DNA from: Burkholderiales bacterium
Lineage (GTDB): Bacteria > Pseudomonadota > Gammaproteobacteria > Burkholderiales > Casimicrobiaceae
DNA length: 64,000 nucleotides
NCBI GenBank assembly: GCA_025927765.1
Contig: JAICKU010000001.1
Span: 62,001 to 126,000 of the forward strand
Reading direction: 5' to 3'
This document shows, piece after piece, positions 1 to 64,000 of this stretch (positions within the stretch are counted from its first letter, which is position 1; each line of letters opens with the position of its first letter). The position numbers were made by a program, and so were the translations under genes. The notes beneath the pieces are model-generated. The model ran no database searches. It was not told where the DNA came from and worked only from the letters and a program-made list of their open reading frames with translations.

Positions 1-1
1 G

Positions 2-772
2 ACGGATCGGATCGTCGTGGTGACCGGCGCGAGCAAGGGCATCGGGTTCGCGTGCGCGGACGCGTTCGCGCGGCAAGGCGCGCGCGTCGCGCTGGTTTCG
101 CGCAGCCGCGCGAACCTCGACGGGGCGCTCGCGAAGATGCGCCATTTCACGCATCGTCCGCTGGCGTTCGCAGCCGATCTCAGCGATGCGCCACAGGCGC
201 TCGCGATGGTCGACGCGGTCGAGTCGCAGGTCGGACCGATCGACGTGCTCGTGAACTCGGCGGGTGCTGCGAAGCGTTCGCCGCCGGCCGAGCTTTCGGC
301 GAAGGCGTGGCACGACGCCATGGACGCCAAATTCTTCAGCTACATCCATCCGCTCGACGCGATCGTCAAGCGCATGGGCGCACGCGGCCACGGCGCGATC
401 GTCAACATCATCGGACAGGGCGGCAAGGTCGCGAATCCCGTGCATCTGCCCGGCGGCGCGGCGAATGCGGCGCTGATGCTGGCGACCGCAGGGTTGGCGG
501 CAGCGTATGGGCCGAACGGCGTGCGCGTGAACGCGATCAATCCCGGGGGCACGCTCACCGGTCGCGTGCAGGAAGGGCTTGCTGCGGAGGCGAGGATGAC
601 GGGCATGACGCCCGACGACCTGCTCGAGCGGCAGCAGGCGCGCATTCCGCTGCGCAGGCTCGGCACGCCGGAAGAGGTGGCGGAGCTTGCGCTCTTCCTC
701 GCGTCGCCGCGCGCGAGCTACATCACCGGGGCGATCGTGCCGATGGACGGCGGCGCCGCCGCCGTCATCTGA
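2..772 (+). CDS. SDR-family protein, 5' end outside window, catalytic residues missing
   Basis: Short-chain dehydrogenase/reductase fold. The reading frame is open to the window edge (residues TDRIVVVTGASKGIG), so the true start lies upstream. The N-terminal Rossmann motif TGASKGIG and the NSAG motif are intact, and the C-terminal end (ITGAIVPMDGG) is typical of the family. Unusually, the active-site region does not carry the usual Ser-Tyr-Lys: the serine strand reads IVNIIGQGG, and where YxxxK is expected the sequence is GGAAN. It may therefore bind NAD(P) without classical dehydrogenase chemistry, or use other residues. The stop codon lies inside a perfect palindrome shared with the convergent lipoprotein gene. 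Family assignment is firm; substrate is unknown. Confidence 0.85.
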   Translation, partial: TDRIVVVTGASKGIGFACADAFARQGARVALVSRSRANLDGALAKMRHFTHRPLAFAADLSDAPQALAMVDAVESQVGPIDVLVNSAGAAKRSPPAELSAKAWHDAMDAKFFSYIHPLDAIVKRMGARGHGAIVNIIGQGGKVANPVHLPGGAANAALMLATAGLAAAYGPNGVRVNAINPGGTLTGRVQEGLAAEARMTGMTPDDLLERQQARIPLRRLGTPEEVAELALFLASPRASYITGAIVPMDGGAAAVI

Positions 773-799
773 AAAGCAGGGTCGGACCCTGCTTTTCAG
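769..799. repeat. Perfect palindrome with AGGGTC-N-GACCCT core, supplies two stop codons
   Basis: Two 15-base arms (left arm CTGAAAAGCAGGGTC) are perfect reverse complements around one central base at 784. The TGA at 770-772 ends the SDR gene, and the mirror TGA on the other strand (796-798) ends the lipoprotein gene. The same core recurs at 8957-8973, 47707-47741 and 51109-51121. Transcripts from either side would fold into a long hairpin, so it may act as a bidirectional terminator, but the recurrence points to a dispersed REP-like element. Confidence 0.85.
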
Positions 800-1035
800 T
801 TGCCGGGCTTCTTGCCGAGCACGCTGCCCATCGGCCGGTTGACCGGATTCACGATGTCGCCGCCGCTGTGCACTTCGATGTTCTCCGCCGCGTAGTCCTT
901 CACGGCGATGTTGCTGCCCGTGCGGTAGAACTTCTGCTCGCGAACCTCGGACGTCTTGTCGGGTGGCAATGGCGCGCATCCGATGCACACGACGAGCGAC
1001 GAAACGATTGCGAGCGGGAAGCCGGGCGCTTTCAT
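796..1035 (-). CDS. Small lipoprotein, paralogue of 1646-1909
   Basis: A 79-residue protein with a short basic start, a hydrophobic stretch (about residues 6-19) and a lipobox-like VVCIGC, predicting lipidation at Cys20. The mature part carries the segment FYRTGSNIAVKDYAAENI followed by DIVNPVNRP, which is repeated almost unchanged in the lipoprotein encoded 0.6 kb away on the same strand. I do not recognise a named family. The two paralogues flank a Tyr-rich exported protein in the same orientation, so they may work at the same envelope site. The stop codon is formed by the palindrome at 769-799. Confidence 0.75.
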   Translation of the reverse strand: MKAPGFPLAIVSSLVVCIGCAPLPPDKTSEVREQKFYRTGSNIAVKDYAAENIEVHSGGDIVNPVNRPMGSVLGKKPGN

Positions 1036-1086
1036 GTTGTTGTTCCCTGGGACGGTGAGCGGTGAGGTTGCAGGAAGGGCCGCGCA

Positions 1087-1395
1087 TCACTCCTGCGGCA
1101 GCAGCCGGGCGAAATCATAATAGTAGTAGTTGTAGATCATCCGGGTCCGATTGACGTAGCGACGCAGTATCGTGGGGCCCTCCGCCGCCGCTTGCCGGAC
1201 GCCGGACTGCAGCGGAGGAAACGCCTCGCGCTGCACGGGGGACGTGTTCGATGCCAGGGGTGCCGACGCTTGCGCCACCACGGCAGGGGCTTCGCGAGCG
1301 GGGGGCGCGACCTCCGCATCCCCGGCATAACACGACGTGCCAACGCACGCGAAGACCAGCGCCGCGACGGCAAATGTTGCGTTGTGGCAGTTCAT
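1087..1395 (-). CDS. Small exported protein with Tyr-rich C-terminus
   Basis: About 102 residues from the ATG at 1395, chosen because GAGGAG sits 5 bases upstream; the frame remains open further upstream but without a ribosome site. The N-terminus has a signal peptide (hydrophobic to about residue 24, likely cut after CYAG or nearby). The middle is rich in Ala and Pro with no obvious fold, and the C-terminus contains YNYYYYDF. No family recognised. It lies between two paralogous small lipoproteins on the same strand, which suggests a shared envelope role, but that is inference. Confidence 0.65.
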   Translation of the reverse strand: MNCHNATFAVAALVFACVGTSCYAGDAEVAPPAREAPAVVAQASAPLASNTSPVQREAFPPLQSGVRQAAAEGPTILRRYVNRTRMIYNYYYYDFARLLPQE

Positions 1396-1608
1396 GATGT
1401 CTCCTCGGGTGAATCGTTTTCGCGGCGCCTCGTTGACGCGCACGACGGTCGGCGATGGCGCAGCATGGATCGCACGATCGTCGGGGTACCGAGTCCCATC
1501 GCCGAACGGCGACACGCCGCTGTTATGCGCGCAGCGGCGTGCCGCAACAATCCGCAGGATCGGTTAGGGCGAGCGGGTTAAGTCGCTCGCGTGATGACGC
1601 GCGAGTTT

Positions 1609-1626
1609 CGGCGCCGAAAGGCGCCG
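1609..1626 (-). terminator. Hairpin with 7-bp GC stem downstream of lipoprotein gene
   Basis: CGGCGCC and GGCGCCG pair around the four-base loop GAAA. It lies 20 bases beyond the stop of the lipoprotein gene at 1646-1909. There is no U-run after it on the minus strand, so an intrinsic terminator is possible but not proven; it could be an mRNA 3'-end stabiliser. Confidence 0.4.
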
Positions 1627-1645
1627 CGTGTCGTCGCGGTTCGAA

Positions 1646-1909
1646 TCAGCCGCCGGGCCGGTTGAGCAGCGGCGCGCCGTTCAGCGGCCGATTGACGGGA
1701 TTGACGATGTCGGGAGGTGCGACGTCGATGTTGGCCGCGCCGTAGTCCTTGACCGGGATGTTGCTTCCGGTGCGATAGAAACGCGGCGAATACGAATCGG
1801 CGTCGGCGGTCGTTTCCGGCGCGGCGCAGCCGCCGCAGCCGGCAATGACTGCGACGGCAACGATCGACGCGCGGGTTCGTTGCACGAAACTGCGGCTGGA
1901 GTCGCTCAT
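1646..1909 (-). CDS. Small lipoprotein, paralogue of 796-1035
   Basis: An 87-residue protein preceded by GGAGG eight or nine bases before the ATG. A basic N-terminus, a hydrophobic segment (about 14-24) and VIAGC give a predicted lipidated Cys25. The mature part contains FYRTGSNIPVKDYGAANI and DIVNPVNRPLNG, matching the paralogue at 796-1035 over its whole conserved core, while the linker between lipobox and core is unrelated. Function unknown. The conserved core in two neighbouring copies suggests a defined binding role rather than filler. Confidence 0.75.
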   Translation of the reverse strand: MSDSSRSFVQRTRASIVAVAVIAGCGGCAAPETTADADSYSPRFYRTGSNIPVKDYGAANIDVAPPDIVNPVNRPLNGAPLLNRPGG

Positions 1910-2052
1910 GGCCGAATCCTCCCGCGACGATCATCCGCCGATCGGCGCCGGGGCGCAATGCAGCTCATCGCGAACCGCGGTGCCGTTCGGGTTAGCCCGT
2001 TCGGAGGAGGCACCCCGCCATGCCTTGACAACCGTTCGATGGCCATCGCCAA

Positions 2053-3141
2053 ATGTCCACCGAGTGCGGGCGCCCCGGTTCCACCCAAGACGCGATTCCC
2101 TTGTCACGACGACTTCTATCGCGGTTGATCGTCGCGTTTGGCACGTGCGGCGTGGCGGTGGGGCTCGTGCTGCTCCCGGGTGTGTCCGCCGCGCAGTTGC
2201 TGCTCGCCGTGAGCGACGGCGCGGACGTGTACGGCGAGGTCGCGAACGAGATCGCGCGCCGCGTGCGCATCGGCGATTCGCAGCTGCAGATCGACGTCGC
2301 CGGCGCACAGGCAGCGGCCACGATGGACGCCGAGCGGCTTCGCCGCTACCGGCTCGTGATCACCATCGGTGCCGCGGCGGCGCGCGCGCTCGCGCTGCCG
2401 GCGGCGACGCCACGCAGACGCCCGCCGACGCTGGCGCTGCTGATTCCGCGCAATCGCATCGACGAATTCGTGCCGCATGCAGCGGGGGAACGCGATGGAA
2501 CCTTCTCCGCCATCTTCATCGAGCAGCCGCTCGCGCGACAGCTCGACCTCGTCGCGCTCGCGTTGCCTGCCAGAACCCGCGTGGGCGTTCTGCTCGGGCC
2601 GGCGTCGGCCGCCTCGGTGCCGGAGCTCGACGAGGTCGCGCGCGCGCTTCAACTCGACGTACGCATTGCCGAAGCGAGGGATGCCACGGCCGTCTACCCG
2701 GCGTTGCAGCGGGTGCTGCTCGAAAGCGACGTGTTGCTCGCACTGCCGGACAACTTGGCGGTCAATGCGGCGACGATTCGCAGCGTGCTCGTCGCCAGTC
2801 ATCGTGCGCAGGTGCCGGTGATCGGCTTTTCGCAGGCGCTCGTCGATGCCGGCGCGCTGCTCGCCGTCTACTCGACGCCGCAGCAGTACGCGCGGCAGGC
2901 CGCGGAGATCGCGCTGCGCGTACTCCGCGCCGAAGGCGCCGTCCTGCCGCGGCCGCAATATCCGCGCTACTTCACCGTCGGCGTGAACTTCCTCGCGGCG
3001 CACGTGATCGGGCTCGCCGTCGACGACGAATCCACGCTCGCCGCCCAACTCGCCGCACGCGCGCGAGAGCGCGAGAAGGAGCGTGATCGCGAGGCATCGC
3101 GAACGGCGGCGAAGCATGCAGACGGCTCGGGTTCGCCGTGA
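2053..3141 (+). CDS. Periplasmic binding protein (ABC_sub_bind-like), partner of the downstream kinase
   Basis: About 362 residues, matching the ABC_sub_bind (PF04392) type of solute-binding protein. A signal peptide (about residues 18-48, ending VSAAQ) is preceded by 16 extra residues, so a TTG at 2101 may be the real start; neither start has a clear ribosome site. Two lobes are visible: an N-terminal one (LLLAVSDGADVYGEVANEI) and a later one with VPVIGFSQALVDAGALLAVY, which is typical of this family. The charged C-terminus (REREKERDREAS) is unusual. No ABC permease or ATPase follows. Instead the next gene, overlapping by four bases, is a sensor kinase. I infer that it loads a ligand signal onto the kinase or was recruited as a periplasmic co-sensor. 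Confidence 0.75.
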   Translation: MSTECGRPGSTQDAIPLSRRLLSRLIVAFGTCGVAVGLVLLPGVSAAQLLLAVSDGADVYGEVANEIARRVRIGDSQLQIDVAGAQAAATMDAERLRRYRLVITIGAAAARALALPAATPRRRPPTLALLIPRNRIDEFVPHAAGERDGTFSAIFIEQPLARQLDLVALALPARTRVGVLLGPASAASVPELDEVARALQLDVRIAEARDATAVYPALQRVLLESDVLLALPDNLAVNAATIRSVLVASHRAQVPVIGFSQALVDAGALLAVYSTPQQYARQAAEIALRVLRAEGAVLPRPQYPRYFTVGVNFLAAHVIGLAVDDESTLAAQLAARAREREKERDREASRTAAKHADGSGSP

Positions 3142-5033
3142 AGCACTGGGGCATCCGCGCCCGCGTGCTCGTCCTGGCACTCGCCCCGGGTGCGCTGATC
3201 CTGTTCACGCTGCTGATCTACTTCACGTACGTGCGCATCGCGGAAGTGGACGCGGCGCTCGCACGGCAGGGCGTGTCGATCGCGCGCCCGCTCGCGTCGG
3301 CCACCGAGTTCGCGCTGTTCGCCGGCGACCGCGCAACCCTGCAACGACTCGCCGACAGCGCGGCGCGCGAGGCCAACGTCGCGACCATCCACATCCGCGA
3401 TGCGGCCGGCCGCGAAGTCGCGCGGAGCAGGGGCGAGCAGGCGACGCGCGATTCGACGCCGCTCGTCGAATTCACGCATCCCGTGGTCGAGACCCAGCTC
3501 GCCGGCGACATCCCGGAGCGACTGCACGTGCCCGATGCCAGCCCGATCGGCGAAATCGTCGTCAGCATGTCGCGGCATGCCGCCGAAGCGCAGCAGCGGC
3601 GGTTGCTCGCGATCGGGCTCGTGCTCGGGTTCACTTGCATGATCGGTGCGGTATTGCTCGCGATGGTGATCGGCAACGGCGTCGTGCGACCGATCAGGGG
3701 GCTCGCGCGGGCGATGCGCGAGGTGGGCGCGGGTCGCCGCGTCGCACCGCTCGACGTGTCGGGAGGGGGCGAGTTGCGCGAGCTCTCCGCGGGATTCAAC
3801 GACATGGTGGCGCGTCTGCAGGCGGGGACCGACGAGTTGCAGGCGCGCATCGCCATCGCGACGCGCGAGGTCAGTGCGCAACGTGACGCCGCGCAGGCGG
3901 CAACCGACGCGAAATCACGCTTCATCGCTGCCGCCAGTCACGATCTGCGGCAGCCGTTGCACGCGATCGGCATGTTCACGGCGGCGCTCGAGCGGCGCAC
4001 TGCGGATGCGCGCGTACGCGACGTCGTAGGCGAGCTCGCGCAGGCGGTGGCCGTGATGGACCGGCTGTTCGACGCGCTGCTCGACGTGTCGAAGCTCGAC
4101 GCGGCCGCGCAGGAGGTCGCGCCGAAGCACGTGCGCGTCGCTGATCTTTTCGCCCAGCTCGAATCCGAGCATCTCGAGGCCGCAGCGCACAAGGACATTT
4201 CGCTGCGATTCCGCCCGACGTCGCTCGTCGTCGTGACCGACGAGCTGCTGCTGCACCGGCTGCTCGGCAACCTCGTCGCGAACGCGATCCGCTATACGAA
4301 CGAGGGCAGCGTCCTCGTCGCTGCACGGCGCCGCGGCGATGCCGTGCGCATCGAGGTGCGCGACAGCGGCATCGGCATTTCGCCCGAGCATCAGGAGGCG
4401 ATCTTCGACGAGTTCTACCAGGTCGCCAACCCGGCGCGCGATCGCCGGCTCGGCCTCGGGCTCGGCCTTGCGATCGTTGCGCGCATCGCCCGGCTGCTTC
4501 GCACCGAAGTCCGTGTACGCTCTGCACCCGGCCGGGGCTCGACGTTCTTCCTGCAACAACCGCTTGCGCCGGAGGGGGATGTGGCGCCGATGGCGCAGCG
4601 GTCGCGTGCGACGGTGTCCGAGGACGGCGAGGCCGCCTTGTCCGTGCTGATCGTCGACGACGATCCGATTGCGTTGTCCGGGAGCCGCGTTTTGCTGGAA
4701 GAACTGGGATGCAGCGTGACCACGGCCACCGACGCGGCGAGCGCGCAATCGGCGATCGAGCGCCTCGGCAGCGCGCCGGTGCTCGTGCTGTGCGACCTCT
4801 GGCTTTCCGACGATCGCAGCGGCATGGGCGTGCTGCAGCGCCTGCGCCGCCTCGCCCGCGCGCCGGTGTACGGTGTGCTCGTCTCGGGCGATACGCGGCC
4901 CGAAACGATCCAGCTCGCGCGCGATGCGGGCTTCGCGTTGCTGCACAAGCCGGTTTCGCCGGCGCGCATGCGTGCGATCGTGATGCAGTTCGCAGCGCGC
5001 GGCCGCGCGCTTGCCATCGAGCCGGCGCCATGA
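3138..5033 (+). CDS. Hybrid sensor histidine kinase with C-terminal receiver
   Basis: A 631-residue inner-membrane kinase from a GTG that overlaps the binding-protein stop (GTGA). Order: TM1 (about 10-31), periplasmic sensor region (about 32-153), TM2 (about 155-178), HAMP (to about 230), HisKA with phospho-acceptor His268 in ASHDLRQPLHA, HATPase with N-box NLVANAIRYTNEG, G1 DSGIGIS and G2 GLGLGLAIV, then a receiver starting SVLIVDDDP with likely Asp553 in LCDLWLSDD. The ASHDLRQPL H-box is typical of hybrid kinases paired with NarL/FixJ regulators, and one overlaps its stop. The ligand is unknown; the upstream binding protein is the natural candidate sensor partner. Confidence 0.93.
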   Translation: MKHWGIRARVLVLALAPGALILFTLLIYFTYVRIAEVDAALARQGVSIARPLASATEFALFAGDRATLQRLADSAAREANVATIHIRDAAGREVARSRGEQATRDSTPLVEFTHPVVETQLAGDIPERLHVPDASPIGEIVVSMSRHAAEAQQRRLLAIGLVLGFTCMIGAVLLAMVIGNGVVRPIRGLARAMREVGAGRRVAPLDVSGGGELRELSAGFNDMVARLQAGTDELQARIAIATREVSAQRDAAQAATDAKSRFIAAASHDLRQPLHAIGMFTAALERRTADARVRDVVGELAQAVAVMDRLFDALLDVSKLDAAAQEVAPKHVRVADLFAQLESEHLEAAAHKDISLRFRPTSLVVVTDELLLHRLLGNLVANAIRYTNEGSVLVAARRRGDAVRIEVRDSGIGISPEHQEAIFDEFYQVANPARDRRLGLGLGLAIVARIARLLRTEVRVRSAPGRGSTFFLQQPLAPEGDVAPMAQRSRATVSEDGEAALSVLIVDDDPIALSGSRVLLEELGCSVTTATDAASAQSAIERLGSAPVLVLCDLWLSDDRSGMGVLQRLRRLARAPVYGVLVSGDTRPETIQLARDAGFALLHKPVSPARMRAIVMQFAARGRALAIEPAP

Positions 5034-5728
5034 AGATCCTGGTGGCCGACGATCACGCATTGATTCGCGCAGGCTTGCGCGCCGAGCTGGCGACGCTCGA
5101 CGGCGGGGCCGAGTTCGTCGAGGCATGGGACGAAGGGACGCTTCGCGCGATGTTCGAGCGGCACCCGGACCTCGAGCTCGCGATCGTCGATTTGACGATG
5201 CCCGGCATGCAGCGCGACGCGACGATTGCGTCGTTGCGCGAGCAATACCCGGCGATTCCGATCATCGTGCTCTCGGGAGGCGATCCGCACGTCGAGGCGA
5301 AAGCCGTGCTGCAGGCGGGTGCGTCGGGGTTCATTTCCAAGACCGGCATGTCGCAGGTGATGCTGCACGCGATTCGCCTCGTGCTTGCCGGCGGGCAGTA
5401 TCTGCCGCCCGAGCTCATTCTCGAGCCCGAGGATCGCGCGTTGCCGGTGCCGGGATCGATGGCTGCCGACCACGCTGCAGCGAGCGTCACGGCGGCCGAG
5501 CTGGCGCATGCGGCGGGACGCCTGAGCGAACGGCAGCGCCAGGTGTTCGCGCTGCTGGCCGAGGGTCTTTCGAACAAGGCGATCGCGCGGCGGCTGGACA
5601 TCACCGAGGGGACGGTCAAGACGCACGTCGCGACGATCTTCGACGTGTTCAACGTGCACAATCGCGTCGCCGCGGTCGCCGCGGCGCGTGCACTCTCGTC
5701 GAAGCCCGGCAGGCCGCAGGAGTCCTGA
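5030..5728 (+). CDS. NarL/FixJ-type response regulator, LuxR HTH
   Basis: A 232-residue regulator from the ATG at 5030, overlapping the kinase stop by four bases. The N-terminal receiver ([15 protein letters not shown]) has phospho-acceptor Asp54 in [10 protein letters not shown] and a conserved Lys in FISKTG. The C-terminal LuxR-type helix-turn-helix runs from about 160 to 220 ([19 protein letters not shown], then [20 protein letters not shown]). It completes the three-gene module binding protein, hybrid kinase, regulator. Its targets are not obvious; the UbiD gene only four bases downstream is probably cotranscribed. Confidence 0.93.
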
Positions 5729-5732
5729 CTCG

Positions 5733-7262
5733 ATGGCCTATCGCGATTTGCGCGAGTTCATCGCGCAACTCGAGGCGAGCGGCGATCTCGTGCGCGTGCG
5801 CGACGTCGTCGATCCGAATCTCGAGATGACGGCGCTGTGCGATCGTGCGCTGCGCGCGCAGGGGCCGGCGTTGCTGTTCGAGCATCCGAAGGGCGATTGC
5901 CGCGGGCCGAACGGGGACGTGATCCCCGTCCTCGGCAATCTGTTCGGCACGCCGCAACGCGTCGCGAGGGCGATGGGCGTCGACAGCGACGATTGGCAGA
6001 ACTCGCTGCGCGATGTCGGCCGCCTGCTCGGATTCCTCAGGGAGCCGGAGCCGCCGAAGGGTCTCGTCGACGCGTGGCGCACCACGCGTCCGCTGCTGAT
6101 GAAGGTGATGGACATGGCGCCTAAGGAGCGGCGCGGCGGCGCATGCCAGGACGCGGTGTGGGAGCGCGACGACGTCGATCTCGCGCGCCTGCCGGTCCAG
6201 ACCTGCTGGCCCGGCGATGCGGGACCGCTGATCACGTGGGGACTCACCGTTACGCGCGGTCCGCACAAGAAGCGCCAGAACCTTGGGATCTATCGCCAGC
6301 AGGTGATCGGGCGCAACAAGCTCATCATGCGCTGGCTCGCGCACCGCGGCGGCGCACTGGACTTTCGCGACTACGCGCTGGCATCGCCGGGTGCGCCGTT
6401 TCCGATCGCCGTCGCGCTCGGCGCCGATCCCGCGACGATCCTCGGTGCCGTCACGCCGGTGCCGGACACGCTGTCCGAATATCAATTCGCCGGATTGCTG
6501 CGCGGCAGCCGTACCGAGATCGTCAAGTGCATCACGCACGACCTGCAGGTGCCCGCGTCCGCGGAGATCGTGCTCGAAGGGTTCATCCATCCGGATACGC
6601 ACGATCCGAGCGGCTACGAGACCGCGCTCGAAGGACCGTTCGGCGATCACACCGGCTACTACAACGAGGTCGAGCGCTTTCCGGTGTTGACGATCGAGCG
6701 CATCACGCTGCGTCGCGATCCGATCTACCACTCGACGTACACCGGCAAGCCGCCCGACGAGCCGGCGATGCTCGGTGTCGCGCTGAACGAAGTGTTCGTG
6801 CCGCTGTTGCAGAAGCAGTATCCTGAGATCGCCGACTTCTACCTGCCGCCCGAAGGCTGCAGCTACCGGCTCGCGGTCGTGTCGATGAAGAAGCAGTACG
6901 CCGGGCACGCGAAGCGCGTGATGTTCGGCGTGTGGAGCTTCCTGCGCCAGTTCATGTACACGAAGATGATCGTCGTTACCGACGACGACGTGAACGTGCG
7001 CGACTGGAAGGAAGTCGTGTGGGCGCTCACGACGCGCGTCGATTTCGCGCGCGACACGCTGATCGTGCCGAACACCCCGATCGACTATCTCGACTTCGCG
7101 TCGCCCGTCGCGGGTCTCGGCAGCAAGATGGGCATCGACGCGACGAACAAGTGGCCCGCCGAGACGACGCGTACGTGGGGCCGGCCGATCGAGATGGATC
7201 CGGCGGTGACGGCGCGCGTCGAGGCGATCTGGCGCGAACTGACGCCGGGACGCGCACGTTGA
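5733..7262 (+). CDS. ubiD: UbiD-family prenylated-FMN decarboxylase
   Basis: 509 residues, the normal length for 3-octaprenyl-4-hydroxybenzoate carboxy-lyase. The ATG at 5733 follows an AGGAG site overlapping the end of the regulator gene. Family landmarks are present: the cofactor-binding NLGIYR motif near residue 187, [12 protein letters not shown] near 300, and the C-terminal [13 protein letters not shown]. UbiD removes the carboxyl group from 4-hydroxy-3-polyprenylbenzoate in ubiquinone synthesis and needs prenylated FMN made by UbiX; ubiX is not in the window. Other UbiD-family members decarboxylate aromatic acids in catabolism, and the position after a two-component system leaves that possibility open. 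Confidence 0.88.
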
Positions 7263-7481
7263 CTCGCCCGTGCAATCATCTGTTCCTGCTTGCGGTCAGT
7301 GCTGCGTTGTCCCTGGAACCCGCTCGATCTTCCGGATCGCCGGCACCGGACCGTCACCGATCGACGGTGCGATCACCGTGATCGGCGATCGCGTTACGGG
7401 TTGCGCAACGCGACGTGTGCGGACGCGCCGATGGGCGGCATCGCGCCCGGCCCGCGACGATGCATCGCGGGCAGTGCACGG

Positions 7482-7781
7482 TCAGCGCCGATTGACGAGC
7501 AATCCCAGCACGAAGCCCGCCGCCGCCGCCGCGCCGATCGACACCCACGGATTGTCGTGCACGTAATCGTCGGTGTAGCGCGCCGCGGCCTTCGCCCGGT
7601 CCATCGCCTCACCCTCGAGCTCCTGCAGCCGGAGCTTCGCGCCAAGCAGCTTGGCTTCGACCTGGGCGCGCAGGTCCTTCGCGCGCTCGCCGGTTTCATT
7701 GCCGGCGCGGCGAAGCAAATCCTCGGCTTCGGTCAGCATGGCGGAAAAATCGTCGAGCAGCGATTCGCGTGAGATTTCCAT
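7482..7781 (-). CDS. DUF883 family (ElaB/YqjD-like) membrane-anchored protein
   Basis: 99 residues with a strong site (AAGGAG) before the ATG. The protein is a long charged amphipathic helix (about 1-75), then the conserved DDYVHDNPWVSIG motif and a Gly/Ala-rich C-terminal membrane helix (about 80-96) ending in NRR. This is the hallmark of DUF883 proteins such as E. coli YqjD and ElaB, which bind inactive ribosomes at the inner membrane in stationary phase. The 219 bases between it and ubiD hold no gene that I can support. Confidence 0.88.
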   Translation of the reverse strand: MEISRESLLDDFSAMLTEAEDLLRRAGNETGERAKDLRAQVEAKLLGAKLRLQELEGEAMDRAKAAARYTDDYVHDNPWVSIGAAAAAGFVLGLLVNRR

Positions 7782-7931
7782 CGTCGGCTCCTTGCGGGGA
7801 TGCGTGGGTGCTTCGTCGGTGCGCGAAACGGCAGCTGCCGGCGCCGCGGGTCGCCATTATAGCGGCGCGCAAGGCTTGCGTTGACGCGGCCGGGGTGCTT
7901 TGATCGCACTCGCCTTGCCCGGAGTCAGCTC

Positions 7932-8408
7932 ATGCCTGCGCTTCGCCTGCCCGCCCTCGATCCCGACACGGTTACCGTTCGCCGCGGCTCGGGCTACCCC
8001 GAGCCGTTCCGCTCACGCATGGGCGATCGCACCAAGCGGCGCCTCGGCGACGCCTGCGGTCTCACGCGCTTCGGCGTCAACCTCGTGACGCTCGGCCCCG
8101 GCGGCCAATCCGCGCTGCGGCACTGGCACACCGAAGAGGACGAGTTCGTCTACGTGCTGGAAGGCGAAGTGGTACTCATCACCGACGAAGGCGAGCAGGT
8201 GCTGCGTGCGGGCGATTGCGCCGGCTACCCGGCGGGCAAGGCCGACGCGCATCACTTCATCAATCGGAGCACCGCCCCGGCACGCTACCTCGAAGTGGGC
8301 AATCGCGATCCGGCCGATCGCGCAACCTATCCCGACGACGACGTTCAATACAGCACGGACGCGCAAGGCGCTGCTCGCTACGCGCACAAGGACGGGCGCG
8401 CATACTAG
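7932..8408 (+). CDS. Cupin-domain protein
   Basis: 158 residues from the ATG at 7932, preceded by GGAG. A single small cupin barrel is visible: motif 1 HWHTEEDEFVYVLEGE supplies two His and a Glu, and motif 2 CAGYPAGKADAHHFIN supplies the third His, so a divalent metal is probably bound. A C-terminal tail (about residues 120-158) follows the barrel. Proteins of this type often bind sugars or small acids, but nothing in the sequence identifies the ligand. It appears to be a single-gene unit. Confidence 0.8.
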   Translation: MPALRLPALDPDTVTVRRGSGYPEPFRSRMGDRTKRRLGDACGLTRFGVNLVTLGPGGQSALRHWHTEEDEFVYVLEGEVVLITDEGEQVLRAGDCAGYPAGKADAHHFINRSTAPARYLEVGNRDPADRATYPDDDVQYSTDAQGAARYAHKDGRAY

Positions 8409-8545
8409 GCATCGACGTTTGCATCCTGCGGCACGGAGCGCACGTTCCGTCGCACGCGGCTTGAGGGTGCCTGCAGGGCGCCCCATCTTGTCGAACGGGC
8501 CCACGAACGCGATGGGCAGGTGGTATCGGAAGAACGGAGATCGCC

Positions 8546-8950
8546 ATGGCTGACTATCCCGCTCCTGTGGTCCAATCCCGGCAGCCGCCGGTCAACGCCA
8601 CGCTGATCGTCTACGCGCTGTTCGCAATCGCGGCCCTCGCCGGCATCGTGGGTCACGGCCTGCTCGTAGGCGCGCCGCTCTTCACGATCCTCGGCATCAT
8701 CGGTGTGATCATCGCCTACGCCTCGCGCGGCGATGCGCGCGGCACGTGGCTCGAATCGCACGTGAACTGGCTGATCCGCACGTTCTGGTGGTCTCTGCTG
8801 TGGAACTGGATCGGCTGGCTCATCGCGCTGTCGCTGATCGGCATTCCACTCGCGTGGGCGATCTGGCTCGCGACGACGATCTGGGTGCTCTATCGCGTGG
8901 TGAAGGGTTACCTGCGCTTCCATCAGAGCCAGCCGGTCGGCGGCTGGTGA
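8546..8950 (+). CDS. DUF4870-like small membrane protein
   Basis: 134 residues starting after GGAGATCGCC. Three or four hydrophobic segments are visible (about 19-40, 43-60, 75-98, 100-116), and the GIPLAWAIWLATTIWVLYRVVKGY segment is characteristic of DUF4870-type membrane proteins. Function unknown in the family. The gene is convergent with dacB and the gap between them carries the second copy of the AGGGTC palindrome. Confidence 0.75.
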   Translation: MADYPAPVVQSRQPPVNATLIVYALFAIAALAGIVGHGLLVGAPLFTILGIIGVIIAYASRGDARGTWLESHVNWLIRTFWWSLLWNWIGWLIALSLIGIPLAWAIWLATTIWVLYRVVKGYLRFHQSQPVGGW

Positions 8951-8956
8951 TGCAAG

Positions 8957-8973
8957 TCAGGGTCTGACCCTGA
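8957..8973. repeat. Copy 2 of the AGGGTC-N-GACCCT palindrome
   Basis: TCAGGGTC and GACCCTGA pair perfectly around one central T. It lies between the convergent DUF4870-like gene (stop 8950) and dacB (stop 8983). Here the neighbouring stop codons fall outside the palindrome. Confidence 0.8.
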
Positions 8974-8982
8974 TTTCATCGG

Positions 8983-10422
8983 TTACCGCTGGCGCGCGGG
9001 ATCCCACGATCCCGCGTTCGCGTACACCCACGAGACCAGGTAGTCGAGCGCGGGCCTCGCGCGCGCGGCGTTCGCGTCGTTGACGATCGCCACGACCGTG
9101 AAGCGGCGACCCCTGGCGTCGGTCACGTAGCCCGCGATCGCACGCACGCCTTCGAGCGTGCCCGTCTTGAGTTGCGCCTGCCCGGCGACGGCGTCGTCGC
9201 GGAAGCGATGCTCGACGGTGCCGTCGAGCGCGGCCACCGCGAGCGAACGCTCGAATTCCTCCCGCACGTCGCTGCGATCCGCGGCGATCAGCAGACGATT
9301 CATGCCGATCGCGCTCGTGCGCTCCCGCCGGGACAATCCCGAGCCGTTCTCGATCACGAGGCCCGGCATCGCGAGCTTGCGCGCGTGCATCCAGCGCATG
9401 ACCGCGTGTTGCGCCTTCTCGGGTGTCGCGGGCAGCGGCGACGTCGCCGCGGCCAGCGTCAGGAACAGCTGGCGCGCCATCACGTTGTTCGAGCGCTTGT
9501 TGACGTCGCGCACGATGTCGGCGAGCGGGGGCGATTCGAGCACGGCGAATGGCGGCGTCTGCGGCGCGCGCCCTTCGGCGTAGCTGCCGTCGAAACGGCC
9601 GCCGATCGCGCGAAAGAAGCTCGCAAACATGGCGTGCACGTAATGCGGATGATCGAGGGCTGCCACCCACCATTCGCGCTCGCCGCAACTGCGCGGATAC
9701 GGCGCGGCGAACAGGATGTCGGCGCGGTCGCCGCGGTCCTCCACCCGCGGGGACGCGCCTTCGCCATGGCCGCATGCGCCGTCCGACGGCGCCGGCGCAT
9801 GCAGCGCCACCGCATCGAGCGGTGGATCGGCGCGAAGCGAAATGGCGCCTGCGTTGCCGTCGGGCGCGAGCGTCACCTTGAGCGACTTGAAGTTGACGAG
9901 CAGCGCGTCGGGCCCGACGTTGTACGGCTTGTCCGGCGCGCCGTCGAACGCCGCGGGATCGTACGGCGGCAGCGCGAAGCGGCTGCGATCGAGCACGAGC
10001 CTGCCGTCGATCGCGTGCACACCCTTCGCGTACAGGTCGTCGATGAACGCCTGCCATTGCTCGACGGTGATCTTCGGATCGCCGTCGCCTTTCAGGATCA
10101 GGTCACCGCGAAGCTCGCCATCGACGAGCGGGCCGCCGAGGTACGCCTTCGTGCGCCAGCGATAGCCGGGCCTGAGGATCTCGAGCGCGGCGAACGTCGT
10201 GACGAGCTTCATCACCGACGCGGGGCTCCGCGCACGGTTCGCGTCGTACGCGAAGAGGGGCCGCGGCTTCGTCGTCTCCTGCACGACGATCGCGACGTGG
10301 TCGAGTCGGATGCCGGCGTCGAGAAATGCGCGTCCCACGGCCCGCGGCAGCGCCGCCTGCGCGTCGAGTGCGAGGAACGCGATCAGCGCAACCGCGATGC
10401 GGACGACACGCTCATGCTGCAT
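8983..10422 (-). CDS. dacB: D-alanyl-D-alanine carboxypeptidase/endopeptidase (PBP4 type)
   Basis: 479 residues from the ATG at 10422, which overlaps the end of bioA by 11 bases. A signal peptide (about 1-24, ending DAQAALP) exports it to the periplasm, where PBP4-type enzymes trim peptidoglycan cross-links. All three active-site motifs are visible: SxxK at Ser69-Lys72 (SPASVMK), SxN in the SNNVMARQLF segment, and KTG in LKTGTLEG. The extra domain between the first two motifs is the usual class C insertion. Last gene of an apparent pip-bioA-dacB operon. Confidence 0.93.
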   Translation of the reverse strand: MQHERVVRIAVALIAFLALDAQAALPRAVGRAFLDAGIRLDHVAIVVQETTKPRPLFAYDANRARSPASVMKLVTTFAALEILRPGYRWRTKAYLGGPLVDGELRGDLILKGDGDPKITVEQWQAFIDDLYAKGVHAIDGRLVLDRSRFALPPYDPAAFDGAPDKPYNVGPDALLVNFKSLKVTLAPDGNAGAISLRADPPLDAVALHAPAPSDGACGHGEGASPRVEDRGDRADILFAAPYPRSCGEREWWVAALDHPHYVHAMFASFFRAIGGRFDGSYAEGRAPQTPPFAVLESPPLADIVRDVNKRSNNVMARQLFLTLAAATSPLPATPEKAQHAVMRWMHARKLAMPGLVIENGSGLSRRERTSAIGMNRLLIAADRSDVREEFERSLAVAALDGTVEHRFRDDAVAGQAQLKTGTLEGVRAIAGYVTDARGRRFTVVAIVNDANAARARPALDYLVSWVYANAGSWDPARQR

Positions 10423-11728
10423 CGAGCGTCTCCAGCGTGCGCGCGACGAGGAACGTGAACTCGTCGTCGGTGAGCGTATACGGCGGCATGAAGTAGACGG
10501 TCGATCCGATCGGTCGCAGCACGAGCTCGCGGCGCAGCGCCTCGTTCGCGAAGCGCTGCGCGAAGTCGCCACCCGCACGCGCGACGTCGAACGCGACGAT
10601 CATGCCGCACTGGCGAAACGCATGCACGCGCGGGTGGGCAACGACCGGCTCGGCCATGTGGCGCCAGCGCAACGCCTTGTCGCGGTTGGCCGCAATCACG
10701 TCGTCGTCGCGAAAGATGTCGAGCACCGCGAGCGCCGCACGGCACGCCAGCGCATTGCCGGTATACGAATGCGAATGCAGGAAGCCCCGCGTGACGTCGT
10801 CGTCGTAGAACGAGGCATAGATAGCTTCGTTCGTCAGCACGCACGACAGCGGCAGGTAGCCGCCGGTGATGCCCTTCGACAGGCACAGGAAATCGGGCGT
10901 GATGGCGGCCTGCTGGAAAGCGAACATCGTGCCGGTGCGCCCGAAGCCGGTCATGATCTCGTCGACGATCAGGTGCACGCCATGGCGCGCCGTGAGCTCC
11001 CTCGCTGCAGCGAGATAGCGCGCGCCGTACATCGCCATGCCACGCGCGCCCTGCACCAGCGGCTCGACGATCAGCGCCGACGTCGCGGCGGCGTGCTCGT
11101 CGAGAAAGCGGGCGAGTGCGTCGATCGCTTCGTCACACGCGCGATCGGCCGCGGGCGTCCCGACATCGTGCACGCCAGGCGACGGCAGCACCGGATGCGG
11201 CCGCAGGAGCGGTGCGTAGGCATCGCGGAAGATCGGAACGTCGGTCACCGACAGCGCGCCCACCGTCTCGCCGTGATACCCGCCCGCGAGGCGCACGTAA
11301 TGATCCTTGCCCCGCACGCCGCGTTCGCGCCAGCAATGGAAGCTCATCTTGAGCGCGATCTCGGTCGCCGACGCGCCATCGGAACCGTAGAACGCGTGCG
11401 AGAGCCACGGCGCGAGCGCAGCGAGCCGTTCGGAGAGCTCGATCACCGGCGCATGCGTAAACCCGGCGAGCATCACGTGCTCGAGCGTGTCGAGTTGCGT
11501 GCGGAGCGCCGCATTGATGCGCGGATTCGCGTGGCCGAACAGGTTCACCCACCACGAGCCGACGGCGTCGAGATAGCGCCGGCCTTCGTAGTCGTGGAGC
11601 CAGGCGCCGGACGCACGCGCGATGGGCACCGGCGGCGACGCTTCGTGCCGCTTCATCTGCGTGCACGGATGCCAGACGGCGGCATGACTGCGCGCGGCCC
11701 AGTGCGCGTTGTCGCCGCGCGCGGTCAT
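10412..11728 (-). CDS. bioA: Adenosylmethionine-8-amino-7-oxononanoate aminotransferase
   Basis: 438 residues; biotin synthesis step converting KAPA to DAPA with S-adenosylmethionine as amino donor. The ATG at 11728 overlaps the pip stop (ATGA). The PLP lysine is Lys285 in LSKGITGGYLPL. The SWWVNLFGH segment and AGGYHGETVGALSV segment are typical of BioA rather than of omega-aminotransferases in general, and the N-terminal HPCTQM is another BioA signature. The other biotin genes (bioF, bioD, bioB) are not in the window, so the pathway is split in this genome. Confidence 0.95.
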   Translation of the reverse strand: MTARGDNAHWAARSHAAVWHPCTQMKRHEASPPVPIARASGAWLHDYEGRRYLDAVGSWWVNLFGHANPRINAALRTQLDTLEHVMLAGFTHAPVIELSERLAALAPWLSHAFYGSDGASATEIALKMSFHCWRERGVRGKDHYVRLAGGYHGETVGALSVTDVPIFRDAYAPLLRPHPVLPSPGVHDVGTPAADRACDEAIDALARFLDEHAAATSALIVEPLVQGARGMAMYGARYLAAARELTARHGVHLIVDEIMTGFGRTGTMFAFQQAAITPDFLCLSKGITGGYLPLSCVLTNEAIYASFYDDDVTRGFLHSHSYTGNALACRAALAVLDIFRDDDVIAANRDKALRWRHMAEPVVAHPRVHAFRQCGMIVAFDVARAGGDFAQRFANEALRRELVLRPIGSTVYFMPPYTLTDDEFTFLVARTLETLDAA

Positions 11729-12696
11729 CGCACGCGCAGTTGCATTCGCCGCACGGCAGCGACGAGCTCGCGCATCGTGCCGGGCTCGCGCACCGAGTGT
11801 CCGGCGTCGGGCACGACGATGCATTCGGCACCGGGCCACGCGCGCGCAAGCGCGTCGGCCGACACGGCCGGGCAGATGATGTCGTAGCGGCCCTGGACGA
11901 TCGTGCACGGCAGGTGGCGAATGCGCGCCATACCGTCGAGGATCTGGTTGGGGGCCAGGAACGAGTCGTGCGCGAAGTAGTGCGCCTCGATGCGCGCGAT
12001 CGCGAGCGCACCGCTGTCGCCTTCGCTGCGTGTCGCCGGCTTCGGCAGCAGCGTCGAGCACGACGTCTCGTAACGATCCCAGGCGAGTGCGGCCGGCTCG
12101 TGCACGCGGGGATCCGGGTCGACGAGCCGGCGGTAATAGGACTTCACCACGTCGCCGCGTTCGCTTTCCGGCAGGAAGTGCGTGAACTCGCGCCACGCTT
12201 CGGGGAAGATGCGCTTCATGCCGTCGACGAACCAGTCGACTTCGGCGCGCGTCGCGAGGAACACGCCGCGCAGCACGAGCCCGAGCACCCGCTCGGCGTG
12301 CGCCTGCGCGTACACGAGCGCGAGCGTCGAACCCCACGAACCACCGAACAGCAGCCAGCGTTCGACGCCGAGATGCACGCGCAGGCGCTCGATGTCGGCG
12401 ACGAGATGCTGCGTGGTGTTGTCGACGATGTCCGCCGTCGGCATCGAGCGGCCGCAGCCGCGCTGGTCGTAGAGCACGATGCGCCAGAACGACGGGTCGT
12501 AGAAGCGCCGATGATGCGGCTGGCTGCCCCCGCCCGGTCCGCCGTGCAGGAACAGCAGCGGCACACCGCTCGCATTCCCGCATTCCTCCCAGTGCATCGC
12601 GTGGCGGCCGTCGAGCGCGAGCATCCCGCTCGCGCGGGGCGCGCACTCGGGATAGAGCACGCCTTCGGGGGTGTGACGGACGAGCGAGTCGATCAT
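11725..12696 (-). CDS. pip: Prolyl aminopeptidase (proline iminopeptidase)
   Basis: 323 residues, alpha/beta-hydrolase of peptidase family S33 that releases N-terminal proline, acting in the cytoplasm (no signal peptide). The HGGPGGG oxyanion motif, DQRGCGRS, and the nucleophile Ser120 in GGSWGS are all typical of Pip and distinguish it from other hydrolases. The C-terminal VPDAGHS supplies the catalytic His. First gene of the pip-bioA-dacB string. Confidence 0.95.
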   Translation of the reverse strand: MIDSLVRHTPEGVLYPECAPRASGMLALDGRHAMHWEECGNASGVPLLFLHGGPGGGSQPHHRRFYDPSFWRIVLYDQRGCGRSMPTADIVDNTTQHLVADIERLRVHLGVERWLLFGGSWGSTLALVYAQAHAERVLGLVLRGVFLATRAEVDWFVDGMKRIFPEAWREFTHFLPESERGDVVKSYYRRLVDPDPRVHEPAALAWDRYETSCSTLLPKPATRSEGDSGALAIARIEAHYFAHDSFLAPNQILDGMARIRHLPCTIVQGRYDIICPAVSADALARAWPGAECIVVPDAGHSVREPGTMRELVAAVRRMQLRVR

Positions 12697-12774
12697 GGCA
12701 AGCCGGGCTTCGCGCGCGCGGCGGGCAACGGCGCCGAAATGCGATGGCGGAGGCGGCCGGTATCATCGCACCTC

Positions 12775-13974
12775 ATGACACACGACCTCCGCTCGCATCT
12801 AACTTCGACGCGCTGCTTGCCCGCCGACGCCGGGCGGGCCGTGCTGATCGGCCGCGCGTGGCTGCCTGCCGTCAACGGGCCGGCGCTCGTGCGCGTCGAC
12901 GGCGACAGCCTGCTCGACCTCTCCGCGATCGCGCCGACGTCGAGCGAGCTTCTGAACCGACCGGCGCTTCTGCGCGACATCCGCGCGGCCAATGCGTCGC
13001 CGCGCGTGGGATCGCTGCGCGATGCGCTCGCGAACAGCGCGGAGGCATCCCGCGACGCGGCGAAGCCGTGGCTTCTCGCGCCGTGCGATCTGCAGGCGAT
13101 CAAGGCGTCGGGCGTCACGTTCGTCGCGAGCATGCTCGAGCGCGTGATCGAGGAACAGGCGCGCGGCGATCCGGCGAGAGCCGATGCCGTGCGGCGCAAG
13201 GTCGCGGGCATCATCGGCGAGAACCTCCGCAACGTGCGCCCGGGTTCGGCGCAAGCCGCGCGCGTGAAGGGCGTGCTGCAGGCCGAGGGGCTGTGGTCGC
13301 AATACCTCGAGGTCGGCATCGGTCCCGACGCGGAGATCTTCACCAAGGTGCAGCCGATGTCGTCGGTGGGCACGGGCGCCGACGTCGGCATCCATCGCCG
13401 CTCGACGTGGAACAACCCCGAGCCCGAGATCGTGCTCGTTGTGAACGCACGCGGCGAAACCGTGGGCGCAACGCTCGGCAACGACGTCAATCTGCGCGAC
13501 TTCGAGGGGCGCAGCGCGCTGTTGCTCGGCCGAGCGAAGGACAACAACGCGTCGTGCGCGATCGGGCCGTTCATTCGGCTCTTCGACGAGCATTTCACGA
13601 TCGACACGATTCGCCGTGCCGATCTGTCGATGCGCGTCGAAGGCGAGGACGGCTTCGTACTGCGGGGCGCATGTCCGATCAGCGAGATCAGCCGCGACCC
13701 GCTCGACCTCGTCGCGCACGCGATCGGGCCCGCGCATCAATATCCGGACGGCCTGATGCTCTTTCTCGGCACGATGTTCGCGCCCACCGAGGACCGCCAC
13801 GCGGCGGGCGAGGGCTTCACGCACGACGTCGGCGACATCGTGACGATCGAAACGCCGTCGCTCGGCGCGCTCGTCAACCGCGTCGATTACGCCGATGCGA
13901 TCGCGCCGTGGACGTTCGGCGCGGGCGCGCTGATGCGCAATCTCGCCGAGCGAGGGCTGCTCGCGCAGAAGTAG
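12775..13974 (+). CDS. FAH-superfamily 2-keto-3-deoxy-pentonate dehydratase (XylX-like)
   Basis: 399 residues, longer than ordinary FAH hydrolases. The central and C-terminal sequence (KASGVTFVASMLERVIEEQ, LWSQYLEVGIGPDAEIFTK, WNNPEPEIVLVV, GNDVNLRDFEGRSALLL) is, as I recall it, very close to Caulobacter XylX, which dehydrates 2-keto-3-deoxy-D-xylonate to alpha-ketoglutarate semialdehyde in the Weimberg pathway. An IlvD/Edd pentonate dehydratase and a sugar ABC transporter in the same region support a non-phosphorylative pentose or pentonate route. No alpha-ketoglutarate semialdehyde dehydrogenase is seen here. The ATG at 12775 has no clear ribosome site. Confidence 0.85.
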   Translation: MTHDLRSHLTSTRCLPADAGRAVLIGRAWLPAVNGPALVRVDGDSLLDLSAIAPTSSELLNRPALLRDIRAANASPRVGSLRDALANSAEASRDAAKPWLLAPCDLQAIKASGVTFVASMLERVIEEQARGDPARADAVRRKVAGIIGENLRNVRPGSAQAARVKGVLQAEGLWSQYLEVGIGPDAEIFTKVQPMSSVGTGADVGIHRRSTWNNPEPEIVLVVNARGETVGATLGNDVNLRDFEGRSALLLGRAKDNNASCAIGPFIRLFDEHFTIDTIRRADLSMRVEGEDGFVLRGACPISEISRDPLDLVAHAIGPAHQYPDGLMLFLGTMFAPTEDRHAAGEGFTHDVGDIVTIETPSLGALVNRVDYADAIAPWTFGAGALMRNLAERGLLAQK

Positions 13975-13981
13975 GTTTGCG

Positions 13982-14848
13982 CTATGCCGCCATCCGGCGG
14001 CCCTTGAACGCCACCACGCGCTGGCGCTGCTCGCCCAGGCCCTGGATGCCGAGCGTGACCACGTCGCCCGCGTCGAGCCATTCCTGCGGATGGCGGCCCA
14101 TGCCTACGCCGGGCGGCGTGCCGGTGGTGATGAGGTCGCCGGGCAGCAGCGTCATGTACCGCGACACGTCGGCGATCAGTTGCGGCACGCTGAAAATCAT
14201 CGTGCGCGTGTTGCCGGTCTGCTTGCGCTCGCCGTTGACGTCGAGCCACATGTCGAGGTTCTGCGGATCGCGGATCTCGTCGGCGGTGACGAGCCATGGG
14301 CCGACCGGACCGAACGTGTCGCAGCCCTTGCCCTTGCTCCATTGCGATGCGCTGCGGTGCATCTGGAATTCGCGCTCCGACACGTCGTTGACGATGCAGT
14401 ACCCCGCGACGTAGCGCAGCGCATCCTTCTCGGCGACGTAGCGCGCCGTGCGCCCGATCACCACGCCGAGTTCCACTTCCCAATCCACCTTCGACGACTC
14501 GTACGGCAGCATGATGTTGTCGTTCGCGCCCACCATGCACGTCTGCGCCTTGAAGAACACGACCGGGTGCTCGGGAATCGGCGAGTTCGTTTCCTTCGCG
14601 TGGTCGCTGAAGTTCAGCCCGATCGCGACGAACTTCGGCGGCGGCGCGATGCACGGCCCGAGCCGCGGCCGACCGCGCACGGCCGGGAGCCTGCGCGTGT
14701 CGAGCTTGCGCAATCCGGCGAGCGAAGTGGGTGACAGCGCGTTGCCGTCGATGTCGTCGACCTTGCGCGAAAGGTCCCGCAGCACGCCTTCGGCGTCGAT
14801 GATGCCGGGCTTTTCGCGGCCCGCGGGTCCGTATCGTACGAGCTTCAT
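13982..14848 (-). CDS. Fumarylacetoacetate hydrolase family protein (2,4-diketo-3-deoxy-sugar-acid hydrolase-like)
   Basis: 288 residues from the ATG at 14848, preceded by GAGGAGG. Standard FAHD fold: CIAPPPKFVAIGLNFSDHA, then DWEVELGVVIGR with metal-binding glutamates, and the C-terminal LITTGTPPGVGMG. Close relatives act on 2,4-diketo-3-deoxy-L-fuconate or -rhamnonate, cleaving the C-C bond after the hydroxyl is oxidised by an SDR. The neighbouring SDR on the same strand is of exactly that type, so the two probably act in sequence. The gene ends eight bases from the convergent XylX-like gene. Confidence 0.85.
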   Translation of the reverse strand: MKLVRYGPAGREKPGIIDAEGVLRDLSRKVDDIDGNALSPTSLAGLRKLDTRRLPAVRGRPRLGPCIAPPPKFVAIGLNFSDHAKETNSPIPEHPVVFFKAQTCMVGANDNIMLPYESSKVDWEVELGVVIGRTARYVAEKDALRYVAGYCIVNDVSEREFQMHRSASQWSKGKGCDTFGPVGPWLVTADEIRDPQNLDMWLDVNGERKQTGNTRTMIFSVPQLIADVSRYMTLLPGDLITTGTPPGVGMGRHPQEWLDAGDVVTLGIQGLGEQRQRVVAFKGRRMAA

Positions 14849-14921
14849 CGATGTGATCCTCCTCTTCGAGTTATCGGGCAACGCCGGACGCGCCATGCGT
14901 CCGTCGCAGGACGGCGCCGCG

Positions 14922-15671
14922 CTAGATCGTCATGCCTCCGTCGCACGAGTAGACGTTGCCGGTGACGAACGCCGCTTCGTCGGATGCCATGAACACGACG
15001 AGCGGCGCGATCTCCTCGGGCGTCGCGAGACGCCCCATCGGCTGGCGCGCGACGAACATCCTTCGCGCCTCGACCGGATCGGGAAACGCCTTGATGCGTT
15101 CGGCGAGCGACGGCGTGTCGACGGTGCCGGGCGCGATCGCATTGCAGCGCACGCCCTTCTGCACGTAGTCGGCCGCCACCGCTTTGGTGAGGCCGATGAC
15201 CGCCGCTTTCGATGCGCCGTACGCGAATCGATTCGGCAGCCCTTTGATCGAACCCGCGATCGACGCCATGTTGATGATGCTCGCGCCGACGCCGTCGCGC
15301 TCGTAGCGTTGCAGCATCGCGGGCAGCGCGGCGCGGATCGCCACGTACATCGCGCGCACGTTGAGGTCGAAGCTCTTCTGCCAGTCGGCAGGCGTGCAGT
15401 CGAGGATCGAGCCCTGATGCACGTAGCCCGCGCAGTTGAAGAGGATCGACAGCGGCGGGAGCTCGCCGAGCGTGCGCGCGACGGCATCGTCGTCGAGCAC
15501 GTCGAGCACGCGCGTCTCGAGATTCGGAACGTCGCGCAGCGCCGCGAGCGCGCCGGCATCGACGTCGGTGGCGACGACATGGGCACCCTCGCGCGCCATC
15601 ATGATCGCGCTCGCCCGGCCGATGCCCTGTGCGGCCGCAGTCACCAATGCAGTCTTGCCGGCGAGTCTCAT
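14922..15671 (-). CDS. SDR, 2-keto-3-deoxy-L-fuconate dehydrogenase-like
   Basis: 249 residues with a complete classical SDR active site: cofactor motif TAAAQGIG, NCAG, Ser in NMASIAGS, Tyr151 and Lys155 in YGASK. The sequence, including SIKGLPNRFAYGASKAAV and GTVDTPSLAERI, resembles the dehydrogenase that oxidises 2-keto-3-deoxy-L-fuconate in the non-phosphorylative L-fucose pathway. Downstream on the same strand is the matching FAH-family hydrolase. Substrate could also be the rhamnose or a pentose analogue. Confidence 0.85.
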   Translation of the reverse strand: MRLAGKTALVTAAAQGIGRASAIMMAREGAHVVATDVDAGALAALRDVPNLETRVLDVLDDDAVARTLGELPPLSILFNCAGYVHQGSILDCTPADWQKSFDLNVRAMYVAIRAALPAMLQRYERDGVGASIINMASIAGSIKGLPNRFAYGASKAAVIGLTKAVAADYVQKGVRCNAIAPGTVDTPSLAERIKAFPDPVEARRMFVARQPMGRLATPEEIAPLVVFMASDEAAFVTGNVYSCDGGMTI

Positions 15672-15765
15672 CAGTCGTTGCTCGCAAAACGGTCGATTCT
15701 ACGCGATGCCGCGTTCGACGCGGTCATTGCATCCCGGCGACCCTGGACGGCGATCGCAGGCGCCG

Positions 15766-16506
15766 TCAGCCGTAGGCCGCGGCGGAGCCCATCAGCGTGT
15801 CGACGAAGAAGCCGAAGGTCATGCGCCACGCCGCTTCGGCTGCGCCCGCGTGATAGCTCTCGCGGTCGAACGTCGCGAACGCATGCGGCGCGTCCGGCAG
15901 CACCGCGAGCGTGTAGCGCTTGTTGGCGTCGGAGAGCGCCTTGGCGATGCGCGCGTGCTCGTCGCTGGCGATCGAGGCGTCGAGCGCGCCGTAGATCAGG
16001 AGCTGCGGGGCGCCAAGATCGGCCGCGCGATCGACGAGCGGCTTGCGCGATCCGCGCGGCACCGCCGGCGCGATGCCGCCGCCGTACATCGAGACCGACG
16101 CGGCGAGCCTTTCGCCGTGCACCGCGTTCGCGAGAAACGCGAGGCGGCCGCCCATGCAGAAGCCGATGATCGCGAGGCGTCCGTCGTACGCGCCCTGCCG
16201 CGTGAGCGCGTCGAGTGCAAGACCGACCTCGTGCATCGCGACGTCGTCGTCGACGCCCCCGATCCGCGCGATCGCGCGCTCGCGATCGGTGTAGGCGAAC
16301 GTGTCGCCGTGATAGAGGTCAGGCGCGAGCGCGAGGTAGCCGGCGCGAGCGAAGCGGTTGCACACGCCTTTGACGAAGGCGTTCAGGCCGAACGCCTCCA
16401 TCAGCACGACGACACCGATGCCGGGCACGCCGTTGGGTTTGGCGAGGTAACCGGAGACGTCCGGCGCGAGCGTGACGGATTGCGTCTGCAACGGGGGCGC
16501 AGCCAT
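15766..16506 (-). CDS. Dienelactone hydrolase family protein
   Basis: 246 residues, cytoplasmic alpha/beta-hydrolase. The nucleophile is Cys117 in IGFCMGG, the catalytic Asp lies in the YGALDASI strand and the His in PDAPHAF. Classical members open dienelactone in chlorocatechol breakdown; in sugar clusters related enzymes could act on lactones, which would suit this setting but is inference. It is the first gene of the leftward arm (this gene, SDR, FAH) and faces the operator at 16633-16657. Confidence 0.85.
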   Translation of the reverse strand: MAAPPLQTQSVTLAPDVSGYLAKPNGVPGIGVVVLMEAFGLNAFVKGVCNRFARAGYLALAPDLYHGDTFAYTDRERAIARIGGVDDDVAMHEVGLALDALTRQGAYDGRLAIIGFCMGGRLAFLANAVHGERLAASVSMYGGGIAPAVPRGSRKPLVDRAADLGAPQLLIYGALDASIASDEHARIAKALSDANKRYTLAVLPDAPHAFATFDRESYHAGAAEAAWRMTFGFFVDTLMGSAAAYG

Positions 16507-16632
16507 GGGTTTGACGGGGACGTGCAGGCGGAGGGAATTCAGGGCGAAGGATGCGACGAGTGCACGGGGGCGCGCAAGGGGGCCGAGGCGCCACCGGTCG
16601 GCCTGCTGCGCATTTCCCGTTGGGCCACGCCG

Positions 16633-16657
16633 CAGTGGTCATGCCACTTGACCACTG
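16633..16657. promoter_or_regulatory. Perfect 9-bp inverted repeat between divergent catabolic operons
   Basis: CAGTGGTCA and TGACCACTG flank a 7-base spacer. It lies in the 224-base gap between the leftward dienelactone hydrolase gene and the rightward UxaA gene. The TGGTCA/TGACCA half-sites resemble GntR/FadR-type operators (known family pattern), which often control sugar-acid genes. The downstream TTGACC could be a promoter -35 box, so a bound repressor would block it. No GntR gene is present in the window. Confidence 0.6.
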
Positions 16658-16677
16658 GACCTGCGCGGCGGTAGCTT
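16648..16677 (+). promoter_or_regulatory. Candidate sigma70 promoter for the UxaA-ABC arm
   Basis: TTGACC at 16648-16653, an 18-base spacer and TAGCTT at 16672-16677. The -35 box lies inside the right arm of the inverted repeat. The predicted start would be near 16684, giving a leader of about 45 bases. Confidence 0.4.
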
Positions 16678-16730
16678 AGCCGTTCCCCTCCCGGACCGAT
16701 CGACCCGGTGTGCCCGCGGTCGAAATCCTC

Positions 16731-18266
16731 ATGCTGACCCGCTCTTCGCTCACCATCCGGCTGCATCCGGCCGACGACGTCGTCATCGCCCGCCAGCAGC
16801 TCGTCGGCGGCACCACGCTGATCGACGAGAACCTGACCGTCACCGGCCTCGTGCCCCCTGGCCACAAGGTGGCCACGCGCGCCATCGCCGCCAAAGAGCC
16901 GGTGCGCCGCTACAACCAGATCATCGGCTTCGCGAGCCGCGACATCCGGCCGGGCGAGCACGTTCACCTGCACAACCTCGCGATGGGGGCGTTCGACCGC
17001 GACTACGCGTTCGGCGTCGACGCGAAGACCACCGAGTACGTCGCGCAACCGGCGACGTTCCAGGGCATCGTGCGCCGCGGCGGACCGAGCGCCGGCAAGG
17101 CGGCGACGCGCAACTACCTCGGGATCCTGTCGACGGTGAACTGCTCGGCGACGGTCGCACGCGGCATCGCCGCGCATTTCACGCGCGAGCGGCTCGCGGC
17201 GTTCCCGAACGTCGACGGCGTGGTGGCACTGACGCACGGTTCCGGCTGCGGCATGGACACGAACGGGGAGGCGATGCAGATCCTGCGGCGCACGCTCGGT
17301 GGCTACGCGAAGCACGCGAACTTCGCGGGCGTGCTGATCGTGGGCCTCGGCTGCGAAGCGAACCAGATCGGCGCGCTGCTCGGCGCCGAGCAGCTCGAAG
17401 AAGGCCCGCTCCTGCGCACGTTCTCGATCCAGGACACCGGCGGCACGGCGAAGACGATCCGCCACGGCATCGCGATGATCGACGAGATGCTGCCGCACGC
17501 GAACGATGTCGTGCGCGTGCCCGTGCCTGCCTCTCATCTCACCGTGGGCTTGCAATGCGGCGGCTCGGACGGCTATTCGGGCATCACCGCGAATCCTGCG
17601 TTGGGCGCCGCCGTCGATCTGCTGGTGCGCCACGGCGGCACCGCGATCCTGTCGGAAACGCCGGAGATCTACGGCGCCGAGCATCTGTTGACGCGGCGCG
17701 CGACTTCACGCGAGGTCGGCGAGAAGCTGATCGCGCGCATTCGCTGGTGGGAGGACTACACGGCGCGCGAGCGCGGCGAGATGAACAACAATCCGTCGCC
17801 GGGCAACAAGGCCGGCGGCCTCACGACCATTCTCGAGAAGTCGCTCGGCGCCGTCGCAAAAGGTGGCACGACGAACCTCGTCGACGTCTACGAGTATGCG
17901 CAGCCGGTGACCGCGAAGGGCTTCGTGTACATGGACACGCCCGGCTACGACCCCGTGTCGGCCACGGGACAGGTGGCCGGCGGCGCGAACATGATCGTCT
18001 TCACCACGGGCCGTGGTTCGGCGTACGGCTGCGCACCCGCGCCGTCGCTCAAGCTCGCGACGAACACCACGCTGTGGACGCGACAGGAGGAGGACATCGA
18101 CTTGAACTGCGGCGAAATCGTCGACGGCGACGCGACCGTCGCCGAGGTCGGCCAGCGGCTGTTCGAGATGATGCTCGCGACCGCGTCGGGGACGAAGACG
18201 AAGAGCGAAATCCACGGCTACGGCCAGAACGAATTCGTGCCGTGGTACGTCGGCGCCGTGATGTAG
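16731..18266 (+). CDS. UxaA-family sugar-acid dehydratase (altronate/galactarate dehydratase type)
   Basis: 511 residues. The N-terminal SAF domain (about 1-90, LTIRLHPADDVVIARQQL) is followed by the UxaA catalytic part with HGSGCGMDTNGEAMQ, GLGCEANQIGALL, CGGSDGYSGITANP and EMNNNPSPGNKAGG, all signatures of the altronate/galactarate dehydratase family, iron-dependent enzymes that convert hexonates or hexarates to 2-keto-3-deoxy acids. I chose the ATG at 16731; a GTG at 16710 is also in frame and neither has a good ribosome site. First gene of the rightward arm. Its exact substrate cannot be read from sequence. Confidence 0.88.
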   Translation: MLTRSSLTIRLHPADDVVIARQQLVGGTTLIDENLTVTGLVPPGHKVATRAIAAKEPVRRYNQIIGFASRDIRPGEHVHLHNLAMGAFDRDYAFGVDAKTTEYVAQPATFQGIVRRGGPSAGKAATRNYLGILSTVNCSATVARGIAAHFTRERLAAFPNVDGVVALTHGSGCGMDTNGEAMQILRRTLGGYAKHANFAGVLIVGLGCEANQIGALLGAEQLEEGPLLRTFSIQDTGGTAKTIRHGIAMIDEMLPHANDVVRVPVPASHLTVGLQCGGSDGYSGITANPALGAAVDLLVRHGGTAILSETPEIYGAEHLLTRRATSREVGEKLIARIRWWEDYTARERGEMNNNPSPGNKAGGLTTILEKSLGAVAKGGTTNLVDVYEYAQPVTAKGFVYMDTPGYDPVSATGQVAGGANMIVFTTGRGSAYGCAPAPSLKLATNTTLWTRQEEDIDLNCGEIVDGDATVAEVGQRLFEMMLATASGTKTKSEIHGYGQNEFVPWYVGAVM

Positions 18267-18270
18267 CCGC

Positions 18271-18287
18271 CAACGCGTGATGCGTTG
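18271..18287. promoter_or_regulatory. Inverted repeat overlapping the ABC-transporter promoter
   Basis: CAACGC and GCGTTG pair around the spacer GTGAT. The right arm covers the first three bases of the -35 box (TTGACA at 18285), the position expected of a repressor operator. It differs from the operator at 16633-16657. Confidence 0.4.
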
Positions 18288-18313
18288 ACAGTTCGGCGTG
18301 GCGCTCGTACGCT
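18285..18313 (+). promoter_or_regulatory. Near-consensus sigma70 promoter before the sugar-binding protein gene
   Basis: TTGACA at 18285-18290, exactly 17 bases, then TACGCT at 18308-18313. This gives the ABC transporter its own start inside the longer operon, which matches the high demand for binding protein. Confidence 0.6.
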
Positions 18314-18319
18314 GCCACG

Positions 18320-18335
18320 CCGGCTCGTAAGCCGG
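18320..18335 (+). other. Leader hairpin upstream of the sugar-binding protein gene
   Basis: CCGGCT and AGCCGG form a 6-bp stem with loop CGTA at the predicted 5' end of the mRNA, 30 bases before the start codon. Such 5' stems protect abundant transcripts; function here is inference. Confidence 0.35.
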
Positions 18336-18365
18336 GAGCCGATTCAAACTCTCGAGGGGGCATCG

Positions 18366-19745
18366 ATGAGGTTCTGGTCGAAATGCATGAGCGCGATGCT
18401 CGCGCTTGGGATCGCCTGCGCGGCCGCGCCGGCGACCGCGCAGGAAAAGCTCGTCGTATGGTGGGTCAAGGGCTTCTACAAGTCCGAGGACGACGCGCTC
18501 TACGCGATGATCAGGAAATACGAGCAGAAGAGCGGCGTCAAGGTCGAGCTGTCGCAGTACGCGGTGCAGGACATGATCCCGAAGACCGTATCGGCGCTCG
18601 ATGCGGGCACGGTGCCCGACGTCGCCTACGTCGACGTCTACGACTTCCAGACCACCGGCAAGTGGGCCTACGACGGCAAGCTCGAGGACCTGTCGGACAT
18701 CCTCGCGCCGATGAAGGACAAGTTCCTGCCCAACACGCTCGAGACCACGTACCTGCTGAATTCGAAGACCGGCAAGCGCGCGTACTACGCATTCCCGCTG
18801 AAGCAGCAGACGATGCACATCGAGTACTGGAAGGACATGCTCGAGGAGGCGGGCTACAAGGAGTCGGACATCCCGCAGACGTGGAAGGAATACTGGAGCT
18901 TCTGGTGCGACAAGGTGCAGCCCGCCTACCGCAAGAAGACCGGCAAGCGCATCTACGGCACCGGCTTCCCGATGGGCGTCGACTCGAGCGACTCGTACTA
19001 CTCGTTCCTGACGTTCATGGATGGGTACAACGTGAAGCTGGTCGACGACAGCGGCAAGGTGACCGTCAGCGACCCGAAGGTGCGCGCGGGCATGATCAAC
19101 GCGCTGCGCGACTACACGACGCCTTATACGAAGAGCTGCACGCCGCCGTCGTCGACGTCGTGGAAGGACCCCGACAACAACGTCGCCTTCCATAACAAGA
19201 CCACGGTCATGACGCACAACGCGACGATCTCGATCGCCGCGAAGTGGTTCGACGACATGAACAACGCGCAGCTTTCGGCGGCCGAGCGCGAGCAGGCGAA
19301 GAAGAACTATTACGACAACATCCGCACCGCCGGCTTCCCGAAGAAGCCCGACGGCAGCACGTTCACGTACCGTGCGGCGGTGAAGACGGGCCTCGTGTTC
19401 GCCGACGCGAAGAACAAGAAGCGCGCGAAGGAATTCGTCGCGTTCCTGCTCGAGGACGAGAACCTGATCCCGTACGTCGAGGGCGCGCTCGGGCGCTGGT
19501 ACCCGGTCACGAAATCCGGAGCGGCGCGGCTGTCGTTCTGGCTCGCCGATCCGCATCGCTCGTCGGTGCAGCGGCAGTTCGTCGCGGGCACCGTGCCGTT
19601 CGAATTCACGAAGAACTACAAGTTCACGATCCTCAACAACGAGAACGTGTGGGCGAAGGCGATGAATCGCGTGGTCAGCGAGCATTGGCCGGTCGACAAG
19701 GCGGTCGACGAGATGCTCGCCCGGATCAAGGAAGTGGCCGGCTGA
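18366..19745 (+). CDS. Sugar ABC transporter substrate-binding protein (MalE/family 1 type)
   Basis: 459 residues; the ATG at 18366 follows GAGGGGG. A cleavable signal peptide (about 1-26, ending PATAQE) and no lipobox make it a free periplasmic protein. KLVVWWVKGF at the mature start and the NNVAFHNKTTVMTHNATIS segment, with many exposed Trp and Tyr, fit carbohydrate-binding family 1. Its lysine-rich sequence stands out from its neighbours but is normal for abundant binding proteins. Followed by two MalF/MalG-type permeases and an ATPase, so the importer is complete. The sugar is probably a pentose, deoxyhexose or sugar acid used by the flanking enzymes. Confidence 0.9.
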   Translation: MRFWSKCMSAMLALGIACAAAPATAQEKLVVWWVKGFYKSEDDALYAMIRKYEQKSGVKVELSQYAVQDMIPKTVSALDAGTVPDVAYVDVYDFQTTGKWAYDGKLEDLSDILAPMKDKFLPNTLETTYLLNSKTGKRAYYAFPLKQQTMHIEYWKDMLEEAGYKESDIPQTWKEYWSFWCDKVQPAYRKKTGKRIYGTGFPMGVDSSDSYYSFLTFMDGYNVKLVDDSGKVTVSDPKVRAGMINALRDYTTPYTKSCTPPSSTSWKDPDNNVAFHNKTTVMTHNATISIAAKWFDDMNNAQLSAAEREQAKKNYYDNIRTAGFPKKPDGSTFTYRAAVKTGLVFADAKNKKRAKEFVAFLLEDENLIPYVEGALGRWYPVTKSGAARLSFWLADPHRSSVQRQFVAGTVPFEFTKNYKFTILNNENVWAKAMNRVVSEHWPVDKAVDEMLARIKEVAG

Positions 19746-19789
19746 CGCCCTAACGAACACGGGGCGGCGCGACGCCGTCCCGTTCGTCG

Positions 19790-20668
19790 ATGTCCACGAT
19801 CGCGCTGCCCAAGGTCGAGCCGCTCGACCCGATCCGCCCCAAGCGGCGGGGGCTCTCGCCGTGGCAGGTGTGGGGCGTGGCGCTCCTCGCGCCGTACATC
19901 CTCGTCTTCGCGGTCTTCGTCGTCTACCCGGTCGCGTACGGCTTCTGGCTCGCACGCGATCCGCAAAGCTACGTCCGGCTGTTCGACGATCCGGTGTTCG
20001 CCGGCGCGGTCGTCAACACGCTCGTGTTCCTGATCATCGGCATCAACGTCAAGATGCTGGTCGCGCTGTTCCTGTCCGGCTTTTTCGTCAACACGCGGCC
20101 CTGGATCAAGTGGCTGTCGATCCTGTTCATCCTGCCGTGGGCGGTGCCGTCGATCCCGACGATCCTTTCCGTGCGGTTCATGCTCAATCCCGAGTGGGGA
20201 CTCGTCAACCAGGTGATCTTTCGCCTGACCGCCGCGGACGGGCCGAACTGGCTCAACGACCGCTGGCTCGCGCTCACGATGGCAATCCTCGTGCACGTGT
20301 GGAAGAGCCTGCCGTTCTGGACGATGATCCTCATCGCCGGGCGACTCACGATTCCGCCCGAGCTCTATGAAGCGGCGAGCGTCGACGGCGCGTCGAAGTG
20401 GCAGAAGTTCCGCTTCGTGACCTGGCCGTCGCTCGCGACGCTCTACCTCACGTCGACGATCCTGTCGATGATCTGGACGCTCGGCGATTTCAACAGCGTG
20501 TACCTGCTGACGGGCGGCGGCCCCGCCGACTTGACGCACGTGCTCGCGACGCTCGGCATCCGCTACCTGCGCCTCGATCAGGTCGACCTCGCGATGGCGA
20601 CCATCGTGGTGGCGATGCCGTTCGTGCTGCCGCTCATGTACTTCATGATGAAGCGGCTTTCAAAATGA
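19790..20668 (+). CDS. Sugar ABC transporter permease (MalF type)
   Basis: 292 residues with about six membrane helices (first at about 26-48, WGVALLAPYILVFAVFVVYPVAYGF). The cytoplasmic EAA loop that docks the ATPase is ELYEAASVDGASKWQKFRFV at about residues 191-210. Inner-membrane partner of the MalG-type permease, whose start codon overlaps its stop (ATGA). Confidence 0.92.
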   Translation: MSTIALPKVEPLDPIRPKRRGLSPWQVWGVALLAPYILVFAVFVVYPVAYGFWLARDPQSYVRLFDDPVFAGAVVNTLVFLIIGINVKMLVALFLSGFFVNTRPWIKWLSILFILPWAVPSIPTILSVRFMLNPEWGLVNQVIFRLTAADGPNWLNDRWLALTMAILVHVWKSLPFWTMILIAGRLTIPPELYEAASVDGASKWQKFRFVTWPSLATLYLTSTILSMIWTLGDFNSVYLLTGGGPADLTHVLATLGIRYLRLDQVDLAMATIVVAMPFVLPLMYFMMKRLSK

Positions 20669-21504
20669 TGCGCGGGGCGGTCGACGAAGCGAAGCTGCTG
20701 CTGATCGGCATTCCGGTCGCCATCTGGACGCTGCTGCCGATCTACCACATGTTCCTGTTCTCGATCTCGAGCAAGGAAGAGGCGTTTTCCGGCAAGGCCT
20801 GGCCCGATCATCCAACGCTGCGCAACTTCGGCGTCGTGTTCCGCGAGCAGCACTACTTCCTCAATCACTTCTGGCAGCAGTTCGCCAACTCGCTGCTCAT
20901 CGCCGTGGCCGTCGGCGTGCTGACGCTCGCGGTCGCCGCGACCGCCGCATTCGCGATCAGCCGGTTGCGCACCCGCGGCGGCCGCGTGGTGCTGAATTGC
21001 GCGCTGTTCACCTATTTCATCCCCGCGGCGTTCCTCGCGGTGCCGATGTACAAGGCGATGGGCGCGTATTCGCTGCTCAATTCCAAGTGGTCGCTGATCC
21101 TCGCGATGGTGACGATCGCCTCGCCGTACGCGATCTGGGTGCTGAAGCAGGCGTCCGATCGGCTGCCGTACGAGCTCGACGAGGCCGCACGGATCGACGG
21201 CGCGTCGCCGTTGCAGCTGTTCCGCCTCGTCTACCTGCCGCTGATGGCGCCGTCGCTCGTGGCCGTCGGCACTTACGCGTTGCTGCTCGCGTGGAACGAA
21301 TACCTCTACGCGTTCCTGCTCCTGTCGCGCGACCAGGACATCACGCTGCCGGTCGCGCTCGGGCACTTCCTGTCGGCCGACGATTCTCCGTGGGAACTGT
21401 TGATGACCGCGGGCCTCGTCTACGCGCTGCCGCCCGCCGCGATCTACTATGCGTTCAAGCGCTACATGGTGGCGGGCCTGACCACGGGCGCCGTGAAGTC
21501 GTAA
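20665..21504 (+). CDS. Sugar ABC transporter permease (MalG type)
   Basis: 279 residues from the ATG overlapping the previous stop. About six membrane helices; the EAA loop is ELDEAARIDGASPLQLFRLV (about 171-190), followed by the LPLMAPSLVAVGTYALLLAWNEY-type segment characteristic of MalG permeases. Forms the membrane channel with the preceding gene product. Confidence 0.92.
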   Translation: MMRGAVDEAKLLLIGIPVAIWTLLPIYHMFLFSISSKEEAFSGKAWPDHPTLRNFGVVFREQHYFLNHFWQQFANSLLIAVAVGVLTLAVAATAAFAISRLRTRGGRVVLNCALFTYFIPAAFLAVPMYKAMGAYSLLNSKWSLILAMVTIASPYAIWVLKQASDRLPYELDEAARIDGASPLQLFRLVYLPLMAPSLVAVGTYALLLAWNEYLYAFLLLSRDQDITLPVALGHFLSADDSPWELLMTAGLVYALPPAAIYYAFKRYMVAGLTTGAVKS

Positions 21505-21533
21505 GCGTGTGGCGCGATGCCCGACGTATCGCC

Positions 21534-21569
21534 ATTCCTGATTCCCGATCCCTGATCCCCGATCCCCGA
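21534..21569. repeat. Five tandem heptamers AT(T/C)CC(T/C)G abutting the ATPase start
   Basis: Five 7-base units run without interruption from 21534 to 21568 and the start codon begins at 21570, so the tract occupies the normal ribosome-binding position. Similar heptamer tracts lie at 30163-30183 and 51164-51177. Confidence 0.8.
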
Positions 21570-22643
21570 ATGTCTTCCGTCTCCTTCCACCACGTCGAGA
21601 AATCCTTTGGTGCCACGAAGGTCATCCACGGCATCTCGTTCGACATCGCCGACGGCGAGTTCATGGTGCTCGTCGGTCCGTCGGGGTGCGGCAAGTCCAC
21701 GCTGCTGCGGATGCTCGCCGGCCTCGAGGACATCACGTCGGGCACGATCGCCATCGACGGGCGTGTCGTGAACGACGTCGACTCGAAGGATCGCGACATC
21801 GCGATGGTGTTCCAGAGCTATGCGCTCTATCCGCACATGAGCGTGCGCGAGAACATGGGATTCCGCCTGCGGCTGCGGCGCGCCGACCGGCGCGAGATCG
21901 ACACGCGCGTCGCGCGCGCCGCGCAGATCCTCAAGCTCGAGCCGTATCTCGATCGCTTCCCGCGAGAACTCTCCGGCGGCCAGCGGCAGCGCGTGGCGAT
22001 GGGACGCGCGATCGTGCGCGACCCGAAGGTGTTCCTGTTCGACGAGCCGCTGTCGAACCTCGACGCGAAGCTGCGCGTGCAGATGCGCTCGGAGATCAAG
22101 GCGCTGCACCAGCGGTTGAAGACCACCACGGTGTACGTGACGCACGATCAGATCGAGGCGATGACGATGGCCGACCGGATCGTCGTGATGCACGACGGGC
22201 GCGTCGAGCAGATCGGCCGGCCGCTCGATCTCTACGATCGGCCGAACAATCTCTTTGTCGCGCAATTCATCGGATCACCCGCGATGAACGTCGTGTCGGG
22301 CACGGTGCGCAGGCACAACGGCAGCGCGTGGCTCGAGGCCGACGGCGTGCGCTGGCCGATGGGCGAAGTGCCGGGTGCCGAGGGCCAGCCGGTGGTGTTC
22401 GGCGTGCGTCCCGAGCATCTGGATCTGGCGCGTACCGATGGCGACCACGTGGCGGGCGACGTCATCGTCGTCGAGCCCACCGGCGCCGAGACCGAACTGC
22501 TCGTGCAGGTAGGCGCTTCGCAGGTGACGCTCGTCACCTCCGGACGCCCGCGCGTGCGGCCCGGTGAGCGCATCGCGCTCGCCGTCGAGCCGGGGATGGG
22601 CCACGTGTTCGATCGCGAGTCGGGGCAGCGGCTGGTTGACTGA
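21570..22643 (+). CDS. ABC transporter ATPase (MalK/UgpC type)
   Basis: 357 residues. Walker A GPSGCGKST (about 37-45), Q-loop in MVFQSYALYPHM, signature LSGGQRQR, Walker B FLFDEPLSNLD and H-loop YVTHD are all present, followed by a C-terminal MOI/TOBE domain (about 240-357) as in MalK, MsmK and UgpC. Energises the sugar importer. No ordinary ribosome site: the start is directly preceded by a tandem heptamer tract. The stop codon overlaps the beginning of a truncated PIN-domain remnant. Confidence 0.92.
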   Translation: MSSVSFHHVEKSFGATKVIHGISFDIADGEFMVLVGPSGCGKSTLLRMLAGLEDITSGTIAIDGRVVNDVDSKDRDIAMVFQSYALYPHMSVRENMGFRLRLRRADRREIDTRVARAAQILKLEPYLDRFPRELSGGQRQRVAMGRAIVRDPKVFLFDEPLSNLDAKLRVQMRSEIKALHQRLKTTTVYVTHDQIEAMTMADRIVVMHDGRVEQIGRPLDLYDRPNNLFVAQFIGSPAMNVVSGTVRRHNGSAWLEADGVRWPMGEVPGAEGQPVVFGVRPEHLDLARTDGDHVAGDVIVVEPTGAETELLVQVGASQVTLVTSGRPRVRPGERIALAVEPGMGHVFDRESGQRLVD

Positions 22644-22806
22644 CGACGAAATCCTCGCCTGCATCGAAGCTGGGCTTCTGATGGGCAGGGGTATCGGCCA
22701 CGTCGACCTGCACCTCCTTGCGTCCACGGCGCTGGCGGGCTCTGCACGCCTCCGGACGCGTGACGAGCGTCTCGCAACTGTCGCTGACGGGCTCGATCTT
22801 GAGTTT
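22636..22806 (+). pseudogene. Truncated VapC-type PIN-domain remnant
   Basis: Translation in this frame gives about 57 residues beginning LTDDEILACIEAG and containing GRGIGHVDLHLLAS and LRTRDERLA, which match the C-terminal half of VapC toxins including the third and fourth acidic residues of the PIN active site. The N-terminal half with the first catalytic Asp is absent, no start codon lies in the homologous part, and upstream sequence in this frame is only the ABC ATPase read out of phase. No VapB antitoxin is present. This is a decayed fragment marking a past rearrangement. Confidence 0.7.
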
Positions 22807-22904
22807 TCCCGGATCGAGGCGGTCGTAATATCTTTCTCCTGTACATGCTTTCGTCGATGCAGAGGCGACGGTGCGTGATACAGCCGTTTTTCAGGAGAGG
22901 TTGA

Positions 22905-24632
22905 ATGAGTACCAGTCCCAAACGCAAGCTCCGTTCCGCCGAATGGTTCGGCCGCCACGACCGCGATGCGCTCGTGCATCGCTCGTGGATGAAGAACCAG
23001 GGCATTCCGCACGACCAGTTCGAAGGCAAGCCGGTGATCGGCATCTGCAACACCTGGTCGGAAGCCACGCCGTGCAATGCCCATTTCCGCGAGCTCGCCG
23101 AGCACGTGCGCCGCGGCGTGCTCGAAGCCGGCGGCTTTCCGATCGAGTTCCCGGTGATGAGCCTCGGCGAAACGCTGATGCGCCCGACCACGATGCTCTT
23201 CCGCAATCAGTGCGCGATGGACGTCGAGGAATCGATTCGCGCGAATCCGTTCGACGGCATCGTGCTCCTGATGGGCTGCGACAAGACGACCCCCGCGCTC
23301 CTCATGGGCGCGGCGTCGTGCGACCTGCCGACGATCGGCGTCTCGGGCGGACCGATGCTCAACGGCAAGTTCCGCGGCGAGGACATCGGCTCCGGCACGC
23401 ACGTGTGGAAGTTCACCGAGATGCTGAAGACCGGCGAGATGAGCGAAGGCGACATGATCGAAGCCGAGTCGTGCATGTCGCGCTCCGCCGGTCACTGCAT
23501 GACGATGGGCACCGCGTCGACGATGGCGTCGATGGTCGAGGCGCTCGGCATGGGCCTGCCGACGAATGCGGCGATTCCGGCCGTCGATTCGCGGCGCAAG
23601 GTGCTCGCGCGCATGGCGGGCCGGCGCATCGTGAAGATGGTCGACGAGGACTTGCGGATGTCGAAGATCGCGACGCGCGAGGCGTTCGAGAACGCGATCA
23701 TGGTCAACGGCGCGATCGGCGGATCGACGAACGCCGTCGTGCACCTGCTCGCCATCGCGGGACGACTCGGCGTGCCGCTCACGCTCGACGACTGGGACCG
23801 TCTCGGACGCGAGATGCCGTGCGTCGTGAACCTGATGCCGTCCGGCCGCTACCTGATGGAGGATTTCTACTACGCAGGAGGCCTCCCCGTCGTGATCCGC
23901 GAGATCGGCGACTGGCTTCACAAGGACGCGCCGACCGTGAATGGCCGCACGCTGTGGGAGAACTCGAAGGACGCCGTCAACTACAACCCGCAGGTCATCA
24001 CGCCGGTGGCCGATCCGTTCAAACGACAGGGCGGGATCGCGGTGCTGCGCGGCAATCTCGCCCCCGACGGCGCCGTGCTGAAGCCGTCGGCGGCAACCCC
24101 TGCGCTGATGAAGCATCGCGGCCGCGCCGTGGTGTTCGAGGACATCGACGATCTGCACCGGCGCATCGACGACGACGCGCTCGACGTGACACCCGACGAC
24201 GTGCTGGTGCTGAAGAACTGCGGGCCGAGGGGCTATCCCGGCTTTCCCGAAGTCGGCAATTTCGCGTTGCCTGCCAAGATCCTGAAGCAAGGCGTCAGCG
24301 ACATGGTGCGCATCTCGGACGCGCGCATGTCGGGAACGGCGTACGGCACGGTCGTGCTGCACACCGCGCCTGAAGCTGCCGCCGGCGGCCCGCTTGCGCT
24401 CGTGCAAAACGGCGACGCGATCGAACTCGACGTCGCGGCGCGCCGGCTGCATCTCGACGTGAGCGACGAGGAGCTCGCGCGGCGCCGCGCGCGGTGGAAG
24501 CCGCCGGCGCCGCACGCGCGTCGCGGCTGGGTCAAGCTGTACTGTCAGACCGTGCAGCAGGCCGACAAGGGCGTGGACCTCGATTTCCTCGTCGGCAGTT
24601 CAGGCGCACCGGTCGGCCGCGAGAGCCATTGA
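22905..24632 (+). CDS. IlvD/Edd-family pentonate dehydratase (L-arabinonate dehydratase-like)
   Basis: 575 residues from an ATG preceded by AGGAGAGG. The sequence closely follows, from memory, Rhizobium L-arabinonate dehydratase (RSAEWFGRHDRDALVHRSW, KPVIGICNTWSEATPC, VLLMGCDKTTP, VRISDARMSGTAYGTVVLH). Cysteines for the iron-sulfur cluster are Cys57, Cys125 and Cys198. The family also contains D-xylonate and related dehydratases; each makes a 2-keto-3-deoxy-pentonate, the substrate of the XylX-like enzyme at 12775-13974. Its upstream 98 bases after the PIN remnant may hold a separate promoter, but I see no convincing boxes. Confidence 0.9.
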   Translation: MSTSPKRKLRSAEWFGRHDRDALVHRSWMKNQGIPHDQFEGKPVIGICNTWSEATPCNAHFRELAEHVRRGVLEAGGFPIEFPVMSLGETLMRPTTMLFRNQCAMDVEESIRANPFDGIVLLMGCDKTTPALLMGAASCDLPTIGVSGGPMLNGKFRGEDIGSGTHVWKFTEMLKTGEMSEGDMIEAESCMSRSAGHCMTMGTASTMASMVEALGMGLPTNAAIPAVDSRRKVLARMAGRRIVKMVDEDLRMSKIATREAFENAIMVNGAIGGSTNAVVHLLAIAGRLGVPLTLDDWDRLGREMPCVVNLMPSGRYLMEDFYYAGGLPVVIREIGDWLHKDAPTVNGRTLWENSKDAVNYNPQVITPVADPFKRQGGIAVLRGNLAPDGAVLKPSAATPALMKHRGRAVVFEDIDDLHRRIDDDALDVTPDDVLVLKNCGPRGYPGFPEVGNFALPAKILKQGVSDMVRISDARMSGTAYGTVVLHTAPEAAAGGPLALVQNGDAIELDVAARRLHLDVSDEELARRRARWKPPAPHARRGWVKLYCQTVQQADKGVDLDFLVGSSGAPVGRESH

Positions 24633-24892
24633 GCCGGGTGCTGAACGCCACGCTCGTCGGGTCGCTCGGCGTCGCGCTGCTCCTCGGCGCGTTCCTGCTC
24701 AACATGCTGAAGCGGCTGGCCGCCGAAAGCGCGCCGTACGCGGCGATCAATCTCGTCGGCGCTTCGCTTGCCTGCTACTCGTCGTACCTGATCGGCTTCA
24801 TGCCGTTCGTCGTCCTCGAAGGCGCCTGGGCGCTTGCAGCGCTGTTCGCGCTGGCGCGCTCGCTCACGGGCACGCAGGGAAACGCGCGATAA
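24629..24892 (+). CDS. CBU_0592-like small membrane protein
   Basis: 87 residues if started at the TTG overlapping the dehydratase stop, or 84 from a GTG at 24638. Three hydrophobic helices; YAAINLVGASLACYSSYLIG followed by FVVLEGAWALAALFAL matches the small CBU_0592-type membrane family. Function unknown. It overlaps the next small gene by one base, and is probably cotranscribed with the dehydratase. Confidence 0.7.
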   Translation: MSRVLNATLVGSLGVALLLGAFLLNMLKRLAAESAPYAAINLVGASLACYSSYLIGFMPFVVLEGAWALAALFALARSLTGTQGNAR

Positions 24893-24921
24893 TGCGCGTT
24901 CCACAGGTCGGGAGAGACACG

Positions 24922-25086
24922 ATGAAGTGCCAGATCTCGGTCGCGACCTACGCGGCCGTCGGCGTGGCGATCGGTGCCGCCTTCGGCGCTGCGACCGGTG
25001 ACATGGCGCAGTCGGTCGCCATCGGTGCAGCGCTCGGCGCGGCGGCCGGCTACTGGTTGCGCAAGCGCATCGATTTCCGCCGCTGA
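24922..25086 (+). CDS. Small Gly-zipper membrane protein
   Basis: 54 residues from the ATG at 24922, chosen for GGGAGAG upstream; an in-frame ATG at 24892 overlaps the previous stop. The protein is nearly all Gly/Ala helix (AAVGVAIGAAFGAATGDMA, AIGAALGAAAGYWL), a glycine-zipper pattern, with a basic C-terminus RKRIDFRR that would stay in the cytoplasm. No known function. Confidence 0.6.
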   Translation: MKCQISVATYAAVGVAIGAAFGAATGDMAQSVAIGAALGAAAGYWLRKRIDFRR

Positions 25087-25104
25087 TCTTCGCCCACACG
25101 TCCG

Positions 25105-25749
25105 ATGCGCACGCTCTCCCACCTGTTCGCCAACAACCAGCGCTGGTCCACGCGCATTTGCGAGCGCGACCCCGAGTTCTTCCCGCGCCTTTCCCGGCAG
25201 CAGCGTCCCGAATATCTGTGGATCGGCTGTGCCGACAGCCGGGTGCCGGCCAACGAGATCGTCGACCTGATGCCGGGCGAGTTGTTCGTGCATCGGAACG
25301 TCGCGAACGTCGTCGTGCACACCGATCTCAACTGCCTCACGGTGATGCAGTTCGCGATCGACATCCTCAAGGTGCGTCACGTGATCGTGTGCGGGCATTA
25401 CGGGTGCTCGGGCGTGCAGACGGCGCTGCGCGGCGATCGCATCGGCCTGTCCGACAACTGGCTGCGCCACGTGCAGGACGTACGTCGAATGCACGAGCGG
25501 CGCATCGCAAAGGCCGCCGAAAGCGGCAATGCCGCCGAGCGCCTGTGCGAACTGAACGTGATCGAGCAGGTGGTGCACGTGTGCGAAACCACGATCGTGC
25601 GCGACGCGTGGGAACGCGGACAGGACCTGTGCGTGCACGGCTGGATCTACGGCTTGCGCGACGGCCTGCTGCGCGACCTCGGCGTCACGGTGACCTCGCT
25701 CGGCGAAATGGCGGCCATCTACGAATCGGCGCTCGCGGCGCTGACGTGA
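25105..25749 (+). CDS. can: Beta-class carbonic anhydrase
   Basis: 214 residues, the usual length of the E. coli Can type. Zinc ligands Cys42, His98 and Cys101 and the catalytic dyad Asp44-Arg46 are visible in CADSRVP and CGHYGCSG. It interconverts CO2 and bicarbonate in the cytoplasm. Nineteen bases after the small Gly-zipper gene, so possibly in the same transcript. Confidence 0.96.
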   Translation: MRTLSHLFANNQRWSTRICERDPEFFPRLSRQQRPEYLWIGCADSRVPANEIVDLMPGELFVHRNVANVVVHTDLNCLTVMQFAIDILKVRHVIVCGHYGCSGVQTALRGDRIGLSDNWLRHVQDVRRMHERRIAKAAESGNAAERLCELNVIEQVVHVCETTIVRDAWERGQDLCVHGWIYGLRDGLLRDLGVTVTSLGEMAAIYESALAALT

Positions 25750-25780
25750 CCGTCGCGCGGTCGGCGGCGTGGAGAGGGTG

Positions 25781-26077
25781 ATGAGCGCTTACCTGATTGC
25801 AGACGTCGAGGTCACCGACCCCGAGGGTTACCAGGAGTATCGCCGGCTGGTCGCGCAATCCGTCGCCGCATTCGACGGACGCTTTCTCGCGAAAGGCGGA
25901 CGGAGCGAGACGCTCGAGGGGAACTGGCTGCCGAAGCGCGTCGTGATCATCGAGTTCCCGTCGATGGAACGGCTCGAGGCCTGGTATCGCTCGCCCGAGT
26001 ACGCGCCCGCGCTTGCGCTGCGCAAGCGTTGCGCCGTGTCGCACCTCGTGATGACCGACGGCGTCGACGACCGCTGA
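25781..26077 (+). CDS. DUF1330 family protein
   Basis: 98 residues from the ATG following GGAGAGGGTG. Typical DUF1330 ferredoxin-like fold: AYLIADVEVTDPEGYQEYR at the start, GRFLAKGGRSETLEG in the middle, and IEFPSMERLEAWYRSPEY at about residues 53-70. These small dimeric alpha/beta barrel proteins have no established role. Stands 31 bases after the carbonic anhydrase gene. Confidence 0.9.
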   Translation: MSAYLIADVEVTDPEGYQEYRRLVAQSVAAFDGRFLAKGGRSETLEGNWLPKRVVIIEFPSMERLEAWYRSPEYAPALALRKRCAVSHLVMTDGVDDR

Positions 26078-26225
26078 CGCCCTGCGCGATCGCGCGCGCC
26101 GCATCGCGTCGTGCGTTGCAATGCCGTTCAAACGCGACCGGCGCGCCGAGCGAGCGGCGCACCGATCCAATTGCGGATCTCGATGTCAAACGGGTTTTCC
26201 ACGGCACGAGAGCCGGCGAAAGCCT

Positions 26226-27278
26226 ATGCGGATTGCGCAGGTAGCACCTTTGTATGAGAGCGTCCCCCCAAAACTCTATGGCGGCACCGAACGCATCGTT
26301 TCCTACCTTACCGAGGAGCTCGTTGCGCTCGGCCACGACGTCACGCTGTTCGCGAGCGGCGATTCGCAAACGGCGGCGCACCTCGTGGCCATGTGTCCGC
26401 GTTCGCTGCGCCTCGATCCCGATTGCATCGACCAGCTCGCGCATCACTTGCTGATGCTCGAATGGGTGGTCGAGCAGGCGCAGCGGTTCGACGTCATCCA
26501 CTTCCACATCGATTACCTGCACTTCCCGCTGTCGCGCCGCCAGCGCTACGCGCACGTGACGACGCTCCACGGCCGGCTCGACATCCCCGACCTCGTGCCG
26601 CTGTACCGGGAGTTCCCCGAGATGCCGCTCGTCTCGATCTCCGATTCGCAACGCCTGCCGCTGCCGCACGTCAACTGGAAGGGCACCGTGTACCACGGCA
26701 TTCCGCGCGACCTGTACCGATTTCGCGGCGAGCCGGGCGATTATCTGGCGTGCCTCGGCCGCATTTCCCCGGAGAAGGGCATCGACCGCGCGATCGAGAT
26801 CGCGAAGCGGGTGCGCATTCCGCTGCGCATCGCCGCGAAGGTGGACAAGGCGGATCGCGAGTACTTCGAGAACGTGATCGAGCCGCTGCTCGACGACCCG
26901 CTCGTCGACTACATCGGCGAAATCGGCGATGCCGACAAGGCCGGGTTCCTCGGGCACGCGAAGGCGCTGCTGTTCCCGATCGACTGGCCCGAACCCTTCG
27001 GACTCGTGATGATCGAGGCGATGGCGTGCGGAACGCCGGTGATCGCGTACAGCAGCGGTTCGGTGCCCGAGGTGCTGGAGCAGGGCCGCACGGGCTTCAT
27101 CGTCACCGACCTCGGCGACGCGATCGACGCGGTGCGGCGCCTGCCCGAACTCTCCCGCGCGCGCTGCCGTGAAGTGTTCGAGGAGCGCTTCACCGCGGAA
27201 CGGATGGCGCGCGATTACGTCGATGTCTACGAGAAGCTCCTCGAGCGGCCGCCACTGAAGCTCGCCGCCGGGAGCTGA
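26226..27278 (+). CDS. GT4-family glycosyltransferase
   Basis: 350 residues, cytoplasmic, GT-B fold. The N-terminal acceptor domain starts MRIAQVAPLYESVPPKLYGG with the glycine-rich loop YGGTER; the donor domain carries LGRISPEKGIDRAIEIAK and the E-x7-E motif EPFGLVMIEA, which binds a nucleotide-sugar in retaining GT4 enzymes. The next gene, 33 bases on, encodes a glycogen-debranching-type glucosidase, so this pair may build and trim a short glucan or glycosylated solute. The 148 bases before it hold no gene that I can support. Confidence 0.88.
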   Translation: MRIAQVAPLYESVPPKLYGGTERIVSYLTEELVALGHDVTLFASGDSQTAAHLVAMCPRSLRLDPDCIDQLAHHLLMLEWVVEQAQRFDVIHFHIDYLHFPLSRRQRYAHVTTLHGRLDIPDLVPLYREFPEMPLVSISDSQRLPLPHVNWKGTVYHGIPRDLYRFRGEPGDYLACLGRISPEKGIDRAIEIAKRVRIPLRIAAKVDKADREYFENVIEPLLDDPLVDYIGEIGDADKAGFLGHAKALLFPIDWPEPFGLVMIEAMACGTPVIAYSSGSVPEVLEQGRTGFIVTDLGDAIDAVRRLPELSRARCREVFEERFTAERMARDYVDVYEKLLERPPLKLAAGS

Positions 27279-27311
27279 CGCCACCCATTCCAGGGAAAGG
27301 GACACGCGCGC

Positions 27312-29519
27312 ATGCCGCAGGACGTCTTACGCATCGAGGATGGCTTCTACATCCTGTCCACGTCGAGCCGGGTCGACGACCGCACCGTGGTGCTGAAGCA
27401 GGGCGACGCATTCGCGATCTTCGATCGCTCGGGCGACGTCGAGGAGATCGGCACGGGTGTGCTCGGCCTGTATCACCACGACACGCGGTTCCTGTCGAAG
27501 CTCGTGCTGCGCATCGCCGCGCAGCGCCCGCTGCTGCTGTCCTCGACGATCAAGGAGGACAACGCGGTGCTCGCCGTCGACATGATGAATCCGGACATCA
27601 AGCACGGCGACGACATCGTGATCCCGCGCGGCAGCGTGCACGTGTTCCGCTCGAAGGTGCTGTGGAATTCGGCCTGCCACGAGCGCCTGCGCATCCACAA
27701 CTACGGCCTGTCCGCCGTGACGATCGAGCTGTCGATCGACTTCGACGCGGATTACCGCGACATCTTCGAGGTGCGCGGTACGCACCGGGCGAAGCGCGGG
27801 ACGCGGCTGCCGGGCGAGTGCACGAAGAACGCGGTGCTGATCGCGTACGACGGCCTCGACCATTGCGTGCGCGGCACGCAGTTCGTGTTCGACCCCGCAC
27901 CCGACGAGCTCACCGCCGCGCAGGCCCGCTACACGCTGCATCTCGAGCCGCGCGCCGAAGCGAGCCTGCATCTCGAGATCAATTGCGAGGAAGGGCTGCC
28001 GGCGGACGCGTCGGCGCGGCGTGCGCGGCTTGGCCGCTCGTCGCGCCACGCGTCGTGCTACGAGGACGCGGCGAAGGCGTCGGCGGACGAGCTCGCGCAA
28101 TCGCGCGACGACGATCCGAAGATCGTCTCGTCGAACGAGCAGTTCAACCTGTGGGTGAACCGCTCGATCTCGGATCTCTACATGATGGAGACGAAGACGC
28201 GCTACGGCCGCTATCCGTATGCCGGCGTGCCGTGGTTCAGCACGGTGTTCGGTCGCGACGGCATCATCACGAGCCTCGAGTACCTGTGGTACGAGCCGTC
28301 GGTCGCGCGCGGCGTGCTCGGGTACCTCGCCGCGACGCAGGCCGATTCGGTGAGCGACGCGCAGGACGCGCAACCGGGCAAGATCGTGCACGAGATGCGC
28401 CACGGGGAAATGGCGATCCTCGGCGAAGTCCCGTTCGGCCGCTACTACGGCTCCGTCGATTCAACACCGCTCTTCGTGCTGCTCGCCGCCGCATATTACG
28501 AGCGCACGGCCGATCTCGATTTCATACGGGAGATCTGGCCGAACATCGAGCGCGCGCTCGCGTGGATCGACACCTATGGCGATGCCGACGGCGACGGCTT
28601 CGTCGAATACGCGCGCGAATCGACGAACGGCCTCGTCAACCAGGGGTGGAAGGATTCGTGGGATGCGATCTTCCATCGCGACGGCTCGCTCGCGAAGCCG
28701 CCGATCGCGCTGTGCGAAGTCCAGGGATATACGTACGCGGCAAAGAACGGCGCCGGCATGCTCGCGCGCGCGCTCGGGATGCGCGAACAGGCCGACACCC
28801 TGCACGCGCAGGCCGAGGCGTTGCGCGAGCGGTTCGAAAAGGCGTTCTGGTGCGAGGACCTCGGCGTGTACGCGCTCGCGCTCGACGGCACCAAGCAGCC
28901 GTGCCGTGTCGTCACGTCGAATGCGGGACAGTGTCTGTTCACCGGGATCGCGAGCGAGGATCGCGCGCGACGCGTGGCGCAAACGCTGATGGACACGCCG
29001 TCGTACTCGGGCTGGGGCGTGCGTACCGTTGCCGCCACCGAACCGCGCTACAACCCGATGTCGTATCACGACGGCTCGGTGTGGCCCCACGACAACGCGC
29101 TGATCGCGGCGGGCTTCGCGCGCTATGGCATGCGGGGGGCAGCCGCGCGCATCCTGTCGTCGCTGTTCGACGCGACGCTGTCGTTCGACCTGCATCGGCC
29201 GCCCGAGCTCTTCTGCGGCTTTCCGCGGCGCCCCGGCGAAAGCCCGACGCTCTACCCGGTGTCGTGCTCGCCGCAAGCGTGGGCGTCGGGCGCGCTGTTC
29301 CTGCTGCTTCGCGGGTGCCTCGGCCTCCAGATCAGCGCACCGGAGCGGTGCCTGTCGTTCAACAACCCGATGCTGCCCGACTCGGTCAACGAATTGCGCA
29401 TCACCGGGCTCGCGATCTGCGACGCGAGCGTCGACCTCGCGTTCGTGCGCCATGACGACGACGTCGGCATCAACGTGCTGCGCCGCCAGGGGCGCTGCTC
29501 GGTGATCGTCCAGAAGTAG
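27312..29519 (+). CDS. Amylo-alpha-1,6-glucosidase (glycogen debranching type)
   Basis: 735 residues. The N-terminal domain (about 1-240) is the GDE_N_bis type (FYILSTSSRVDDRTVVLKQG, GLYHHDTRFLSKLVL); the C-terminal (alpha/alpha)6 barrel follows from about 270 (PWFSTVFGRDGIITSLE, YVEYARES-like FVEYARESTNGLVNQGWKD, SVWPHDNALIAAGFARYG). Such proteins hydrolyse alpha-1,6 branch glucose; many bacterial members of this length have not been tested. Paired with the upstream glycosyltransferase. No signal peptide, so it acts in the cytoplasm. Confidence 0.88.
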   Translation: MPQDVLRIEDGFYILSTSSRVDDRTVVLKQGDAFAIFDRSGDVEEIGTGVLGLYHHDTRFLSKLVLRIAAQRPLLLSSTIKEDNAVLAVDMMNPDIKHGDDIVIPRGSVHVFRSKVLWNSACHERLRIHNYGLSAVTIELSIDFDADYRDIFEVRGTHRAKRGTRLPGECTKNAVLIAYDGLDHCVRGTQFVFDPAPDELTAAQARYTLHLEPRAEASLHLEINCEEGLPADASARRARLGRSSRHASCYEDAAKASADELAQSRDDDPKIVSSNEQFNLWVNRSISDLYMMETKTRYGRYPYAGVPWFSTVFGRDGIITSLEYLWYEPSVARGVLGYLAATQADSVSDAQDAQPGKIVHEMRHGEMAILGEVPFGRYYGSVDSTPLFVLLAAAYYERTADLDFIREIWPNIERALAWIDTYGDADGDGFVEYARESTNGLVNQGWKDSWDAIFHRDGSLAKPPIALCEVQGYTYAAKNGAGMLARALGMREQADTLHAQAEALRERFEKAFWCEDLGVYALALDGTKQPCRVVTSNAGQCLFTGIASEDRARRVAQTLMDTPSYSGWGVRTVAATEPRYNPMSYHDGSVWPHDNALIAAGFARYGMRGAAARILSSLFDATLSFDLHRPPELFCGFPRRPGESPTLYPVSCSPQAWASGALFLLLRGCLGLQISAPERCLSFNNPMLPDSVNELRITGLAICDASVDLAFVRHDDDVGINVLRRQGRCSVIVQK

Positions 29520-29596
29520 CCGAACTCGATCCGCAGCACCTGTCCAATCGAAATGGGCCCGGACCTTTCGGGCCGGCACGCATTTTCGGAGGCGAC

Positions 29597-30154
29597 ATGG
29601 CGAGGAATCTAGTGGGCAAGCGCGTCGCGATTCTGGCGACCGACGGATTCGAACAATCGGAGCTCGCGGATCCGCAGCGCGCGCTCGAGGATGCGGGGGC
29701 CGCGACCGACATCGTGTCGCTTCGCGCCGGCACGATCCGCGGCTGGAAGAGCGGCAACTGGGGCGATGCGTTCACCGTCGACAAGACGGTCGGGCAGGCG
29801 AGTGCCGACGACTACGACGCGCTCGTGTTGCCGGGTGGCGTGATGAATCCCGACAAGCTACGCACCGACGAGGACGCGGTGGCGTTCGTGCGCAAGTTCT
29901 TCGCCCAGGGCAAGCCGGTCGGCGCGATCTGCCACGGTCCGTGGACGCTGATCAACGCGGGCGTCGTGCAGGGGCGATCGATCACGAGCTGGCCGTCGCT
30001 CCGCCAGGACCTGATCAACGCCGGTGCGCGATGGGTCGACGAGGAGGTGGTGGTCGACAACGGGCTCGTGACGTCGCGCAAGCCCGCGGACATTCCTGCG
30101 TTCGATCGGCGGCTGATCGAGGTGATTGCCGAGCGCGCGGAGGTGCATGGGTAG
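29597..30154 (+). CDS. DJ-1/PfpI-family protein
   Basis: 185 residues preceded by GGAGGCGAC. The nucleophile elbow Cys112 in GAICHGPW, the conserved acidic residue in DGFEQSEL and PGGVMNPDKL define the PfpI/YhbO type, linked in other bacteria to stress survival and to repair of glyoxal-damaged protein. A heptamer repeat tract begins eight bases beyond its stop. Confidence 0.93.
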   Translation: MARNLVGKRVAILATDGFEQSELADPQRALEDAGAATDIVSLRAGTIRGWKSGNWGDAFTVDKTVGQASADDYDALVLPGGVMNPDKLRTDEDAVAFVRKFFAQGKPVGAICHGPWTLINAGVVQGRSITSWPSLRQDLINAGARWVDEEVVVDNGLVTSRKPADIPAFDRRLIEVIAERAEVHG

Positions 30155-30162
30155 CAAAAACC

Positions 30163-30183
30163 GGGATGAGGGGTGAGGGATGA
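30163..30183. repeat. Three tandem heptamers GGG(A/G)TGA
   Basis: Three contiguous 7-base units just downstream of the PfpI stop codon. Same unit length and GGGAT-like core as the tract at 21534-21569 read on the other strand. Confidence 0.7.
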
Positions 30184-30256
30184 GCCTGCCCTTTCGCGGC
30201 GCGGTTACGCAGGGGCGCTCTTACGCCTCGTCCGTCGTCCCCGCACCCCGCTTTTC

Positions 30257-30284
30257 GGTTTGGGGCTACTGGTTTGGGCCTACT
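30257..30284. repeat. Tandem 14-bp duplication across the marR stop codon
   Basis: GGTTTGGGGCTACT at 30257-30270 is followed directly by GGTTTGGGCCTACT at 30271-30284, 13 of 14 bases identical. The second copy contains the stop codon of the marR gene (30280-30282). Confidence 0.75.
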
Positions 30285-30720
30285 TCTCGTCCTTGGAAAA
30301 ATAATCCAGGAATTCCGCGAGCTCCGGCCCGATACGGCGCAGCTCTTCTCGATGCGCGCTCGCCAGACGCTCGAAAACGCGTGCACCGCGGGCCGTGAGC
30401 CGCAGGTTCACCTTGCGCCGGTCGGCGGGATCGACGCTGCGCTTGACGAGCCCCTCGGCCTCCAGCCGGTCGACGAGCCCCACTGCGCTGTTGTGCTTGA
30501 TCAGCAGCAATTGCGCGAGCTCGTTGATCGTCACGCTGTCGTGCCGGTTGCGTCCCTTGATCGCGAGCAGCGCCTGGTACTGCTGCGCGGCGAGGCCCAC
30601 CTCGGCCGCCGCGGTCTCGCTGAACGACAGGAAGCGCCGCAGCGTATACCTGAACGCGGCCAGCATCTGGTACTCGGAGGGATCGAGCGTTTCAGCGCCC
30701 CGATCGCTCACGTCCGTCAT
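30280..30720 (-). CDS. MarR-family transcriptional regulator
   Basis: 146 residues from the ATG at 30720 (GGGGGAT upstream). Winged-helix core at about 45-115: LAAQQYQALLAIKG, ITINELAQLL-like TINELAQLLLIKHNSAVGLVD recognition helix, and the wing DPADRRKVNLRLTARG. Such dimers usually repress the divergent gene and respond to an aromatic or phenolic ligand. It is divergent from a branched-chain-type ABC importer, with an inverted repeat over the importer promoter. Confidence 0.93.
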   Translation of the reverse strand: MTDVSDRGAETLDPSEYQMLAAFRYTLRRFLSFSETAAAEVGLAAQQYQALLAIKGRNRHDSVTINELAQLLLIKHNSAVGLVDRLEAEGLVKRSVDPADRRKVNLRLTARGARVFERLASAHREELRRIGPELAEFLDYFSKDEK

Positions 30721-30812
30721 CGATCCCCCCGCCTTGGCGGCGGCCGCGACATGCCGCCGCCCGCGCCGCTTTCGCGCACGCGACGTTCGACCTCGCCGCG
30801 TTGCGCCGGCAG

Positions 30813-30840
30813 TTGACAATATATCGTACTCCGATACACT
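30813..30840 (+). promoter_or_regulatory. Strong sigma70 promoter for the Liv-type transporter
   Basis: TTGACA at 30813-30818, a 16-base spacer and TACACT at 30835-30840. Predicted start near 30847, giving a leader of about 125 bases. The spacer holds the MarR-type inverted repeat. Confidence 0.6.
30822..30836. promoter_or_regulatory. Candidate MarR operator
   Basis: TATCG and CGATA form a perfect inverted repeat around TACTC, lying between the -35 and -10 boxes of the transporter promoter. Its size and position fit a MarR dimer site that would block RNA polymerase. Confidence 0.6.
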
Positions 30841-30972
30841 CCGCCAGCAGGGCAGCGGTAAGGAGGCATTGCCCGATCCGCGCAAACATGAAGTAAGATC
30901 GCGGGCGGCTCGAGACCGACAATATCGGACCGCGATGTTTCGTGGTTCGATTCCAACCTGGAGGAGAACGTA

Positions 30973-32325
30973 ATGCGGGACCGCAAGTACGACATGGGAA
31001 GCAACGGCCGGCGCGACTTCATGCGCCTCGGCCTCGGCGTGGCGGGCGGGCTGGCGCTGCCCACCGCGTTCATCAAGGAGGCGTTCGCGCAGGACAAGCC
31101 GCCGATCGGCACCTGGCCCGCCGGGTCGCAGGGCGACTCGGTCTTCATCGGCATCACGGTCCCGCGCACCGGCACCTACGCGGTCCAGGGCGAAGACGAG
31201 CTCAAGGGTTACGAGCTCGCCGTCCAGCACATCAACGAAGGGCATCCGCTGATCAAGGCGATCTCGCCCAAGACCAAGAAGGGCGTACTCGGCAAGACGG
31301 TGAAGTACGGTGTCGCCGACTCAGCCGCGAAGCCCAACGACGCCATTCAGGCGCAGCAGCGCTTCATCAGCGACAACAAGGCGATCCTGATGACGGGCTC
31401 CACGTCGAGTGCGGTCGCCGTGGCGCTGAACAAGCTCGCGCAGCGCGAGAAGGTGCTCTACGTGACCGGCATCTCCGGGTCGAACGACACCACCGGCAAG
31501 GACTGCGTGCGCTACGGCTTCCGCCAGAACTTCTATGGCGAAACCGCGGCCAACGCGCTCGGCCCGGTGCTGTTGAAGGCATTCGGGAAGAACAAGAAGG
31601 CGGCGTTCATGACGCCCGACTATACGTACGGCCACACGGTCACGAAGTCGATGAACGACTACCTGACCAAGAACGGCGGCTGGACGATGGTCACGAACCA
31701 GGTGTCGCCGCTCGGCGCTCCCGACTACAGCTCGTACCTCACCAACATCGCCAACTCGGGCGCCGAGTTCCTGATCAACGTGAACTGGGGCCACGACGCG
31801 GTGCTGTCGACGAAGCAGGCGAAGCAGTTCGGGCTGCTGCCGAAGATGAAGCTGGTGATTCCGTACCAGATTCCGTTCCTCGCACCGGAAGTGGGCGCCG
31901 ACGTGACGGAAGGCGTGTACGCGGCCACCGACTTCTGGTGGACGCTCGAGGACAAGTTCCCGCTGGCGAAGCAGTTCGTCGACGAATTCCGCAAGAAGTA
32001 CAACTACAGCCCGGAATGGGGCGCCGAGAACGCGTACATGTCGTTCGCGTTGTGGGCCGATGCGGTCGAGAACGCCGGCAGCTTCTATCCGCCCGACGTC
32101 ATCAAGTCGTACGAGACGCCGCGCAAGATCAACTCGGTCGTCGGCGAAGTGGAGTGGCGCGCCGCTGACCACCAGCTGATCCGCCCGGTGATCATCGTGC
32201 AGGGCAAGAAGCCGTCTGCGATGCGCAACAAGGAAGACTTCTGGGATGTGATGGAGATCGTGCCGGGCGCGTCGGTCATGCAGAAGCCCGACGCGTTCGG
32301 TTGCAACCTGGGTTCGTATACCTGA
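30973..32325 (+). CDS. Branched-chain-type ABC transporter substrate-binding protein, Tat signal
   Basis: 450 residues; ATG preceded by GGAGGAG. A twin-arginine signal is visible (NGRRDFMRLGLGVAGG, cut near AFAQD), so the protein is folded before export. The body is a family 4 (LivK-like) periplasmic binding protein: FIGITVPRTGTYAVQGEDELKG, ILMTGSTSSAVAVALN, and AAFMTPDYTYGHTVT. Members bind branched amino acids, urea, amides or aromatic acids. The MarR regulator next door favours an aromatic or other catabolic substrate over an amino acid, but this is inference. The next 176 bases before livH hold no gene that I can support. Confidence 0.9.
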   Translation: MRDRKYDMGSNGRRDFMRLGLGVAGGLALPTAFIKEAFAQDKPPIGTWPAGSQGDSVFIGITVPRTGTYAVQGEDELKGYELAVQHINEGHPLIKAISPKTKKGVLGKTVKYGVADSAAKPNDAIQAQQRFISDNKAILMTGSTSSAVAVALNKLAQREKVLYVTGISGSNDTTGKDCVRYGFRQNFYGETAANALGPVLLKAFGKNKKAAFMTPDYTYGHTVTKSMNDYLTKNGGWTMVTNQVSPLGAPDYSSYLTNIANSGAEFLINVNWGHDAVLSTKQAKQFGLLPKMKLVIPYQIPFLAPEVGADVTEGVYAATDFWWTLEDKFPLAKQFVDEFRKKYNYSPEWGAENAYMSFALWADAVENAGSFYPPDVIKSYETPRKINSVVGEVEWRAADHQLIRPVIIVQGKKPSAMRNKEDFWDVMEIVPGASVMQKPDAFGCNLGSYT

Positions 32326-32501
32326 TCGCTGCAAATACCGGCGCTGCGGGCAAAGGCGAACGACGCCCGCGCGCCGCGCCGGAGCGGGCCGCGCCCGCGG
32401 TCCGGCGTCGAAGACCCATCGCACGGAGCGCCGCGCGCCGGTGGAAGCCGGAAGCGCGGTGCGCCGCACGCGAACTGCCTGAATCACGATGAACGTTCGC
32501 C

Positions 32502-33377
32502 ATGATCACCTGGGCTAACTTCGTCTCGCAGCTCTTCAACGGGTTGGCGCTCGGGGCGCTGCTCGCGCTGATCAGCTCGGGACTCACGATCATCTACGGC
32601 ACGCTCGGCGTGCTGAACCTCGCGCACGGCGCGATGTTCATGCTCGGCGGGTATGCCGGCTACATGGCGTACGAGGCCACGGGCTCGTACGTCGTCGCGC
32701 TGATTGGCGGCGCCGTGTTCCTGCTCGTCGTCGGCATCCTGCTCGAGCGGGTCGTCATCCGTCACTTCTACCATCGGCCGCACGAAGACCAGCTGCTCGT
32801 CACGTTCGGCATCGCGATCGTCATCGTCGAAGCGGTGCGCTTCTTCTTCTCGAGCCTGTCGAAGACCGTACCGGCGCCGTCGCTGCTGTCCGGCATTACG
32901 CCGCTCGGGTTCATGTTCTACCCGACCTATCGCCTGGCGCTCGTCGGCATCGTCGCGGTGGCGCTGCTCGCGCTCTTCCTCATGCTGTTCCGCACGCGCC
33001 TCGGCATGATCGTGCGCGCGGGCATCGAGGATTCGGTGATGGTCGACTCGCTCGGCATCAACGTCCAGCGCGTGTTCATGGTCGTGTTCGGCATCGGCGC
33101 CATGGCCGCGGGCTTCGCCGGCATCGTCAATGCGCCCGTGGTCGCGCTCACGCCCGACGTCGGCGAGGCGATCCTCGTGCAGACGTTCGTCGTCGTGGTG
33201 ATCGGCGGCGTGGGCTCCTTCACCGGCGCGATCCTCGGCGGCCTCATCGCCGGCGAGATCATCAGTATCACGTCGATGATCAACCCCGGCTACGCGTACG
33301 TGGTGCTGTTCGCCGCCATGACGCTCGTGCTGATGGTGCGGCCGCAGGGGCTGCTTGGAACCAAGGGTAGAGAGTAA
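32502..33377 (+). CDS. livH: Branched-chain-type ABC permease, LivH
   Basis: 291 residues with about eight membrane helices. Typical LivH landmarks: FNGLALGALLALISSGLTII at the start, YGTLGVLNLAHGAMFMLGG, and RAGIEDSVMVDSLGINV in the coupling loop. Forms the inner-membrane channel with the LivM half of the next protein, whose gene starts four bases later. Confidence 0.93.
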   Translation: MITWANFVSQLFNGLALGALLALISSGLTIIYGTLGVLNLAHGAMFMLGGYAGYMAYEATGSYVVALIGGAVFLLVVGILLERVVIRHFYHRPHEDQLLVTFGIAIVIVEAVRFFFSSLSKTVPAPSLLSGITPLGFMFYPTYRLALVGIVAVALLALFLMLFRTRLGMIVRAGIEDSVMVDSLGINVQRVFMVVFGIGAMAAGFAGIVNAPVVALTPDVGEAILVQTFVVVVIGGVGSFTGAILGGLIAGEIISITSMINPGYAYVVLFAAMTLVLMVRPQGLLGTKGRE

Positions 33378-33381
33378 TCAC

Positions 33382-35292
33382 ATGTCCACCGGCACCGCTC
33401 GCGCCATTCCCCCGCCGACGCGCCTTCGCGAACCCGCGACGCTCCGGCAGCGACCGTTCTTCGTCGAGACGATCCTCGCACTTGTCCTGATCGCGGTGCC
33501 GCTCGTGCTGCCGTACCTCGGCTCGGCGCCCAACACGGTCAATCGCATCCTCGTCTGGGGCCTGTTCGGCATCGGCTTCGACATCCTGTTCGGTTACACG
33601 GGCCTGCTGTCGTTCGGCCAGTCGGCGCTGTACGGCACCGGCGGCTTCGTCGCCGCGTACCTGCTGACGCGCGCCGGGTTCCCGTACGTGATCCTCGCGC
33701 TCGTCATCGGGACGATCGCCGCGGCGGCGGTCGGCTACCTCGTCGGCCTGATCGCGCTGAAGCGCACCGGCATCTACTTCGCGATGATCACCGTCGCGAT
33801 CGCCGAGGTGTTCTACTTCGTCGAGTTCAACCCGCTTTCCGAATGGACCGGCGGCGAGAACGGCCTGCCCGGCGTGCCCACGCCGTCGATTCCCCTCGGC
33901 TTCACGACGCTGCACTTCTCGACCGGCTGGTCGCTCTATCCGTTCCTCGCCGTGGTCTACTTCCTGGGCATCGTGCTGGCGCTCCGCATCGTGCGCTCGC
34001 CCGTGGGCACGATCTTCCGCGCCATCCGCGAGAATCCGCTGCGCGCGGCGGCGGTCGGCCACAACATCCACAGCTACAAGGTCGCGGCGTTCGTGATCGC
34101 GGCCGCCTACGCGGGCCTCGCCGGCGGATTGCTCGGCGTGATGCAGGGCTTCATGCCGCCGGAGGCGTTTACGTTCGACACCTCCGGGCAACTCGTGATC
34201 CAGACGGCGATCGGGGGTCGCGGCACGCTGTTCGGCCCCCTCCTCGGCGCCGGCGTGTGGCTGTTCCTGCAGGATTTCCTGCAGGGGACGCTGAAGCTCG
34301 GCGCCGCGTGGAAGCTCGTGCTCGGCCTCGTGTTCGTGCTGCTCGTGGTCTTCCTGCACAACGGCATCATCGGGGGCCTGAAGTCGCTGTACCAGCACGT
34401 GCGCGGACGCGCGAACGGCGATACGGTGGCGATCGACACGATCGACGCCGATGCAGCGCGCACGAGCGCCCGCGAGCCGCACTTCAGGCGCGACGTGCCG
34501 GCGTTCTCCGGGCCCATCCTGAAGGCGACCGGGTTGTCCAAGCATTACGGCGGCGTGATCGCCAACGCCGACATCGACTTCTCGGTGAATCGCGGCGAAC
34601 TGCGCGGCATCATCGGCCCGAACGGCGCCGGCAAGAGCACGTTCTTCAAGATGCTGACCTGCGAAGTGTCGCCGACGTCGGGGTCGATCACGTTCGAGGG
34701 CCGCGACATCACCGGCATGAGCGTCACCGACGTTTGCCAGCTCGGCCTCACCAAGAGCTACCAGGTGAACCAGCTCTTCAATCGCCTGACCGTGCGCGAG
34801 AACGTCGCGATCGCGGCACTCGCGGCGCTGCGCGGCAAGCTCAAGCTCGACATGCTGCGCAAGATGGCGAACGTTCCGGGACTTGTCGATCAGGTCGAGC
34901 ACACGCTCGAGCTCGTGAACCTGACGGGACGGCGCGACACGCCGGTGTCGCAGCTCGCCTACGGCGAGAAGCGGCGACTCGAAGTGGGCCTCGCACTCGC
35001 GTCGTCGCCGACGCTGCTCTTGCTCGACGAGCCACTCGCGGGCATGAGCCCGTCCGAGCGCGTCGAGACGGTGAAGCTGCTGAAATCGATCGCGCAGGGG
35101 CGCACGATGATCATCATCGACCACGATATGGATTCGCTGTTCGAGCTGGCCGAGCGCGTCACCGTGCTGCAGGAAGGCCGGGTGCTCGTCGAGGGCACGC
35201 CCGAGGAGATCAAGGGCAACGCGAAGGTGCAGGAAGCGTATCTCGGCGGCGTGCACGAGGGCCTGGGCGACACTGCGGAGGCCGTGTCGTGA
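33382..35292 (+). CDS. Fused LivM permease-LivG ATPase
   Basis: 636 residues in one frame. Residues about 25-345 are a LivM permease (GYTGLLSFGQSALYGTGGF, RTGIYFAMITVAIAEVFY, RENPLRAAAVGHN). A charged linker follows (about 346-375), then a LivG-type ATPase from about 380: Walker A GPNGAGKST, signature region AYGEKRRLEVGLAL, Walker B LLLLDEPLAGMSP and H-loop IIIDHDMD. The fusion fixes permease and ATPase in 1:1 ratio; this arrangement occurs in other Burkholderiales. The stop overlaps the livF start (GTGA). Confidence 0.92.
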   Translation: MSTGTARAIPPPTRLREPATLRQRPFFVETILALVLIAVPLVLPYLGSAPNTVNRILVWGLFGIGFDILFGYTGLLSFGQSALYGTGGFVAAYLLTRAGFPYVILALVIGTIAAAAVGYLVGLIALKRTGIYFAMITVAIAEVFYFVEFNPLSEWTGGENGLPGVPTPSIPLGFTTLHFSTGWSLYPFLAVVYFLGIVLALRIVRSPVGTIFRAIRENPLRAAAVGHNIHSYKVAAFVIAAAYAGLAGGLLGVMQGFMPPEAFTFDTSGQLVIQTAIGGRGTLFGPLLGAGVWLFLQDFLQGTLKLGAAWKLVLGLVFVLLVVFLHNGIIGGLKSLYQHVRGRANGDTVAIDTIDADAARTSAREPHFRRDVPAFSGPILKATGLSKHYGGVIANADIDFSVNRGELRGIIGPNGAGKSTFFKMLTCEVSPTSGSITFEGRDITGMSVTDVCQLGLTKSYQVNQLFNRLTVRENVAIAALAALRGKLKLDMLRKMANVPGLVDQVEHTLELVNLTGRRDTPVSQLAYGEKRRLEVGLALASSPTLLLLDEPLAGMSPSERVETVKLLKSIAQGRTMIIIDHDMDSLFELAERVTVLQEGRVLVEGTPEEIKGNAKVQEAYLGGVHEGLGDTAEAVS

Positions 35293-35987
35293 GCCTGCTC
35301 GAAGTCAGCAACCTCAACAGCTACTACGGCGACTCGCACATCCTGTTCGACGTGTCGCTGCGCGTCGAGAAGAACGAGGTCGTCGCGCTGCTCGGCCGCA
35401 ACGGCGCGGGCAAGAGCACGACGTTGAAGAGCCTGATGGGCGTCGTGACGCCGCGCACGGGCTCGGTGCGCCTCGACGGCCTCGACATCGCCGGGAAGAA
35501 GAGCCACGCGATCGCCAAGTGCGGCATGCAGCTCGTGCACGAGGACCGGCGCATTTTCGGCAGCCTGAACGTCGAGGAGAACCTGGTGCTTGCGGGCCTC
35601 ACCGCACAGAACAAGTGGCCGCTCGATCGCATCTACCAGATGTTCCCGCGTCTGCGCGAGCGGCGCGGCAGCCGCGGCACGGATTTGTCCGGCGGCGAGC
35701 AGCAGATGCTCGCGATCGCACGCGCACTGATCCGCGATCCGAAGATCGTCCTGCTCGACGAGCCGTTCGAGGGCCTGGCGCCGGTGATCGTGCAGGCGCT
35801 GATGGCGGCGTGCCGCGACCTCGCCGCGGCGGGGCAGACGATCGTGCTCGTCGAGCAGAACCTCGCGGCCACGCTCGCGCTCGCGCACCGCGTCTACATC
35901 ATCAACAACGGGCACATCGCGCACGAGGGCGACGCGAAGGAACTGCGCGCGCGTCCGGAGCTGCTGCAGCGCTACCTGGGCGTGTAG
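35289..35987 (+). CDS. livF: Branched-chain-type ABC ATPase, LivF
   Basis: 232 residues from a GTG overlapping the previous stop. Walker A GRNGAGKST, signature LSGGEQQMLAIARAL, Walker B IVLLDEPFEGLAP and H-loop VLVEQN place it in the LivF group. The start SLLEVSNLNSYYGDSHIL is typical. Second ATPase of the importer, pairing with the LivG half of the fused protein. Confidence 0.94.
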   Translation: MSLLEVSNLNSYYGDSHILFDVSLRVEKNEVVALLGRNGAGKSTTLKSLMGVVTPRTGSVRLDGLDIAGKKSHAIAKCGMQLVHEDRRIFGSLNVEENLVLAGLTAQNKWPLDRIYQMFPRLRERRGSRGTDLSGGEQQMLAIARALIRDPKIVLLDEPFEGLAPVIVQALMAACRDLAAAGQTIVLVEQNLAATLALAHRVYIINNGHIAHEGDAKELRARPELLQRYLGV

Positions 35988-36035
35988 CGCAACAATCGGA
36001 GTGCGTGCCACCACGCGCGCGCGCACGCTACCCGC

Positions 36036-36932
36036 ATGTCGTCCACGAGTGCCGCCCGGCTGCTGCTGCTCGCCGCGATCTGGGGCGGGTCGTTCCTGTT
36101 CATGCGCATCGCCGCGCCGGTGCTCGGCCCGGTGCGCCTCATCGCGTGGCGCGTCGCGCTCGCGGCGATGTTTCTCGTCGTCATCGCCCGGCTGCGCCGG
36201 CGCGACATCGCCGCACGGACCCATTGGCGCCACTACCTGATCCTCGGCACCTCCAACTCCGCGGTGCCGTTCCTGCTGTTCGCGTTCGCCGCGCAGGCGC
36301 TGTCGGCCTCGCTGCTGTCGATCCTGAATGCGACCGCGCCGATCTTCGCCGCAGCGATTTCCGCGCTCGTCGCGCGCAGGCCTCCCGCGCCACGCGTGAT
36401 CGTCGGACTCGTGCTCGGCGTCGTCGGCGTCACGGTGCTCGCGAGCTTCGACGCGATGATGGTCGCCCCCGGTGCGCTGCTCGCGTTGTTCGCCGGCCTC
36501 GCCGCATCGCTGTCCTACGGCATCGCGTCGATCTACGCGAAGTCGGCGCCGGGTCCCGATCCGTTCGCGAATGCGCTCGGCAGCATGTTGGCCGCCACGT
36601 TGCTGCTCGCGCCCGCGACGCCGTTCTTTCCGGCACACGCGCCGTCCGGAGCGATCGTCGTGCTGTCGGTGCTGGGGCTCGGCGTGCTGTGCAGCGGCGT
36701 CGCGTACCTGCTGTACTTCCGTCTCATTGCCGATCTCGGCCCGGCGTCCGCGCTCACCGTCACGTTCCTGATCCCGGTGTTCGGCGTGCTGTGGGGAGCG
36801 CTGTTCCTGCACGAGCCGATCGGCGTGCACACGATCGCGGGATCGCTGATCGTCGTCGTCGGCACCGCGCTCGTGACCGGCTTCAACCTGCGACTGCTGT
36901 TGCCGGGCGTGCGAAGTCAGAACTTGCCGTAG
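36036..36932 (+). CDS. EamA/DMT-family transporter
   Basis: 298 residues with ten hydrophobic helices arranged as two EamA repeats (about 5-135 and 150-288). AAIWGGSFLFMRIAAP in the first repeat and LIPVFGVLWGALFLHEPIG in the second are typical. Exports metabolites or amino acids by analogy; the substrate is unknown. Its last 16 bases overlap the end of the convergent RraA-like gene. Confidence 0.9.
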   Translation: MSSTSAARLLLLAAIWGGSFLFMRIAAPVLGPVRLIAWRVALAAMFLVVIARLRRRDIAARTHWRHYLILGTSNSAVPFLLFAFAAQALSASLLSILNATAPIFAAAISALVARRPPAPRVIVGLVLGVVGVTVLASFDAMMVAPGALLALFAGLAASLSYGIASIYAKSAPGPDPFANALGSMLAATLLLAPATPFFPAHAPSGAIVVLSVLGLGVLCSGVAYLLYFRLIADLGPASALTVTFLIPVFGVLWGALFLHEPIGVHTIAGSLIVVVGTALVTGFNLRLLLPGVRSQNLP

Positions 36933-37579
36933 CGCTGGTACGCCTCGACCGGGTCCATGCCGCCGATCAGTGCGCGGCGCATCTCGCTTTCGGTCGCCAC
37001 CACGTCCTCGGTGCGCGCGATCACTTCGCTGGCGTGCGCGTGCGGAACGATCACGACGCCGTCGCGATCGCCGAGCAGGTAGTCGCCGCTTTCGATCGTG
37101 ACGTCGCCGATCGCGATCGGCTCTCCGTAGCGGTCGGGGATCCAGCGCTCGACGATGTCGGCCGGCGTGAGGAACGAACAGAACACCGGAAAGCCCTGCG
37201 CGAGCACGAGATCGGTGTCGCGCGAGCCGCCGTCGACCACGTAGCCGAGCACGCCGCGGGCGGCGAGCGTTTGCGCCGACAGTTCGCCCATCAGTGCGAT
37301 CTCGTGGTTGTGCGGCTGGCACACGACGACGTGGCCACACGGCGCACGCGACAACAGCGTGCACCAGCCGAGCAGCGTTTCGTCACGCGATTTCGAGCGG
37401 TCGATGTGTCCTTCGACCGTCCACACCCGTCCCGCGAGGCGCGTGCCGGGGGCGATCGCCTTGATCGACGCCGGCAGCACCTGATGGTCGAGGCCCATCG
37501 CGCGCATCACGTCGTGCACGGCCGCCGAGTAGCACGCGGCAAGACGCGATGACAGTGCGGACATCGCTTCGGCAGTCAT
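36917..37579 (-). CDS. RraA-like protein / HMG-CHA aldolase family
   Basis: 220 residues. The conserved core GELSAQTLAARGVLGYVVDGGSRDTDLV carries the RraA/aldolase Gly-rich loop and Arg-Asp pair used to bind pyruvate and a metal in class II HMG/CHA aldolases; DYLLGDRDGVVIVP is also characteristic. True RraA inhibits RNase E but is shorter (about 160 residues), so an aldolase or decarboxylase role on a keto acid is more likely. Followed by a DUF1761 gene ending 11 bases upstream on the same strand. Confidence 0.85.
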   Translation of the reverse strand: MTAEAMSALSSRLAACYSAAVHDVMRAMGLDHQVLPASIKAIAPGTRLAGRVWTVEGHIDRSKSRDETLLGWCTLLSRAPCGHVVVCQPHNHEIALMGELSAQTLAARGVLGYVVDGGSRDTDLVLAQGFPVFCSFLTPADIVERWIPDRYGEPIAIGDVTIESGDYLLGDRDGVVIVPHAHASEVIARTEDVVATESEMRRALIGGMDPVEAYQRYGKF

Positions 37580-37589
37580 CGCAATGCCG

Positions 37590-38036
37590 TCACGGCGCCG
37601 GCGTCTCGCCGGCAGGTGCGACCGGCGCTGCGCGCTTCCAGCCGCCGATGATCGCGCCCGCGAGCGCGAGCCCGACGACGGCATACACCGAGTCGATGAG
37701 CCACAGCGTGACCGAGCGCGCCTCTAAGCCATAGTTGAGCGCCAGCGTCGCCGCCATGAAGCCGGTCGCGACGATGACACCGAGGCGAAGCCCGCCGACG
37801 AGTGTCGACGCCTGGAGCCGCTGCATCAGCCAGGCGAGCGTGTAGCACATGACGAGTATCGCCACGAAGCCGACGACGTAGGGCACGGGGGATGCTGCGT
37901 GAGCGCTCGCGATCTCGTTCGCCGTCTTGCCGATGCCTGCGAGCCAAGGCGCCTGCACGACGCTGTACCAGATCGCACCGAGCACGAAGAACACGATCGA
38001 CGCGATCCATACCGCGAGATGTCGTCCGAGTGTCAC
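37590..38036 (-). CDS. DUF1761 membrane protein
   Basis: 148 residues from a GTG start with AGGAGG eight bases upstream. Four membrane helices; FFVLGAIWYSVVQAPWLAGIGK near the N-terminus and the later GLRLGVIVATGF are the signature of DUF1761. Function unknown. Upstream of and in the same direction as the RraA-like gene. Confidence 0.87.
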   Translation of the reverse strand: MTLGRHLAVWIASIVFFVLGAIWYSVVQAPWLAGIGKTANEIASAHAASPVPYVVGFVAILVMCYTLAWLMQRLQASTLVGGLRLGVIVATGFMAATLALNYGLEARSVTLWLIDSVYAVVGLALAGAIIGGWKRAAPVAPAGETPAP

Positions 38037-38140
38037 CGCAGTCCTCCTTCAAGCGACTGCATATTTCACCACAGACGAGCACGGCGCGCGTGTGCGCCAC
38101 ACCCCGAACGTGCGCGCTCTCGAACGGCTCCCGGCGTGTG

Positions 38141-39205
38141 TCAACGTGTCGCGAAGAGGTCGCCCTGGCGCGTGTCCGTGCGCGGCGGGCGAAAGCGCGT
38201 GGTGTCGAGATCCGACTGCTCGCGGCCGCGCGCGAGCCCGAGCCTGCGGCACGCGGTGGCGAAGCGCTTCTCGATCAGCTCGGCGAAGATGCCGCGGCCC
38301 CGCATGCGCGTGCCGAAGGCCGACTCGTAGTCGCGCCCGCCGCGCATCGCCGCGACGAGGCTCATCACGTGCGCCGCACGCTGCGGATAGTGCGCATCGA
38401 GCCAGGCGCGAAACAGTGGCGCCACCTCGAGCGGCAGCCTCAGCATCACGTAGCCCGCGCTCGTCGCCCCGTTCGCGGCCGCCTGCTCGAGGATCGCCTC
38501 GAGATCGCGGTCGTTCAGTTGCGCGATGATCGGCGCAACCATCACGCCCACGGGAATGCCGGCGGCGCTGAGATTCTTCACCGCCTCCAGCCTGCGCGAC
38601 GGCGCGCTCGCGCGCGGCTCGAGTTTGCGTGCGAGCTCGCGGTCCAGCGTGGTGACCGACAGGTAGACGCGCGCCATCTTCCTTGCCGCCATCGGCGCGA
38701 TCAGGTCGATGTCGCGCTCGATGCGCGCCGATTTGGTGACGATCGTGAACGGATGCTCGCATTGCGCGAGCACTTCGAGGATCGCGCGCGTGATCATCCA
38801 TTCGCGCTCGATCGGCTGGTAGGGGTCGGTGTTGGTGCCGAGGGCGATGGGGTCGCAGCGATAGCCGGGCTTCGCCAGCTCCGCCCGCAACAGCTCGGCG
38901 GCATTCGGCTTGGCGAAGAGCCGCGTCTCGAAATCGAGGCCCGGCGAGAGGTCGAGATACGCGTGCGTGGGCCGCGCGTAGCAGTAGATGCAGCCGTGCT
39001 CGCAACCCTGGTACGGATTGATCGACTGCGAGAACGGCACATCGGGGGAATCGTTGTGCGCGATGATCGTGCGCGAGCGTTGCTCGCTCACCGTCGTCTT
39101 CAGCGGCGGCAGGTCGTCGTCGCGCGCCCAGCCATCGTCGAACGCCTCCCGCGTATGCTCGCGATAGCGGTTTCCCGGCTCGAACGTCGCGCCGCGGCCC
39201 TTCAT
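38141..39205 (-). CDS. PA0069-family radical SAM protein
   Basis: 354 residues. The cluster motif is Cys68-x3-Cys72-x2-Cys75 in QGCEHGCIYCYARP, so a 4Fe-4S cluster and S-adenosylmethionine are expected. The N-terminal NDSPDVPFSQSINPYQGC and ALGTNTDPYQPIE are hallmarks of the PA0069 family, related to spore photoproduct lyase (SplB), with unknown substrate. The ATG overlaps the stop of the TMEM175-like gene (ATGA), so the two are cotranscribed. Confidence 0.92.
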   Translation of the reverse strand: MKGRGATFEPGNRYREHTREAFDDGWARDDDLPPLKTTVSEQRSRTIIAHNDSPDVPFSQSINPYQGCEHGCIYCYARPTHAYLDLSPGLDFETRLFAKPNAAELLRAELAKPGYRCDPIALGTNTDPYQPIEREWMITRAILEVLAQCEHPFTIVTKSARIERDIDLIAPMAARKMARVYLSVTTLDRELARKLEPRASAPSRRLEAVKNLSAAGIPVGVMVAPIIAQLNDRDLEAILEQAAANGATSAGYVMLRLPLEVAPLFRAWLDAHYPQRAAHVMSLVAAMRGGRDYESAFGTRMRGRGIFAELIEKRFATACRRLGLARGREQSDLDTTRFRPPRTDTRQGDLFATR

Positions 39206-39864
39206 GATTGCGGCGTCGCCTCTTGCGCGGCATTCTCGGCGCGGGCGATCCGGTGGTCGATGCGGCCCGGAATGAAATGCAGCGCCCCGAGCAGAACGTA
39301 GGCGTAGATCGCCGCGCGCGTGCTGACGAAGGCGACGGCCATCGAGATCGTCGGCACGAGCGCGAAGAGCGCGCTGCGGCGCCGGAGCAGCGTCACGATC
39401 TCGGGCGTGAATTCAGCGCTCGTGAGCTCGGGATGGCGCGCGAGATGGTGGATATGCGACAGACTCGTGGCGGTGAGGATCAGCAGCGCGATGCCGTAGA
39501 TTTCGCAGGGCAGCACGAGCTTCTCGTGATCGCCCACGAGGTCGGTGGCGAACGGCAGGAAGCTCACGACCATCAGGTAGCCGAGGTTGATCCAGATGAG
39601 CGAGCGGTTCGTGTGTTCGATGAAATGGAACTGGATATGATGATTGATCCAGTAGACGCCGACGACGATGAACGTCACCACGTAGATGACGAAATGCCGC
39701 TCGAGCGTCGCGAGCTGGGCGGCCAGCGCGGCGTCGGTTGGCGCGACGACGCCTTCGGGGAGGCGGATGTCCAGCACGAGCAGCGTGAGCGCGACGGCGA
39801 ACACGCCGTCGACGAGCGCTTCGATCCGGTTCTTCTCGAGGCCGCGCGCAAGGGGTCGTGTCAT
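39202..39864 (-). CDS. TMEM175/DUF1211-family membrane protein
   Basis: 220 residues from the ATG at 39864, with GGAGG upstream. The first helix carries RIEALVDGVFAVALTLLVLDI, the conserved motif of bacterial TMEM175 potassium channels, and a second NHHIQFHFIEHTNRSLIWINL region follows. About six helices. Function as a cation channel is known for some family members and inferred here. The start lies 50 bases from the divergent DUF2868 gene. Confidence 0.9.
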   Translation of the reverse strand: MTRPLARGLEKNRIEALVDGVFAVALTLLVLDIRLPEGVVAPTDAALAAQLATLERHFVIYVVTFIVVGVYWINHHIQFHFIEHTNRSLIWINLGYLMVVSFLPFATDLVGDHEKLVLPCEIYGIALLILTATSLSHIHHLARHPELTSAEFTPEIVTLLRRRSALFALVPTISMAVAFVSTRAAIYAYVLLGALHFIPGRIDHRIARAENAAQEATPQS

Positions 39865-39914
39865 CGAGCCACCTCCACGAAAAGCCGCGCAACCATGATA
39901 CCCAACTCTCGCGC

Positions 39915-41345
39915 ATGAACGAGCGTAGCGCGCGCGACGTCGTGCTCGTGCAGGCGATCGAGTCGGCCGACGCGTCACGTGAGGTCTGGACCGACGACGA
40001 CCGCGCGTGGGCGCTGCGGACTGCCGGCGAGATCGTCGGCGAGGATGCCCCGGCCGACGCGTTCCTCGCGCGGCGCGCAGCACTCGTGCTCGAGCGGCTG
40101 CGGGGGCGCTTCCCGAGGATCGCCGCTTTCGCGCCGCTGCCCTCGGCGCGCGGGTGGACCTCGCTCGTCGTGGCCGTCGGCGCATTCGTCGTGGGCGCGC
40201 TCGGCGCCGACGTCGGCGCAACCCGCACCATCAACCTGCTCGCCCCGCCGGTGCTCGCACTCTTCGCGTGGAATCTCGCCGTGTATGCCGTGCTGCTCGT
40301 TCATGCTTGGCAACCGCGGCGCCCGGCGCGAAAGCCCGGTGGGCTGCGTCGCGCCGTCGCGCGCTGGCTGCGCGGCGCAACGCGCATGGCGCGCGCGCGG
40401 CTCGCGCCAACGTCTCTCGTGCTCGCGGCGCAGCGCTTCACCGGCGAATGGACGCGGCTCGCGATGCCGCTTTGGCAGCAACGCGCGGCGCGGTTGCTGC
40501 ATGTCGGCGCGGCCTGCCTCGCCCTCGGCATGATCGCCGGGCTGTACCTGCGCGGCATCGCGCTCGAGTTCCGGGCGAACTGGCAAAGCACGTTCCTCGG
40601 CGCCGCCGACGTCTCGCGCATCCTGCGCGTCGTGCTGGCACCCGGTGAATGGCTGACCGGCATCCGCGTGCCCGACGCCGCGCATCTGCAGGCGATCGCG
40701 AACGGCGGCGAAAACGCGGCGGCGTGGATTCACCTGTACGCGGCCACGATCTTCCTCGTCGTGATCGCGCCGCGCGTCGTGCTCGCGGCCATCGCCTGGT
40801 TGCACGAGCGGCGGCTCGCAACGCGCTTTCCCCTTCCGCTCGACACGCCGTACGTCGATCGCCTGTTGCGCGCATGGCGCGAAGGCACCGCGCCGATCGT
40901 CGTCGTGCCCTACAGCTTCGACGTGCCCAACGTGAGCCGCGAGGGCCTCGCACGCCTGCTCGCGCGCGTGCATCCGGCGGGCGTCGACGTGAACTGGCTC
41001 GCACCGGTCGCCTACGGCGACGACACGTTGCCCGACACGAAAGGCGGCAGTGCGGGCATCGTCGCGCTCTTCAACCTGTCGGCGACGCCCGAGCCCGAGG
41101 CGCAGGGCGCGTTCGTCGCGGCACTGCGCACCGCCGCGGCAGCCGGCGTGCCGATCGTCACGCTCGTCGATACGTCGCAGTTCGCCGCGCGCTTCACCGA
41201 CGCGCGCCGTGTGTCCGAGCGCGAGCGCGCATGGCGAAACGTGCTCGAGGCTGCGCACGCCGAGCCCATCTTCGTGCGGCTCGCGCAGCCCGACGAGATC
41301 CAGGCCGAATCAGAGCTGTCACGCCAGCTCGATCGCATCGCATGA
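39915..41345 (+). CDS. DUF2868 membrane protein, partner of DUF3482 GTPase
   Basis: 476 residues from the ATG at 39915. Several hydrophobic helices (about 77-95, 100-125, 190-215, 270-295) surround a C-terminal cytoplasmic domain (about 310-476) with VVVPYSFDVPNVSREGL and TLVDTSQFAARF. This fits DUF2868, a family that occurs next to DUF3482 GTPases. The stop overlaps the GTPase start (ATGA), so the two are translationally coupled. No function is established for the pair. Confidence 0.85.
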   Translation: MNERSARDVVLVQAIESADASREVWTDDDRAWALRTAGEIVGEDAPADAFLARRAALVLERLRGRFPRIAAFAPLPSARGWTSLVVAVGAFVVGALGADVGATRTINLLAPPVLALFAWNLAVYAVLLVHAWQPRRPARKPGGLRRAVARWLRGATRMARARLAPTSLVLAAQRFTGEWTRLAMPLWQQRAARLLHVGAACLALGMIAGLYLRGIALEFRANWQSTFLGAADVSRILRVVLAPGEWLTGIRVPDAAHLQAIANGGENAAAWIHLYAATIFLVVIAPRVVLAAIAWLHERRLATRFPLPLDTPYVDRLLRAWREGTAPIVVVPYSFDVPNVSREGLARLLARVHPAGVDVNWLAPVAYGDDTLPDTKGGSAGIVALFNLSATPEPEAQGAFVAALRTAAAAGVPIVTLVDTSQFAARFTDARRVSERERAWRNVLEAAHAEPIFVRLAQPDEIQAESELSRQLDRIA

Positions 41346-42865
41346 GCATTGCGCCGCAATCCATCGCACTGTCGCTCGTGTCGCATACCAATGCGGGCAA
41401 GACCGCGCTCGCGCGCACGCTGCTCGGCCGCGACGTCGGCGAAGTGCGCGACGAAGCGCACGTGACGACCAGCGCCGAGCGCTTCGTGCTGCTCGAAAGT
41501 GCCGCCGGCGACGTGCTGTACCTGTGGGACACGCCGGGTTTCGGCGACAGCGCACGGCTGTTGCGGCGCCTGGCAGGCGCTGAGCATCCGATCGTGCGCT
41601 TCCTTGCCATGACGTGGGATCGCTGGCGCGACCGCGCCTTCTGGTTCACGCAACAAGCGGTACGCAACGTGCGCGACGACGCCGACGTCGTGCTCTACCT
41701 CGTCAACGCGTCGGAAGCGCCGTCCGACGCCGGCTATCTCGCGCCCGAATTGCAGATCCTGGAATGGATCGGCAAGCCTGTGATCGTGCTTTTGAACCAG
41801 ACGGGACCGCCGCGCGGCGTCGACGCGGAGGCGGCGGAGATTGCACGATGGCGCGAGGCGCTGGGTGGTCGAACGCGGATCGGCGACGTGCTGTCGCTCG
41901 ACGCGTTCGCGCGCTGCTTCGTACAGGAAAGCGTGCTGCTGCATGCGGTGGCGCGCGTGCTGCCCGCCGACAGGCAGCCGGCGTTCGCGCGCCTCGAAGC
42001 CGCGTGGCGCGCCGAGCGCGACCGGCGGTTTGCCGCGTCGATGATCGCGATCGCGAAGCCGATCGCGGCGGCCGCCTGCGATCGCGGCATGCTGTTGCAC
42101 GCGCCCTGGCATCGCTCGCTGATCGAGAGCGGGCGCGCACTCGTCGGCGGCGGCGAGCGCATCGATCCCGAGAAGCGCGCGGCGATGGATGCGCTCGCGA
42201 AGCGGCTCGACGCCGCGATTCGCGCGAGCACCAACGAATTGATCGCGATCCAGCATCTGGGCGGCGAGGCGGCGGACGAGGTGATGAAGCGCCTCGCGTC
42301 CGACGTCGCGACGCAGGCACCGCTGGACCCGCGCACGGCGGGGGTCATAGGCGGCGTCGTGTCCGGCGCGTTGACCGGACTTGCGGCCGACATTGCGGCC
42401 GGCGGCCTCACGTTCGGCGCCGGCATGCTCGCCGGCGCGCTCGTCGGCGCCGCCGGCGGCGTGGGCCTCGCGCACGGATTCAATTTCGTGCGCGGCCGCA
42501 ACGAATCCTGCGCGCGGTGGACCGACGAGTTCATCGCCTCGCTCGTGCCCGCCGCGGTGCTGCGCTATCTCGCCGTCGCGCATTACGGCCGCGGCCGCGG
42601 CGACTACGCGGCCAGCGAGTATCCGGCGTTCTGGCGCGACGTGGTCGCCGACCAGATGGCGCAGCACGATGTGGCGGCGGTGGTCGCGCAACGGCGGCGC
42701 GAGCCGTGCGACGCGCAGGCGCTGGCAGACGCGTTCGAATCGCTGCTCGCGGCGATCGCGGGTGGCGTGCTGCACACGCTCTATCCCGCCGCCGACGCGC
42801 CCGCCTTGCCTGAATCGACCGCGCCGACGCAGAATGACGCGCCGCCGGCGGCTCCGGCGACGTGA
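41342..42865 (+). CDS. DUF3482 GTPase with C-terminal Gly-rich membrane region
   Basis: 507 residues. The N-terminal GTPase domain has a P-loop SHTNAGKT (14-21) with Ser replacing the first Gly, G3 in LWDTPGFGD, and a G4-like LLNQTGP where NKxD is usual, so nucleotide selectivity may be relaxed. Residues about 330-385 form Gly/Ala-rich helices (GVIGGVVSGALTGLAADIA, AGMLAGALVGAAGGVGLA) likely to insert into or pack on the membrane. Belongs to DUF3482; always thought of with DUF2868. A role in envelope stress or membrane remodelling is possible but untested. Stop overlaps a possible GTG of the next gene. Confidence 0.87.
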   Translation: MSIAPQSIALSLVSHTNAGKTALARTLLGRDVGEVRDEAHVTTSAERFVLLESAAGDVLYLWDTPGFGDSARLLRRLAGAEHPIVRFLAMTWDRWRDRAFWFTQQAVRNVRDDADVVLYLVNASEAPSDAGYLAPELQILEWIGKPVIVLLNQTGPPRGVDAEAAEIARWREALGGRTRIGDVLSLDAFARCFVQESVLLHAVARVLPADRQPAFARLEAAWRAERDRRFAASMIAIAKPIAAAACDRGMLLHAPWHRSLIESGRALVGGGERIDPEKRAAMDALAKRLDAAIRASTNELIAIQHLGGEAADEVMKRLASDVATQAPLDPRTAGVIGGVVSGALTGLAADIAAGGLTFGAGMLAGALVGAAGGVGLAHGFNFVRGRNESCARWTDEFIASLVPAAVLRYLAVAHYGRGRGDYAASEYPAFWRDVVADQMAQHDVAAVVAQRRREPCDAQALADAFESLLAAIAGGVLHTLYPAADAPALPESTAPTQNDAPPAAPAT

Positions 42866-42894
42866 ACGATTCGAACATCGGGGGAGCAACGGCC

Positions 42895-44259
42895 ATGCAC
42901 CGGGCATCGTACGAAGCGCTCGTCGCCGAGCGCCTCGAGCGTGAAGCGCTCGAACTCGCGGCGAAGCGACGCGACCCGCTATCGCCCTACGCCGAAGCTC
43001 CTGCACCGTTCGCACGGCGACGCTTCATGCTCGGTTCGCTCGCAGCGCTCGGCGTGGGCGCGCTTCCCGCGCCGCGGGCTTCCGCGCAAGCGCTCGGCGC
43101 CGCCGTGCACGACGTCCCGAGCGACCCCACGAAGACGCCCGGCTATCCGCTCGCCGACGAAAGCTACGGCACGCGCTCGCAGTTCGAGACCGCGGTGCGC
43201 CGGCGCTTCAAGACGTCGACGCCGCTCTCGTCGTGGACGATGACGCCGCTCGAGGACGGGATGGGCGTGGTCACGCCTTCGGGATTGCACTTCGAGCGCA
43301 GTCACGCGGGCACGGCGGTGATCGATCCCGCACAGCACCGGTTGTACGTGCACGGCATGGTGGACGAGCCGCGCAAGTACACGATGAACGACCTGAAGCG
43401 GTTCCCGTCGCTGTCGCGCCTCATGTTCCTCGAATGCTCGGGCAACGGGCTGACCGAATGGGCAAAGCCGACGATGGCCACCGTGCAGTTCACGCACGGT
43501 CTCACGTCGACGTCGGAATGGACGGGCGTGCCGCTGTCGGCGATCCTCAACGAAGCGGGCCTGCGGCCGGGCGCGAAATGGCTGCTCGCCGAAGGCGGCG
43601 ATGCCGCGATGATGACGCGCAGCATCCCGCTCGCGAAGGCGATGCAGGATTGCTTCCTCGCGTACGGCCAGAACGGCGAGGCGCTGCGCCCCGAGCAGGG
43701 CTATCCGCTGCGCCTGATGGTGCCGGGGTACGAGGGCAACATCAACATCAAGTGGCTGCGGCGCATCGAAGTGTCGGACGCGCCGTTCATGACGCGCGAG
43801 GAAACGTCGAAGTACACCGATCTTTTCCCCGACGGGAAGGCCGTGCAGTTCTCGCTGGCGATGGAGGCCAAGTCGGTGATCACGTCGCCATCGGGCGCGA
43901 TGACGCTCGACGGTCCCGGCTTCCGTGAAATCACCGGGCTCGCGTGGTCGGGGCGCGGCGCGATCCGGCGCGTGGACGTGTCGACCGATGGCGGGCGCAC
44001 GTGGCGGCGCGCCGCACTGCAGGCGCCGGTGCTGCCGATCTGCCACACGCGTTTTCGTTTTCCATGGCAATGGGACGGCCGCGAAGCGGTGCTGCAGAGC
44101 CGCTGCGTCGACGACACCGGCTACGTGCAGCCGACGCTCGGGCAGTTGATCGCGGTGCGGGGGCTGAACGGACCGCTCGGCTCGGTTTACCATCTGAACG
44201 CGATCCAGAGCTGGCACGTGACGACCGACGGCAAGGTGACGAATGTCCACGATTACTGA
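42895..44259 (+). CDS. soxC: SoxC-like molybdopterin sulfite/sulfane dehydrogenase
   Basis: 454 residues from the ATG at 42895, chosen for GGGGGAG upstream; a GTG at 42862 overlapping the previous stop is possible. A Tat signal (ARRRFMLGSLAALGVG) exports the folded enzyme. The molybdenum-ligating Cys181 is in MFLECSGNG, the heart of the SO/SoxC family, and the C-terminal dimerisation domain includes GAIRRVDVSTDGGRTW. SoxC oxidises sulfane sulfur on SoxY with SoxD as electron acceptor. soxXYZAB are absent here, so it could act as a stand-alone sulfite dehydrogenase. Confidence 0.9.
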   Translation: MHRASYEALVAERLEREALELAAKRRDPLSPYAEAPAPFARRRFMLGSLAALGVGALPAPRASAQALGAAVHDVPSDPTKTPGYPLADESYGTRSQFETAVRRRFKTSTPLSSWTMTPLEDGMGVVTPSGLHFERSHAGTAVIDPAQHRLYVHGMVDEPRKYTMNDLKRFPSLSRLMFLECSGNGLTEWAKPTMATVQFTHGLTSTSEWTGVPLSAILNEAGLRPGAKWLLAEGGDAAMMTRSIPLAKAMQDCFLAYGQNGEALRPEQGYPLRLMVPGYEGNINIKWLRRIEVSDAPFMTREETSKYTDLFPDGKAVQFSLAMEAKSVITSPSGAMTLDGPGFREITGLAWSGRGAIRRVDVSTDGGRTWRRAALQAPVLPICHTRFRFPWQWDGREAVLQSRCVDDTGYVQPTLGQLIAVRGLNGPLGSVYHLNAIQSWHVTTDGKVTNVHDY

Positions 44260-44860
44260 GCGGCGGTTCGTCGCGCGCGCCTGCCTGTTCGCCGTCGCGC
44301 TGGCATCGATCGGCGCGGACGCGTTCGCACGCGAAGCGGCGGCGAAATTCGGCTTCGGGACGAGACCGAGCGAAGCCGAGATCGGCCGCTTCTTTTCGCC
44401 CTTGCCGGACGGCCGCGGCATGCCGCAGGGTTCGGGTTCGGTGCTCGAAGGCAAGTCGGTGTACCAGCAGCAGTGCGCGTCGTGCCACGGCGAGAAGCTG
44501 CAGGGCGGCATCGGCGATCGGCTGATCGGCGGGCGCGGCACGCTCGTCAACGCCGATCCGCGCAAGGCGCCGATCAAGACCGTCGAAAGCTACTGGCCGT
44601 ACGCGACGACGCTCTTCGACTACGTCAAGCGCGCGATGCCGTTGACGGCGCCGGGAAGCCTGACCGACGATCAAGTGTATGCGCTGACTGCGTACATACT
44701 CTTCGAAGCGAACATCGTCGCCGACGACGTGATCATGAACGCGGAAACGCTGCCTAAGGTCGTGATGCCGAACGTCGACGGCTTCATGCCGGACCATCGG
44801 CCCGAGCACTTCCCGCCGGTCGCGAAAACGCCGCATCAGTCGCTGGGCATCGTCAAATAG
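44243..44860 (+). CDS. SoxD-like monoheme cytochrome c
   Basis: 205 residues, start overlapping soxC by 17 bases. A signal peptide (about 1-29, ending DAFAREA) sends it to the periplasm. One heme site, Cys78-x2-Cys81-His82 in CASCHGEKL; the sixth ligand is probably a Met further on. Canonical SoxD proteins are diheme and longer, so this is a shortened, single-heme electron acceptor for the SoxC-like enzyme. Tight overlap with soxC supports an obligate pair. Confidence 0.88.
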   Translation: MSTITERRFVARACLFAVALASIGADAFAREAAAKFGFGTRPSEAEIGRFFSPLPDGRGMPQGSGSVLEGKSVYQQQCASCHGEKLQGGIGDRLIGGRGTLVNADPRKAPIKTVESYWPYATTLFDYVKRAMPLTAPGSLTDDQVYALTAYILFEANIVADDVIMNAETLPKVVMPNVDGFMPDHRPEHFPPVAKTPHQSLGIVK

Positions 44861-44869
44861 CATTCGCGC

Positions 44870-46177
44870 ATGTCGGTCAAGCCGAAGACGCACGGATTCG
44901 ACACGCTCACGCTGCACGCCGGCGCGCGCCCCGATCCTGCCACGGGCGCGCGTGCGACGCCGATCTACCAGACCACGTCGTTCGTGTTCGACGACACCGA
45001 CGATGCGGCCGCGCTCTTCAACATGGAGCGCGCGGGCCACGTCTATTCGCGGCTGTCCAACCCCACGTGCGCGGTGCTCGAAGAACGCATCGCCGCACTC
45101 GAGGGCGGCATCGGCGCGATCACGACCGCGAGCGGGCAAGCGGCGCTGCATCTCGCGATCGTCACGCTGATGTCGGCGGGATCGCACATCGTCGCGTCGC
45201 GCTCGCTGTACGGCGGCTCGCACAACCTGCTCGACTACACGCTGCCGCGCTTCGGCATCGAGACGACGTTCGTCGATCCGCGCGACCTGGGCGCGTGGCG
45301 CGCCGCGATCCGCCCGGAAACGCGATTGTTGTTCGGCGAATCGCTCGGCAATCCCGCGCTCGAGGTGCTCGACGTGCCGCGCGTCGCCGCACTCGCGCAC
45401 GAGCACGGGCTGCCGCTCCTCGTCGATTCCACGTTCACCACGCCATTTCTGCTGCGTCCGTTCGACCACGGCGCCGATCTCGTCGTGCATTCGGCGACGA
45501 AGTTCCTTTCCGGGCACGGAACGGTGATCGGCGGCCTGCTCGTCGACGGCGGGACGTTCGACTGGAACGCCGATGGCGTGCGCGATAAGTTTCCCACGCT
45601 GACGCAGCCGTACGCAGGCTTCCACGGCATGGTGTTCGCCGAGGAATCGTCGACCGCGGCGTTCCTGCTTCGCGCGCGGCGCGAGGGATTGCGCGATTTC
45701 GGCGCGTGCATGGCGCCGATGACCGCGTTCCACATCCTGCAGGGCATCGAGACGCTGCCGCTGCGCATGGCGCGGCACGTCGCGAACGCGCGCGCCATCG
45801 TCGCGTTCCTGCGCGACCACCCGTTCGTGGCGCACGTCGGCTATCCCGACCTCGTCGAACATCCGGATCACGAACTCGCGAAGCGTCTGTTGCCGCGCGG
45901 CGGCGGGGCCGTGTTCAGCTTCGATTTGCGCGGCACGCGCGAGCAGGGCCGGCGCTTCATCGAATCGCTGCGTCTCTTCTCGCATCTCGCGAACGTCGGC
46001 GACGCGAAATCGCTGGTGATCCATCCGGCGTCGACGACGCACTATCGGATGTCGGACGAGGACCTGCGGCGCGCCGGCATCGGCGAAGGTACGATCCGGC
46101 TGTCGATCGGCCTCGAGGACCCGGCGGATCTGACCGAAGATCTCTCTCGGGCGCTCTACGCGGCGAGCAAGGGCTGA
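44870..46177 (+). CDS. metY: O-acetylhomoserine sulfhydrylase (MetY type)
   Basis: 435 residues, PLP-dependent Cys/Met metabolism family. The PLP lysine is Lys211 in HSATKFLSGHG; RLSNPTCAVLEERIAALEGG and PASTTHYRMSDEDL are typical. Its length and insertions favour MetY (sulfide plus O-acetylhomoserine to homocysteine) over MetZ or MetB. It lies ten bases after the Sox-like pair, linking sulfur oxidation and assimilation genes. The stop overlaps the next start by one base. Confidence 0.92.
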   Translation: MSVKPKTHGFDTLTLHAGARPDPATGARATPIYQTTSFVFDDTDDAAALFNMERAGHVYSRLSNPTCAVLEERIAALEGGIGAITTASGQAALHLAIVTLMSAGSHIVASRSLYGGSHNLLDYTLPRFGIETTFVDPRDLGAWRAAIRPETRLLFGESLGNPALEVLDVPRVAALAHEHGLPLLVDSTFTTPFLLRPFDHGADLVVHSATKFLSGHGTVIGGLLVDGGTFDWNADGVRDKFPTLTQPYAGFHGMVFAEESSTAAFLLRARREGLRDFGACMAPMTAFHILQGIETLPLRMARHVANARAIVAFLRDHPFVAHVGYPDLVEHPDHELAKRLLPRGGGAVFSFDLRGTREQGRRFIESLRLFSHLANVGDAKSLVIHPASTTHYRMSDEDLRRAGIGEGTIRLSIGLEDPADLTEDLSRALYAASKG

Positions 46178-46980
46178 TGCGCTTCGCCGTCGAAGGCCGC
46201 GCCGTCTACGCGTACACGGGCTCGCGCGCGCTCGACGCCGCGAAGCCCACGGTGATGTTCGTGCACGGTGCGGCACACGATCACGGGGTGTTCGCGCTGC
46301 AGTCGCGCTATTTCGCGTGGCACGGCATGAACGCGGTCGCCGTCGACCTTCCCGCGCACGGCGGATCGCAAGGTCCGGCGCTCGCATCGGTCGAGGCCAT
46401 CGCCGACTGGCTGGCCGCTGCGCTCGATGCGCTCGGCGTCGCGCGCGTACATCTCGTCGGGCATTCGATGGGTGCGCTCGCGTCGCTCGAATGCGCGGCG
46501 CGTTATCCGCAGCAGATCGCGCGGCTGACGCTGCTCGGCGCGTCGGCGCCCATGGCGGTCAGCGAAGACCTGCATGCGGCCGCCGAACGCAACGACCACG
46601 TTGCGTACGAGCTCATCAACGGCTGGTCGTTTTCGCCCGGCGGTCAGCTCGGCGGGAACACCGTGCCTGGCGTGTGGATGCTCGGCAATTCGATGCGGCT
46701 GATGGAGCGTACCGCCCCCGGCGTGCTCGCGAACGATCTCCGCGCGTGCCACGAGTACGCGAACGGAGTCGACGCCGCATCGCGAGTGCAATGCCCGGCG
46801 CTCGCGATCATGGGCACGCGCGACCTCATGGCGCCGCCGCGCAACGCGAAGGCGCTGATCGCGGCGTTGCCGGACGCGCGCGTGGTCACGCTGCCGGATG
46901 CCGGCCACGCGCTGATGGCCGAGCGTCCCGACGCGGTGCTCGACGCGCTGCGCGAGTTCTTCGGTTCGCGCGCAACCTGA
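46177..46980 (+). CDS. Alpha/beta-hydrolase
   Basis: 267 residues from the ATG overlapping the metY stop (TGATG). Oxyanion segment FVHGAAHDHGVF, nucleophile Ser97 in VGHSMGAL, acidic residue in IMGTRDLMAPP and His in PDAGHALM complete the catalytic set. No signal peptide. The coupling to metY suggests a thio- or acyl-ester substrate, but there is no direct evidence. Confidence 0.88.
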   Translation: MRFAVEGRAVYAYTGSRALDAAKPTVMFVHGAAHDHGVFALQSRYFAWHGMNAVAVDLPAHGGSQGPALASVEAIADWLAAALDALGVARVHLVGHSMGALASLECAARYPQQIARLTLLGASAPMAVSEDLHAAAERNDHVAYELINGWSFSPGGQLGGNTVPGVWMLGNSMRLMERTAPGVLANDLRACHEYANGVDAASRVQCPALAIMGTRDLMAPPRNAKALIAALPDARVVTLPDAGHALMAERPDAVLDALREFFGSRAT

Positions 46981-46981
46981 C

Positions 46982-47710
46982 GTGACTGCGCGGATCTACG
47001 TCGGCGACGACGTTCGCGCGTTGTCGCCGGCGGCCTCCTATCCGTTGCCTGCGTCGGCGGCGCGCCACGTTGCGCAGGCACTACGCATGCGCACGGGCGA
47101 ACCGATCGTGCTCTTCACCGGCGAAGGCGGCGAATACGACGCGACGATCGAGGCCATTGACCGGCGCGAGGTCGTCGTGCGCGTCGGACGGCACCATGCG
47201 GTCGAGCGCGAGAACGCGCACCCGGTCACGCTCGTGCAGGCACTGATCGCCGCCGACATGATGGATTTCGTCGTGCGCAAGGCGGTCGAGCTCGGCGTCG
47301 GGACGATCGTGCCCGTGCAGGCCGCGCGAAGCCAGGGGGTGCCGGTCGCGCGGATCGCAAAGCGCGTCGAGCATTGGCGGCAGATCGCGATCGCCGCGTG
47401 CGAGCAATGCGGGCGCAATCGCATTCCGCCGGTCGCCGATGTCGTGACGCTCGCACAGTGGATCGCCTCTTCGACGCCGGGGGGTGCGGTGATCCTCGAC
47501 GCGAGCGCCGCGCAGTCGCTGGGCACGCTCGCCGTGCGCGACCCTCCCGCTGCAATCATCAGCGGACCGGAAGGCGGCCTCACGCCCGAGGAACTCGCCA
47601 CGGCGAATGCGCGCGGCATTGTCGCCGCACATCTCGGCCCGCGCGTGCTGCGTGCCGAGACCGCGCCCCTCGCCGCACTCGCGACGCTGAACGCGTTCGG
47701 CGCGACGTAG
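46982..47710 (+). CDS. rsmE: 16S rRNA (uracil-1498-N3)-methyltransferase
   Basis: 242 residues from a GTG. RsmE landmarks: an N-terminal PUA-like domain (about 1-70), then the SPOUT fold with LVQALIAADMMDFVVRKAVELG, ARSQGVPV, CEQCGRNRIP and the SAM-binding knot ISGPEGGLTPEE. It methylates U1498 in the decoding centre of the small subunit. The stop TAG is part of the palindromic element at 47707-47741. Confidence 0.95.
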   Translation: MTARIYVGDDVRALSPAASYPLPASAARHVAQALRMRTGEPIVLFTGEGGEYDATIEAIDRREVVVRVGRHHAVERENAHPVTLVQALIAADMMDFVVRKAVELGVGTIVPVQAARSQGVPVARIAKRVEHWRQIAIAACEQCGRNRIPPVADVVTLAQWIASSTPGGAVILDASAAQSLGTLAVRDPPAAIISGPEGGLTPEELATANARGIVAAHLGPRVLRAETAPLAALATLNAFGAT

Positions 47711-47741
47711 GGTCAGTCAGGAAATTAGGGTCTGACCCTAC
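47707..47741. repeat. Copy 3 of the AGGGTC palindrome, nested, supplies both convergent stop codons
   Basis: GTAGGGTCAG at 47707-47716 is repeated in reverse complement as CTGACCCTAC at 47732-47741. Inside, TAGGGTC and GACCCTA (47726-47740) pair around one T. The TAG of the left arm ends rsmE and the mirror TAG ends the universal stress gene, as also seen with TGA at 769-799. Confidence 0.85.
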
Positions 47742-48178
47742 CTTTCGCGATCCCCGGCCACGAGAATGCTGCAATGCACGCGCTCGACCAGCATCGAGTC
47801 GACGGTGCCTCGCCACCAGCGCAGCGCGAACTTCTTGCTGCGGCGGTGCCCGACGATCACGAGGTCGATGCCGAGCGATTCGACCATGCGCGAGATCACG
47901 TCGACCGGCTCGCCGTCCTCGAGGTGCGTCGTCACCGAGAAGCCGCGCTCGGTCAAGCGTGCAGCCGCTTCGTTGAGGTCGGCCTGCATGCGCGACCGAT
48001 CGATCGCGAGCGCGGGCTCGGGCACGAACTCGCCGGCCAGCAGGTACGGCGACGGGTCGTGCAGCACGCACACGAGATGGATCTCGCGGCCCGACACCTG
48101 CATCAGGTTCGAGCACTCGTCGACGGCGAGCCGGCTTTCGGGCGAGCCGTCGAATGCGACCAGGATCTTCCGATACAT
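47738..48178 (-). CDS. Universal stress protein (UspA domain)
   Basis: 146 residues, preceded by AAGGAGG. Usp fold: MYRKILVAFDGSPESRLAVDE at the start and a C-terminal nucleotide-loop region IVGHRRSKKFALRWWRGTVDSM. The second Gly of the usual G-x2-G-x9-G(S/T) ATP motif is replaced (GHRRS), so ATP binding may be weak. It follows the DHA2 efflux gene by 37 bases on the same strand. Confidence 0.92.
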   Translation of the reverse strand: MYRKILVAFDGSPESRLAVDECSNLMQVSGREIHLVCVLHDPSPYLLAGEFVPEPALAIDRSRMQADLNEAAARLTERGFSVTTHLEDGEPVDVISRMVESLGIDLVIVGHRRSKKFALRWWRGTVDSMLVERVHCSILVAGDRER

Positions 48179-48215
48179 GGTTTCCTCCTTCTACGTCCGT
48201 CGTTGAGTCTGCTTT

Positions 48216-49625
48216 TTATGTCTTCGCAGGGCCGGGCCTGATCAGCCACGCGGGGACGACCGCGAGGGCAAACGCTAGGGTAACGATCGCGAAGCATTCG
48301 TGGAAGGGCCTCGCGGGATCGACCTTGCCGACGGTGTCGAGGCGCCACTCGAGCACCACCGCGAGCAGGTTCACGCCGATCGCGCCCCCGAGCTGCCGCA
48401 CGAAGTTGACGGCGGCCGACGCGTACGCGAGCTCGGTCCCCGCGAGCGACTGCACGGCGCCGACGTTCAGCGCGGGAATCAGCATGCCGAGGCCGGCACG
48501 CCCGATCACGAGCCACAACGCCAGCAGCACGAAGCCCGTCGCCGCGCCGGAGAACGTCAAAAGCAGGCTCGACACCGCGAACAGCACGAGGCCCGCGATG
48601 ACGATGGGCCGCGCGTGCAGGCGATCGGTGAGGCGACCGCCGATGGTGATCGCGATCGCGAGCGCGATACCCGCCGGCGCGAGCAGATAGCCCGCTTCCG
48701 CGGCGTCGTAATGCGCGATCTCCTGCGCGAACACCGGCACGAGGTACGTGCTGCCGAAAAGCCCGATGCCGTACGCGAACGCGACGATCGCGCTGCCTGT
48801 GAACGTGCGATGGCCGAACAGGCGGATCGGCAGCAGCGGCGCGCGAGTGCGGCGTTCCCACAGCACGAACGCGATCGCGAGACCGACGCCCGCCGCCGCG
48901 AGCAGCAGCGTACCCGGCGACGCGAAACCATCGCGATGCCCGACAACGGGAATGTTGAGCAGCGCGACGAGCGCCAGCGCGAGCAGGACCGTGCCGAGCC
49001 AGTCGAAGCGCAGGCGCTCCGGCGCGCGGACAGTCGCGAGCGTGCGCGCGCCGAGCACCAGTCCCGCGATGCAGAACGGCACGGTCAGGAGGAAGATCGA
49101 CCGCCAGCCGAACGCTTCGAGCAGCGTGCCGCCGATCGCCGGGCCGATCGCGGGTGCCAGCACGATGCCGAATCCGTAGATGCCCATCGCTCGACCGCGT
49201 TCGTTCACCGGGTACACGCGAAACAGCACGATCATCGCGAGCGGCTGCAGGATGCCGGCCGTTGCGCCCTGCAGCACGCGTGCGCCGATCAGCGCGGACG
49301 TATTCCAGCTCCCTGCCGCGAGCAGCGACGCGACGAGGAAGATCGCGAGCGTGGCGACGAACGTCGTGCGCTCGCCGAACGTCTCGACCAGCCATGCAGT
49401 GCCGAGCATCGTCGCGGTCATCGCCGCGAGGTAGCCGGCAGCGATCCACTGCAGCGTGTCGTGGCCGACGTGGAACTCGGCGATCAGCGCGGGAAACGCA
49501 ACATTGACGATCGTCGCCGAGAGGATCGTCGAGATCGTGCCGAGCATCATCGTCGCGACGACGAGCGCGCGCGACGCGGGAGCGTTCTCCCCGCTCAGGC
49601 CGTCGCCGCGACGCGCCGGCCGCAC
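48216..49625 (-). CDS. DHA2-family MFS drug efflux permease
   Basis: About 469 residues from a GTG at 49625 inside the end of holA; an ATG at 49553-49548 would cut into the first helix. Thirteen or fourteen membrane helices. Motif A-like GTAWLVETFGERTTF and motif C-like GIVLAPAIGPAIGGTLLEAFGWRSIF are as in EmrB/QacA. Exports lipophilic drugs or acids by proton antiport; no membrane fusion partner (EmrA) is adjacent. Start choice is uncertain. Confidence 0.88.
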   Translation of the reverse strand: MRPARRGDGLSGENAPASRALVVATMMLGTISTILSATIVNVAFPALIAEFHVGHDTLQWIAAGYLAAMTATMLGTAWLVETFGERTTFVATLAIFLVASLLAAGSWNTSALIGARVLQGATAGILQPLAMIVLFRVYPVNERGRAMGIYGFGIVLAPAIGPAIGGTLLEAFGWRSIFLLTVPFCIAGLVLGARTLATVRAPERLRFDWLGTVLLALALVALLNIPVVGHRDGFASPGTLLLAAAGVGLAIAFVLWERRTRAPLLPIRLFGHRTFTGSAIVAFAYGIGLFGSTYLVPVFAQEIAHYDAAEAGYLLAPAGIALAIAITIGGRLTDRLHARPIVIAGLVLFAVSSLLLTFSGAATGFVLLALWLVIGRAGLGMLIPALNVGAVQSLAGTELAYASAAVNFVRQLGGAIGVNLLAVVLEWRLDTVGKVDPARPFHECFAIVTLAFALAVVPAWLIRPGPAKT

Positions 49626-50617
49626 AGCGCGAGTCCGATGTCGACGACGTCGTCCCACGGGTCGCCCCGCCCGAGGCCCTTCGCCAGCGCGTCGAGCTTC
49701 GCAAGCGCGGCGACGAGCGGCGCGACGGCGTCCGCGTGCACGCGGCGCGCGGCGCGTTCGAGCGCCGGCTGCCGCTTGCCCCACACGCGCGCCCCGCGCA
49801 CGGCATTCGCAATCGACACGCCGCGCGCCGCCGCTTCGTGCACGCTCGCGAGCGCGTGCAGGTCTTCGCCGAGCTGCCACACGGCGAGCGTCACCGGCTC
49901 GCCCTCCGCGCGGAGGCCGTCGACGATGCGCAGCACGCGCGCCGCGTCGCCCGTCAGCCACGCTTCGGAGAGCTCCTGCAGGTCGTAACGCGCGACGTTG
50001 GCCACGGCGCGCTCGACGTCCTCGTGCGCGAGCGTGCCCTTGGGCAACAGCAGCGCGAGCTTGGCGATTTCCTGCCCGGCCGCGAGCAGATTGCCTTCAC
50101 AGCGATCGGCGAGGAACGCGAGGGTGTCGCGGGAAACCCGCTGCCCGTTTCGCGCCAGCCGCTCGGCGATCCAGCCGGGCATGGCCTTGCGATCGAGCGG
50201 CGCGACCGCGATGACGACACCGTGCCTGGCGAGTGCCGTGAACCATGCAGAGTTCTGCGCGGTGCGATCGAGGCGGGGCAGCGTGATCAGCGTGACGTCG
50301 TCCGGTGGCAGGGCGTTCGCATGCTTCTCGAGCACCGCCGCACCTTCGACGCCCGGCTTGCCCGAGGGAATGCGCAAGTCGACGAGCCTTCGCGACGCGA
50401 AGAGCCCGAGATTCGCGTTCGCCGACGCGAACGCGTCCCAGCGGAAATGCTGCTCGGCGACGAACACTTCGCGCTCGGTGCAGCCCGCAGCCCGCGCGGC
50501 TACGCGAATCGCGTCGCCGGCTTCGATCGCAAAGAGCGGCTCGTCGCCGTGCACCACGTAGAGCGGCGCGAGCTTCTTCGCGAGATGCGCGTCGAGCTCG
50601 TCAGCCCGCAGCTGCAT
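49595..50617 (-). CDS. holA: DNA polymerase III delta subunit
   Basis: 340 residues. N-terminal MQLRADELDAHLAKKLAPLYVVHGDEPLF is the HolA start; the clamp-interaction and AAA+-like region contains NANLGLFASRRLVDLRIPSGKPG and LITLPRLDR. It opens the beta clamp as part of the clamp loader. Sits in the conserved order leuS-lptE-holA. Confidence 0.95.
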   Translation of the reverse strand: MQLRADELDAHLAKKLAPLYVVHGDEPLFAIEAGDAIRVAARAAGCTEREVFVAEQHFRWDAFASANANLGLFASRRLVDLRIPSGKPGVEGAAVLEKHANALPPDDVTLITLPRLDRTAQNSAWFTALARHGVVIAVAPLDRKAMPGWIAERLARNGQRVSRDTLAFLADRCEGNLLAAGQEIAKLALLLPKGTLAHEDVERAVANVARYDLQELSEAWLTGDAARVLRIVDGLRAEGEPVTLAVWQLGEDLHALASVHEAAARGVSIANAVRGARVWGKRQPALERAARRVHADAVAPLVAALAKLDALAKGLGRGDPWDDVVDIGLALCGRRVAATA

Positions 50618-50626
50618 GCCCGAATC

Positions 50627-51154
50627 TCAAGCCGGCTTCCTCGCCGCCTGCAGCCGGCGGATCAGCTGCTGAACGACGTCGCTCTGCATTTCCTTCAGCA
50701 GGTGCTGTTCCTGCGTGCCGCGTGCAAGCACTTCGCTCTCGTTGAACGTGTAGCTGCGGCGCACGCTGATCTCGCCGGCCGGCAGCCAGTCGTTGCCCTG
50801 CGCGTCGTGCAACCGGAAGCCCACGCGCTTGACGAGCAGGTACTCCTGCACGCTGCCCGCCACCGACAGCGACAGCACCTCCTTGTCGTCGGCCACCTGC
50901 GGAATGTCGAGGATCACCTGCGCGTCCTTCGCGTCGACGACCTTCGCGCTGCCGGTTTCATTGAGCGCGCGGCGCACCTCGTCGGCGAGCCCGGGTGCGC
51001 CCGGCGCATTCACCGCGATCGTCGTGAACGTGTACGTGGCCTTGCCGCGCAGGTGGAACCCGCATCCGGCGAGCACGAGCGACGCCGCAAGGAGCGCAAC
51101 GTAAAAGTAGGGTCTGACCCTGCTTCCCGGGTTCGACGAAAGCGCATGCATCAT
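50627..51154 (-). CDS. lptE: LPS-assembly lipoprotein LptE
   Basis: 175 residues from the ATG at 51154, preceded by GGGAG; an in-frame ATG follows directly. A signal peptide ends in LVLAGC with lipidation predicted at Cys31. GFHLRGKATYTF after the lipid site and the C-terminal LLKEMQSDVVQQLIRRLQA are typical. It plugs the LptD barrel that delivers lipopolysaccharide to the outer leaflet. Residues 12-16 of the signal peptide (RVRPY) are encoded by a copy of the dispersed palindrome, and the ribosome site lies beside a heptamer tract. Confidence 0.93.
   Translation of the reverse strand: MMHALSSNPGSRVRPYFYVALLAASLVLAGCGFHLRGKATYTFTTIAVNAPGAPGLADEVRRALNETGSAKVVDAKDAQVILDIPQVADDKEVLSLSVAGSVQEYLLVKRVGFRLHDAQGNDWLPAGEISVRRSYTFNESEVLARGTQEQHLLKEMQSDVVQQLIRRLQAARKPA
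51109..51121. repeat. Copy 4 of the AGGGTC-N-GACCCT palindrome, inside lptE signal peptide
   Basis: AGGGTC and GACCCT around one T. Beyond the core the left side (AAAAGT) and right side (GCTT) still resemble the AAAAGC/GCTTTT arms of copy 1. This copy is within coding sequence, in the non-conserved n-region of the signal peptide. Confidence 0.75.
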
Positions 51155-51163
51155 CGCGCTGCT

Positions 51164-51177
51164 CCCTGGCCCCTGGC
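51164..51177. repeat. Two tandem heptamers CCCTGGC between leuS and lptE
   Basis: Two identical 7-base units directly beyond the leuS stop codon, on the minus strand reading GCCAGGG twice and running into the lptE ribosome-binding GGGAG. Confidence 0.55.
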
Positions 51178-51179
51178 CC

Positions 51180-53822
<2,643 letters not shown>

Positions 53823-53953
53823 TGCGAAAATGGGGAGAGCGCGGCGAAAGGCGCGCGTCTTTTTTGAAGTAAGTCGTTGATTATACGTTTGCGCCTCGAA
53901 AAACTCCGCGAATGGCACAATGATGGGTTGCGGTCGAACCCGCAACTCACCCC

Positions 53954-56104
53954 ATGCATCGGCTTCGTCTTCTTCGCCGTCGCGCGCTCGCGTTCGTCGC
54001 GTGCATCCTCGCGGTGGGCCTCGCCCACGCGGCGCCGGTGCGCACCGATCACGTCAACGCCGAGCTCGTCGCCGACCGCGCGGCGCTCGTCCCCGGCACG
54101 ACGACGACGCTCGCGCTCCGGCTCGACATCGATCGCGGCTGGCACACGTACTGGCGCAATCCCGGCGAATCGGGGCTGCCGACGACGCTCGCGTGGAAGC
54201 TGCCCGCAGGGTATCAGGCGGGCGACATCGAGTGGCCGGCGCCGAAGGCGCTGCCGGCGGGGCCGCTCGTCAACTACGGCTACGAGGGCGTGGTGCTGCA
54301 TCTCGTGCCACTGCGTGTCCCGGCCGACGCCGCCGTCGGGCAGAACGTCACGCTCGCGGCACGCGCCGATTGGCTCGTGTGCAGGGAAACGTGCGTGCCC
54401 GAGGGCGCCGACCTCACGCTCGTGCTGCCCGTCGCAGGCGACGCCGTCCCGTCGAAATGGCACGACGCGATCGCGGCGACGCAGGCCGCGTTGCCGAAGC
54501 CGTTGCCCGGCTCATGGAAGACGAGCGCGGTGGCGAAGGGTTCGCGCATCGCATTGACGCTGACGCCGCCGGCGAATGCCGCGGACCCGGGCAGGTTGCA
54601 GTTCTTCGCGGACGACGAGCGGCGCATCGAGGCGTCGGCGCCGCAGACGCGCGAAGCGGCGAACGGCCAGTATGTGCTCGACCTGCCGGTGTCGCACGAG
54701 CTCAAGGGCGGATTCGCGTCGCTGCGCGGCGTGCTGCGCGGCGCAACCGGCTTCGCGACGGACAACGGCGTTGTCGCGGCCGCGGCGATCGACGTGCCGA
54801 TCGCCGGAACGCCGATCGCCGGTCCGAAGCCGGTGATCGACGCGTCGGCCGTCACCGCCTCGGCGGCGTCACTGCCAACCGGCGCGGCGAACATCGCGGC
54901 GTGGCCCGTCGCGGTCGCGCTCGCCTTCGCGCTGGTGGGCGGCGTGCTGCTGAACCTGATGCCCTGCGTGTTCCCGATCCTGTCGTTGAAGGCGCTCGGG
55001 CTCGCGTCGTCCGACGGCGATCGCGGCGCGTTGCGACAGGAGGGCGTAGCGTTCGCCGCCGGTGTCGTCGTCGCGTTCGCCGCGCTCGGCCTCGTGCTCC
55101 TCGCGCTGCGTGCCGGCGGCGCCGAGCTCGGCTGGGGCTTCCAGTTGCAGTCGCCGGCGGTGGTCACCGCGCTCGCGATCCTGTTCTTCGTGATCGCGCA
55201 GAACCTGTCGGGCGTGTTCGAGTTCGGCGCGTTCGTGCCGTCGGGCGTCGCGAGCTTCGCCCACGCGAATCGTCACGTGAACGCGTTCGCGTCGGGGCTC
55301 CTCGCCGTGGCCGTCGCGTCGCCGTGCACGGCTCCGTTCATGGGCGCGGCGCTCGGTTACGCGCTGACGGCTCCGGTCGTTGTTACGCTCGGCGTGTTCC
55401 TTGCGCTCGGCGTGGGCATGGCGCTGCCGTATGGCCTGCTCGCGTGGTTCCCGCAGTGGCGTCGCATGCTGCCGCGCCCCGGTCCCTGGCTCGTGCGCCT
55501 GAAGCAGGTGCTCGCCTTTCCGCTGTATGCGACGGTGGCGTGGCTCGCGTGGGTGCTCGCCGCACAGGTGGGCATCGACGCCGTCCTGCGGCTCGGGCTC
55601 GTGCTGGTGCTGGTCGCGCTGGCGCTCTTCGCGTGGCGCGCATGGCGGTCGGCGGGCAGCGCCGCATGGACGGGCGCCGTGGCCGCCGCCGTCGTCGGCG
55701 CCGCCATTGTCGTGTGGCCGCTTTTCGTCGGCGGCGGGACCCAGGAGGTGCCGCGCACGGCGAGCGGCGACGGCTGGCAAACGTTTTCGCCGGCGGGCGT
55801 GGCGCAATTGACGGCGGAAGGCCGGCCCGTGTTCGTCGATTTCACCGCGGCGTGGTGCATCACCTGCCAGGTCAACGAGCGCTTCGTGCTGAACGACGCG
55901 CGCGTGCGCGACGCGTTCGCGCAGAACGGCGTCGCGCTCGTCCGTGCCGACTGGACGCGCCGCGATCCCGCCATCACGCAGGCACTCGCCGAACTCGGTC
56001 GCAGCGGCGTCCCGGTGTACGTGCTCTATCGCCCGGGACGCGCGCCGCTCGTGCTGCCCGAGGTGCTCGAGCGGCGCGTCGTGATCGACGCGTTGGCGTC
56101 GTAG
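53954..56104 (+). CDS. ScsB/DsbD-type thiol:disulfide reductase
   Basis: 716 residues. Signal peptide (about 1-26), an N-terminal periplasmic domain with a redox pair in [12 protein letters not shown], a central membrane domain of about eight helices with cysteines in [13 protein letters not shown] and [10 protein letters not shown], and a C-terminal thioredoxin domain with WCITC. This is the three-domain electron conduit that moves reducing power from cytoplasmic thioredoxin to periplasmic proteins. The N-terminal domain is of the ScsB type, larger than in classical DsbD, so copper-stress or alternative periplasmic clients are possible. Confidence 0.92.
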
Positions 56105-56119
56105 TCTGCGACCCTTGGG

Positions 56120-56437
56120 CTACGGCTTCTTCGCATGCACGACGCCGGTCATGAACGGGTGCACCGTGCATAAGTACGCGTAGTCGCCTTCCTTGTCGAA
56201 CGCGCGCTCGAACGTATCGCCGGTATCGAGCCCCTTCGACGCGAAGCTCTTGTCGCCGGCCGCGATCGTGTGCGGCGTCTCGTCGTGATTGGTCCACACG
56301 ATCGTCGTGCCCGGCGCGACGGCGATCTCCTTCGGCGTGAATGCGAACTTCGCAATGTCGATCTGAACCGTTCCCGCGTGTGCCGCGGTCACGATCGTGA
56401 ACGCGAGCGCGGCCGACAAGGCGCGTGACGTCTTCAT
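56120..56437 (-). CDS. Cupredoxin-domain protein
   Basis: 105 residues with a signal peptide (about 1-21). Type 1 copper ligands are visible: His56 in NHDETPHT, Cys90, His93 and Met96 in YLCTVHPFM. A small periplasmic blue-copper electron carrier or copper binder. It follows the Tat-type phosphoesterase gene by 12 bases on the same strand, and both face the divergent ECF sigma gene. Confidence 0.93.
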   Translation of the reverse strand: MKTSRALSAALAFTIVTAAHAGTVQIDIAKFAFTPKEIAVAPGTTIVWTNHDETPHTIAAGDKSFASKGLDTGDTFERAFDKEGDYAYLCTVHPFMTGVVHAKKP

Positions 56438-56449
56438 CGGTCGTCTCCT

Positions 56450-57412
56450 TCAGCTCGCGAGTGGCGTATCGATCAACGCGAGCTCGTGACGTCCGCGAAC
56501 GACGCTGACGCGCCGCGTGCCGAGCAGCTTGCCGAGCTCGCTTCGGGGAACGGTCACCGGACCCGGCTCGCCGATGCCGGCCTGTCCGGGAGTGGGCAGC
56601 GGATACGCGAGCGACATCGCCGTGTGCAGCGCGACGTTGCCCTCGACCTTCTGCAGGACCTGGTGGATATGGCCGTTCAGCACCGTGACGGAGCCGAACG
56701 GGCGCAACAGCGACATCGCCTGCGCGGAATCGGCCGTGCCCCAGCCCCACGGTGCCCAGATCGTCCACATCGGAATGTGCGCGAGCACGACGATCGGGGT
56801 CGAATGCGACCGGCCGGCGAGGTCGTTCTTCATCCAGGCGAGCTGCTCGTCGCCGAGCGATGCGAGCGTGCCCGGCTTGAAGTTCTCGACGTTGTTGAGC
56901 GCCACGAAATGCACGCCGGCATGGTCGAAGCTGTACCACGCCTTGCCGTTGCCGTCGTGATCGAAGAACTTGAGGTAACCGGACGTGCCGTCGTCGATCG
57001 TGTCGTGCTCGCCGGGCACCGTGTGCACGCGGTCGACGCGCAACGCCTGCAGCAGTTCCTTCGCGCGGCCGAATTCCTCGGGCTTCGACAGATGGCTGAC
57101 GTCGCCGGTATGCACTACGAACGCCGGCGCGGGCGCGAGCGCGTTGATCTCGTCCGTCGCACGGCGGAGGCTGCCGACCACGTCGGGATTCGCATCCTTC
57201 CTGAAGCCGATGTGCGTGTCGCTGATCTGCACGAACGTCAGCGCGTTGCCCGGGGCGGGCTTCATCGCGTCGCCTCGCGTCGCACCGAGCGCGTGCGGCA
57301 CGCCGCCGGTGACGGTCCAGACAAGGGCGGTGCCGCTCCAGGCCGTGAGGCACGAGAGCGCCTTGCGACGGCTGGCGAAGCGGGGTGAGCGGTTGGGATC
57401 CTGCGTGTTCAT
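56450..57412 (-). CDS. Exported metallophosphoesterase (calcineurin-like), Tat-type signal
   Basis: 320 residues from the ATG at 57412 (GGAGGTATCGCG upstream). The N-terminus ASRRKALSCLTAW is Tat-like. Dimetal motifs: QISDTHIG, HTGDVSH, a modified GNHD block reading PGEHD, LAHIPMW, and NGHIHQ. Acts on a phosphate mono- or diester in the periplasm; substrate unknown. Cotranscribed with the cupredoxin gene and divergent from an ECF sigma factor whose control region it shares. Confidence 0.9.
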   Translation of the reverse strand: MNTQDPNRSPRFASRRKALSCLTAWSGTALVWTVTGGVPHALGATRGDAMKPAPGNALTFVQISDTHIGFRKDANPDVVGSLRRATDEINALAPAPAFVVHTGDVSHLSKPEEFGRAKELLQALRVDRVHTVPGEHDTIDDGTSGYLKFFDHDGNGKAWYSFDHAGVHFVALNNVENFKPGTLASLGDEQLAWMKNDLAGRSHSTPIVVLAHIPMWTIWAPWGWGTADSAQAMSLLRPFGSVTVLNGHIHQVLQKVEGNVALHTAMSLAYPLPTPGQAGIGEPGPVTVPRSELGKLLGTRRVSVVRGRHELALIDTPLAS

Positions 57413-57502
57413 CGCGATACCTCCGGGGTCGGTGATCGGGGTCCTTCCGTCACGCCTTACTCCCGGCACGCGACCGATATTCCGCTTCGCACTGCACGGC
57501 TG

Positions 57503-57531
57503 CCGCGGGAATAAAGTGACTGCTCCCGCGG
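57503..57531. promoter_or_regulatory. Inverted repeat between phosphoesterase and ECF sigma genes
   Basis: CCGCGGGA and TCCCGCGG pair across 13 bases. Inside lie GGGAATAAA (57507-57515) and GTGAC-N2-CTCCCGCG (57516-57530). The second motif recurs at 58944-58958 ahead of the small exported gene, so these are candidate ECF-sigma promoter elements; which strand is read is unclear. Confidence 0.5.
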
Positions 57532-57585
57532 TACACGAGTCGACGCGGCCCGACACGACGTGCAACGGGCGCGGAGGAGCAGCGC

Positions 57586-58125
57586 TTGTCGGACCACGCT
57601 CGTTTCGAGAAGCTCGTGATGCCGCATCTGGGGGCCGCCTACAACCTGGCGCGCTGGCTTGCGCGCGACGGGCACGACGCCGAGGACATCGTGCAGGACG
57701 CGTGCATTCGCGCGCTGAAGTACGTCGATTCGCTCAACCGAAGCGAGGCGAGGGCATGGTTCCTGACGATCGTGCGGCACGCGTTCTACGACTGGTGCGA
57801 GCGCAACCGCCCGGCGGACATCGCGCACGACGACGGCAGCGCGCTCGAAGCGGCAGTCGATCACAACGCGATCGACCCCGAGCAGGCGGTGCTGCGCCGC
57901 GCTGAATCGAAGGCGATCGCCGACGCCGTCGCCGAACTGCCGCTCGCGTTTCGCGAGGTGCTGATCCTGCGGGAGATGGAAGACCTGTCGTACAAGGAGA
58001 TCGCGCGCATCGCCGACATTCCCATCGGCACCGTGATGTCGCGGCTCGCACGCGCGAGGGCGTTGCTGCAGGGCTCGCCGCGCCTTCGCGCCATCGGAGA
58101 ACGAACGTCGGGAGGCGAGCGGTGA
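57586..58125 (+). CDS. ECF-type RNA polymerase sigma factor
   Basis: 179 residues from a TTG, with a strong GGAGGAG site. Region 2 (about 8-75) contains YNLARWLARDGHDAEDIVQD and region 4 (about 110-165) contains ELPLAFREVLILREME and IPIGTVMSRLARAR. Regions 1 and 3 are missing, as in extracytoplasmic function sigma factors. The stop overlaps the anti-sigma start. Likely autoregulated through the inverted-repeat region upstream. Confidence 0.94.
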   Translation: MSDHARFEKLVMPHLGAAYNLARWLARDGHDAEDIVQDACIRALKYVDSLNRSEARAWFLTIVRHAFYDWCERNRPADIAHDDGSALEAAVDHNAIDPEQAVLRRAESKAIADAVAELPLAFREVLILREMEDLSYKEIARIADIPIGTVMSRLARARALLQGSPRLRAIGERTSGGER

Positions 58126-58925
58126 AGTGCGACCAGACGCAACCGTTGATTGCGCCGTACGTCGACGGCGAACTCGACACGCTGCGGCGACGCTTCGTCG
58201 AGAAACATCTGAAGAACTGCGCGCCGTGTGCCGAGCAGCATGCGGACCTCGTTGCACTGCGCCAACGCATTCGCACCGAAGTGCCGTACTTCGCTGCGGC
58301 GCCGGCGCTCGCCGAGCGTGTGCGCGCGATCGTGGCGGCGACGCCGCCCGCCGGTTCTTCGGGCCGGCCGCACAAGCGCGAACGCTGGCCACGGCTTTCG
58401 GTCGGCGTTTCGCGGCACTGGCAATGGCTCGCCAGTGGCGCAGTCGGTGGCTGCGCCGCCACGGTGCTCGCGTTCGTGGCAGGCACCGCCGTCCTCGATT
58501 GGCAGGCGAGCCAGAACGTGGTCGCGCAGGCGGTGACGAGGCACGTGCAGGCGACGCTCGGCCATCGCCTGGTCGACGTCGCGTCTTCCGATCAGCACAC
58601 CGTGAAGCCGTGGCTGTCGGCACGCCTCGATTATTCGCCGCCGGTGCACGACCTCGCTGCGGAAGGCTTTCCGCTCCTCGGCGGCCGCCTCGACACGCTC
58701 GGTGGCCGCAAGGTCGCCACGCTCGTCTACGGCTATCGCAAGCACACGATCGACGTGTTCGTGCAGCCGGACTCGTTCGACATGCCGTCGTCGCACGAGC
58801 TTCGCGGCTTCAACGTCGCGCATCGGCGTGCGGCAGGGTGGGACTGGCTCGCGGTGTCCGATGCAAGCCCGGACGTTCTGAACGGATTCGTTTCGCAGCT
58901 CGTCAGCGCGGCGACCGCGAAGTAG
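58122..58925 (+). CDS. Zinc-finger anti-sigma factor, membrane-bound
   Basis: 267 residues. The N-terminal cytoplasmic zinc finger has His34-x3-Cys-x2-Cys in KHLKNCAPCAEQ; a single membrane helix lies at about 105-122 (GAVGGCAATVLAFVAGTAV); the C-terminal periplasmic domain (about 125-267) would be the sensor. It should hold the sigma factor inactive until an envelope signal. Overlaps the sigma gene by four bases. Confidence 0.92.
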   Translation: MKCDQTQPLIAPYVDGELDTLRRRFVEKHLKNCAPCAEQHADLVALRQRIRTEVPYFAAAPALAERVRAIVAATPPAGSSGRPHKRERWPRLSVGVSRHWQWLASGAVGGCAATVLAFVAGTAVLDWQASQNVVAQAVTRHVQATLGHRLVDVASSDQHTVKPWLSARLDYSPPVHDLAAEGFPLLGGRLDTLGGRKVATLVYGYRKHTIDVFVQPDSFDMPSSHELRGFNVAHRRAAGWDWLAVSDASPDVLNGFVSQLVSAATAK

Positions 58926-58943
58926 TGGCGCGCGGCCGCGACC

Positions 58944-58967
58944 GTGACAACTCCCGCGTTATTCCCG
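58944..58967 (+). promoter_or_regulatory. Second copy of the GTGAC-N2-CTCCCGCG box before a small exported protein
   Basis: GTGACAACTCCCGCG at 58944-58958 matches 13 of 15 bases of the box at 57516-57530, and is followed by TTATTCCCG, the reverse complement of the GGGAATAA also found there. It lies about 100 bases before the start codon at 59046. Confidence 0.5.
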
Positions 58968-59045
58968 TTCGCATAAACGCTTCTTTGCGCCGGTCTGCCA
59001 ATCGAGCGCCCTGAAACGCTCGTTCATTTCCGAAAAGGAGAAGCC

Positions 59046-59378
59046 ATGAATCGCAAGTTCACGAACAGCCACCTGATCGCCGCCGTTGCATCGACGCTCT
59101 GCGCATCGGCCGCGCTGGCTGACGACAACAGCATGAGCGTGCTGACCGGCGAGTCGTACGCGTATTTCAACCATCTGGATTACAGCGCGGGCAGGTTCAA
59201 CGTCGCGCACGCACCGGAGCGTGGCGATGCCGCGGTGCAGGCGCGGCAGGCCGTGGAGCACGACACGGCGATGAAGATGCCGCAGGCGCCTCGCGATGCG
59301 GCGGACACGCCGATCCTGCTCGCCGAGCGGCCGCGCATCGCATTCCGCAGCCCGTTCCGCGACGACACCGGCGCGTGA
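59046..59378 (+). CDS. Small exported protein, candidate member of the ECF regulon
   Basis: 110 residues, start preceded by AAAGGAGAAGCC. Signal peptide (about 1-25, ending ALADDN). The mature part has SYAYFNHLDYSAGRFNVAHAP and a Pro/Arg-rich tail, with no recognisable domain. Because its upstream region shares a box with the sigma-factor control region, it may be a target of that sigma factor. It ends one base before the convergent AEC transporter gene. Confidence 0.7.
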   Translation: MNRKFTNSHLIAAVASTLCASAALADDNSMSVLTGESYAYFNHLDYSAGRFNVAHAPERGDAAVQARQAVEHDTAMKMPQAPRDAADTPILLAERPRIAFRSPFRDDTGA

Positions 59379-59379
59379 T

Positions 59380-60270
59380 CTATAAACCCGGCGGAACCGG
59401 GAGCGCGATCGCGAGGCCGAGCGGTACGAACGCGATCGCCATCAGGTTGCCGATCAGCACGATCGAGGCGACCTTGCCCGGTTCCTGCCGGAATTGCTCG
59501 GCCACCATGAAGTTCAGCACCGCCGGCGGCAGGCTGCCGAACAGGATCAGCAGGCCGCGTTGCGTAGCGTCGAGATCGAGCACGAACGTGAGCAGCCACG
59601 CGCTCGCGATGCCCGTCAGCGGGCACACGATGCCGCCGACCGCGCCGATGCGCCAGTCGGCGAAGCTCGACTCGAAGAGGCGCACGCCGAGCGACAGCAG
59701 CATCATCGGAATCAGCGCGTCGCCCACCATCCTGATCGCGACCGACGACCATTCCGGCATGGGCGGATGCGAAAGCGCGAATGCGAAGCCGGCGACGGTC
59801 GCGATCACCATCGGGTTTCGCAGCAGGTTCCCGAAGCGCGCGCGGTGGTCGATCATCCACGTGCCGAGCGTGAACTGCAACAGGTTCGAGATCGTGAACA
59901 GCGCGACCATCGGCGAGAAGCCGGCGGTGCCATACGCGAGTGCGGCGAGCGGCAGGCCCATGTTGCCGCAGTTGTTGAACATCATCGGCGGCACGAACGT
60001 GCGCACCTCGGCGTGCATCGCGCGCGCCACGGGCCACGCGAGCAACCCCGAGCCCAGCACGACGCCCACGCTGCCGAGCAGCAACCCGCTGTTGGCGCCG
60101 ACGTCGAACGACTTGCTCGCGAGTGCCGAGAACACGAGCGCCGGCGCCAGCACGTTCATGCTGATGCGGTTCACCGACGCCATGTCGGGCTTCACGCGCC
60201 ACGCGTAGAGCCAGCCGAGCGCGATCACGGAGAACACCGGCAGGATGATGCCGGCGATGCGCGCGAGCAT
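59380..60270 (-). CDS. AEC-family permease
   Basis: 296 residues, about ten helices in two halves. VNRISMNVLAPALVFSALAS and MMFNNCGNMGLPLAALAYG are the conserved regions of auxin-efflux-carrier-type transporters, which in bacteria move dicarboxylates or malonate. Six bases beyond the hslU stop on the same strand, so cotranscribed, an unusual neighbour for hslU. Confidence 0.92.
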   Translation of the reverse strand: MLARIAGIILPVFSVIALGWLYAWRVKPDMASVNRISMNVLAPALVFSALASKSFDVGANSGLLLGSVGVVLGSGLLAWPVARAMHAEVRTFVPPMMFNNCGNMGLPLAALAYGTAGFSPMVALFTISNLLQFTLGTWMIDHRARFGNLLRNPMVIATVAGFAFALSHPPMPEWSSVAIRMVGDALIPMMLLSLGVRLFESSFADWRIGAVGGIVCPLTGIASAWLLTFVLDLDATQRGLLILFGSLPPAVLNFMVAEQFRQEPGKVASIVLIGNLMAIAFVPLGLAIALPVPPGL

Positions 60271-60276
60271 CAGCCG

Positions 60277-61608
60277 CTACAGGATGTACTGCGCCAGATT
60301 GTCGTCGCCGGCGATCCCCGCGAGCCGCCGGTCGACGAATGCCGCGTCGATCGGTACCGTCTCGCCCGTGCGCCGCGCCGCGTGGAACGACACGTCCTCG
60401 AGCAGCCGTTCCATCACGGTGTAGAGACGCCGCGCACCGATGTTCTCCTGCCGCTCGTTCACCGCATGCGCGATCTCCGCGATGCGGCGAATGCCGTCCT
60501 GCCGGAACTCGAGATGCACCTGCTCCGTGCCGAGAAGCGCCTCGTACTGCCGCGTGAGGCACGCATCGGTGGCGGTGAGAATGCGCTCGAAATCTCCGAC
60601 CGACAGCGGCGCGAGCTCGACGCGAATCGGCAGCCGGCCCTGCAGCTCGGGGATGAGGTCGGACGGTTTCGACAGGTGAAACGCGCCCGACGCGATGAAC
60701 AGCATGTGATCGGTCTTGATCATTCCGTACTTCGTCGTGACCGTCGTGCCCTCGACGAGCGGCAGCAGGTCGCGTTGCACGCCCTGGCGCGACACGTCGG
60801 CGCCGTGTGCGTCGGTGCGCGCGGCGATCTTGTCGATCTCGTCGATGAACACGATGCCGTTCTGCTCGGCGGCCGCAAGCGCGCGGGTCTTGATGTCGTC
60901 GTCGTTGACGAGCTTGCCGGCCTCCTCGTCAGTGAGCTGGCGCAGCGCGTCGGGCACCTTCATGCGCTTCACCTTGTGCCGGCCGCCGCCCATCTGCTGG
61001 AACATGCCCTGGATCTGCGACGTCAGGTCCTCCATGCCCGGCGGCGCGAGGATGTCCATCGACGGCGGCGACACCGTCACCTCGATGTCGATCTCCTTGT
61101 CGTCGAGCTGGCCTTCGCGCAGCATCTTGCGAAAGCGCTGGCGCGTTCCCGAGTCCGCCGGCTTCATGTCGTCGAAATTGACTTCGCGCGCCGGCGGCAA
61201 CAGCACGTCGAGGATGCGCTCCTCGGCGGCGTCGGCCGCGCGGTCGCGCACGCGCCGCGTTTCGCTCTCGCGCGTCTGCTTGATCGATACTTCGACGAGA
61301 TCGCGCACGATCGTGTCGACGTCGCGGCCGACGTAGCCCACCTCGGTGAACTTCGTCGCCTCTACCTTCACGAACGGCGCGTCGGCGAGGCGCGCCAGGC
61401 GCCGCGCGATCTCGGTCTTGCCGACTCCGGTGGGCCCGATCAACAGGATGTTCTTCGGCGTGATCTCCTGCCGCAGCGGCTCGGGCACCTGCTGGCGCCG
61501 CCAGCGATTGCGCAGGGCGATCGCGACCGCGCGCTTGGCCGCATCCTGCCCGACGATGTGCTTGTCGAGCTCCGAGACGATCTCTTCGGGCGTCATCGGC
61601 AATGCCAT
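60277..61608 (-). CDS. hslU: ATP-dependent protease ATPase subunit HslU
   Basis: 443 residues, normal length. Walker [10 protein letters not shown], the HslU I-domain (about 110-240), pore loop GYVGRD, and the C-terminal DNLAQYIL tail that inserts into HslV are all present. HslU unfolds substrates for the HslV peptidase. In most Proteobacteria hslV lies directly upstream; here the upstream gene is a secreted esterase separated by a terminator, so hslV must be elsewhere or missing. Confidence 0.97.
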
Positions 61609-61628
61609 TGCAATCCCCAGAAATGAAA

Positions 61629-61652
61629 CGGCCGCCGGAAAATCGGCGGCCG
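61629..61652 (-). terminator. Strong hairpin between the esterase gene and hslU
   Basis: CGGCCGCCG and CGGCGGCCG form a 9-bp stem with loop GAAAAT. On the minus strand it is followed by TTTCATTTCT, a T-rich run, so it should stop transcripts of the esterase gene before hslU. Confidence 0.7.
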
Positions 61653-61688
61653 CTCCATTTTAACGCGCGGTCCCCCGCGCCAGCGTGG

Positions 61689-63275
61689 CTACGGCGCGAC
61701 GTAGAGATTCGTGCAATTGCCCGCTTGCGACGGATTCGCCTCGATCGCGCCGTCGAGCGGGATGCATTGGCTCGGCGGCAGCGCCGCGTTCTTCTCGACG
61801 TGCGCGACGAGGAGATCGAACGCCTTCTGCGCGTACGGCTGGATCACGCGCAGCTCGGGAAACGCGTTCGGCAGCGCGTAGGACTCGATGTGATTGCCGT
61901 TCTGCACCTCGTAGAGACGGTATTGCGCATTGCGATGCGCGTTGTTCCCGTTGCGCGAATCGTTCACCGCGTCCTCGTACGCGCGTGCCTGGCGCTTGAT
62001 CGGCAGCAGCGCGTCCATCGTGCCGGCGACCGTGATCAGCGGCTTCTTGATCTTGCCGGTGGTTTCCACCGCCGCAACGGAGCTTGCGACGCCCGGAAGT
62101 CCCATGCGCATCACGTAGTCGTAGTTGCCCGGCCCGGCGCCATACGTGTCGTAGGTCGGATCGAAGCGCTGTTGCCACTGGCACGTCGTCACTTCCCAGA
62201 ACTCGTTGTAGTAGTGGCCCCACAGCGAGGCCGTCACCTTGCCCGTCGCATCGCGGTGGACGATGTCCGGCGGGAAGCCGGCGCCGAGGATGTTCTTCGC
62301 CGCCTGGCTGTCCGGGTCGTAGTTCGCCTTGACGTAGTCGGGGAAATTGCGCACGGCCACCGGCAGGTCGATCAGGATGTTTTCCGTGGGATTGATGTAC
62401 GTGCCTTCCCAATCGACGCCGCCGTCGAACAGGTTCGGCGCTTCCTCGACCGCGCGGCGCACCTGGTATCCGCCGTTGGACGTGCCGACGGCGTAGGTCC
62501 GCGACGGGTACTTGTTGTACGTCGCCTTGAGCGCGCTTTGCGCGAGCTGCGCCGTTTCGAGCATGTATTGCGTCCACTGGGTGAAGGGCTTCGGCGGATC
62601 GACGTCGTAGAAGTGCACCCACAGGGTCGACAAGGCGCCGCCCGGCGGATTCACCCGGCAGGACAATCGGTCGTTCTGCGGCTGTGTCGCCGAGAGCGCG
62701 ACGTCGTAGAAATTGAGAACGCCCTTGTTCTGCGACGCGTATGCGTAGCCCTTCGGCAGCACGTAGTCGCTCCATGCCCAGTCGCCGTTGAATTCGCTGC
62801 GTGTGCCGGAAGCGCCGGCGACGACGAGCTTGCCGTTCCAGTCGTCGGGGAAGCGCAGGAGGAAGCGCGCCTGTCCCGCCGGGTCGTCGGCGTACCAGCC
62901 TTCGACCTGGATGCCGGGGACCGGCTTCGTGGTGGGCGCGGGCCCGTTGGAGATCACACCGCGATCCTTGGTCGGCGAATACGAGCCAAAATTGGCGGGC
63001 AGCGTGAATACGCCAGGGATCAGGTCGAGCGCGACGCCCGGCAGCGGTTTCCCGTTCGCGAACGTGGTGAGCGAATCGTCGGGCGGAGTGATCGGCGGAA
63101 CGTTCGTGGCGTTGGCCGTCCGCAGGTCACCCGTGTGAAAGCAAACGACGCCGGTGGCCTTCCCGGTGAGGAAGCGCTCGACGTCCTTGCACGTCGGCGC
63201 GGCGTGGACGGCGACGGACAGCGGCGCGACGGCGAGCGCTGCACAGATCCGGTTCATGACTCGTTGCTGCATCAA
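61689..63275 (-). CDS. Secreted alpha/beta-hydrolase (tannase / 3HB-oligomer hydrolase-like)
   Basis: 528 residues with a signal peptide (about 1-26, ending VHAAP). The nucleophile is Ser266 in GTSNGGYQ; a catalytic Asp is likely in AGTMDALLP and a His in NGNHIESY. Several Cys suggest disulfides. The overall pattern (FPDDWNGKLVVAGASG, GVDWEGTYIN) resembles large secreted esterases that act on tannins, feruloyl esters or 3-hydroxybutyrate oligomers. Substrate cannot be decided by eye. Confidence 0.75.
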   Translation of the reverse strand: MMQQRVMNRICAALAVAPLSVAVHAAPTCKDVERFLTGKATGVVCFHTGDLRTANATNVPPITPPDDSLTTFANGKPLPGVALDLIPGVFTLPANFGSYSPTKDRGVISNGPAPTTKPVPGIQVEGWYADDPAGQARFLLRFPDDWNGKLVVAGASGTRSEFNGDWAWSDYVLPKGYAYASQNKGVLNFYDVALSATQPQNDRLSCRVNPPGGALSTLWVHFYDVDPPKPFTQWTQYMLETAQLAQSALKATYNKYPSRTYAVGTSNGGYQVRRAVEEAPNLFDGGVDWEGTYINPTENILIDLPVAVRNFPDYVKANYDPDSQAAKNILGAGFPPDIVHRDATGKVTASLWGHYYNEFWEVTTCQWQQRFDPTYDTYGAGPGNYDYVMRMGLPGVASSVAAVETTGKIKKPLITVAGTMDALLPIKRQARAYEDAVNDSRNGNNAHRNAQYRLYEVQNGNHIESYALPNAFPELRVIQPYAQKAFDLLVAHVEKNAALPPSQCIPLDGAIEANPSQAGNCTNLYVAP

Positions 63276-63391
63276 TGATCTCCTGTCATCGAGGGAGCGG
63301 CCGCTGTTCGAAGGAAGCGAGCAGGGCGGCCGGTTGTAGCGCCCACGTCGTCGCGCGACATGCGTGCCGGACCCGCGATGCTAACGAAAAT

Positions 63392-63414
63392 CGTCACGTG
63401 ACGCGACGCGTCAC
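63392..63414. promoter_or_regulatory. Overlapping palindromes with three GTGAC/GTCAC half-sites
   Basis: CGTCACGTGACG (63392-63403) is a perfect palindrome and overlaps GTGACGCG-A-CGCGTCAC (63398-63414), also perfect. They lie in the 228-base divergent gap between the esterase and the SodC-like lipoprotein, a normal place for an operator. No regulator gene is nearby. Confidence 0.45.
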
Positions 63415-63503
63415 TTTTCCAGCCGACAAGCGGCGCGCCAGCCGGAGACAGTGGCCGCCATGCGACAATCGCAGGATTGCGGCCTGACAATAGGGATGCT
63501 CGT

Positions 63504-64000
63504 TTGCGTGTGTCGAAGGGGTTGCTGGGAGCGCTGCTCGTCGTTTCGCTCGCCGGCTGTTCGGGAGTCAATTTCCACCTCGGATCGGTGCGCGACGAGC
63601 CGGCACGGCCGAAGGTCACCGGCTACGGGCAGGAAGCGAACCTGCGTGCCATCAACGGCTCGGCGGTGTTCGGCAAGATTCGCGTGATCGACCGCGGCAG
63701 CGACGATGCGAGCATGCTCGTGTCGATGATGAACGTGCCGCCCGGCGCCTATCGAATCGCGCTGCACGAGCGACCCAACTGCTCGTCGCCGAACGGCTTT
63801 TCGGCCGGTCCGCTGTGGGCGCCGGCGGGGCGCGATGCCGGGACCATGATTCCGGTGCAGTACATCAACTCGGAAGATCGTGTGGGGATGACGATTCGCC
63901 TCTCGGGCGTCCGCACGACGGGGCCGAACGGGGTCGCAGGCCACAGCGTCGTCGTCTACGCGGGGCCCCGCATCACGCCCGCGCAACCCGATGTGCCGAA
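63504..64000 (+). CDS. SodC-like lipoprotein lacking metal ligands, 3' end outside window
   Basis: At least 165 residues, open to the window edge. I chose the TTG at 63504 (AGGGA upstream); a GTG at 63510 is also in frame. The lipobox LAGC predicts lipidation near residue 19. The region ALHERPNCSSPNGFSAGPLW resembles the copper/zinc superoxide dismutase segment with its disulfide Cys, and VAGHSVVVYAGP the C-terminal strand. However, the His-x-Asn-Pro block and the last His ligand are replaced (LWAP, VYAG), so it probably does not bind copper and zinc as an enzyme. Confidence 0.65.
   Translation, partial: MRVSKGLLGALLVVSLAGCSGVNFHLGSVRDEPARPKVTGYGQEANLRAINGSAVFGKIRVIDRGSDDASMLVSMMNVPPGAYRIALHERPNCSSPNGFSAGPLWAPAGRDAGTMIPVQYINSEDRVGMTIRLSGVRTTGPNGVAGHSVVVYAGPRITPAQPDVP

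Follow-up and report, generated by a model that had tools for sequence, protein, structure and literature searches.

The locus lies in a window of 64 kb, the whole stretch of DNA that we analysed, within a genome of 4.01 Mb. The gene positions that a preliminary description of this DNA had proposed are borne out by the coordinates of the open reading frames (ORFs), their strands and domain matches:

56120..56437, minus strand: exported cupredoxin (type 1 copper, amicyanin/plastocyanin-like; Pfam Copper-bind, 1.9e-11), second gene of the phosphoesterase operon
56450..57412, minus strand: calcineurin-like phosphoesterase (Pfam Metallophos, 3.2e-14)
57586..58125, plus strand: ECF sigma factor with a TTG start (Pfam Sigma70_r2 and r4_2)
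58122..58925, plus strand: membrane-anchored anti-sigma factor (Pfam zf-HC2, 3.4e-11)
59046..59378, plus strand: small exported protein of 110 aa with a signal-peptide-like start and a DDNSMSVLTGESYAYF stretch

The phosphoesterase has GpdQ (Enterobacter aerogenes) and Rv0805 as its nearest solved relatives, with which it appears to share the fold and has in common the metal-site motifs DxH, GDxx, GxHD and GHxH. All Metallophos ligand motifs (DxH/GDxx/GNHD/GHxH) are present except GNHD; at this position the alignment shows GEHD, in contrast to GpdQ and Rv0805, and a pattern search found the same replacement of Asn by Glu in 23 of 26 phosphoesterases of the module. A twin-arginine-like motif (SRRKAL) can be read directly at the N-terminus, and the enzyme is, unlike GpdQ and Rv0805, probably exported; its predicted structural model is of low confidence (mean pLDDT 65.8). 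The cupredoxin resembles amicyanin and plastocyanin in its family and in its type 1 copper ligands: the C-x2-H-x2-M motif, read directly in the window's protein, recurs in all 17 relatives examined. It matches amicyanin from the PDB at 2e-10, but its score against the NCBIfam amicyanin equivalog TIGR02657 (45.4 bits) lies below the curated cut-off of 110.2 and thus outside that equivalog.

The sigma factor possesses regions 2 and 4 only (Pfam), as expected of the ECF type. It scores 209 bits against NCBIfam PRK12533, under the cut-off of 248, and is 38% identical over 128 residues (73.6 bits) to an ECF sigma factor encoded on pSymA of S. meliloti and 30% identical over 162 residues (60.5 bits) to a slightly truncated E. 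coli RpoE sequence. The anti-sigma factor encoded downstream has the build of its COG5662-type counterparts in ECF26 systems, an N-terminal anti-sigma domain, one transmembrane segment and a periplasmic domain: the zf-HC2 residues are C3, H29, C33 and C36, a single hydrophobic stretch was read directly at about residues 103-127, and the predicted model consists of a long helix (103-147) followed by a folded C-terminal domain. Three histidines of the periplasmic domain (H141, H159 and H208) are invariant in an alignment of 15 sequences. Searched on its own, this domain yielded no Pfam family above cut-off and no PDB sequence match at E up to 1. The closest fold to its predicted structure is the C-terminal domain of RseB/MucB, at a Z of 8.8 (rmsd 2.9, 94 aligned) that is near what unrelated models reach, and the best Foldseek E of this predicted model is only 2.7e-3. 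The likeness to the control of RpoE/AlgU by RseA/RseB (MucA/MucB) consists in the membrane anti-sigma factor; in contrast to that system, a single protein would here combine the anti-sigma domain with the RseB-like part, and both the promoter and the sigma group differ.

The control element at this locus is most probably an ECF26-type promoter, GGGAATAA-N14-CGGTA. We derived a promoter matrix from the sigma gene upstreams of 17 family relatives, the window being excluded; all 17 of them, the same set that trained the matrix, carry a site with the 14-base spacer. Four of the five best matches of this matrix in the 64 kb fall at the locus:

57456..57484, minus strand: phosphoesterase operon promoter, CGGAATAT-N14-GAGTAAG (score 12.6, rank 4)
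57507..57535, plus strand: sigma promoter, GGGAATAA-N14-CGGTACA (score 21.6, rank 1)
58938..58966, minus strand: backward (antisense) promoter, GGGAATAA-N14-CGGTCGC (score 18.2, rank 2)
58969..58997, plus strand: weak small-gene promoter, TCGCATAA-N14-CGGTCTG (score 11.2, rank 5)

A site within an ORF at 36703-36731 scores 12.65. The sequence GGGAATAA occurs twice in the window against 0.27 copies expected. The preliminary description had noticed this motif in the control regions of both the sigma gene and the small exported gene, and both copies are indeed there; as they lie on opposite strands, they are not one element facing one way. Likewise, TTATTCCC does not belong to the small gene's own promoter, as had been proposed, because it is the -35 element of the backward promoter; the small gene has a separate site of its own, at 58969-58997. 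A promoter scan found no sigma-70 promoters in 56000-59700.

The phosphoesterase and small-gene sites of the window (12.6 and 11.2) are degenerate, and it is the comparison with other genomes that would argue for their use as promoters. In L129, the closest relative (its sigma factor is 93% identical), the phosphoesterase promoter reads GGGAATAT-N14-CGGTAAG and scores 20.3. Outside the training set, the phosphoesterase promoter reaches at least 13 in 10 of the 11 loci from the family and in 11 of 15 loci of other taxa, as counted from the match start, and the sigma upstream regions of other taxa do so in 20 of 31 loci versus 15 of 620 random control windows. Below 13 remained one phosphoesterase upstream of the 11 in the family and, in the other taxa, 4 of 15 phosphoesterase and 11 of 31 sigma upstreams. 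Among control windows from the family, which may overlap true sites, 18 of 340 passed 13. Shuffling of single bases (not dinucleotides) in 250-base upstreams (n=3400) gave a best site above 9.2 in 5% and above 13.0 in 1% of cases. Orthologues of the small-gene promoter score 11.5 in L129, 12.5 in L130, 12.3 in L131 and 7.0 in L132. This comparative evidence makes it plausible that the sigma factor controls itself and the divergent phosphoesterase-cupredoxin pair, as previously suggested; it also speaks for control of the small gene, less strongly than for the other two.

The promoter, combined with sequence similarity rather than an ECF26 profile or tree, suggests that the sigma factor be placed near group ECF26. 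The sites agree with the consensus of this group, given as -35 GGAATA and -10 GT in the excerpted text of PMC6180224 and as -35 GGAAT and -10 CGTC in that of PMC6527743, and the 16 bases that separate GGGAAT from CGTC in the sorT promoter (PMC6180224, in part) equal the spacing seen here. As far as the excerpts of PMC6180224 and PMC3511301 extend, RpoE1, RpoE3, RpoE4 and RpoE6 of S. meliloti share with our locus the promoter type (-35 GGAATA, -10 GT), and these ECF26 systems with their EcfR anti-sigma factors share with it the succession of a sigma gene and an anti-sigma gene whose product has one transmembrane and one periplasmic domain. The same excerpts describe a divergent target (RpoE6), autoregulation (RpoE1 and RpoE6) and the control of a blue-copper protein (RpoE4), all of which have proposed counterparts here. 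Their known targets are a sulfite oxidase or a serine protease in contrast to the phosphoesterase-cupredoxin pair and the unclassified small exported protein of our locus, which also differs in having two divergent promoter pairs, one arm of the second being antisense to the anti-sigma gene. When applied to pSymA, our matrix found a divergent site (13.1) ahead of the single matched ECF sigma gene and another (11.8) within this gene, which we infer to be rpoE6 in this unannotated record. This agrees with the account of RpoE6 in PMC6180224 and is only suggestive, because the 35 kb stretch holds 10 sites of at least 11, one of them stronger (15.2).

The phosphoesterase-cupredoxin-sigma-anti-sigma module, together with its promoter, is present in several phyla, in records labelled as beta- and alphaproteobacteria, Gemmatimonadaceae and Acidobacteria; its cultivable carriers include, for example, soil Cupriavidus or Caballeronia. 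The window's gene order is found in three relatives as well (L129, L130 and L132). No link between ECF sigma factors, phosphoesterases and cupredoxins was found in the literature searched, which covered few subscription journals and leaves absence unproven; the original classification may already count phosphoesterases among the neighbours of ECF26 genes, and a looser link to copper appears in the excerpt of PMC12153292.

Within the genome, GGGAATAA-N14-CGGTA occurs at three places with at most one mismatch, two of them at this locus. With up to two mismatches there are 13 places versus 11 for a reversed control pattern. Ten of the 11 places beyond the locus lie within long ORFs, picked by length and codon-position GC, and the sole intergenic one (G000:C82, L156; score 15.2) is upstream of a PKD/fn3 protein. 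A wider regulon is, with these numbers, unconvincing.

The preliminary description had assigned the regulatory role to a 15-base box, GTGAC-N2-CTCCCGCG, and exact copies of it (GTGACNNCTCCCGCG) do stand in both control regions:

57516-57530, plus strand: box copy 1, formed by 13 spacer bases of the sigma promoter and the first two bases of its -10 element
58944-58958, plus strand: box copy 2, formed by backward-promoter spacer together with one end of that promoter's -10 element

These are the only exact copies in the 4.01 Mb, where 12 further copies occur at one mismatch, and both are oriented alike toward the two genes, as might be expected of an operator through which a separate regulator would act on the sigma and small-gene control regions. 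Their sharing, however, does not clearly exceed chance: the best 15-mer common to the two intergenic stretches (13/15) was equalled in 69 of 1000 dinucleotide shuffles. The box is poorly kept in relatives, with 8 of 11 specified bases at the aligned place of the sigma promoter spacer in L129 and one to seven in the other 16, and with no more than 7-9 of 13, both strands considered, upstream of the small gene in L129, L130 and L132; a better match in the sigma upstream of L129 (10/13) sits at an unrelated place. It overlaps, moreover, the spacers of two promoters that face opposite ways. Because some shuffles equal it and relatives are without it, the box is unlikely to be a control element, and an operator for a separate regulator appears highly improbable; its sequence rather looks like spacer between promoter elements, likely shared by chance.

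The small-gene promoter and the backward promoter stand back to back, 2 bp apart, and the latter faces antisense into the anti-sigma gene. A sigma-type promoter in this position is the new point raised by the locus. The orthologous site of L129 scores 21.0; that of L130, whose spacer has 13 bases, reaches 10.4, and nothing in L132 exceeds 4.2. Of the three relatives that share the gene order of the window, one thus keeps the backward arm, which was seen in the window and L129 alone. In L131 the small gene and the sigma gene diverge, with the same back-to-back pair in the space between, its strong arm (21.3) directed toward sigma and its weak arm (12.3) toward the small gene. We consider, with moderate confidence, that a bidirectional cassette once situated between the small gene and the sigma gene moved downstream of the anti-sigma gene, so that its strong arm now fires passively into that gene without function, a reading compatible with an autoregulated ECF26-type circuit. 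The arrangement in L131 and the decay of the strong arm in L130 and L132 favour such a relic. Set against it is the fact that the window (18.2) and L129 (21.0) retain both elements at exact spacing while agreeing in only 5 of the 14 spacer bases. The other possibility, which we regard as unlikely, is that the sigma factor would use this strong promoter, just past the stop codon, to make RNA antisense to the gene of its own anti-sigma factor, whereby activation would lower the inhibitor and sharpen the switch, the same bidirectional element weakly driving an exported effector. If true, the ECF circuit would have double positive feedback built in. The antisense strand of the anti-sigma gene also contains open frames. 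No description of a sigma-driven antisense RNA to the factor's own anti-sigma gene was found in the literature searched, in part as excerpts and with few subscription journals, so that its absence is unproven. Antisense RNAs made by alternative sigma factors are represented by arnA of C. glutamicum (SigH; PMC3489674) and by the sigma-D transcript antisense to gdpP in B. subtilis, neither of which the excerpts describe as targeting the anti-sigma gene of the factor concerned; at rshA, the additional SigH promoter (PMC3489674, in part) transcribes rshA itself, unlike the antisense arm here. The backward promoter is more probably a relic than a functional device.

Searches of Pfam and NCBIfam placed the small exported protein in no family at E values up to 0.001. 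Its relatives away from the sigma locus are weak, partial matches in three family genomes (G027, G043 and G063; L165-L170). Small ORFs in L167 and L168 have weak right-strand upstream sites with a 13-base spacer (13.7, its -10 without GT, and 9.2, respectively), and no site of at least 9 was found upstream of those in L165, L166, L169 and L170; hence, these sites do not establish control by this sigma type for the relatives away from the sigma locus. A shallow search across the order, scoring at most 11 candidates per genome, matched 2 of 399 genomes among the candidates scored, this one and one with internal stop codons. A further feature was considered at the predicted 5' end of the small-gene mRNA:

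59003..59022, plus strand: possible stem-loop (terminator scan; fold z -2.2)

The terminator scan returned 2 matches versus 2.1 in shuffles, and the window's stretch (z -2.2) and that of L132 (z -4.4) folded better than shuffles, as those of L129, L130 and L131 did not; we did not retain this candidate.

The sequences show which genes and promoter sites are present, how these sites are conserved and that the module recurs elsewhere. The locus very probably represents a compact ECF26-type sigma/anti-sigma circuit that regulates itself, its promoters being arranged in two divergent pairs. The circuit idea of the preliminary description thereby stands, with the ECF26-type promoter instead of the 15-base box as its regulatory element. 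The zf-HC2 domain of the membrane-bound anti-sigma factor would hold the sigma factor, and an envelope signal that acts through the periplasmic domain would release it. The freed sigma factor would then read the GGGAATAA-N14-CGGTA promoters: in the first pair, one promoter would transcribe sigma and anti-sigma and its divergent partner the operon of the exported phosphoesterase and the cupredoxin, and in the second pair, 3' of the anti-sigma gene, the weak arm would serve the small exported protein, while the other arm, stronger by sequence, would send an antisense transcript, with whatever effect, into the anti-sigma gene.

As to the signal, the promoter type shared with RpoE1 and RpoE4 of S. 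meliloti might suggest a sulfite response with the cupredoxin as electron acceptor, since RpoE4, in the excerpt of PMC6180224, controls sorT-sorU-azu2 (sulfite oxidase, cytochrome c-like protein and pseudoazurin). The partner enzyme here is a phosphoesterase, however, no sulfite oxidase was among the seven neighbouring proteins scanned, and some ECF26 factors do not answer to sulfite (PMC3511301, in part), which renders this response distinctly improbable. A response to copper or oxidative stress via the cupredoxin and the neighbouring ScsB-type reductase, rather unlikely in our estimate, would draw on the cupredoxin in the operon, on the DsbD-like gene that adjoins the module in the window, L130 and L132, and on the three invariant periplasmic histidines of the anti-sigma factor. 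Against it, none of the window's 30 best promoter matches lies within 1 kb of the start of the DsbD/ScsB-type gene (53954), and such a neighbour was seen in 2 of 17 fetched family loci, several of which end at contig ends.

Collectively, a conserved ECF26-type promoter takes the place of a box that is likely due to chance, and the resulting promoter map predicts a precise and small target set for the phosphoesterase-cupredoxin module. At the same time, the locus offers a clean case for asking whether an ECF sigma factor can transcribe RNA antisense to the gene of its inhibitor.

The locus is probably a recurrent ECF26-type circuit of a known kind, with a phosphoesterase-cupredoxin pair as its target. 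It lies in the window (G000:C63:62001-126000; genome of 4.01 Mb in 148 contigs) among the following genes:

53954-56104, plus strand: DsbD/ScsB-type gene
56120-56437, minus strand: cupredoxin
56450-57412, minus strand: calcineurin-like phosphoesterase
57586-58125, plus strand: ECF sigma factor
58122-58925, plus strand: zf-HC2 anti-sigma factor
59046-59378, plus strand: exported-looking protein of 110 aa (small gene)

The TTG start of the sigma gene is matched by TTG in several relatives when the alignment is read directly. Right of the small gene lies a minus-strand gene for a membrane transport protein, followed on the same strand by what we take to be an HslU-like gene. This transporter gene comes directly after the small gene in the window, whereas a DcaP-type outer-membrane porin gene stands there in the closest relative, L129 (L129:2762-4099; Pfam DcaP, 5.5e-31).

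The sigma upstreams of all 17 fetched family loci have in common, with small variations, the sequence GGGAATAA-N14-CGGTA. The published ECF26 consensus reads GGAATA at -35 and GT at -10 (PMC6180224); another source gives GGAAT and CGTC (PMC6527743). A promoter matrix was built from these 17 upstreams, window excluded, and used to scan the full 64 kb on either strand.

Best-scoring matrix sites in the window
Rank 1: 57507-57535, plus strand, sigma promoter site, score 21.6
Rank 2: 58938-58966, minus strand, backward site, antisense into the anti-sigma gene, score 18.2
Rank 3: 36703-36731, site inside an ORF, score 12.65
Rank 4: 57456-57484, minus strand, phosphoesterase promoter site, score 12.6
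Rank 5: 58969-58997, plus strand, small-gene promoter site, score 11.2

Shuffled 250-base upstreams yield a best site above 9.2 with a frequency of 5% and above 13.0 with one of 1%, so the phosphoesterase and small-gene sites depend on comparative support. The four sites at this locus recur in L129, with scores of 21.6 for sigma, 21.0 for the backward site, 20.3 for the phosphoesterase and 11.5 for the small gene. Elsewhere in the source genome, an intergenic near-match to the ECF26-type promoter (L156, G000:C82:5180-5206; score 15.2) precedes the gene for a 457-aa PKD/fn3/F5-F8 domain protein, which, judged by sequence, is a possible extra target.

The preliminary description had the circuit right in outline, but its proposed regulatory element, a 15-base box shared by the sigma and small-gene upstreams, did not hold. 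The box, GTGACNNCTCCCGCG, has two exact copies in the entire genome, both at the sigma locus, and they fall in the spacers, from -35 to -10, of two promoters with opposite directions. In a dinucleotide-shuffle test of the 173- and 120-base intergenic stretches, 69 of 1000 trials gave a shared 15-mer of at least 13/15. Of the 11 spacer bases that the box specifies, 8 are retained by L129 (sigma 93% identical) at the aligned place upstream of sigma, and between 1 and 7 by each of the remaining 16 relatives. In the small-gene upstreams of L129, L130 and L132, the best match on either strand is 7-9 of 13. Shuffle frequency and poor retention together make the box unlikely as a control element.

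Our survey of sigma relatives in the genome collection covered the first 31 of 80. Ahead of sigma, a site of at least 13 was present in 20 of the 31 loci, compared with 15 of 620 random control windows; the phosphoesterase occupied the same locus in 15 of the 31, with such a site ahead of it in 11. For the family loci, the latter count was 10 of 11. The score stayed below 13 ahead of sigma in L051, L057, L060, L061, L065, L068, L074, L076, L077, L078 and L079 (among the 31), and ahead of the phosphoesterase in L138, L053, L056, L063 and L075. Six loci in which the phosphoesterase precedes sigma in the same orientation (L057, L060, L065, L068, L076 and L077) have a site ahead of the phosphoesterase and none ahead of sigma; L056, so arranged, has a 12.2 site ahead of the phosphoesterase and a 13.7 site ahead of sigma. 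The divergent arrangement of phosphoesterase and sigma seen in the window, with one site each, recurs on plasmid-type replicons of Caballeronia sp. M1242 and Cupriavidus campinensis. On S. meliloti pSymA, matrix sites lie both ahead of and within an ECF sigma gene (38% identity to the window sigma over 128 residues), as likewise described for RpoE6 (PMC6180224), an agreement that is only suggestive because a 35 kb stretch of pSymA holds 10 sites of at least 11. In Mesorhizobium ciceri (L173), two DUF680 genes follow the sigma/anti-sigma pair, and the first is preceded by a strong ECF26-type site (21.1); these genes may be a further small-protein target. The relative genome G027 has two copies of the sigma/anti-sigma pair (L131, L139), the anti-sigma match being split over two reading frames in both.

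The anti-sigma protein carries the anti-sigma zinc motif, and H141, H159 and H208 of its periplasmic domain are invariant in 15 aligned sequences. In its predicted model (mean pLDDT 83.0, pTM 0.56), the N-terminal part is similar to ChrR, RslA and RsiW (Z 7.3-8.0), and the C-terminal part to the C-terminal domain of RseB/MucB (Z 8.8, rmsd 2.9, 94 aligned); as Foldseek alone gave no match to the model at E <=0.001, these likenesses, and with them an RseB/MucB-like periplasmic domain, are only a lead. The phosphoesterase is closest to GpdQ and Rv0805. GpdQ has GNHD, whereas the window protein has GEHD at the same place, Glu135 being aligned to the Asn, and this exchange in the metal motif might change metal preference. 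By pattern search, GEHD occurs in 23 of 26 module phosphoesterases and neither motif in L062, L056 and L135; alignment places GEND at this position in L062. An SRRKAL motif, which we take to fit the Tat consensus, suggests export by that route. The cupredoxin family has C-x2-H-x2-M in 17/17. The small protein matched no Pfam or NCBIfam family; its orthologues adjoin sigma in L129, L130, L131 and L132, and its N-terminal motif has weaker counterparts at other places in three family genomes. Away from the sigma locus, family genomes encode small, exported-looking proteins that contain a DDSSMNPFTGESYAYF-like stretch (L165-L170); L168, the one scanned, matched no Pfam family.

At 58938-58997, two predicted promoters face apart, their -35 elements separated by 2 bp, a geometry also found in L129, L130, L131 (twice), L137 and L140, and with 1 bp in L133. 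In L131, where small gene and sigma are divergently oriented, the strong arm (21.3) points toward sigma and the weak arm (12.3) toward the small gene. The window and L129 have the small gene downstream of the anti-sigma gene, into which the strong arm runs antisense; 5 of this arm's 14 spacer bases are identical between the two, but both elements and their spacing are retained. Sigma-dependent antisense RNAs to other genes are known (PMC3489674). L130 and L132 share the window's gene order, and their arm has decayed, to 10.4 with a spacer of 13 bases and to at most 4.2, respectively, so that it is kept in one of three relatives with this order. We regard a relic of rearrangement as the more likely reading and a working arm as the less likely one. 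If the antisense arm does work, it would be the sole new feature of the circuit, the remainder being already of known kind.
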